Origin: Gemmatimonadota bacterium
GTDB taxonomy: Bacteria; Gemmatimonadota; Gemmatimonadetes; Longimicrobiales; RSA9
Assembly: GCA_018224305.1 (NCBI GenBank)
Contig: JAGTUV010000009.1
Span: 1-34,107, forward strand
Reading direction: 5' to 3'
DNA: 34,107 nucleotides
Part shown: piece after piece, positions 1 through 34,107 of the stretch
Layout of the letters: every line of letters starts with the position of its first letter
Position numbering within the stretch: position 1 is the first letter of the stretch
Made by a program: the position numbers and the translations under genes
Notes under the pieces: generated by a model
Told to the model about the DNA's origin: nothing
What the model saw: the letters and a program-made list of their open reading frames with translations, nothing else
Databases searched by the model: none

Positions 1-1
1 C

Positions 2-880
2 CTGGCGCGGGCGCGCGCGGCCTCGGGTGATTTCCTGCGCCGCGTCTTCAAGAAGGCGGAGCAGGATCAGATCTTCTTCATGGGTGGCGCGATCGCGTTC
101 AACGTGCTGGTCGCGATCGTGCCGCTGGCTCTGGCCGTCGTGGGTGTCGCCGGGTTCTTCCTTCAGGCCCAGGAGGGCGTCAGTCCCGCCGACCCTGTCG
201 TACAATACCTCCTCCAGGTCCTGCCGCCGGTCAGCCCCGAGTTCGCCGAATATATGAGCGAGACGCTCAACGAGATCATCAGCCAGTCCACAGGGCTGTT
301 CACGATCGGTACCATCGTCTTCGCATGGCTCGCCACTCGACTGGTCGGAACTCTGCGCGCTGCGTTACGCGAGATCTTCGACATCCAGCAGGATCGCGGC
401 ATCGTTGCAGGCAAGTTCTTCGATCTCCAGATGGTGTTCGTGGCCGGGACCCTGCTCGCAATCAACATTGCGATCACCGTCGCTCTCGATCTCGTGACGG
501 ATGCGGGCATCGAGTTCCTCCACGTCGCCGCCGGACAGGAGTCGCTGCTCCGGGGTCTGATCCGGCAGGCGCTGGCGTTCATGACGATCTGGTTCATGTT
601 CGTGCTGATCTACCGGTATCTGCCCGCGCGCCGGATCCAGTGGCGTACCGCCCTCATCTGCGCGACGTTCACAGCGGTGCTCTTCGAGCTGATGAAGGCC
701 GGCTTTGCGTTTTACTTCCAGAACGCGAACTACGCAACGACCTACGGTGCGCTCGGCTTCGTCGCGATCGTCGTGATCTACGTGTACTACATGGCCCTCG
801 CGTTCATCCTCGGTGGACAGGTCGGACAGGTGGCGTCGCTCCAGCGGATCCGCCGCCGGCAGAAGGAACGGCTCGGCTGA
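2..880 (+). CDS. YihY/virulence factor BrkB family membrane protein (5' end outside window)
   Basis: Frame is open to the left window edge (LARARAASGDFLRRVFKKAEQDQIFFMGGAIAFNVLVAIVPL...); multi-TM, BrkB-like motifs ATRLVGTLRAALREIFD and YRYLPARRIQWRTA, YGALGFVAIVVIYVYY. Confidence 0.85.
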   Translation: MARARAASGDFLRRVFKKAEQDQIFFMGGAIAFNVLVAIVPLALAVVGVAGFFLQAQEGVSPADPVVQYLLQVLPPVSPEFAEYMSETLNEIISQSTGLFTIGTIVFAWLATRLVGTLRAALREIFDIQQDRGIVAGKFFDLQMVFVAGTLLAINIAITVALDLVTDAGIEFLHVAAGQESLLRGLIRQALAFMTIWFMFVLIYRYLPARRIQWRTALICATFTAVLFELMKAGFAFYFQNANYATTYGALGFVAIVVIYVYYMALAFILGGQVGQVASLQRIRRRQKERLG

Positions 881-936
881 GTTGTCCGGGACGGGTATAC
901 CTGTCCCCAACCCGTTCCCGCTATTAGCTTTCGCCC

Positions 937-1386
937 ATGTCGAAGAAGACTGTCGCGCGCAACAAGAAGGCCTTCCACGAGTATCACATCCTGGACACCT
1001 TCGAGGCCGGGATCGTTCTCGTCGGTCCGGAGGTCAAGAGCATCCGCGCCGGCAAGGTCAGCCTGGCCGAGGCGTTTGCCCGGGTCGACGGCAGTGAGGC
1101 GTTCCTCTACGGGATGCACATCAGCCCGTATGACCCGGCGAGCACGTTCAACGTCGATCCGATACGGACGCGCAAGCTGCTGCTGAACCGCCGCGAGATT
1201 CGCAAGCTCATCGGCGCGACGCAGCAGGAGGGATTCACGCTGGTACCGCTGGAACTGTATCTGAACGATGGCTATGTCAAGGTTGCCCTGGCGCTCGGAC
1301 GCGGCAAGAAGCAGTTCGACAAGCGCGAAGACGTCAAGAAGCGGGATGCGCAGCGCGAGATGCAGCGGGCGATACGTCGTGGTTGA
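937..1386 (+). CDS. smpB: SsrA-binding protein SmpB
   Basis: 149 aa; [72 protein letters not shown] are hallmark SmpB motifs. Confidence 0.97.
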
Positions 1387-1390
1387 TCGC

Positions 1391-2626
1391 GTGCGCACGT
1401 TCGCCGTGGCGCTGCTGCTGCTGCTCGTGGCGGGGCAGGCCACCGCGCAGCCTGCACTGCGCATTGGCGGTGCGTCCACGCACGTCGTCCAGGGTGCGGA
1501 GGTCGATGGCGCCGCGGCCTATCCTGCCCGAGCGCTGGAAGCGCTCGGGTTCCGCGTCGCAGTCACGCCCGCCGGCATCGAGGCGGTATCGGGTACGGAC
1601 ACGCTGAAGTTCTGGAACACCTCTCCGTATTTCCGGGCACGCGGCGGGCTCCATCAGCTCGCGTATGCGACATCCGAACTCGACGGCACGTTCTACCTGC
1701 CGGAACAGTTCTTCATACAATGGCTGCCATCCGCATTTCCCGACCGCTTCCAGTTCCGCGACGGCGCACTCCACGCGGGCGGCGGTTCCGTGACGTTGGC
1801 AGCGCGCGCAGTGTCGGCACAGCCGGTGGTGCCGGCTGAGCGACCGCGCGAATCCGCCCCTCGCGAATCCGCCCCTCGCGAATCCGCCCCTCGCGAATCC
1901 GCTGAGCCGCGTGCGCGCGCGCCGCGGGTCGTGGTGATCGATCCCGGCCACGGTGGACGCGATCCGGGCAAGGTCGGCGCGAACGGGCTGCGTGAGAAGG
2001 ACGTGACGTTGATGGTGTCGCAGCGCCTCGCTGCCGTTCTGGAGGAGCGCGGGTACGAAGTCCACCTGACGCGTACGACGGATACCTACGTCTCGCTGTA
2101 TGACCGGCCGCGGCTGGCCAACGAGTGGAAGGGCGACCGTCCGGTCGCGGTGTTCCTTTCGATCCATGCGAATGCTGCCACGGCAAGCTCTGCACGCGGC
2201 TTCGAGACGTTCTTCCTCTCGGAGGCTCGCACCGAGGATGAGCGGCGCGTGGCAGAAATGGAGAACGAGTCACTCCGCTTCGATGATCACTCTCACGCTG
2301 TGGCGGAAGCCGGCCTGGATCAGGTCCTGAGCACACTCCGCAGCGATTTCCTGATGCGCGCGTCACACGATCTGGCCGCAGTGGTTCAGGAGCGAATGGC
2401 GGATTTCCACCCCGGACCAAACCGCGGCGTCAAGCGCGCGGGCTTCGTAGTGCTCGTTGGCACGGTCATGCCGGCGGTGCTGATCGAAACGGCCTTCATC
2501 TCGAATCGCGACGACGCGCGTCTGCTCGGCACGCAGTCATTCCAGCAGAAGATCGCCTGGGGCATCGCGGACAGTGTGGAGGAATTCTTCACACGCAATG
2601 AGCACTTGTGGGAAGACGGCCGATGA
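1391..2626 (+). CDS. N-acetylmuramoyl-L-alanine amidase (Amidase_3) with signal peptide
   Basis: VVVIDPGHGGRDPGKVGANGLREKDVTL, LSIHANA, VLIETAFISNRDDARLL; N-terminal hydrophobic leader from GTG 1391 (start uncertain). Confidence 0.92.
   Translation: MRTFAVALLLLLVAGQATAQPALRIGGASTHVVQGAEVDGAAAYPARALEALGFRVAVTPAGIEAVSGTDTLKFWNTSPYFRARGGLHQLAYATSELDGTFYLPEQFFIQWLPSAFPDRFQFRDGALHAGGGSVTLAARAVSAQPVVPAERPRESAPRESAPRESAPRESAEPRARAPRVVVIDPGHGGRDPGKVGANGLREKDVTLMVSQRLAAVLEERGYEVHLTRTTDTYVSLYDRPRLANEWKGDRPVAVFLSIHANAATASSARGFETFFLSEARTEDERRVAEMENESLRFDDHSHAVAEAGLDQVLSTLRSDFLMRASHDLAAVVQERMADFHPGPNRGVKRAGFVVLVGTVMPAVLIETAFISNRDDARLLGTQSFQQKIAWGIADSVEEFFTRNEHLWEDGR
1847..1906 (+). repeat. 15-bp in-frame tandem repeat (CGCGAATCCGCCCCT, 3 full copies plus 1 degenerate)
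   Basis: Direct reading of sequence; encodes RESAP repeats in the linker before the amidase domain. Confidence 0.95.
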
Positions 2627-4284
2627 CGCCCCTCCGCCTCGCCGTGCTCGCGGGGATGTTACTGCTTGGCGGCTGCGGCTATTTCAATTCGCTTTACAAC
2701 GCGAAGCGGAACTTCTCGACCGCGGAGCGCGCAACCCGCAGCGGCGATCGTACGACGGCGGCACGCGAGTATCGCGCTGCCATCGACCGCGCCGCGGTCA
2801 GCTACCGCAAGTACCCGAACGGCCGCTGGGCGGATGACGCGCTGCTCCTGCTCGGTCGCGCCCGCTTCGAGCTGGGAGAGTACGAGGCGGCTGCCGCGGC
2901 TATGGAGACGCTCCTCGAACAGTCCGATGATGCGCAGCAACGCGCGGTGGCGCATGCGTACCGGGGAGCCGCGCTTTTCATGCTCGAGGATCTGCCGGCA
3001 GCGATTGCGCACCTCGACAGCGCCGCGAGCGCACTGCGCGAGGACAGCGAGGACGGCGCGTTTGCGCGGTTGTGGCGCGCGCGCACTGCGTTCGAGCAGG
3101 GTCGTAGCGAGGCCGGCTGGCAGGACCTCACGGCGGCGACGTCAAGTCGTCGAATGGCGCACCGTATCGCCATGGAGGGAGTTCGGCGCAGCTTGCAGCA
3201 GCGTGACTCGGCACGCGCGTTCGAGTTCATGCATCATCTCGCGCGGGCGCCGCACGAGGGCGGGTCGCAGATGCGGGCGGATTCCATCCTGGACGTGCTC
3301 GGCCGCGAATGGTCGCCGTCGATCGCGTTCGGCAGTTCAGCACCGATCGGCCAGTCCGACTGGCCTGCGGACGTTCGCGACGCGATCGCGCTGACCCGCG
3401 CGCGTCTGGCTGTCCGGGCGGGCGACCCGGATACCGGTCTCGCGATGGCCATGCAGCTCGGCAATACCATCAACCTGGGCATCGGCAGCAGGGCGCGGCG
3501 GCTGGCTGCGGAGATCCGGCTTGCAAAGGCGGAGTCGACCGACGAACTGGAGGACGTTCGCTCCGTGCTCCTTCCCGCATACGATGATCGTCCCGCGCTC
3601 GAGCTGATGCGCCGCGTGCGTGCCGCGCAGATCCTGCTGCGCAACGGCCAGGATGCCGGCAGTTCGATTTCGCTGTTCGCCGCGGCGGAACTCCTGCGTG
3701 ACGAGGCAGGTGCACCGCTGCTGGCCCGCCGCGTCTTTCTCGATTTCGCCGCGCAGCAGCCGAGCATCTGGGCGGGGAAGGCCGCGCTGGCCGCGCACCA
3801 GATCGCGCAGTCCGAAGAAACCGCCGCAGCATTGGTCCGCCTCGCGACCAACCCGTACGTGAGCTCCGTACGCGGCACGACCTATGACGCCGCGGAGATC
3901 GACCGCGCCGAGGAACGTCTCGCGTATGGCATCGCGGGGCTGCGCACGGACGCGATTGCCGAAGCGATCCGCCGTGATGTAGCGGTCGGTCGGGCAGTCA
4001 CGGTGCTGGACAGCACGCGGCTCGCCGCGCGCAACGACAGCGTACGCATCGCCTGCGGCATGCTCATCGATTCGCTCAGTGTGGGTGGCATCCGCGCGGA
4101 CAGCACGCGTTCCGCGTGTCTGCGCGGCGATACCACCCGTGTACGCTTCGTGCTGAACGCCGATACCGTGCTTCTGCGTGACTCTACGGCCGGCGCTGGC
4201 CAGCGCGTTCCCGACCGGACGGCGCCCGACACGGTCCTGGCCCCTCCGGACACCATGCTTCTCTCCATTCTCACGCACCGTTAG
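2623..4284 (+). CDS. TPR-like outer-membrane lipoprotein of unknown function
   Basis: Lipobox-type leader MTPLRLAVLAGMLLLGGCGYFNSLYNAKRNF; helical repeat region YRKYPNGRWADDALLLLGRARFELGEYEAA. ATGA overlap with the amidase stop. Confidence 0.75.
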   Translation: MTPLRLAVLAGMLLLGGCGYFNSLYNAKRNFSTAERATRSGDRTTAAREYRAAIDRAAVSYRKYPNGRWADDALLLLGRARFELGEYEAAAAAMETLLEQSDDAQQRAVAHAYRGAALFMLEDLPAAIAHLDSAASALREDSEDGAFARLWRARTAFEQGRSEAGWQDLTAATSSRRMAHRIAMEGVRRSLQQRDSARAFEFMHHLARAPHEGGSQMRADSILDVLGREWSPSIAFGSSAPIGQSDWPADVRDAIALTRARLAVRAGDPDTGLAMAMQLGNTINLGIGSRARRLAAEIRLAKAESTDELEDVRSVLLPAYDDRPALELMRRVRAAQILLRNGQDAGSSISLFAAAELLRDEAGAPLLARRVFLDFAAQQPSIWAGKAALAAHQIAQSEETAAALVRLATNPYVSSVRGTTYDAAEIDRAEERLAYGIAGLRTDAIAEAIRRDVAVGRAVTVLDSTRLAARNDSVRIACGMLIDSLSVGGIRADSTRSACLRGDTTRVRFVLNADTVLLRDSTAGAGQRVPDRTAPDTVLAPPDTMLLSILTHR

Positions 4285-4286
4285 CC

Positions 4287-5204
4287 ATGCATCTGGCGCA
4301 GACACTGCTCGGTGTCGAGTTCCAGAATCCCGTGCTCCTCGCCAGCGGCACCTGCGGCTATGGTGCGGAACTCGATGGCTTCTTCGACATCGATAGCCTC
4401 GGTGGGCTGGTCATCAAGGCCGTCACGGCCGATGTCCGCGCCGGTAATCCCGCGCCCCGCGTTGCCGAGTTCCCTGCCGGCATGATCAACTCCGTCGGCC
4501 TGGCGAACCCGGGGCCGGAGGTCGTACGCACGGAGAAATTGCCCTGGCTCGCGCGGCGGCTGGCCAGGGCACGGGTGCTCGTCAACATCGCGGGTCGTTC
4601 CGCCGACGAGTATGGCGAGATCATCCGCTCCCTCGATGACGTCGCCGGCTTCCATGCGTACGAGCTGAACGTCTCCTGTCCGAACGTGAAGGAAGGCGGC
4701 GCGATCATCGCCACGCGCGAGGATCTGCTCGCCGCCGCCGTTCGCGCAGCGCGCCGGGCGACGCGACGGCCGTTGTCGATCAAGCTCGCGCCGAACGTGC
4801 CGGACATCGGCCGCATGGCCGCGATCTGCGTCGACGAAGGCGCCGACGCGCTCACGCTCGTGAACACGATGCCCGGACTGCTGTTCGACACCGGGTCGCG
4901 CAGGCCCGTCCTGGGTGCGGGCAGCGGCGGCATGAGCGGGCCAGGCCTCCTGCCGATCGGTGTCCACGCAGTTGCGCAGGCCCGCCGGCGCGTCGCCGTG
5001 CCGATTCTCGGTGTGGGTGGTATCCGAACGGCCGCGGACGCTGTACAGTATCTCCTCGCCGGAGCCAGCCTGATCCAGATCGGCACAGCCAGTTTCGCGG
5101 ACCCTCGCGCCGCAGAGCGTGTACTCAGGGACTTGAAGGGATGGGGCTCGGCCCATGGGATTGGCAGTGTCACGGAACTCGTGGGAAGCGGCCTGTCCGC
5201 GTAA
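4287..5204 (+). CDS. pyrD: Dihydroorotate dehydrogenase (class 1B-like)
   Basis: NPVLLASGTCGYG, LNVSCPNVKEGG (catalytic Cys), GVGGIRTAADAVQYLLAGASLIQIGTA. Confidence 0.95.
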   Translation: MHLAQTLLGVEFQNPVLLASGTCGYGAELDGFFDIDSLGGLVIKAVTADVRAGNPAPRVAEFPAGMINSVGLANPGPEVVRTEKLPWLARRLARARVLVNIAGRSADEYGEIIRSLDDVAGFHAYELNVSCPNVKEGGAIIATREDLLAAAVRAARRATRRPLSIKLAPNVPDIGRMAAICVDEGADALTLVNTMPGLLFDTGSRRPVLGAGSGGMSGPGLLPIGVHAVAQARRRVAVPILGVGGIRTAADAVQYLLAGASLIQIGTASFADPRAAERVLRDLKGWGSAHGIGSVTELVGSGLSA

Positions 5205-5219
5205 GGGGTCGCACAGACT

Positions 5220-5927
5220 ATGTCCGAAATCATCGTAGCACTGGATCTGCCATCTGCCGCGCAGGCACTCGACCTCGTCGATGGCCTGGGCGACAGTATC
5301 GATTTCTACAAGGTCGGCTCGCCGCTGTTCACGCGCGCGGGCCCGTCGTTCGTGGGCGAGCTTCGCAGCCGCGGCAAACGCGTCTTCCTCGATCTCAAGT
5401 ATCACGACATTCCGAGTACCGTCGCGAATGCGGTTGAATCGGCCGCCGAACTCGATGTCGAGATGGTCACGCTGCATGCTTCCGGGGGCGAGGCCATGAT
5501 GCGCGCGGCACGCGATGTCGTCGGCGATGACGGCCCGCGCCTTCTGGGCGTGACGATCCTGACATCGTTCACTGCGTCCGATGTCGAGCAGGTATGGAAC
5601 AAGGAGATTCTATCCGTACGCGATGAAGTGGCCCGGCTGTCCAATCTCGCCGTGGATGCCGGTCTGCACGGCGTCGTGACCTCGCCGCTGGAGGTCGAAT
5701 CGCTCAAGCGCCGTCACGGCGCCGACTTCATTGTCGTGACTCCCGGAATCCGGCCCGCGGGTGAGGGATTGGGCGACCAGGCCCGAACTGCCACTCCCGC
5801 CGAGGCCGCACGCGCAGGCTCCGATTTCCTCGTGATCGGGCGGCCCGTCCTCACCGCGGCCGATCCTCGCGCCGTGGTCCGTGCCGTTCTGGCCGAGCTC
5901 GAGGCCGCGCCGCAGGTGGCACAGTGA
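5220..5927 (+). CDS. pyrF: Orotidine 5'-phosphate decarboxylase
   Basis: IIVALDLPSAAQALDLVD, VFLDLKYHDIPSTVANA, VVTPGIRPAGEGLGDQARTATPAEAARAGSDFLVIGRPV. Confidence 0.97.
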   Translation: MSEIIVALDLPSAAQALDLVDGLGDSIDFYKVGSPLFTRAGPSFVGELRSRGKRVFLDLKYHDIPSTVANAVESAAELDVEMVTLHASGGEAMMRAARDVVGDDGPRLLGVTILTSFTASDVEQVWNKEILSVRDEVARLSNLAVDAGLHGVVTSPLEVESLKRRHGADFIVVTPGIRPAGEGLGDQARTATPAEAARAGSDFLVIGRPVLTAADPRAVVRAVLAELEAAPQVAQ

Positions 5928-6364
5928 TCTCCTGGTTCCGTACGCGCGTTCTCCTCTCGATCACAGCGTTCATGATGCTCGCGTCCGTCCCTGTCGCTGC
6001 ACAGGACCCCGGTCCCACGCTGCAGCGCGTGGCGTCCGCCTGGCACAAGGGTGATGCGAGGAGTGTCGCTTCACTCGGCGCGCGGGATGGCATCTCGCTC
6101 GATGTGGACGGCAGCACTGTCGGTCCGCTCGGTACCCGGCAGGCCTCAGCCGTGCTGCGGAGTGTCTTCGAAGACCGGGAGAGCGTGTCCGCTGCCCCCC
6201 GGATCAGCAGGACCGTCGGCGGCGATCCCGCGCGCGCGTTCGGCGAGATCACCTGGACAACCCGCGCGCGCGGCACCACCATACCCGAGCGCGCCACTCT
6301 CTTCGTCGCATTCGTCCGCGAGGGCGATGCCTGGCGCATCACCGAGATTCGCCTCTTGCGATGA
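5924..6364 (+). CDS. Small secreted protein, DUF4783/NTF2-like
   Basis: Signal peptide, then ALQRVASAWHKGDARSVASLGARDGISLDVDG ... ATLFVAFVREGDAWRITEIRLLR. ATGA overlaps both sides; family name tentative. Confidence 0.6.
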   Translation: MISWFRTRVLLSITAFMMLASVPVAAQDPGPTLQRVASAWHKGDARSVASLGARDGISLDVDGSTVGPLGTRQASAVLRSVFEDRESVSAAPRISRTVGGDPARAFGEITWTTRARGTTIPERATLFVAFVREGDAWRITEIRLLR

Positions 6365-7272
6365 TTCAGCGGCCGGATTCCGTACCACAGACAGGTCCAC
6401 AGTTCGACTGGCGTGAGGCGATGCACTGGGAGACGATCCTCAGGATCGTGCTCGTCATTGTCATCGCCATTGTCGCATATCGCATCACCACCGTCCTGAT
6501 CGCTCGTCTCCTCAAGCGTGAGATCGAGGAAGAGGACCCGATCGTCCGGCGGCTGCGTGAGCAGCGGGCGCAGACCATGGCCAGCCTGCTCGGCAGCGTT
6601 GCGCTGGTCACGATCACGATCGTCGTCGCGCTCACGGTACTCGATATCCTGCTCGACAACATCGCACCCATCCTTGCCTCGTTCGGAATACTCGGCCTCG
6701 CGTTCTCGTTCGGTGCGCAGTCGCTCGTCAAGGACGTCATCAGCGGCACGTTCATGCTGATGGAGGGACAGTTCGGCATTGGCGATGTGGTGCGGCTCGG
6801 CGACGTGTCCGGGGCGGTGGAGAAGATCACGCTCCGGACCACCATCCTTCGCGACATCGAGGGTGTCGTGCACATCATTCCGAACGGCGAGATCACCCGG
6901 GTCAGCAATATGACGAAGGCGTGGTCCCGGGCCCTGTTGAGAATCGGCGTGGCCTACAAGGAGGATGTCGACCACGTGATGGATGTCCTGCGAGACGAAC
7001 TCCAGGAGTTTTACGCGGATCCGGAGTGGCGCGGCCTTCTTCTCGAGGAGCCGAGCGTGCCGGGCATCGATGACATGGCTGACTCCGCGATCATCATTCG
7101 TGTCATGGCGAAGACCCTGCCGCTGAAGCAGTGGGATGTGGCGCGTGAACTGCGCCGTCGCATCAAGAACCGCTTCGACCGCGAAGGTATCGAGATCCCG
7201 TTCCCCCACACGACCATGTACTGGGGCGACGGTCAAATGCCCGCGCTGCACCCGGACCGCGATCAGAGCTGA
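6361..7272 (+). CDS. Mechanosensitive ion channel, MscS family
   Basis: ILASFGILGLAFSFGAQSLVKDVISGTFMLMEGQFGIGDVVRLGDVSGAVEKITLRTTILRDIEGVVHIIPNGEI. Confidence 0.95.
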   Translation: MIQRPDSVPQTGPQFDWREAMHWETILRIVLVIVIAIVAYRITTVLIARLLKREIEEEDPIVRRLREQRAQTMASLLGSVALVTITIVVALTVLDILLDNIAPILASFGILGLAFSFGAQSLVKDVISGTFMLMEGQFGIGDVVRLGDVSGAVEKITLRTTILRDIEGVVHIIPNGEITRVSNMTKAWSRALLRIGVAYKEDVDHVMDVLRDELQEFYADPEWRGLLLEEPSVPGIDDMADSAIIIRVMAKTLPLKQWDVARELRRRIKNRFDREGIEIPFPHTTMYWGDGQMPALHPDRDQS

Positions 7273-7280
7273 GAGCCGAC

Positions 7281-8735
7281 ATGCCGCTGCGCCTCTACAA
7301 TACCATGACCCGCCGGCTCGAAGAGTTCGTGCCACTCGACTCCACGCGGGTAGGTGTGTATGCCTGCGGGCCGACGGTTTACCGTCCGCCGCACATCGGC
7401 AACTTCCGCACGTTCGTTTTCAACGACCTGCTCCACCGATACCTGGAGTGGAAGGGATTTGGCGTCACGTTCGTCATGAATCTGACCGACGTCGAGGACA
7501 AGATCATCAACGAGGCTGCGGGCATGGGAGTCTCCATCGGCGAGGTCACGGCGCCGATGGCCGACGCGTTCTTCGCCGACCTGCGAACCCTGGCAGTGCT
7601 GCCGGCCGATCTGTATCCCCGGGCGACCGAACACATCGACGAGATGATCGACATCATCGAGCGGCTCGAGAAGCGTGGACACGCCTATCGCGCTCCGGAC
7701 GGCTCCGTCTACTTCGACATCTCCTCCTTCCCGACATACGGCAGGCTCGCGCGCATCGAAGCGCAGTCCATCCGTTCGGGTGCCGGTCTCAGTACGCGTG
7801 CAGGAGGGATCGACGCGGACGAATACGAGAAGGCCGACGCACGTGATTTCGCGCTGTGGAAGGGCGTGAAGGATGTGGATCGCCAGGTCGGTGCTGCCTG
7901 GCAGACGCCGTGGGGCGAAGGCCGGCCCGGCTGGCACATCGAGTGTTCCGCGATGAGCATGGCCGCGCTCGGCAGCACGTTCGACATCCATACGGGCGGT
8001 GAGGACCTGATATTCCCGCACCACGAGGACGAGATCGCACAGTCGGAAGGTGCGTCCGGCGAACCATTCGTCCGCTACTGGCTGCACGTGAAGCACCTGC
8101 TCGTCAACGGCGAGAAGATGTCGAAGTCGAAAGGCAATGACTTCACGATCGATCAGCTGCTCGAGAAGGGGTACTCTGCGTCCTCGATCCGCTACCTGAT
8201 CATCAGTGCGCAGTACCGCAAGGAACTGAACTTCGCGTTCGACGGTCTCGACACAGCCCGCACGGCCATTCAGCGGCTGCTGGATTTCGAGCGTCGTCTC
8301 ATCGACATGCCGACGGCCGCTGATGCGCCGCTGTCACGGTTGCACGAGATCACAGAACACGCGTTGCACGATTTCGAGAAGGCGATGGATGACGACCTCA
8401 ACACGCCGAATGCACTGGCGGTCGTGTTCAACTTCGTGCGTGAGTGCAACGCGGAGCTGGACCGCGACACGCCCACAGCCCGGGCTGCAACGGACGCTGC
8501 CCGCGATGCGCTCGCGAGCATGGACCGCGTGCTCGGCATCCTCGAGATCGCGCGTGTCGAACGCGCGGATGTCGCGGACGATCTGGCCGTGTGGGCGGAC
8601 GGTATGGTGGCGGAACGTCAGGAAGCCAGACGAAGGCGGGACTATGCGGAGTCGGATCGCATCCGCGATGAACTCGAAGGCCGGGGAATTGTCGTGGAGG
8701 ACACGCCGCAGGGGCCGCGCTGGAAAAAGGCCTGA
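7281..8735 (+). CDS. cysS: Cysteinyl-tRNA synthetase
   Basis: VGVYACGPTVYRPPHIGNFRTFVFNDLLHRYL, GWHIECSAMS, GGEDLIFPHHEDEIAQSE, KMSKSKGN. Confidence 0.98.
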   Translation: MPLRLYNTMTRRLEEFVPLDSTRVGVYACGPTVYRPPHIGNFRTFVFNDLLHRYLEWKGFGVTFVMNLTDVEDKIINEAAGMGVSIGEVTAPMADAFFADLRTLAVLPADLYPRATEHIDEMIDIIERLEKRGHAYRAPDGSVYFDISSFPTYGRLARIEAQSIRSGAGLSTRAGGIDADEYEKADARDFALWKGVKDVDRQVGAAWQTPWGEGRPGWHIECSAMSMAALGSTFDIHTGGEDLIFPHHEDEIAQSEGASGEPFVRYWLHVKHLLVNGEKMSKSKGNDFTIDQLLEKGYSASSIRYLIISAQYRKELNFAFDGLDTARTAIQRLLDFERRLIDMPTAADAPLSRLHEITEHALHDFEKAMDDDLNTPNALAVVFNFVRECNAELDRDTPTARAATDAARDALASMDRVLGILEIARVERADVADDLAVWADGMVAERQEARRRRDYAESDRIRDELEGRGIVVEDTPQGPRWKKA

Positions 8736-9173
8736 GCAGCCTGGCCGGCGACGGCGCACGCCAGTCGCCACGAAACGCTCGGCCAACGCTTCGCAGCAGC
8801 CTGACGTCGCCGCCGCCGGGCACCCGGGCGGCAGGATTACGAGTTACAGCGCGACCACAGTTCGTCCGATCCGCCACGCGTGGCGGTATCGATGGAGCTG
8901 GCCGCGGCGCGTTTCTGTCGACCGCTTGCGACGGGACCTGCATCTTCGCAACAGCCTGGGAGCCACACCCCGGCGCCCGTGACGCTGCCGGCAATCCGGA
9001 CTAAACTGCTGTCAGTGATACGGTTCTGCGTTATGGCGCGGGGATCGGCTGGATCCGCCATGCCGCCCGCGCACGGATACAGGTGGTAGTTCCGTGCCGG
9101 ACCAGGCCACCTTGACGCGGCCGGTCAGGTGTGGCGAGATTTTGCGGGCAATTCAGTCCGGTACAGATGTTCC

Positions 9174-9246
9174 GCTCGCGTAGCTCAGCTGGTAGAGCAG
9201 CTGATTTGTAATCAGCAGGTCGTCGGTTCGAGTCCGACCGCGAGCT
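9174..9246 (+). tRNA. tRNA-Thr (anticodon TGT)
   Basis: Acceptor GCTCGCG/CGCGAGC, anticodon arm GCTGA-TTTGTAA-TCAGC, T arm GTCGG-TTCGAGT-CCGAC. Confidence 0.97.
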
Positions 9247-9468
9247 TTCCTTCCGACGTGCTTCATCCCAGGTTTCGGTCCGCCTCGTTGTGCGGTACGG
9301 CTGGCCGCAGCTGTGCCTGCGCCTCCAGCTTCTTCCGGTATCAGTCCGCGCGGGCGTCGTCCAGACAATGTCGCAGACCATGGGCATGCTTTCGACTTCG
9401 AAGAAGACAGCGAACTCTGCCGTTCCGCCGGAGCTTGTTGAGACGCGCCAAGGCTCACGCCGAGAGAC

Positions 9469-11454
9469 TCAGCTGGTACGGTCCGTTTCGCGGCGGCGCG
9501 GCGGTGCCGCCAGCTCTGACGTCGACAGTGTGCGCTGCACCAATGGCTCGCCGCCTTTGCGCACGACGTAGCTCTCCATCGCGAAGTACTCCGGCAGCCC
9601 GAGTCGGTCCAGCCAGCCGGCGGTGGAACGGTTCCGCTCCTCGACGCGCTGCCAGAATTCGCGGTCGTCGTGCCCGGGAAACGGCGCGCGGTCCTTCTGG
9701 CTCTGGTGCTTGAAGATGGCCAGTATCTTCATGCGCAGTTCGTCCTCCGACATCGGTACGAGTACGTCCGCCTCGGCGATCGACCACTCCTGCCACGCTC
9801 CCCGGTAGTACCACACCTCCGGCTGGTCACCGCTGTACTGTTCCAGTGCCTGGTGCACCGCCTGCAGGCACATGCGGTGCGTTCCGTGCGGATCCGACAG
9901 GTCGCCGGCAACGAACACATACTCCGGCCGATGCTCCTCCAACAGCTCGAGCGTGATCTTCACGTCCGCGGGACCGATCGGGTCCTTCTTCACCTTGCCG
10001 GTCTGGTAGAACGGCAGATTGAGGAAGCGGGCCTGCTCGCGCTTCATGCCGAACGTCTCGATACCCGACACCGCTTCCGCTTCACGAATCGATTTCTTTA
10101 TCTTCTGCACGGGTTGCGTGTCCACCTCGCCCGGCCGGCGCGCGCGCATCCACTGTTCGGTATCCTCCACGATCTTCCACGCCGGCAAGTCATCAGCGTC
10201 GAAATCGCGACCGAAGCGACTCAGAAAGTCCAGGTACCGACGGACTTCGTGGTCGAACACTGCTATGTTGCCGGACGTCTGGTATGCGACGATGATGTCG
10301 TTGCCGTTCTGATGCAGCTTGTTCAGGATGCCGCCCATCGAGATCACATCGTCGTCGGGGTGCGGGCTGAAGACGATAACGCGCTTCTTCAACGGCAGCC
10401 GGCTCTTGCCGCGGATCTTCGAGAGAAGAGCATTGAACACTTCGCCATTGATCGGACCGGGCGTACCGTAGCGAGCCAGCAGGGAACTGAGGTGGTGTTC
10501 CCGGTAGTCGAGCGCGTCCAGCTTTAGAACGGACTTGCTCGTGACCTCGCTCAACCAGATGAGAGCCCTGATCTCCAGATCGCGCGTCCAGGTAACCTCT
10601 CCCACCACCCACGGCGTCTTGACCCTCGTAAGTTCGGCGGCTGCCGCCTCATCGAGATAGAACGTGGCGCGGGGGTGTTCCTGCAGGTACGTCGCGGCAA
10701 CGTCAGGCGAGATCGCACCTTCGACGGCACGTCGGATGATGGCTGCCTTGTGCTCGCCGGTTGCGAGCAGCGCGATCTCCTTCGCATCGAGAATCGTAGC
10801 GATACCCATGGTGATCGCCTCGATCGGCACATTCTCCTCGCCAAAGAAGTCCGGTGCGGCATCGCGCCGGGTCAATGTGTCCAGCGCGATGACGCGCGTG
10901 CGGCTCTCGAATCCCGAGCCCGGTTCATTGAAGCCGACGTGTCCCGTCTTGCCGATGCCCAGGATCTGGAAGTCGATACCACCCGCGGCACGGATGGCCT
11001 CCTCGTACTGGACGCACTCTTCCTCGACCTCGTCGCGAGATACATTGCCGCGCGGGAAGTTGATGTTGTCCGGATGGATATTGATGCCGTCGAACAGATT
11101 CTCGTCCATGAAGCGCCGGAAGCTGTGGATGCTGTCCGGTTCCATCGGATAGTACTCGTCGAGGTTGAACGTGATGACGTTCGAGAAGTCGAGCCCTTCC
11201 TCTCGATGCATGCGGATCAGTTCGCGATACACCTCGATCGGTGTGCTGCCCGTCGCCAGGCCCAGCACCGGCTGCTCGCCGCGAGCCGTCTTCTCGCGAA
11301 TGATATCTGCAACGCGGTTGGCGATGATCCGCGCGAAATCATCATGATTCTCGAAAATGACAACGGGCACCTTCTCACGCCTGGACCGCGAGGACTGCTT
11401 ACGGCCCGTAACCGTCGGGGTGCCCGGACCGGTTGCGCTGGCTGATGGTTCCAT
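9469..11454 (-). CDS. Glucosamine-6-phosphate deaminase (NagB-like) fused to a PIG-L/LmbE deacetylase-like domain
   Basis: NagB motifs VLGLATGSTPIEVYREL, NLDEYYP, GIGKTGHVGFNEPGS; C-terminal LmbE motif VIVFSPHPDDDVISMGG ... DPHGTHRMC. Start uncertain (ORF open to 11580). Confidence 0.9.
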   Translation of the reverse strand: MEPSASATGPGTPTVTGRKQSSRSRREKVPVVIFENHDDFARIIANRVADIIREKTARGEQPVLGLATGSTPIEVYRELIRMHREEGLDFSNVITFNLDEYYPMEPDSIHSFRRFMDENLFDGINIHPDNINFPRGNVSRDEVEEECVQYEEAIRAAGGIDFQILGIGKTGHVGFNEPGSGFESRTRVIALDTLTRRDAAPDFFGEENVPIEAITMGIATILDAKEIALLATGEHKAAIIRRAVEGAISPDVAATYLQEHPRATFYLDEAAAAELTRVKTPWVVGEVTWTRDLEIRALIWLSEVTSKSVLKLDALDYREHHLSSLLARYGTPGPINGEVFNALLSKIRGKSRLPLKKRVIVFSPHPDDDVISMGGILNKLHQNGNDIIVAYQTSGNIAVFDHEVRRYLDFLSRFGRDFDADDLPAWKIVEDTEQWMRARRPGEVDTQPVQKIKKSIREAEAVSGIETFGMKREQARFLNLPFYQTGKVKKDPIGPADVKITLELLEEHRPEYVFVAGDLSDPHGTHRMCLQAVHQALEQYSGDQPEVWYYRGAWQEWSIAEADVLVPMSEDELRMKILAIFKHQSQKDRAPFPGHDDREFWQRVEERNRSTAGWLDRLGLPEYFAMESYVVRKGGEPLVQRTLSTSELAAPPRRRETDRTS

Positions 11455-11688
11455 TCCGGCAGTCGCTCCCTGGATCATATATGCAGTGGTGCGGCAATGT
11501 ACTGCCGCCGGAGTCCCGTGCAACGATTGCACGATCTGCTCCATCGCCTGGAAACCCGGGTATCGAGTGGATCGGCGCACTGAGACGAGGGCCGCGGAGT
11601 CAGCGTATTTTCCTGCCCCGACCGGGGGAGTTGGATAGGTCCGCCGCCTCCGGCGTATGGCCTGAGGCGGAGTCGTGTCGAAGTCGAG

Positions 11689-12156
11689 TCACGTGGTGGT
11701 GGCCTCGAGTGTGGAAGTGCAGTGCGGGCAGCGCAGCGCCTGAATCGGGATCGTCGTGGCGCAGAAGGGGCACGACCTGTCTGTCGGGGACTCCGGCTCC
11801 ACCTGCTCCTGGCGCCGCAGCTTGTTGATCGCTTTCACGAGCAGGAAGACCGCGAACGCGACGATCAGGAATGCGATGATGTTGTTGATGAACTGGCCGT
11901 AGTTCAGGGTCACCGCACCGGCCGCCTGGGCATCCGCGATGGTCACGTAGGGTGAGGCGGGGTCGCCCTCGCGCAGGATCATGAACAGGTCCTTGAAGTC
12001 GACACCTCCGAGCATCAACCCGACGGGCGGCATGAGCATGTCGTCGACCAGCGACTTCACGATCGTGCCGAATGCGCCGCCGATGATGATGCCGACGGCC
12101 ATGTCGACAACATTGCCCTTTACGGCGAATTCCTTGAACTCCCCCATCATCGCCAT
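11689..12156 (-). CDS. mscL: Large-conductance mechanosensitive channel MscL with C-terminal zinc ribbon
   Basis: [46 protein letters not shown] ... [27 protein letters not shown], then [18 protein letters not shown]. Confidence 0.95.
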
Positions 12157-12370
12157 CTTCGGCTCCTGAGACCGGGATGCCATGCATCGGACAGGCCAAT
12201 CTGCGGCTGGATCCCGCTCCGGACAAGCCAGGTTCATGGCGCGGCCGACGTCGCGGGCGTGTCTCGGACGTGCCGCGGGTGAGTCCGTCGCGGTGACCTC
12301 GTCCTCAACCACGACGTGCCGCGCGCGAGTAGTCGCGGTGACCCGGGCTTGACCGTACCGTGCCGGTCGG

Positions 12371-13141
12371 TCAGCCGGTCTGGCTGCCCGTGGGTCCGCC
12401 GGTCGATTTGTCCCCGCGCGATTCCGTCAGGTCCCGGGCCACGCGATCGCACAGGCGGTCCAGCTCGAGCGTCCGTTTGCGGACATAGGCGCGGAACCCG
12501 ATCCTGCACGCGGCGTAGGTACCGCCGATCACGGCCACCGGAATCGCGACAGCGAGAGCCGCAGACCCGAGCGTGCCTGCGATGGCTCCTCCCGCTCCGA
12601 GTCCCACCCCTCCACCAACGCCACCGAGGACGCCACCGAACAATCCGCCGGCGAGCTCGCCGTAGCGGTCCTCTGCCTCGATGCTCGTATTTCCTCCATG
12701 CGCGCTGACGCGCACGGTCGTGCGGCGGCCGGAGCTCGTCGATACCGTCCATGTAAACGTGCGACCGACGAAGCGTGGCTCGCCGTCGTCACCCGACATA
12801 AACCCGATGGTCATGACGAGTCGCTGAAGCGCTGCCTCGTCGGCTTCGAAGGGAAGGGTGTGCTCGGCCCGCACGCGCAGAGGGCCGCCGGCCAGGCGCG
12901 CTACGGCGCCGGATGGACGTGCCGCCCGTTCGATCTCCAACTCATGTGCCGCTGCCCGTAACCGCCCGACATCGATGTGCGCCTCGGCCGCGACTTCCTC
13001 CAGCTCCGCAAGCGTGAGCCCCTGCGCCTGCCTCGTGGCCGGGGCGCTTCTCTGCGCACGCGTGGCATGCTCGAGCAGCTGTCGCACCTCCGTATCCGTA
13101 TAACGACGCACGGGTACGTCCCTCTCGCCCTTGTCGCTCAT
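12371..13141 (-). CDS. Hypothetical membrane-associated protein
   Basis: [16 protein letters not shown]...[30 protein letters not shown]-terminal helical segment and a Gly-rich TM hairpin ([25 protein letters not shown]). Confidence 0.7.
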
Positions 13142-13317
13142 GCCGCTAAACTGACAGGACCACTGTGCGGCCGCAATCCGGAACGTGCGCCGCGGTGGAT
13201 CCCTCGACGTCCGGCCCGGTCGCACACACTGACCAGGGCGGCATTCGTGGTTTGACCCCCTATCGAACCCGGCATACGTTGCCCGGCGATGACGTTCACG
13301 CACGGACACGATCCATA

Positions 13318-14160
13318 ATGGCGGCAGTGGTTCTCGACGGCACGGGCCTCGCCCGGCGGCGACTGCCGATGCTGGCTGCGCGCGCAGAAGCCGTGCTCAC
13401 CCGCCGCGGACGCGCTCCCGCTCTTGTCCTCGTCACGTTTGGCGACGACCGCGGGCACGCGCCGCACGTCGCTCGCAAGCAGCGCATGTGCGCCGATGCA
13501 GGCGTGGATCTCATTCCGCTCATCTTCGAGCCCGGTGTCCGGACGCGCGTGGCGCTCGCGCATATGCGTGAGCTGCTGAAGGAGCGTTCGTTCGACGGTG
13601 TCTTCGTGCAGGTTCCCTTTCCGGATGGGATCGACGGCGACTCGCTGGTGTCGGCCGTGCCGGTCGAGCTGGATGTGGACATCATGACGCCGGTCCGCAC
13701 CGCCCGCTACATGAACGGCACCGATGTGCTACCGCCCGTGACCGTGTCGGCAGCCCTGCTCCTGCTGGACGAATACGACATCTCGATCGAGGGTCGGCGC
13801 GGGATCGTGGTTGCGGAGGAGCACCCGTTCTCACTCATGCTGCGCGCAGCGCTCGTCCTGCGCGGCGCAGACATGCGTGCTCCCGTGCATCCGGCAGATC
13901 CCGGCCTGAAGGAGCATGTGCGTGCAGCGGATCTCGTGGTCGTCGCCGCGGGAGTTCCCGGGCTGCTGCATTCCACGATGATCAGGCCGGGAGCCGTCGC
14001 GATCGATGCCGGCTACTTCAACGCCGGTGGTCGCGGCGACATCGATCTCACCGGCGGCATCGACCACCTCGCCGCGATATCGCCCGTGCCCGGGGGCATA
14101 GGGCCCATGACGATTTCGGCACTGCTCGAACGTGTGGTGCTGTTCGCCGAGCAGAACTAG
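13318..14160 (+). CDS. Divergent FolD-family protein (methylene-THF dehydrogenase/cyclohydrolase-like)
   Basis: KQRMCADAGVDLIPL, FDGVFVQVPFPDGID, AADLVVVAAGVPGLLHSTMIRPGAVAIDAG, GDIDLTG...ISPVPGGIGPMTISALL; several canonical residues altered. Confidence 0.85.
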   Translation: MAAVVLDGTGLARRRLPMLAARAEAVLTRRGRAPALVLVTFGDDRGHAPHVARKQRMCADAGVDLIPLIFEPGVRTRVALAHMRELLKERSFDGVFVQVPFPDGIDGDSLVSAVPVELDVDIMTPVRTARYMNGTDVLPPVTVSAALLLLDEYDISIEGRRGIVVAEEHPFSLMLRAALVLRGADMRAPVHPADPGLKEHVRAADLVVVAAGVPGLLHSTMIRPGAVAIDAGYFNAGGRGDIDLTGGIDHLAAISPVPGGIGPMTISALLERVVLFAEQN

Positions 14161-14257
14161 TGGACTGTCTCCAGAGCAACGTCAGCACCGAGAGATGACT
14201 GGGACGCGCACGCGAACCGCCGCGTACTCATTCCACGTGCCTCCAGTGTGCATCGCG

Positions 14258-14713
14258 TCAGAATCGCTCGCCCTGCGCTTCGCGGAGGTGACTGCCGACC
14301 GGCCGGATGCGCGTCCACATCGCCCAGAAGTACAACGCGGCGCCCGCGATCTGGCCGAGTCCGCCGAGCACTACGATCCATGGCAGAACCGCTACGTCGT
14401 ACCACGCACGCATTGCTTCCGCCACGAATCGGGAGCCGGTGGACACGGCGAGAATCCAGTATGCGGCCTGAATCCGCCCGGGTGAGTAGCGAGTGTCATC
14501 CTTCGGCGCGCGCGGGAACAGCCACAGCGCCACGCCGAAGATCAGAAACATCACGAACCCTACGAACACGGCATGCGCGTGCGCGGACACGAGGTGAGGA
14601 TGCGGCCAGATGCCGAACAGCTCCCGGCGCACGAGCAGCCATCCTCCGAGCGCCAGGCCGGAGAATAGAAACAGAATGCCAGTCTTGATGAATCGCCGGA
14701 CGAGTGTATACAT
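14258..14713 (-). CDS. Small multi-TM heme-copper-oxidase-subunit-I-like protein
   Basis: PHPHLVSAHAHAVFVGFVMFLIFGVALWLFPRAP; four predicted TMs; resembles the 19934..20374 product. Confidence 0.65.
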   Translation of the reverse strand: MYTLVRRFIKTGILFLFSGLALGGWLLVRRELFGIWPHPHLVSAHAHAVFVGFVMFLIFGVALWLFPRAPKDDTRYSPGRIQAAYWILAVSTGSRFVAEAMRAWYDVAVLPWIVVLGGLGQIAGAALYFWAMWTRIRPVGSHLREAQGERF

Positions 14714-14726
14714 GGCTAGTCGACTG

Positions 14727-14763
14727 TCTCGAATGCCGCGGAACTTTGGAGACAGTCCATTAG
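14727..14763. repeat. REP-like inverted repeat (GACTGTCTC ... GAGACAGTC arms)
   Basis: AGTCGACTGTCTCGAATGCCGCGGAACTTTGGAGACAGTCCA; 9-bp arms; another copy of GGACTGTCTCC at about 14162-14172. Confidence 0.6.
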
Positions 14764-15176
14764 TCGTCTGCCTTCGCAGCCTGCTGCCCACCCCGACCGG
14801 ACCCGCCCTGAGCACCGGCCTCGAGCGCGACGGTCAGGAGAAACGCTGCACCCGCCTCGGATTGCACCGTGTGCGGCAGGCCCGCGCCGGCCGACAGCAT
14901 CTCACCAGCAGCGACATCGTGAGATTGCCCGCCGATCGTGAAGCGGATCGACCCATCCAGCGGCTGCACCGTGATCGGTCCGTCCGCGCTGTGCTCCGCC
15001 AGCTCTCCGCCCGGCCCGAGCACCACCAGTGTCACACGCAGCGGTCCGTCCTTGAGCAGAGTACGCGCCGAACGGCCGTGCTTCTGAATGGTCGCCGGGT
15101 CCGCAGTACGCTCACGTTCCTCGTGGAGCTGGAACACCATGACATCGCCGGAGAGCGGGCGCTGGATGGAGGGCAT
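14760..15176 (-). CDS. Cupin-domain protein
   Basis: MPSIQRPLSGDVMVFQLHEERERTADPATIQKHGRSARTLLKDGPLRVTLVVLGPGGELAEHSADGPITVQPLDGSIRFTIGGQSHDVAAGEMLSAGAGLPHTV. Confidence 0.8.
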   Translation of the reverse strand: MPSIQRPLSGDVMVFQLHEERERTADPATIQKHGRSARTLLKDGPLRVTLVVLGPGGELAEHSADGPITVQPLDGSIRFTIGGQSHDVAAGEMLSAGAGLPHTVQSEAGAAFLLTVALEAGAQGGSGRGGQQAAKADD

Positions 15177-15433
15177 CAGGACACCTCCGCCGCGTCGGTC
15201 AGTCGAACGACGATCACGCGCCACGTCTCCGGGCCCTGCTCCAGATAATCGAAGCTGAACGCGTCATCGCCACGCGTCGCACGCAGCGTGTAGTACATGC
15301 ACTGCGGATCGTGGTCGACCACGAGCTCCAGCGACTCGCCGATCCCGAGCGATTCATATGCACCCATGATCTGCTCGTAGCGATGCCTTGGCTCGACCGG
15401 CCGGACGTCCAGGCGTATCTGCGTCTTCATCAT
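15176..15433 (-). CDS. DUF2249 domain protein
   Basis: LDVRPVEPRHRYEQIMGAYESLGIGESLELVVDHDPQCMYYTL...FDYLEQGPETWRVIV; ATG overlaps the upstream gene stop. Confidence 0.85.
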   Translation of the reverse strand: MMKTQIRLDVRPVEPRHRYEQIMGAYESLGIGESLELVVDHDPQCMYYTLRATRGDDAFSFDYLEQGPETWRVIVVRLTDAAEVS

Positions 15434-16164
15434 GTGCCTCCAGTTTCAGTTCGGACCGGCAGGCGCACCAGGTCCGGCGCAGCCGCCGTGCTGCCGCAGC
15501 CCCACCCGCCGCGCCGGCCGAGCCACGTCTCCCACGCCACGCGATAGCGCGTCGAGCTCGGTGCCAGCACGAGCGGGCCGTCATATCCCGCGAGCGCGAG
15601 CGTGCCCATCAGCGTTCCGATGCCCCTGCCTTCCTGCATCGAAGTCTCCGGGCCGCCGCCAATCAACCGGATGTACCGCAAAGCCGGTCCCTGCCGCTCC
15701 AGTACGAATTGCGCATGTTCTGAAACGTCGCCGCTGGCGGTATCGATCTCCCATCCGTAATCGAGGCCCGCCGCGTGCGCGGCCGGATGCCAGGTTGCCG
15801 GCTGACCCGTTGCGAGAGCGAGCGCGCGCCCGCCTGCATCGATGATCGCGCGCGCGCGTTCAGCCCGCTGATCGATGCTGCATTCGCACGACACGATAAC
15901 AGGAGCGCCGAGCGCCTGTGACAGCCGCGCGAGCTGCTCTGCATCAGTCGCCGCGTCCGTGCGGTAGCCCGCAATCGTCACGCCTTCTGTTGCGGCGCTC
16001 GCCAGCGCGGCAGCGACGGCACGCGACCAGTCGCCGTCGGCATCGATGCCGTGCCCGTCGCCCGCACGTAGCTCGAGCGCGGGAAGACCTCGCGCCGCGC
16101 ACGCTGCCGCGAGATCGTCGAGTGAAGCGTCCGGCGCAGCGGCGGAGCTCAGTCCCAGCCGCAT
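15430..16164 (-). CDS. Sugar phosphate isomerase/epimerase-like TIM-barrel protein
   Basis: MRLGLSSAAAPDASLDDLAAACAARGLPALELRAGDGHGID ... LDYGWEIDTASGDV ... GRGIGTLMGTLALAGYDGPLVLAP. Confidence 0.7.
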   Translation of the reverse strand: MRLGLSSAAAPDASLDDLAAACAARGLPALELRAGDGHGIDADGDWSRAVAAALASAATEGVTIAGYRTDAATDAEQLARLSQALGAPVIVSCECSIDQRAERARAIIDAGGRALALATGQPATWHPAAHAAGLDYGWEIDTASGDVSEHAQFVLERQGPALRYIRLIGGGPETSMQEGRGIGTLMGTLALAGYDGPLVLAPSSTRYRVAWETWLGRRGGWGCGSTAAAPDLVRLPVRTETGGT

Positions 16165-16403
16165 CAGGCTGCGGTCCTCGAGATCTGCACGCGCCACACG
16201 GCGGGACCCTGCTCCAGGTACTCCCAGCCGAACTGGCCGGCGTGCTCGAACTCGAACTGGTAGCGCAGCGGTTTCGGATCGTGATCGTTTACCAGTACGA
16301 ACGCCTCTCCCGCCTCGAGCGAGGTGAACGTCTGGAAGATCGTCGGATGCTTCTCGCGCGGCGGAATGACCCGCACGTCGAGAACTCTCTGTGTGTCGCT
16401 CAT
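16164..16403 (-). CDS. DUF2249 domain protein
   Basis: VLDVRVIPPREKHPTIFQTFTSLEAGEAFVLVNDHDPKPLRYQFEFEHAGQFGWEYLEQGPAVWRVQI. Confidence 0.88.
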   Translation of the reverse strand: MSDTQRVLDVRVIPPREKHPTIFQTFTSLEAGEAFVLVNDHDPKPLRYQFEFEHAGQFGWEYLEQGPAVWRVQISRTAA

Positions 16404-16441
16404 GTTACTGCTCCTTCGTTCGAGTTTCAGTTGCTGTGCCG

Positions 16442-17398
16442 TCAGTTGCTGCGCCGGATGAACACACGCACGAGATCCGGCTCCTGCTCCCGTACGTCGT
16501 ACGTGAATCCGCGTTCCTCCAGCATCGGCAGCAGGAACTGCGGCACACGCACATTGATCTGAACGAGCGTCGCTCCCGCCGGCAGCTGCTCGAGCGCGGC
16601 CAGCGTGCGCACCATCGGCTCCGGCGGTTCGAGGTCACGAACGTCGATAATCACCACGTCCTGCTCCGCGTCCGGCGCTGCATCGCCACGAGAAAGGTCG
16701 GGTGCTTCCGGAGAGGGCCCGTCGGCTGGAGCCCGGGCGCCGGCCGCGGGGCGGGCGACCGCGTTACCCCCTGGCTCCTGATCGGGCACCGAGGGCTGGG
16801 CATCGACAGCAGGCGGATGAAACCACACACGCCAGTCGTCGTCCGCCAGTCGCTCGGTCCAGTGCTCGAGACCCTGACGCTTCATGACCGCATAGAGCGG
16901 CACCGGCTCGAAGATCGCCCGCACGCAGAGCACACCACCCGCCGGCACCGTTCGCAGTGCTGCCATGATCAGGCTGAAAGGCTCACGTCCGGCACGCAGT
17001 TCGTCGCGCACGTCCAGCTCGATGACATCCTCGGAAGCGACGCGCTCCAGAGCTTCCGGACGCTTACCCGCATTGCTCGACACCACGTCCCCGTCCTCCT
17101 TCGTGCGTGACTCCACGTTCGCCGGTGCGGCGTGTGACTCCACCTTCGCCGGTGCGGCGCGCGACTCCACGCTCACCGGTGCGCCCGACCCATGCGCGTT
17201 CAGCCGAGCCACGAGCTCCTCCGCATTGACACCCGCCACCCGCGCCGCCTGCTCTACCGTCACGAGCCGCGCCATCACTTTCCTCATTCCTGCATGCCGC
17301 AGTCGCTCAAAGGCCGGCGAGAGCGATACGAACACATCGATTAGCGATTCATCGCGCCCGATCACCGTTGACACTCGGTCCGTACGGGAGATCACCAT
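16442..17398 (-). CDS. DUF1858 domain fused to two DUF2249-like domains
   Basis: N-term [52 protein letters not shown] (DUF1858-like); then [57 protein letters not shown] and [54 protein letters not shown]. Confidence 0.8.
17109..17189 (-). repeat. 27-bp in-frame tandem repeat (3 imperfect copies)
   Basis: GACTCCACGTTCGCCGGTGCGGCGTGT unit read directly; encodes [18 protein letters not shown] linker repeats. Confidence 0.9.
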
Positions 17399-17688
17399 GC
17401 CCCCTCCTGGATCATCTCCGGATTCCACGCGGGCTCCCACACCAGATGCGGATGGACTTCCTCGACACCGGGCACTGCGGACACCGCGTTAACAATCGCA
17501 CTCGTGATGTGGCGCTCGAGCGGACAACCGGGCGTCGTCAGCGTGTACGTCACCGTCACCGTGCGCTCGAAGACGTTCACGTCGTAGACCAGGCCGAGCG
17601 TCATGATGTCCAACCCGATTTCCGGGTCTATCACGGTTGCCAGTGCGGCGCACACCGCTGCCTCCTGCTCTTCCGCCTGCGGGATCAT
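17392..17688 (-). CDS. Metal-sulfur cluster assembly factor (DUF59/MIP18-like)
   Basis: 98 aa: [79 protein letters not shown]. Confidence 0.93.
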
Positions 17689-18989
17689 GGTCGCGTTCTC
17701 CACAGTTTCAGCATCTGTGCACTCTCGATCACCACGCCCGTCAGCAGCATGAGTGCGCTGACGCGCGCAGCGACAGGGTATCCGGCGACGATCGCCGCAA
17801 TCATTCCGATCGTTCCCAGCACCAGTGCGCTCACCGCCAGCGTCGCTGCGCGCGTCGAGTACAGCTCCGTGACGAGAGGCACGGGCCGCGTGCCCGCGAG
17901 CGGGCCGAAGCGGTGGTACCACACCAGGAATGGCACGATCTTGTAGTAGTGCGCCGCAACGAAGAGGCTGATACCGAGGAGCACGGCGGCCACGTACGCA
18001 GTTGCGACGCGCGCACTCGCGACCGAAAGCAGTACCGGCGTCGACAGCACCAGTGCGAGGGCCAGAACGGACAGTGCCGCGGCGGCGAGGCGCATCCCCG
18101 GATCCAGCGCAGGACGATGGCGGCGTGCATAGAACGATCGGGCCTGCAACAGGAACGCGGCACAGCCCGCCGCGATCAGCACCGCAGGCGTCCAGTAGCT
18201 CACCAGTCGCGGCGCGTGATGCAGGAACGCGAGCACGCCCGTCCCCGTCGCGATCAGCGCCACGGCCGCCTTCGCAAACCGGTCGCCCGCGCCGTGGCTG
18301 AGCAGGAACATCGGCAGCAGGCGATGGCCGACACCGATCATCACCAGCAGTACCCAGCCGGCGATCGCCACGTGCAGGTGCACGCCCAGCGCGGCGACGC
18401 GTCCCGCACCGAGGTAGCCCCAGCGCAGATTGCCCGTAAGCGCCAGGCCGAGAACCAGCGTGATCATCAGAAAGAATGCAGCGCATGCGAGCGCCCACCA
18501 CGTTACGTCGCGTCGCTTCGATGCGTGCAGTGTCGCGGCCAGATTGCCGACGAAGAGCAGGATGCCCGCGCCGAACGTGGCCGCGCCGGCCAGCATCAGA
18601 ACCGGACGGTACAGCACGAGTCCGATCACGAACGCGGCCAGGCCCGGCACGTACAGCGCGAAGCTCGCGTGCGCCAGCCGCACTGAACGGATCGGCTTCC
18701 CCAGCGCCACCGGCAGGAACTGGTACAGCGCGCCCATGATCGATGTCGTGATCCAGCCCAGCGTGAACAGGTGCGTGACACCCGCGACCCGCGGCGACAG
18801 AAACGCGCCGCCCGCCAGGTCGCCCGCGACCAGAACCACGCCCGCGGCACCAGACAGCAGGAACAGCAGCGCGGCAGCGAAGTGCTCGCCCGGCAGGATG
18901 AACGGCGGCGCGTTCGCGCCCGCCATACCGGGCGCCGCTGTCGGCACAGTCTGCGGTTTCGTGCCGGCGCTCCTCGTGCGCACATCCAT
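17685..18989 (-). CDS. Multi-TM NnrS/heme-copper-oxidase-like protein
   Basis: About 12 TM helices; [85 protein letters not shown]. Confidence 0.7.
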
Positions 18990-19720
18990 TACGCCGCTCC
19001 TCTGCGATACGTGCAGGACGCGTCTCCCGCCGGGATGTAGTTCAGACGCGTCAGCCGCTCGCCCATCAGCTCCCTCACGAACGCCAACTCCGCGCGGCAG
19101 GGAACCCGCGTCACGTCCACCACCTCGCGCAGCGGGCAATGACACAGCCGAAGCTCGGGCTGTTCCGCTCCCTCGTGCGCCAGCGCCATGAACCCCAGTT
19201 CGGAGAGGATCCGGGCCGCCTCCTCCGCCCGGGCCGGACCCTCCAGCCCTGCGACCCGCGTCAGCGCGGCGTCACGCCGCTCGGCGATGTACTCGTCGAA
19301 GAACTCCTCGAGCAGCGCTTCATTTCCAGTCGACACCAGGTGCATGACCAGGCCCCGAAGGACCTCGCCTTCACGACGCGGGAACAGCGACTCCGATGCG
19401 GCCGTCAACGCGTACACCACCTCCGGCCGGCCAGGCCCCGAACGCCGCGTGCCCCGCCGCTCCACCAGGCCCTCCGCCGTCAGCGCCTGCAGATGATGCC
19501 GGACCGTCTCGACATTCAGCCTCGCCTCCTCCGACAGCAGCGGGATCGTCGCCGAGCCCCGACGCTTGAGGCTGTTCACCAGCTCCCGCCGCGTCCCGTT
19601 CAGCCCCGGCGCACTCATGCCCGCCGGGCTCGCCGCCGGCACGCTCGGCCCCAGCGCGCCAGCCGCCAGTGCGCTCAGCGCCGCCTGAACAATCTCTTCC
19701 CGGCCGCCGTTGCGGTCCAT
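18989..19720 (-). CDS. Winged-helix transcriptional regulator with C-terminal Cys motif (SufR-like, putative Fe-S sensor)
   Basis: [64 protein letters not shown]-term [47 protein letters not shown]. Confidence 0.85.
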
Positions 19721-19771
19721 TCACCCTCCGTTGTCGTACGGGTCAGACGATCGCCGTACTGCCTGCCTTAT

Positions 19772-19815
19772 TCAAGACGATGTTCTTGATAATTATGTGG
19801 GGAGTTTCCCCACAA
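19772..19815. promoter_or_regulatory. Divergent-promoter dyads: TCAAGA-N6-TCTTGA and TGTGGGGA-GTT-TCCCCACA
   Basis: Perfect inverted repeats read directly in the 19721-19933 intergenic region between divergent genes; function inferred. Confidence 0.55.
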
Positions 19816-19933
19816 TGCCGTCCTCCGATCCACTACATCAGAATCCGCTCGCGCCCGACGGATGCCGATTCACCTATTTCCTACCTTTATGTCGTGAATC
19901 GCCGGACGTCGGATCGAGACAACGACAGGACCC

Positions 19934-20374
19934 ATGGAACCATTCGTCAGGAACTTCATCCGATCGAGCCTGCTGTGGCTGGGCGGCGGCGTATTGCTCG
20001 GGGTGTGGATGGCGGTGTCACCGCAGGCGATCCTCTACCGTCCTGCCCACGTTCATGCGAACCTGCTCGGCTTCGTGAGCATGATGATCTTCGGCGTCGC
20101 ATACCACGTGATTCCGCGATTCACAGGCAGCCCGTTGCGCAGCCGCAGGGTTGCGGTGCTGCATCTGTGGGTGGCGAATGTCGGCCTCGTGGGCCTGGTT
20201 GGCGGCTGGCTGCTGCGGCCATCGATGTGGGAAGCGGGCACGGCAGCGGTGATGACGGGTGGGGTCGTGAGCGCCACCGGCTCGTTCCTGTTCATCGGCA
20301 ACCTGTGGCTGACGCTCGGTCCGGTCCGACGGGCAGCGCGCCCTGGCGTCCTGCACTCTGGACCTGCCGCGTGA
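19934..20374 (+). CDS. Small multi-TM heme-copper-oxidase-subunit-I-like protein
   Basis: AHVHANLLGFVSMMIFGVAYHVIPRFTGSPLRSRRVAVLHLWVANVGLVGLVGGWLL; His-x-His in a TM helix. Confidence 0.7.
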   Translation: MEPFVRNFIRSSLLWLGGGVLLGVWMAVSPQAILYRPAHVHANLLGFVSMMIFGVAYHVIPRFTGSPLRSRRVAVLHLWVANVGLVGLVGGWLLRPSMWEAGTAAVMTGGVVSATGSFLFIGNLWLTLGPVRRAARPGVLHSGPAA

Positions 20375-20441
20375 CGCGGGTCGCACTGTCCTGGCGGTCG
20401 CGCACTGGATGGTGGCGGACTGAACCCCCATTGTATACGAC

Positions 20442-20657
20442 ATGACGGAGTCGATGATGAGCAGAGCAACTGTGATGCAGATGACAGTCAATGAAACGAT
20501 CCGCCGGTTCCCGGCGACGGTCGAGATCTTCAACCGATACGGCATCGATGCATGCTGCGGCGGCGCGGCGTCGGTGGCGGAGGCGGCGGTGCGCGATGGC
20601 GCCGATCCGGTAAAGCTACAGGGCGAGCTGTTGAGCGTAATCGGAGCGGCGGCGTGA
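20442..20657 (+). CDS. Stand-alone DUF542 (ScdA_N) domain protein
   Basis: MTVNETIRRFPATVEIFNRYGIDACCGGAASVAEAAV matches the ScdA/YtfE N-terminal domain pattern. Confidence 0.9.
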   Translation: MTESMMSRATVMQMTVNETIRRFPATVEIFNRYGIDACCGGAASVAEAAVRDGADPVKLQGELLSVIGAAA

Positions 20658-20965
20658 ACGCGCTCCCGATCGGACCGGGTGCGCGGGACGACCGTCCGGC
20701 GACCGCGCTCCTGTACGACCATCCGAACGCCCGGATCGTCGCCTTTCACCTGCTGCCCGGGCAGCAGGTCGCCGAGCATCGCAGCACTTCGACCGTGACC
20801 GTGCATGTGACCGAGGGCTCCGGCGTATTCCGCGGATCGGAGTCCGAGTCGCGGCTGGAGACGGGACAGATCGCGGTGTTCGAGCCGGACGAGGTGCACT
20901 CCATCGATGCCGGCGCGGAGCCGCTCCGCTTTGTGGCGATCATCACCCCGCGACCGGGCGGCTGA
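20654..20965 (+). CDS. Cupin-domain protein (GTG start)
   Basis: IVAFHLLPGQQVAEHRSTSTVTVHVTEGSGVFRGSESESRLETGQIAVFEPDEVHSIDAGAEPLRFVAIITP; GTGA overlap with the preceding stop. Confidence 0.88.
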   Translation: MNALPIGPGARDDRPATALLYDHPNARIVAFHLLPGQQVAEHRSTSTVTVHVTEGSGVFRGSESESRLETGQIAVFEPDEVHSIDAGAEPLRFVAIITPRPGG

Positions 20966-20971
20966 ACGTTC

Positions 20972-22078
20972 ATGGCCACACTCTCCCCTGCGGCACCGGT
21001 TGCGGTTCGACCGGACTGGCGGCTCGACATCCCCGAAGAGAAGCGGCGTCCCATCCGCGTCTGGCTGTGGAGCATCGCCGCGCTGACGTTCGGTGTGATG
21101 GTCGTCGGAGGAATCACGCGCCTGACGCTGTCCGGGCTGTCGATCGTTTCCTGGGACCCGCTCTTCGGCGTGATACCGCCGCTCAGCGACGCGCAGTGGC
21201 AGGCGACGTTCGAAGCGTACAGGCAGTTCCCGGACTACGACTGGCGAACCGGCATGACACTCGCCGAGTTCAAGTTCATCTTCTTCTGGGAGTATCTGCA
21301 CCGCCTGCTTGCAAGGCTGATCGGATTCGCGTTCCTGATCCCGTTCGTCTGGTTCCTGGCGCGCGGCTACTTCAACCGTGCGCTTACGGGTCGTGCGCTC
21401 GCACTGTTTGCGCTGGGCGGGATGCAGGGCGTCATGGGCTGGTTCATGGTGATGAGCGGACTCGTCGACCGCCCGAGCGTCAGTCATTACCGCCTCGCCG
21501 CACACCTGAGTCTGGCCTTCCTCATCTTCGGCTACGCGCTCTGGCTCGCGCGCGACCTCCGCCTGACGCGGGCACGCGCTGTGGTGGACCCGGGCGTCCA
21601 TCGAATGATGTTACGCGGTCTGGCGCTGCTCGGCGCTGTGACGAGCGTGCAGATCGTATGGGGTGCGTTCGTCGCGGGGCTGCGTGCCGGCAAGTTCTAT
21701 CCGACGTTCCCGCTGATGGGCGGCAGCCTGGTCCCGGCGGAACTGCTTCGTCTCGATCCGTTTACGCGCAACTTCGTCGAGAACCCCGTCGCAGTGCAGT
21801 GGATGCACCGCGTGCTTGGCACGCTGCTGCTCGTCGTCGCAGTCGTCTTTGTCGCGCGCGTGCTCCGTTCCGCTGCTGATGCGCTGTCGCGCCGGCTCGG
21901 CGTCATCGTGCTGAGCCTCATCTCCGTGCAGTATCTGCTCGGTGTTCTGACGCTCGTGTATCTGGTGCCGATCAGCCTCGGTGTGATTCACCAGGGCGTC
22001 GCGCTGGTGATCTTCGGTGCATGGCTGTGGTGGCTGCACCACGTGCGGAACCTCGATGTGCAGGGAAGGGCAGCATGA
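20972..22078 (+). CDS. ctaA: Heme A synthase (COX15/CtaA family)
   Basis: MVVGGITRLTLSGLSIVSWDPLFGVIPPLSDAQWQATFEAYRQFPDY, EFKFIFFWEYLHRLLARLIG, GGMQGVMGWFMVMSGL, HLSLAF. Confidence 0.95.
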   Translation: MATLSPAAPVAVRPDWRLDIPEEKRRPIRVWLWSIAALTFGVMVVGGITRLTLSGLSIVSWDPLFGVIPPLSDAQWQATFEAYRQFPDYDWRTGMTLAEFKFIFFWEYLHRLLARLIGFAFLIPFVWFLARGYFNRALTGRALALFALGGMQGVMGWFMVMSGLVDRPSVSHYRLAAHLSLAFLIFGYALWLARDLRLTRARAVVDPGVHRMMLRGLALLGAVTSVQIVWGAFVAGLRAGKFYPTFPLMGGSLVPAELLRLDPFTRNFVENPVAVQWMHRVLGTLLLVVAVVFVARVLRSAADALSRRLGVIVLSLISVQYLLGVLTLVYLVPISLGVIHQGVALVIFGAWLWWLHHVRNLDVQGRAA

Positions 22079-23436
22079 AAGCGGAACGCACGCCGGATCT
22101 CGCCACCTCCACTCCGTCTGAGGGCAGGCCGGATCTCACCGGCGCAGGTGCGCCATCCGGCAGGCCGGATCTCGCCGGGATCGATTTCGCGCAGTCACCG
22201 TTCCTCGTCATCTGGGAGGTCACGCGCGCATGCGACCTCGCCTGCCTGCACTGCCGCGCGGAAGCGGTGACGAATCGCAATCCGCTGGAGCTGTCGACGG
22301 AGCAGGGGAAGCGCCTCATGGACGACGTGCGCCGGTTCGGCCGGCCTCTGTTCGTCCTCACGGGCGGCGATCCGCTGAAGCGTCCCGACGTTGTCGAACT
22401 CGTCGAGTACGGCGCTTCGATCGGGCTGCGCATGGCGATGACTCCATCCGGCACGCCGCTGATGACCGAACCCGTGCTCCGGGACCTGAAGGCGGCAGGA
22501 CTCTCGCGCCTGGCGGTGAGTCTGGATGGGTCGAGCGCAGACATCCATGACGCGTTCCGGGGGGTCGAGGGGTCGTGGGCCTGGACCATCCGGATGCTGG
22601 AGGTCGCGCGCGAGATCGGGCTCACGACACAGGTCAACACGACGGTCAGCATGCACAACCTCGACGATTTCGACGCGCTGTGCGACCTGATGGTCCAGCT
22701 CGGCATCACGCTCTGGAGCGTGTTCTTCCTCGTGCCGACCGGTCGTGCGAAGTCCGGCGACGTCGCGAGTGCCGACGAATTCGAGAGCGTGTTCCATCGC
22801 ATGTATGACCTGTCACAGACAGCGCCGTTCGACATCAAGAGCACGGCCGGACCGCAGTATCGGCGTGTGATCCTCCAGCGCCAGGTCGCTGAACGCCGCG
22901 CGGGCGATCGCACGGCCGCTGTAACTCCGCTGACGGCAGGTGTCGGCTTTTCGCTCGCTGACGGCGTCGGCCGGGCCAAGGGCGTGAACGACGGCGATGG
23001 CTTCGTCTTCGTGAGCCACGTGGGCGCAATATACCCTTCCGGGTTTCTCCCGCTCGCGGCCGGCAACGTGCGCAAGGACGACATCGTGGATGTGTACCGC
23101 AATGCGCCGCTGTTCGTGGAGTTGCGCGACCGCACACGGCTGAAGGGGAAATGCGGCGTCTGCGAGTACCGCGATGTGTGTGGTGGAAGCCGGGCTCGCG
23201 CGTATGCCGTGTCCGGTGACTACATGGAGTCCGAGCCATTCTGTGCGCACGTGCCAGCACGCTGGCAGCGCATGGTCGATGCGGGCGAGGCCGAGCCGGT
23301 GGCGGAGTACTTCGAACGCCGCGGGCTGACTGATCGGTCGCTGCCGGTCATTGATGACGGTGTTCCGGCGCAGGGACGGGCGGCGCGCGGTCAACCGCCG
23401 GCTGGTGGTCAGATGCCGTCCGCGACGGCGACTTGA
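22075..23436 (+). CDS. Radical SAM/SPASM protein (heme d1/AhbD-like, TIGR04053-type)
   Basis: WEVTRACDLACLHCRAEA (CxxxCxxC), LTGGDPLKRPDV, C-term CGVCEYRDVCGGSRARAYAVSGDYMESEPFC. Confidence 0.88.
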   Translation: MKAERTPDLATSTPSEGRPDLTGAGAPSGRPDLAGIDFAQSPFLVIWEVTRACDLACLHCRAEAVTNRNPLELSTEQGKRLMDDVRRFGRPLFVLTGGDPLKRPDVVELVEYGASIGLRMAMTPSGTPLMTEPVLRDLKAAGLSRLAVSLDGSSADIHDAFRGVEGSWAWTIRMLEVAREIGLTTQVNTTVSMHNLDDFDALCDLMVQLGITLWSVFFLVPTGRAKSGDVASADEFESVFHRMYDLSQTAPFDIKSTAGPQYRRVILQRQVAERRAGDRTAAVTPLTAGVGFSLADGVGRAKGVNDGDGFVFVSHVGAIYPSGFLPLAAGNVRKDDIVDVYRNAPLFVELRDRTRLKGKCGVCEYRDVCGGSRARAYAVSGDYMESEPFCAHVPARWQRMVDAGEAEPVAEYFERRGLTDRSLPVIDDGVPAQGRAARGQPPAGGQMPSATAT

Positions 23437-23451
23437 CGGCGGCCTTTCACG

Positions 23452-23946
23452 ATGTCCTTCTACTTCATCAACGTGACGGTGCACGTGTTCGCCGCGCTGT
23501 TCTGGCTCGGCGGTATGTTCTTCCTCGCCGTAGTCGGTGCCCCGGTCCTGCGGGCCGTCGAGCCGCCGGAACTGCGCGCGATGCTGTTCCGCCGGCTCGG
23601 CGAACAGTTCCGTACGGCTGGCTGGATCGCCATCGTCATTCTCCTGGTCACGGGAACGCTCAATCTGTATTTCCGCGGCATGCTGACGCTCGATGTTCTG
23701 GCGAGCGGGGATTACTGGAGTTCACGATACGGCCGGTCGCTCGCGTGGAAGGTCGGTGCCGTGACTGCGATGCTGATCGTTCAGGCAGTGCATGACTTCG
23801 GAGTCGGCCCTGCCGCAGCCCGCCTGACGCCCGGCACACCGGAGGCGCTGGCGATACGCCGGCGTGCGGCGCTGCTGGCCAGATTCAGTGCCGTGCTCGG
23901 CATCATCGTGGTCATTGCAGCCGTCAGGCTCGCACGCGGCGGGTGA
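23452..23946 (+). CDS. CopD-like four-TM membrane protein
   Basis: INVTVHVFAALFWLGGMFFLAVVGAPVLRAV ... GWIAIVILLVTGTLNLYFRG ... LAWKVGAVTAMLIVQAVHDF. Confidence 0.75.
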   Translation: MSFYFINVTVHVFAALFWLGGMFFLAVVGAPVLRAVEPPELRAMLFRRLGEQFRTAGWIAIVILLVTGTLNLYFRGMLTLDVLASGDYWSSRYGRSLAWKVGAVTAMLIVQAVHDFGVGPAAARLTPGTPEALAIRRRAALLARFSAVLGIIVVIAAVRLARGG

Positions 23947-24000
23947 CGCGCACGTCGAGGAGCGAGGGGCGATCCTGTGCCGGCGACCGGACCGCGTGGA

Positions 24001-24870
24001 TCAGAAGGGAAGCAGCAGGTCCGCCACCAGTGCACCCAGCACCAGCGGCAGCACGAGCAGTGAGCTGAAGAAGAGCCGTCGTGCGGGGAGGCGTTCCGGC
24101 TCGCGCACGAACCGCCAAGCAAAGAGTACGTATCCTGCTGCCGTCGTGCCGGCGATGGCCGCGTACAGTGCACCGATCGGTGCCGAGAGGCCGAGCATCA
24201 CAACGCACACGAGCATCGCGAACGCGTACATGAACGAGACCCGGGCGCTCGACCGTCCCGTGGGTTCCACGATGTTCAGCAGCACACAGCCCGCTCGCTC
24301 ATAGTCCTCCCTGCCCAGACAGCCGATGGCCAGAAAGTGTGGTATCTGCCACATGAACAGCACCCCGGTCAGTGCCAGTGCCGCTCCGTTGATCGGCACG
24401 CCCGCAGCCGTCCATCCCGCCAGCACGGGTAGTGCACCGGGGATCGCGCCCGCGAGGGTGCAGAAAGCGGTGCGGCGCTTGAGCGGTGTGTACAGATAGA
24501 CGTAACTGACGTGGCTCAGCACGAGAAATACCGTCGCGGGCCAGGGCAGCAGGCTGACCGAGATGACGAACCCCACGGCGCTGAGGCTCCAGCCGAAGAG
24601 GCCGGCGTTGCGCGGACTGATCATGCCGGACGGGATGGGCCGTCCGGCGGTGCGGCGCATCCGTGCATCGCCCGTACGCTCGGCCAGGTGATTCAACGCT
24701 GCTGCCCCCCCGGACATGAGCATGGTCGCGAGCAATGCAATGGCGAGTCGCACGGGCTGGCCCCACCCGCCCGTCGCCGTGATGAAGCCCGCGGCAGCGC
24801 TCGTGCCGATGAACAGCGTGATGCCGGGCTTCGTCAGCTCGTAGTACCCGCTCAGTACGCGCGCCGACAT
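24001..24870 (-). CDS. ctaB: Protoheme IX farnesyltransferase (heme O synthase)
   Basis: ELTKPGITLFIGTSAAAGF, AALNHLAERTGDARMRRTAGRPIPSG, SYVYLYTPLKRRTAFCTLAGAIPGALPVLAGW. Confidence 0.97.
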   Translation of the reverse strand: MSARVLSGYYELTKPGITLFIGTSAAAGFITATGGWGQPVRLAIALLATMLMSGGAAALNHLAERTGDARMRRTAGRPIPSGMISPRNAGLFGWSLSAVGFVISVSLLPWPATVFLVLSHVSYVYLYTPLKRRTAFCTLAGAIPGALPVLAGWTAAGVPINGAALALTGVLFMWQIPHFLAIGCLGREDYERAGCVLLNIVEPTGRSSARVSFMYAFAMLVCVVMLGLSAPIGALYAAIAGTTAAGYVLFAWRFVREPERLPARRLFFSSLLVLPLVLGALVADLLLPF

Positions 24871-25772
24871 CAGAGACGACCCACGAGGTTAACGATCGCC
24901 GCCGAGCCCCCCGTAGTCGCGTACGCGATCCGGCCATCCCGATCGATGATGTAGACCAGTGACGGATGTGTGATCTCGCCCGTGGTCATATCTCTCACAC
25001 GCGGGACCTCCCATGCGTCGAGCGCGCCCTCCACATCATCGACCGATCCACCGAGCACCCATGCATCGGCCGCCGGAAGTCCCCACGACTTCGCCATCGC
25101 CGGGAGCCGCGAGGGCGTATCGCGCCACGGATCCAGCGTGACGACCAGCACCGTGACGTCCATGCCGCCGGCCGCCAGATCGTACTGCGCCGTGAGCACG
25201 TGCTTCACGACGAGCGGGCATATCGTCTCGCAGTGTGCGTACGCGAACGTCACGAGCACCGGTGCTCCGCGGAACTGCGCCAGCTCCCGCGTAACACCAT
25301 CGTGCGCCTGTAGTGCGAGAGCCGGCGCACGACGGTCGAGTCTCGGGTAGGTGGATGGAGGAAGCTCGCCGTCCGCATCCGGTATGAATGCCAGTGCGCG
25401 CGCCTGCTGCACTCTCGCGCCCGCACCAATGACCAGCACCATGCAGCCGATCGCCAGTGCGCCCAGTGTTGCCGACAGAGCCCGCGACGTACGGGCACGT
25501 TCCGCGAGCCGGCGCACGCCGCCCCACCACGCGATCAGCAGAATGATGAGCATGCCGAGCGGGCCGAAGATCAGGCCGATCCAGCCGCCCGCATCCGGCA
25601 GTCCGCTCTCGGTCACGCCGAAGCACACGTAGCGTGTGCGCTCGAGCCACACGGGCCCATCCTGCACCGGCCAGAAGGCCAGTGCCCACCACGCACTCGT
25701 AATGACGAACAGTGCGATCAGTCCGGTCATCACGATTCGCGCTTCCCGGTCCGGTGCAGGCGGGTGCGTCAT
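24870..25772 (-). CDS. SCO1/SenC-family copper chaperone with N-terminal TM segments
   Basis: FRGAPVLVTFAYAHCETICPLVVKHVLTAQYDL (CxxxC), VTLDPWRDTPSRLPAMAKSWGL, ITHPSLVYIIDRDGRIAY. Confidence 0.92.
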   Translation of the reverse strand: MTHPPAPDREARIVMTGLIALFVITSAWWALAFWPVQDGPVWLERTRYVCFGVTESGLPDAGGWIGLIFGPLGMLIILLIAWWGGVRRLAERARTSRALSATLGALAIGCMVLVIGAGARVQQARALAFIPDADGELPPSTYPRLDRRAPALALQAHDGVTRELAQFRGAPVLVTFAYAHCETICPLVVKHVLTAQYDLAAGGMDVTVLVVTLDPWRDTPSRLPAMAKSWGLPAADAWVLGGSVDDVEGALDAWEVPRVRDMTTGEITHPSLVYIIDRDGRIAYATTGGSAAIVNLVGRL

Positions 25773-27526
25773 CAGCCGATCTTCCACACGAAGGACAGCA
25801 GCTTCCAGTTCGCGAAGTAGTAGATCGCGAACGCGGCGAGGAACACGGCGACGAGAATCATGGTGCCGGGTGCCTGACCCAGGCGTCCCGTCGGCAGGTT
25901 CGCCTCATCTGCCACGGTCACGGGACGCGGCGGGCGAGTGATACCCTGTGGCAGACCCTTCGCGCCGGGTACGCGGTCCGCTTCCGTGAACGGCTTGCCG
26001 AAGAACACCGACCACACGGTAATCAGGATGTAGAGGCCGCCGCCCAAAGCCGCAACGAGGCCGCCGAGCGCCATGATCCCCATCAGCGCGTCGACCGCGG
26101 GATGGAATGCCTGCTCGAACGGTGCGCCCGTGAAGCCGATATCCCAGTGCCGGCGCGGTACGCCGAAGCCGCCCGAGAACGACATGAAGATCGAGAAGAC
26201 CAGCATGCCGCCCGCGAACATGTACGGCTGTATTTGCGCGAGCCGCCAGAACGCCACTTTCTTGCGGAAAATCAGCGGGATCAGGTAGTACGTCAGGCCC
26301 ATGAACGCCATCGTGGTGCCGCTCACTACCGTTGCGTGGAAGTGGCCGGGCACGCGGAGCGTGTTGTGTACGACAATGTTGATCTGCTCCGTACCGATCG
26401 TGACTCCCGTGATTCCACCGACGAAGCCGAACACGACGATCGACAGTGCGAGCGAACTGAAGCCCGGGTCACCCCATGGCGCTCGCTTCACCCAGCCGAA
26501 CAGGCCCTGCGATGCACCGCGAAGCCGCTGGCCGATCTCCACGCCCGCCGGCACCGTAAACCCGTGCAGCATGCTCGCCAGTACCGCCATGTACATGAAG
26601 TAGCTGGTGTTCACCACCTTCCACGACGAGCTGAAGCCGGGGTCCACCAGCAGATGGTGTGCGGAGGCCATCGAGATGAACAGGATGTAGAGCACGAACG
26701 CCGTGCGGCTGATCTTCTCGCTCAGTACCACGGATCCGACCGTGAGCGCGCCCAGCAGGTACCAGATCGCAACCATCGCCGCGACGTTGATCTGCTGCGA
26801 CGAGTGGCCGAGCGCCCACCAGAGCATACGATACACCTGCGGATCGACGCTCATCCAGCCGATCGACCAGAAGAACGTCGGGATGTACGTGGCCGCCCCG
26901 TGCAGCAGCGTGATCACGGCGATGATGGCCGCCGCAACAGCGCCGTACGTGACCAGCGGCAGCGATCCCTCGTACGTCTTCTCGCGCTTCGCGATCACGA
27001 GCGTCGCGAAGAACTGGAAGCACACCAGCAGTGCGCCCACCGCGAAAAAGATGATGCCCAGGTAGTACAGCGGGTCCGCGCGCAGCGGGATGTAGGATGT
27101 CATCAGAACGTCGGCCTTGCCGGTCCAGATCATCCACTCGCACAGCGTTGCTCCCAGCGTCATCAGCCCGAAGTTGAACCACCCCAGCTTCGGCGCGGCG
27201 ATCCTGCTGTTGAGCATCGGGCCCGCCGCGAAATACAGGACGGCCATCTCGAAGAAGATGATGAAGAAGATCAGCATCGTGAGTCCGTGCGCCGTCAGCA
27301 CCCGATAGAACATTACGGGATCCAGCAGGTGCACCGCCTGCCAGCGCGTGAGCAGTATCAGGATGGCGCTGACGCCGCCGATGAGCAGGGCCACGGTCGC
27401 GGCCACGGCATTCGCCTTGATGAGTCGTTCCGCCGGACGATGCAGCTTCAGCCCGGTTACCTCGCAGGTGCGGAACACCTCGCCGGGGCCGCTTCCACCC
27501 TGCGGCGTCTCGAGTACCGTTGCCAT
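25772..27526 (-). CDS. Heme-copper oxidoreductase subunit I lacking the active-site Tyr (candidate NO reductase)
   Basis: Six His ligands present: H80 (TAHGLTM), H241 (GHSSQQ), H290-H291 (SAHHLL), H395/H397 (GHFHATV); Q245 occupies the HPEVY tyrosine position. Confidence 0.93.
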   Translation of the reverse strand: MATVLETPQGGSGPGEVFRTCEVTGLKLHRPAERLIKANAVAATVALLIGGVSAILILLTRWQAVHLLDPVMFYRVLTAHGLTMLIFFIIFFEMAVLYFAAGPMLNSRIAAPKLGWFNFGLMTLGATLCEWMIWTGKADVLMTSYIPLRADPLYYLGIIFFAVGALLVCFQFFATLVIAKREKTYEGSLPLVTYGAVAAAIIAVITLLHGAATYIPTFFWSIGWMSVDPQVYRMLWWALGHSSQQINVAAMVAIWYLLGALTVGSVVLSEKISRTAFVLYILFISMASAHHLLVDPGFSSSWKVVNTSYFMYMAVLASMLHGFTVPAGVEIGQRLRGASQGLFGWVKRAPWGDPGFSSLALSIVVFGFVGGITGVTIGTEQINIVVHNTLRVPGHFHATVVSGTTMAFMGLTYYLIPLIFRKKVAFWRLAQIQPYMFAGGMLVFSIFMSFSGGFGVPRRHWDIGFTGAPFEQAFHPAVDALMGIMALGGLVAALGGGLYILITVWSVFFGKPFTEADRVPGAKGLPQGITRPPRPVTVADEANLPTGRLGQAPGTMILVAVFLAAFAIYYFANWKLLSFVWKIG

Positions 27527-28143
27527 CAGTTGACCTCCAGCGCCTGCGCGGCTTCGCCGGGCATTGTTCCGTCCTCATTCGTCACGAGTACCTTGCCCAG
27601 CATCAGGTGATGGCCTACACCGCAGAATTCGTTACAGATCACCCCGAAGTCGCCCGCTTCGGTCGGCACGATCTTCAGTCCATAATCGTATCCGGGGACG
27701 ATCTGGAAATTGATGTTGACGGGATACAGCGAGAAGCCGTGGTTCACGTCCGTGGACGACAGATGCAGCGTGTACTCGGAGCCCTTCCGCAGCTTGAGTA
27801 TCGGGTACCAGCTCCACATGCGTCCGAGCATGTACACGTCGCTGCCCGGAGGCGGTTCGACAACCGGGAACCCGTTCATGGTGCCCACCTGGTAGTCCGC
27901 TACGAACTGATTGACGCGCGCCTCGAACGCGGCTGGCTCCACCCTGCTTCGGATGCCCGACGCGTTCTGTCCGCCCTTCCAGTGCCAGAGCGGCATCATC
28001 GCGAACAGCACCATGCACCACGCGAACGCGATCCCGAACCACACCTTCTCGGAACGGTGTGCGGGCACCCACCAGCGCCCCTTCGGCGAGACCATGCCGG
28101 TGTTCATTGGGCGCCGGTCTCCGTCCTGCGCCGGGGCGGTCAT
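27526..28143 (-). CDS. CuA-containing subunit II
   Basis: VNHGFSLYPVNINFQIVPGYDYGLKIVPTEAGDFGVICNEFCGVGHHLMLGKVLV has the CuA motif CxxxCxxxHxxM; N-terminal TM. Confidence 0.95.
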   Translation of the reverse strand: MTAPAQDGDRRPMNTGMVSPKGRWWVPAHRSEKVWFGIAFAWCMVLFAMMPLWHWKGGQNASGIRSRVEPAAFEARVNQFVADYQVGTMNGFPVVEPPPGSDVYMLGRMWSWYPILKLRKGSEYTLHLSSTDVNHGFSLYPVNINFQIVPGYDYGLKIVPTEAGDFGVICNEFCGVGHHLMLGKVLVTNEDGTMPGEAAQALEVN

Positions 28144-28319
28144 GGCAGCTCCGCCGTCGGCATGCTCGTGATCTCCCACAGGCCCCAGCCCGTGTAGATC
28201 ACGCCCATGATCACAATCCCCGCGATCATCAGAAGCAGCCAGTTGTCGTAGAGCCGCTGGCCGAGCGGCTCCTTCGCTGGGTCGTTGTCGTATGCATCAG
28301 GTGTGCGATCACTGCTCAT
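28140..28319 (-). CDS. 59-aa single-TM protein, putative accessory subunit of the heme-copper complex
   Basis: MSSDRTPDAYDNDPAKEPLGQRLYDNWLLLMIAGIVIMGVIYTGWGLWEITSMPTAELP; ATGA overlap with the subunit II gene. Confidence 0.75.
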   Translation of the reverse strand: MSSDRTPDAYDNDPAKEPLGQRLYDNWLLLMIAGIVIMGVIYTGWGLWEITSMPTAELP

Positions 28320-28414
28320 GGTTTGCTCCGGTGACTGAAGTCGGCCCGGCATAAGTGGAGTACAGCATGTAGATATGAGGATATACCGGGCAGCGGCGGC
28401 GGCCATAGTCGGAT

Positions 28415-28445
28415 TCCTGAACCTTTATCAGGATATTCCCCACAA
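28415..28445. promoter_or_regulatory. Putative operator: TCCTGA-N7-TCAGGA followed by TTCCCCACAA
   Basis: Direct reading in the 28320-28526 divergent intergenic region; 10-bp TTCCCCACAA shared with 19806-19815. Confidence 0.5.
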
Positions 28446-28526
28446 CGAACACGGGGTTCGGCCCCTACTTTACCGTGTGCCGCCCCAGCAGGGTTCGGCC
28501 GATTATTCCTCTGGCGATGGGCGAGG

Positions 28527-30074
28527 ATGCAGCCGCGGTTCAGCTATCGAAGCATCTCACGGGTGGACACCTGGCTCAATCGCGTCTACACGTCACGCTA
28601 CAACCCTCTGTATCACAGCGGTGCGATAGTGATCGCAATGCTCCTGGTGCTGCTTGCGACCGGGTTGTATCTGCTCATCTACTATCGGATCGGCGCGCCG
28701 CACGCATCAGTCGAACGCATCGATGCGCAGTTGTGGACGGGCCGCTGGATCAGGGGTCTGCATCGCTTTGCGTCGGATGCGGCGGTCGTGGCTGCGCTCG
28801 TGCATGCGTTCCGGATGTACGCGCAGAGACGCACGTGGGGGCCGCGCGCACTCGCGTGGGTCAGCGGAGTAGTCCTGCTGGTTGTGATCATGGTATCCGG
28901 CTGGACCGGTTACGTGCTGGTGTGGGACACGCACGCACAGCTGATCGCGGCGGAAGGTGCGCGGTGGCTGGATGCGCTGCCGCTGTTCAGCGAGCCGATC
29001 GGTCGCTCGTTCGTCGGCGAGAGTGACCTGCCCGGCGGATTCTTCTTCCTGAATCTGTTCGCGCACATCGCACTGCCGATCGGCATGGGGGTTCTGCTCT
29101 GGGTTCACATCGCACGCGTGGCGCGGCCGGTGCTGTTGCCGGCGCGCCCGGTGCTGTGGGGGAGCATCGCCGCGCTCACGCTGCTCGCGATCGTCTGGCC
29201 CCCGCCGATGGCGCCCGCCGCGGACCTGCTGCGCGTGCCACAGAATGTGCCGGTGGACTGGTTCTTCGGATTCTGGCTCCCGCTGACGATACGGCTGCCC
29301 GCATGGGGGGTGTGGCTGCTCGGCGTTCTGGTGCTGGCTCTCTTTGCCGCCATCCCGTGGCTGACAAGGCCGCGTCCCCAGGAGCTGCCTGCGCCCGCCA
29401 CTGTCGATGAACGCACATGCACCGGCTGCGAGCAGTGCGTTCATGACTGCCCGTACGATGCGATCGAGATGATCGCTCGAACAGGTGACAGGGAAGGGAT
29501 GATCGCGCGGGTGAAGACGGAGCTCTGTACGAGCTGCGGCATCTGCATAGGTTCGTGTCCGCCGATGGCCATCAGCGCGCTCGGCACGTCTGCGCGCGCG
29601 CAGCTCGAGGAGGCGCGCGCGTTCCTGGCGGAGGAGACGCCGGGGGAACGGGACCTCGTGATCGTCGGCTGCAGCTGGAGCGGCGCACGTGCGGAGGCGG
29701 AGCGATCCGGTGCGAAGTTCATGAGCGTGCCATGCATCGGTGCGATGCATTCGTCGACCGTGGAGATCCTTCTGCGCGGCGGTGCCGGCGGCGTGCTGGT
29801 AGCCGGCTGCCCCGAGCACGACGGCCGGACACGTGAAGGAGTGACCTGGACTGAGGAACGCCTCTTTCAGGGACGTGCCGCCGACCTGAAGCCGCGCGTC
29901 GATCGCAGCCGCATCCGGCTGGTCCAGGCGACGCTCGGGGAAAAGGTACTCCTCCACGAGTCCGTGCGTGCGTTCGCTGCCGAGATTGATGCGCTCGCTG
30001 ACGCCAACGGTGAGATCGACGTCGTCGATCTGTGCAGAAAGGCTCAGCCCGCCGTCCAGGAGGAATCCTCGTGA
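28527..30074 (+). CDS. Cytochrome b / 2x[4Fe-4S] ferredoxin / MvhD-like (hydrogenase delta subunit) fusion
   Basis: Two His pairs 14 apart in TM helices (HRFASDAAVVAALVH; HIALPIGMGVLLWVH); CTGCEQCVHDCP and CTSCGICIGSCP; C-term VIVGCSWS...VPCIGAMHSSTVEILLRGGAGGVLVAGCPEHD. Confidence 0.9.
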   Translation: MQPRFSYRSISRVDTWLNRVYTSRYNPLYHSGAIVIAMLLVLLATGLYLLIYYRIGAPHASVERIDAQLWTGRWIRGLHRFASDAAVVAALVHAFRMYAQRRTWGPRALAWVSGVVLLVVIMVSGWTGYVLVWDTHAQLIAAEGARWLDALPLFSEPIGRSFVGESDLPGGFFFLNLFAHIALPIGMGVLLWVHIARVARPVLLPARPVLWGSIAALTLLAIVWPPPMAPAADLLRVPQNVPVDWFFGFWLPLTIRLPAWGVWLLGVLVLALFAAIPWLTRPRPQELPAPATVDERTCTGCEQCVHDCPYDAIEMIARTGDREGMIARVKTELCTSCGICIGSCPPMAISALGTSARAQLEEARAFLAEETPGERDLVIVGCSWSGARAEAERSGAKFMSVPCIGAMHSSTVEILLRGGAGGVLVAGCPEHDGRTREGVTWTEERLFQGRAADLKPRVDRSRIRLVQATLGEKVLLHESVRAFAAEIDALADANGEIDVVDLCRKAQPAVQEESS

Positions 30075-30637
30075 GTGCAGCGCCCATGAACCCGGAACGA
30101 GGCCGTGCGGTGCGCACCCGAATCGTCCGCTGGCTCGCGCCCGTGCTCGTCACTGCCGTCATGACCGTGGGCATCGGCTGGCTTGCGCGCGCACCCTATC
30201 AGCCACCAGGCTCCGACAGCGCGACACTGCGACTGTCGTGGCGGTTGCGCGCGCCCGTCGCGGAGACGTGCAGGCCTCGTACGCAGGCCGAGCTCGATGC
30301 GCTCCCCGTGCATATGCGTACGCCCGAAGTCTGTCAGAGCCGTAGCGCGGCGTACGACCTCATTGTGCAGGTGGACGCGCGGACTGCGGACACCTCGAGG
30401 GTGCTGCAGGGCGGCGCGAAGGGCGACCGCCCGCTCTTTGTCCTGAAGGAACTGTCGCTCGAACCCGGACCGCATCATGTCCGCGTCCGCTTCGCCTCCG
30501 GTGCCGGCTTGCCGGCGGAAGAGTCTGTCGTTCTGGCGCTCGACACCGTGCTGCACATGCATGCTGGCACAGTTGATCTCGTCACTCTCGGTCCCGACGG
30601 CCGCACGTTGATTGTGCGGCAGTCGACACAGCCATGA
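30071..30637 (+). CDS. Hypothetical single-TM protein
   Basis: N-terminal TM (IVRWLAPVLVTAVMTVGIGWLA) and ETCRPRTQAELDALPVHMRTPEVC motif; GTGA overlap with the fusion gene. Confidence 0.7.
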   Translation: MSAAPMNPERGRAVRTRIVRWLAPVLVTAVMTVGIGWLARAPYQPPGSDSATLRLSWRLRAPVAETCRPRTQAELDALPVHMRTPEVCQSRSAAYDLIVQVDARTADTSRVLQGGAKGDRPLFVLKELSLEPGPHHVRVRFASGAGLPAEESVVLALDTVLHMHAGTVDLVTLGPDGRTLIVRQSTQP

Positions 30638-30650
30638 AAGGGTTGTTCCA

Positions 30651-32123
30651 ATGACGACTATCGAATATCCGATGCCCGTTATCATCCAGGGCGGCATGGG
30701 CATTGGCGTGTCCGGCTGGCAACTGGCGCGCGCTGTATCGCGTCGCGGTCAGCTCGGCGTCGTGTCCGGTACTGCCATCGACTCGCTCTTCGTGCGACGC
30801 CTCCAGGATGGGGATCCGGGCGGACATGTGCGTCGCGCGATGGAGCACTTTCCGCTGCCGGACGTGAGTGCGGCCGCACTCGATGCGTACTTGCTGCCCG
30901 ACGGGCGCGCGGGCGCGCCGTATCGGGCCCTCCCCATGTGGCGCCAGATCGTGAGCCAGGCACGCGAACAGGTCACCATGCTCGCCAGCTTCGTCGAGGT
31001 GTACCTGGCCCGGGAGGGCCACGAGGGTATGGTGGGGATGAACCTGCTCACCAAGGTCCAGCTTCCGAACCTCGCCACGCTCTACGGCGCGATGATGGCG
31101 GGCGTCGACTGCATCATCATGGGAGCCGGCATCCCGCGCGAAATCCCTGCCGTGCTCGATGCGTTCGCAGAGGGACGTCCAGCCTCCATGAAGTTCGATG
31201 TGGAAGGACTGGAGCGAGGCGAGAGTGAGAGCATCACATTCGATCCGGCCCGGCACTGGACCGGTGCCGTGCCCGCACTCCACCGGCCTCTGTTCTTTCC
31301 CGTCGTCGCCGCCCACTCGCTTGCGACCATGCTCGCGCGCAAGTCGGTGGGCCGTATCGATGGCTTCATCGTCGAGGGTCCGACGGCCGGCGGCCACAAT
31401 GCGCCGCCGCGCGGCGCTACGGTCATGAATGACCGCGGCGAGCCGGTGTACGGTGAGCGTGATACCGTCGACCTCGACGTGATGCGCAGCCTGGGCCTCC
31501 CTTTCTGGCTCGCCGGCGGAACGGGCTCCGCGGAAGGCCTGCAGGCCGCCCTCCGCGCGGGCGCCGCGGGCATCCAGGTCGGCACCCTGTTCGCCTACGC
31601 CGATGAAAGCGGCCTCGCCTCCGATCTGAAGCATCGCGTGCTCCAGCAGGTGCGCTCCGGCGGTGCCGATGTGGTGACCGATCCGCGCGCCTCTCCGACC
31701 GGGTTCCCGTTCAAGGTCGTCGGCCTCGATGACACCAATTCCGATGACACGCTCTACGCCGGGCGCGAACGCGTGTGCGATCTCGGCTACCTGCGCAACG
31801 CCTACCGACGCGAGGACGGCAGGATCGGCTACCGCTGTGCCGCCGAACCGGTCGATGCATTCGCCAAGAAGGGCGGCTCTGTCGATGAGACGGACGGCCG
31901 CAAGTGCCTCTGCAACGGACTCATGGCCAACATAGGCCACCCACAGGAACGGGACGACGGCCCGGAGCGCGCCCTGATTACCAGCGGTGATGATCTGCTG
32001 CTCATGAAGGACTTCCTGCGCACGCGGGAGTCATATACCGCTGGCGACGTCATCGATTACCTCCTCGGCGTCCACGCGTCCGATCCGGTAACAGGGGCCA
32101 GCGTCCCGGCCGAGGCCTCATGA
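30651..32123 (+). CDS. Nitronate monooxygenase / 2-nitropropane dioxygenase family flavoprotein
   Basis: PVIIQGGMGIGVSGWQLARAVSRRGQLGVVSGTAID, GFIVEGPTAGGHNAPPRG, FWLAGGTGSAEGLQAALRAGAAGIQVGTLFAYADESG. Confidence 0.9.
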   Translation: MTTIEYPMPVIIQGGMGIGVSGWQLARAVSRRGQLGVVSGTAIDSLFVRRLQDGDPGGHVRRAMEHFPLPDVSAAALDAYLLPDGRAGAPYRALPMWRQIVSQAREQVTMLASFVEVYLAREGHEGMVGMNLLTKVQLPNLATLYGAMMAGVDCIIMGAGIPREIPAVLDAFAEGRPASMKFDVEGLERGESESITFDPARHWTGAVPALHRPLFFPVVAAHSLATMLARKSVGRIDGFIVEGPTAGGHNAPPRGATVMNDRGEPVYGERDTVDLDVMRSLGLPFWLAGGTGSAEGLQAALRAGAAGIQVGTLFAYADESGLASDLKHRVLQQVRSGGADVVTDPRASPTGFPFKVVGLDDTNSDDTLYAGRERVCDLGYLRNAYRREDGRIGYRCAAEPVDAFAKKGGSVDETDGRKCLCNGLMANIGHPQERDDGPERALITSGDDLLLMKDFLRTRESYTAGDVIDYLLGVHASDPVTGASVPAEAS

Positions 32124-32201
32124 CGTAAACGGCCTGCGCGGACACCGGGGAACGGCCTTGCTCGGAGTCCGTATTTGAGCGACATTCCACGCTCGGAACA
32201 C

Positions 32202-32275
32202 GCGGGCGTAGCTCAGTTGGCTAGAGCGTCAGCCTTCCAAGCTGAATGTCGTGGGTTCGAATCCCATCGCCCGCT
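32202..32275 (+). tRNA. tRNA-Gly (anticodon TCC)
   Basis: Acceptor GCGGGCG/CGCCCGC, anticodon arm TCAGC-CTTCCAA-GCTGA, T arm GTGGG-TTCGAAT-CCCAT. Confidence 0.97.
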
Positions 32276-32287
32276 CTGTGTAAGAGA

Positions 32288-32319
32288 AAGCCCCGTCATC
32301 ATTTACGCTGGCGGGGCTT
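32288..32319 (+). terminator. Putative stem-loop terminator after tRNA-Gly
   Basis: AAGCCCCG ... CGGGGCTT 8-bp stem; no clear U tract follows. Confidence 0.5.
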
Positions 32320-32616
32320 CTTGCTGTCCGGCGAGTAGTGCCCAGAGGCGGTGTATAAATTATCTACTGGGCCATGCCCCCCATGTGAGATCGTATTCCT
32401 CCGTTCGACGGCCAAATGGTCCCCCCGGCGCACGTCCTTTTCTTGTTCCTCCCAGAGCACGCGTGGTCGCTGAAGGTGACTATCGACCTGACGGAGCGTT
32501 GCCAGAGGTGGTGTCAGAAACCCACCGACGCGGGCTGACCGGGTCAAAGGAGCGAAACACAGGAGTGGAGCGCCATGAGAACGTGGCTGCTCCCGTTTCT
32601 GCATCATGGCAACCCG

Positions 32617-32880
32617 TCAGACAGCGTCGGGGGGCAACACTTCATCAATCGCATAGATCTCAGACAGCAGTGTTGCTAGTTCTTCGATAGGCACGCTGGC
32701 TATCAAGTTTGTTGTAGGAGGTGTGAGAACTTGCTTAAATGCATCCTTCTCCTCGTCCGGCACCAACTCGAGGACGAGACGCACGAGCTCATCTCGCCTC
32801 GCTAGAAGGTCCTCCGTCGTACGACCGGCGGCGATGTCGAAGTCTAGCGCGTTGATCGGGTAATCACGATCGAACTCCAC
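32617..32880 (-). CDS. Hypothetical 87-aa protein
   Basis: ORF MEFDRDYPINALDFDIAAGRTTEDLLARRDELVRLVLELVPDEEKDAFKQVL...; isolated in a region with no competing gene. Confidence 0.6.
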   Translation of the reverse strand: MEFDRDYPINALDFDIAAGRTTEDLLARRDELVRLVLELVPDEEKDAFKQVLTPPTTNLIASVPIEELATLLSEIYAIDEVLPPDAV

Positions 32881-32960
32881 TTACTGATCCTCCATTGATG
32901 AGGAACTCGCCTGCGAAACGCAGCCATTCCCTACGCCCCGCAGGCGAGCGGCAACTCTGC

Positions 32961-33650
32961 TCATCCGCCCGTTGGCACCTGCCAGACGTCGCCCTTGAAC
33001 TCGTGTGAGCCGTCACGTTTTCTCACCGGCGTGACCTGGACGCTCATCAAGCCGACGCGATGGCATACGGCGATATACACACCCTTGGCCATCCAGACTG
33101 TGGAATCTGACTGGTTCGTAAATGGATCTATCGCATACGGCCGGAAGATTCCAGTACTCGCTGTTGGGTCCGACTTGAACGTCTGGTTCTCGTGCGGTCC
33201 TCTGAAAATGAAGGGTCCAAGCGGAATTTCTCGCCACGTCTTCAAATGAAGCGCCGTGTTTCCTCGAACCCAGGCCGGGCAGGTTGCCACCTCAACGCTC
33301 TCTAGGCAATCTCCGGGGACGCTGGGGTCACAAAGACGATAGGTGGTAGGCTGATAGCTTCCCCCACCGCCGCCGCTACCGCCACGGGGATAGCCAGGAT
33401 CGTCGTAAGTCGTAGGGTCGTATGGATCCCAATCATAGCACCACCAATCATCGCACCAGCAACCCCCATCACTGCACCCGTCTACCTCGATGGGGTCCAG
33501 AATACAGAGGCCCTCCTCGACACAGGCGTCCGTGGCCCCGGACGGTGTAAGGCCCAAGGGTTCAACAATCTCACCCGCCGGTCCAGTAACGTCCGCGCAG
33601 CTTGTAGCCGCGAACGCCGTGAGCAACAGCAACATCATTCTCAGCCGCAT
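32961..33650 (-). CDS. Secreted lipoprotein with a Cys/Trp/Asp/Gly-rich segment
   Basis: Leader MRLRMMLLLLTAFAATSCADVTGP (lipobox); CSDGGCWCDDWWCYDWDPYDPTTYDDPGYPRGGSGGGGGSY. Confidence 0.75.
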   Translation of the reverse strand: MRLRMMLLLLTAFAATSCADVTGPAGEIVEPLGLTPSGATDACVEEGLCILDPIEVDGCSDGGCWCDDWWCYDWDPYDPTTYDDPGYPRGGSGGGGGSYQPTTYRLCDPSVPGDCLESVEVATCPAWVRGNTALHLKTWREIPLGPFIFRGPHENQTFKSDPTASTGIFRPYAIDPFTNQSDSTVWMAKGVYIAVCHRVGLMSVQVTPVRKRDGSHEFKGDVWQVPTGG

Positions 33651-34064
33651 TTGGACACCTCCCTGGTCTCGGGTGGAAGCCCCGCATGATTCGCCTCTGA
33701 CGATCTGTCGTTGGACGAAGGGGCATCGGCGGCGGGGGCCAGTGTCACCTTGACCTGTGGAAGCTTGCAGCGTCCCACGAACTCCCGCGAACAAGGTGGG
33801 GAAGGGGTATCATCGAGCTATCATCGTAGCCGGGGTGCTCGGTCTGCCCAGCTTTCTGAGGGATTGTCAGCTTCCTATTGAGATCACCGATGCTGCCGGG
33901 CTGATACGTAAGCCCCGCTAAGTGGCAGCACGGCGACGGCGCGGAAAGGTTGTGCCGAGGGTTGTGTCAAAACCCCACCAACGCTGGCTGACGCTGGCTG
34001 ACGATCGGACCCCGAAAACCGCATGAATCTGCGAAAGTGAGCGTCCGTCAGGCGCAGTTCAGTC

Positions 34065-34107
34065 GCCTTCCAAGCTGAATGTCGTGGGTTCGAATCCCAT
34101 CGCCCGC
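34065..34107 (+). repeat. Exact 43-bp copy of the tRNA-Gly 3' part (att-like), reaching the window end
   Basis: GCCTTCCAAGCTGAATGTCGTGGGTTCGAATCCCATCGCCCGC is identical to 32232-32274. Confidence 0.95.

Follow-up and report, generated by a model that had tools for sequence, protein, structure and literature searches.

A probable eNOR-family nitric oxide reductase in a Gemmatimonadota bacterium and its cytochrome b/iron-sulfur neighbor

The eNORs are a known but little studied class of heme-copper nitric oxide reductases that are related to the B-family O2 reductases and have been biochemically characterized (PMC11388526). Members of the family carry a glutamine in place of the active-site tyrosine of O2 reductases, have a CuA-containing subunit II encoded directly upstream of subunit I, show a relation to B-type oxidases, and often have a NirK gene nearby (Hemp and Gennis, 2008; Murali et al., 2024; PMC8756737); in Ardenticatena, for example, eNOR lies in an operon with NirK (PMC4653789). 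A published comparison that covers cNOR/qNOR, sNOR, CuANOR, gNOR, and eNOR, with nNOR outside it, distinguishes these families by the residue at the active-site position: this is Tyr in O2 reductases, Glu in cNOR/qNOR, Asn in sNOR and CuANOR, Asp in gNOR, and Gln in eNOR alone (PMC8756737, Table A4).

The window analyzed here, i.e., the whole 34,107-nucleotide stretch of contig JAGTUV010000009.1 (assembly GCA_018224305.1, Gemmatimonadota bacterium), encodes a heme-copper subunit I, P0002, that shares this family profile. The subgroup to which it belongs differs from the family as described by an additional gene encoding a cytochrome b with two [4Fe-4S] motifs and an FlpD domain, and by a small membrane subunit. 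P0002 is very likely subunit I of a CuA-containing nitric oxide reductase of the eNOR family, and thus a new member of this class; its sequence predicts that it reduces NO (2 NO + 2 e- + 2 H+ -> N2O + H2O). The product of eNOR, N2O, is a greenhouse gas. Because annotation mostly labels eNOR-type genes as cytochrome c oxidase subunit I, organisms that reduce NO, and hence produce N2O, go unrecognized. According to a survey from 2025 in which eNOR was included, nir and nosZ still occur without nor in 13% of those Gemmatimonadota genomes that have denitrification genes (PMC12569097).

Subunit I and its family placement

25772..27526, minus strand: very probable eNOR subunit I (P0002), 584 aa, ATG start; PF00115 219.7 bits
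26792..26794, minus strand: codon CAG of Gln245, the eNOR-diagnostic residue, read from the sequence

All six metal-ligating histidines claimed in the original prediction are present in P0002 and align with the ligands of A- and B-type oxidases. H80 and H397 serve the low-spin heme, H395 the active-site heme, and H241, H290, and H291 CuB. Helix VI reads GHSSQQIN, and its +4 residue, the place of the cross-linked tyrosine in O2 reductases, is Gln245, encoded at 26794-26792 as had been predicted. This glutamine is no sequencing accident, since Q244, Q245, and N247 are fixed in 101/101 Gln-family members; B-type oxidases have V, Y, and W at these positions (16/16). Nine polar positions are fixed throughout the 101 Gln-family sequences and absent from all 16 B-type sequences, namely E93, Q244, Q245, N247, Y280, N306, Y309, H321, and S362. 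The invariant glutamates of the Gln family are E93 (helix II), which is never Glu in B-type oxidases, and E330, which is common to them. A further glutamate, E380 of the motif TIGTEQIN, had been assigned to helix VIII, but the AlphaFold model (pLDDT 87, pTM 0.89; helices VIII, IX, and X at 300-335, 354-378, and 391-420) places this motif (376-383) in the loop between helices IX and X. Since some sequences of the Gln family have Tyr, Pro, Met, or Gln in place of E380, this residue is not diagnostic.

The Thermus ba3 oxidases are the nearest solved structures to P0002, both by sequence and by fold. These B-family cytochrome c oxidases share with the P0002 system the fold, the six histidine ligands, and a CuA subunit; they differ in that Tyr237, Val236, Trp239, and Thr312 (in what we take to be the Thermus numbering) are Gln245, Gln244, Asn247, and His321 in P0002. 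Against the NCBIfam equivalog models for A-type and quinol oxidases, P0002 scores far below the cut-offs.

Phylogenetic analysis placed P0002 in a clade of Gln-bearing sequences (support 100/99; 95 in a wider tree), apart from the Tyr-bearing A- and B-type O2 reductases. Membership in or near the CuA-containing nitric oxide reductases had been proposed without naming a family; the tree and Gln245 bear this out and point to eNOR. Membership is read from residue, tree, and gene context: P0002 has Gln245, falls in the Gln clade, and thereby matches the one family to which the published table gives Gln. Its system combines a CuA subunit with Gln245, and so has neither the Glu of cNOR/qNOR, the Asn of sNOR and CuANOR (bNOR), nor the Asp of gNOR. 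The Rhodothermus marinus eNOR is reportedly a NO reductase; P0002 is linked to this enzyme through the diagnostic residue and published descriptions, with the R. marinus sequence outside the tree.

Other identities were considered and rejected. P0002 does not qualify as a B-family O2 reductase, lacking the helix VI tyrosine and branching outside the B-type sequences. C-type (cbb3) oxidases carry a relocated tyrosine 6 residues before the helix VII histidine pair. The original prediction had named such a tyrosine as evidence against its reading; the corresponding P0002 residue is Ile284, and the system has CuA in place of cytochrome c subunits. A cNOR/qNOR identity was set aside because the residue is Gln rather than Glu and the partner is a CuA subunit rather than a cytochrome c subunit or a fused quinol domain. 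The source genome encodes a cNOR of its own (norCB), which belongs to the same superfamily and has the same proposed reaction but differs from the P0002 system in its active-site Glu, its cytochrome c subunit with NorQ/NorD, and its lack of CuA.

Homologues of P0002 at 65% identity or more occur in about a fifth of the sampled Gemmatimonadota genomes. Matches in this phylum fell into two tiers: those at 65-94% identity carry the Gln motif, while those at about 30-35% carry Tyr and were rejected as eNORs, being B-type oxidases. A scan of named genomes, with the family alignment as query, yielded 565 relatives; the best 80 of these 565 represent about 15 phyla, among them Gemmatimonadota, Pseudomonadota, Acidobacteriota, Myxococcota, Bdellovibrionota, Rokuibacteriota, Aquificota, and Calditrichota. 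Defluviimonas sp. SAOS-178 is an example of a relative that can be cultivated and carries this cluster. Plasmids of Thermus and Thermomicrobium encode more distant Gln-family members with the motif GHGAQQVNL. Haloarchaeal and Geobacillus plasmid matches carry Tyr and were rejected as eNOR or CuANOR; they are B-type oxidases.

The Gln-family alignment also showed a cysteine, Cys21, in 100/101 sequences, within an FRTCPxTGL motif before helix I (P0002 residues 18-29, FRTCEVTGLKLH) that is missing from B-type oxidases. In two Thermus thermophilus plasmid sequences (L161, L162) and one from Aquificota (L148), the helix X motif GHFH is GHFK, with Lys at the position of H397; this suggests His/Lys ligation of the low-spin heme in these thermophile eNORs, which would be unusual for heme-copper enzymes. 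Some subunit I open frames (L072, L073, L074, and relatives) end at about residue 510 and have the last helix in a separate downstream frame, which was matched in genomes G152, G087, G072, and G104 and reflects either a frameshift or a split C-terminus.

Partner subunits, NO context, and proposed function

27526..28179, minus strand: subunit II (P0003), one TM helix and a CuA cupredoxin domain; ligands H147, C182, C186, H190, M193
28140..28406, minus strand: small single-TM subunit, start codon uncertain; no family match, one TM segment
24870..25787, minus strand: SCO-type copper chaperone; PF02630 78.9 bits
24001..24870, minus strand: CtaB/CyoE-like protoheme farnesyltransferase (heme O synthase); homologues in eNOR clusters
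20972..22078, plus strand: heme A synthase CtaA-like protein; NF045570 283 bits, below the model cut-off of 550

The genes around P0002 encode a CuA subunit and assembly factors. All five CuA ligands of P0003 are kept in 100/100 homologues, as is Glu44, which forms an invariant Glu44-x-x-Trp47 motif at the start of the TM helix. Glu44 presumably resembles the glutamate at the K-path entrance of ba3, sitting where we take Thermus Glu-II-15 to sit. A single proton channel of K type belongs to the eNOR profile; candidate residues for such a path continue into P0002, where S318 and Y256 are kept and the ba3 Thr312 is replaced by the invariant His321. Of 86 loci, 72 have a gene for a small single-TM protein upstream of the one for subunit II. 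The SCO gene, which presumably serves CuA loading, adjoins subunit I in 68 of the 86, and the CtaB homologues of loci L163 and L164 are annotated as heme o synthase.

These features are consistent with a mechanism in which electrons would enter at CuA of subunit II and pass to the low-spin heme (H80/H397), and from there to the site formed by the second heme (H395) and CuB (H241, H290, H291), where two NO molecules would be joined. O2 reductases split the O-O bond with the help of a tyrosine, whose place Gln245 takes. The likely source of protons would be the cytoplasm, via a K-type path in modified form that comprises Glu44 of subunit II and H321, S318, and Y256 of subunit I.

The 3.57 Mb source genome encodes Tyr-bearing A-type and B-type oxidases, a norC-norB-norQ-norD cluster, and a NirK above the curated cut-off; no match to NosZ was found in it. 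Among 300 genomes of the phylum, counted without correction for relatedness, NirK was present in 20 of 68 genomes with eNOR and 23 of 232 without (odds ratio 3.8, p = 2e-4), and NosZ in 34 of 68 and 69 of 232, respectively (p = 3e-3). In several loci, eNOR has a NirK-like gene no more than about 7 kb away. Near eNOR, the Thermus plasmids encode a NirK-like copper protein (155 bits against the NirK model, short of that model's cut-off) as well as a TIGR04053 radical SAM protein, an Rrf2 regulator, and a DUF542 protein. Given that NirK exceeds the cut-off in only 20 of the 68 eNOR genomes, many must take NO from elsewhere or use another substrate.

The role of NO reduction in the cell may differ from a respiratory step. 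Because a cNOR already serves denitrification in the source genome, a second NO reductase is not required, and eNOR might act mainly in detoxification or under low O2. The norCBQD cluster, the lack of a NosZ match in the source genome, the many eNOR genomes of the phylum without NirK, and the nearby genes for an Fe-S stress-type regulator (SufR-like) and a DUF2249 protein all favor this possibility. Conversely, Glu44 of subunit II (100/100) and the helix VIII path are kept, suggesting charge coupling, and CuA with a full set of assembly genes would be costly for mere detoxification; on balance, we consider a chiefly detoxifying role rather unlikely.

A far less probable reading is that P0002 descends from B-type enzymes as an O2 reductase whose tyrosine has moved, as in C-type oxidases, to Y280 in helix VII or Y309 in helix VIII. 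Both tyrosines occur in every one of the 101 Gln-family members and in none of the 16 B-type oxidases, the fold is nearest to ba3, and SCO, CtaA, and CtaB are encoded nearby as for oxidases. Yet Ile284 occupies the C-type tyrosine position, the genome already encodes Tyr-bearing oxidases of A- and B-type, the context is related to NirK and NO, and the R. marinus eNOR is said to be a NO reductase.

The cytochrome b/iron-sulfur protein P0004

28527..30074, plus strand: cytochrome b with two [4Fe-4S] motifs and an FlpD/MvhD domain (P0004), putative redox partner; divergently transcribed
30086..30637, plus strand: membrane-anchored protein of no known family, probable periplasmic domain; fused to the P0004 homologue in other phyla

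The less expected part of this locus, and one worth following, is the P0004-type gene that accompanies eNOR in many phyla. P0004 has six helices with four invariant histidines (H79, H93, H180, H194), and all eight of its [4Fe-4S] cysteines are invariant or nearly so. It models as one protein (pLDDT 92), the membrane part of which matches the cytochrome b of bc1/b6 complexes. Its four N-terminal helices and its two bis-His heme sites correspond to those of cytochrome b6/bc1, from which it differs by an added ferredoxin of cytoplasmic type and an FlpD module; the eNOR cluster showed no Rieske protein. P0004 residues 288-492 match the C-terminal Fd-MvhD module of HdrA2 (569-773, 62.8 bits), but P0004 has no flavin domain, is joined to a cytochrome b, and belongs to a family in which the fourth FlpD cysteine is Gly. 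One of the four FlpD cysteines being replaced, that cluster may be lost in the window's family.

Of 80 named loci, 67 have a P0004 homologue beside eNOR; most of the remaining 13 are truncated by the end of a contig. The arrangement is kept in 19/20 neighborhoods of the phylum; in Pseudomonadota, the homologue is downstream of eNOR in the same direction. Full-length homologues were found in 65 of 68 phylum genomes with eNOR, compared to 4 of 232 without (300 genomes, p = 6e-57, uncorrected for relatedness). Among the three eNOR genomes without P0004, two have partial eNOR matches and one carries a divergent eNOR (L058). The product of 30086-30637 occurs as a C-terminal fusion on the P0004 homologue in 12 loci (E 1.5e-12 to 2.6e-41), which ties the two proteins together physically.

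No cytochrome b/FeS gene was found within 8-14 kb of the Thermus and Thermomicrobium eNORs, nor near the L058 eNOR, indicating that some eNORs can do without the module. The corresponding subunit I sequences (Thermus L161, Thermomicrobium L163, and L058) group together, apart from the sampled partner-bearing sequences (support 93/79). It is very doubtful that the window's subgroup forms a new nitric oxide reductase family distinct from eNOR, marked by a GHSSQQIN...GTEQIN signature and the cytochrome b/FeS partner: the partner-less sequences stand apart and lack GTEQIN, but the diagnostic Gln and the fixed residues are common to all of these sequences, which form one 100/99 clade, and the 43-50% identity across this clade is normal within a family.

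Within the eNOR family, then, the chances seem evenly balanced that P0004 is a dedicated electron-transfer partner of this subgroup. Its FeS/FlpD part is probably on the cytoplasmic side, with the cytochrome b in the membrane, and the module could carry electrons from quinol or a cytosolic flavoprotein towards the CuA side. More tentatively, the subgroup may use a dedicated P0004-type protein and a periplasmic domain, sometimes fused, that would connect quinone or low-potential cytosolic donors with NO reduction. Such a route, if true, would be an electron path not known for any NO reductase. Our literature search, with the main eNOR paper (Murali et al., 2024) outside its reach, returned no description of an association between P0004 and eNOR. 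If the P0004-type protein is the electron partner, it would provide a simple gene marker for this subgroup, as well as a testable answer on how eNOR is supplied with electrons and whether NO reduction is coupled to energy conservation.

Other genes and sites of the neighborhood

22021..23436, plus strand: TIGR04053 radical SAM/SPASM protein; 472.6 bits, cut-off 395
16442..17440, minus strand: DUF1858/DUF2249 protein, a context gene; homologue in eNOR clusters L110 and L136

A search for the FNR/DNR-type site TTGAT-N4-ATCAA gave 17 matches against 20 expected, none of them convincing. The divergent promoter region contains a 17-bp palindrome, CCTGAACCTTTATCAGG (28416-28432), that two of three close relatives (L059, L060) retain. 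Five further exact copies exist in the genome; both of those that could be located lie inside coding sequence (Rex, CcdA), and thus no regulon is evident.

A TIGR04053 gene is found near a NirK-like gene and eNOR in both Thermus and a Rokubacteria locus (L136). The latter encodes, in order, a DUF2249 protein, a HCO-like protein, the TIGR04053 radical SAM protein, a NirK-like protein, subunit II, eNOR, a second HCO-like protein, CtaB, SCO, and a cytochrome b/FeS protein. DUF2249, HCO-like, radical SAM, CtaB, SCO, and cytochrome b/FeS genes are common to this locus and the window.

Flanked by genes for a PaaD-like FeS-assembly protein and a SufR-like regulator, a polytopic membrane protein of about 436-486 aa is encoded in the window (17685-19145, minus strand) that has no Pfam or NCBIfam match and is possibly NnrS-like; homologues occur in eNOR clusters L110 and L136. 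Two short proteins (14258-14815, minus strand; 19934-20374, plus strand) align with COX1 solely in its C-terminal third (310-397 of 436). Each is encoded beside a cupin gene, and both are also present near eNOR in L076.

A second HCO-like protein is encoded near eNOR at L136:9718-11139 (plus), L143:16210-17577 (plus), L141:13323-14684 (minus), L149:5939-7342 (plus), and in five other loci. It keeps the helix X histidine pair (AHYH) and the helix VI GHxxQ motif, and both CuB histidines of helix VII are missing. By its sequence this protein appears to be a CuB-less heme-copper relative, of a kind that, to our knowledge, has not been described.
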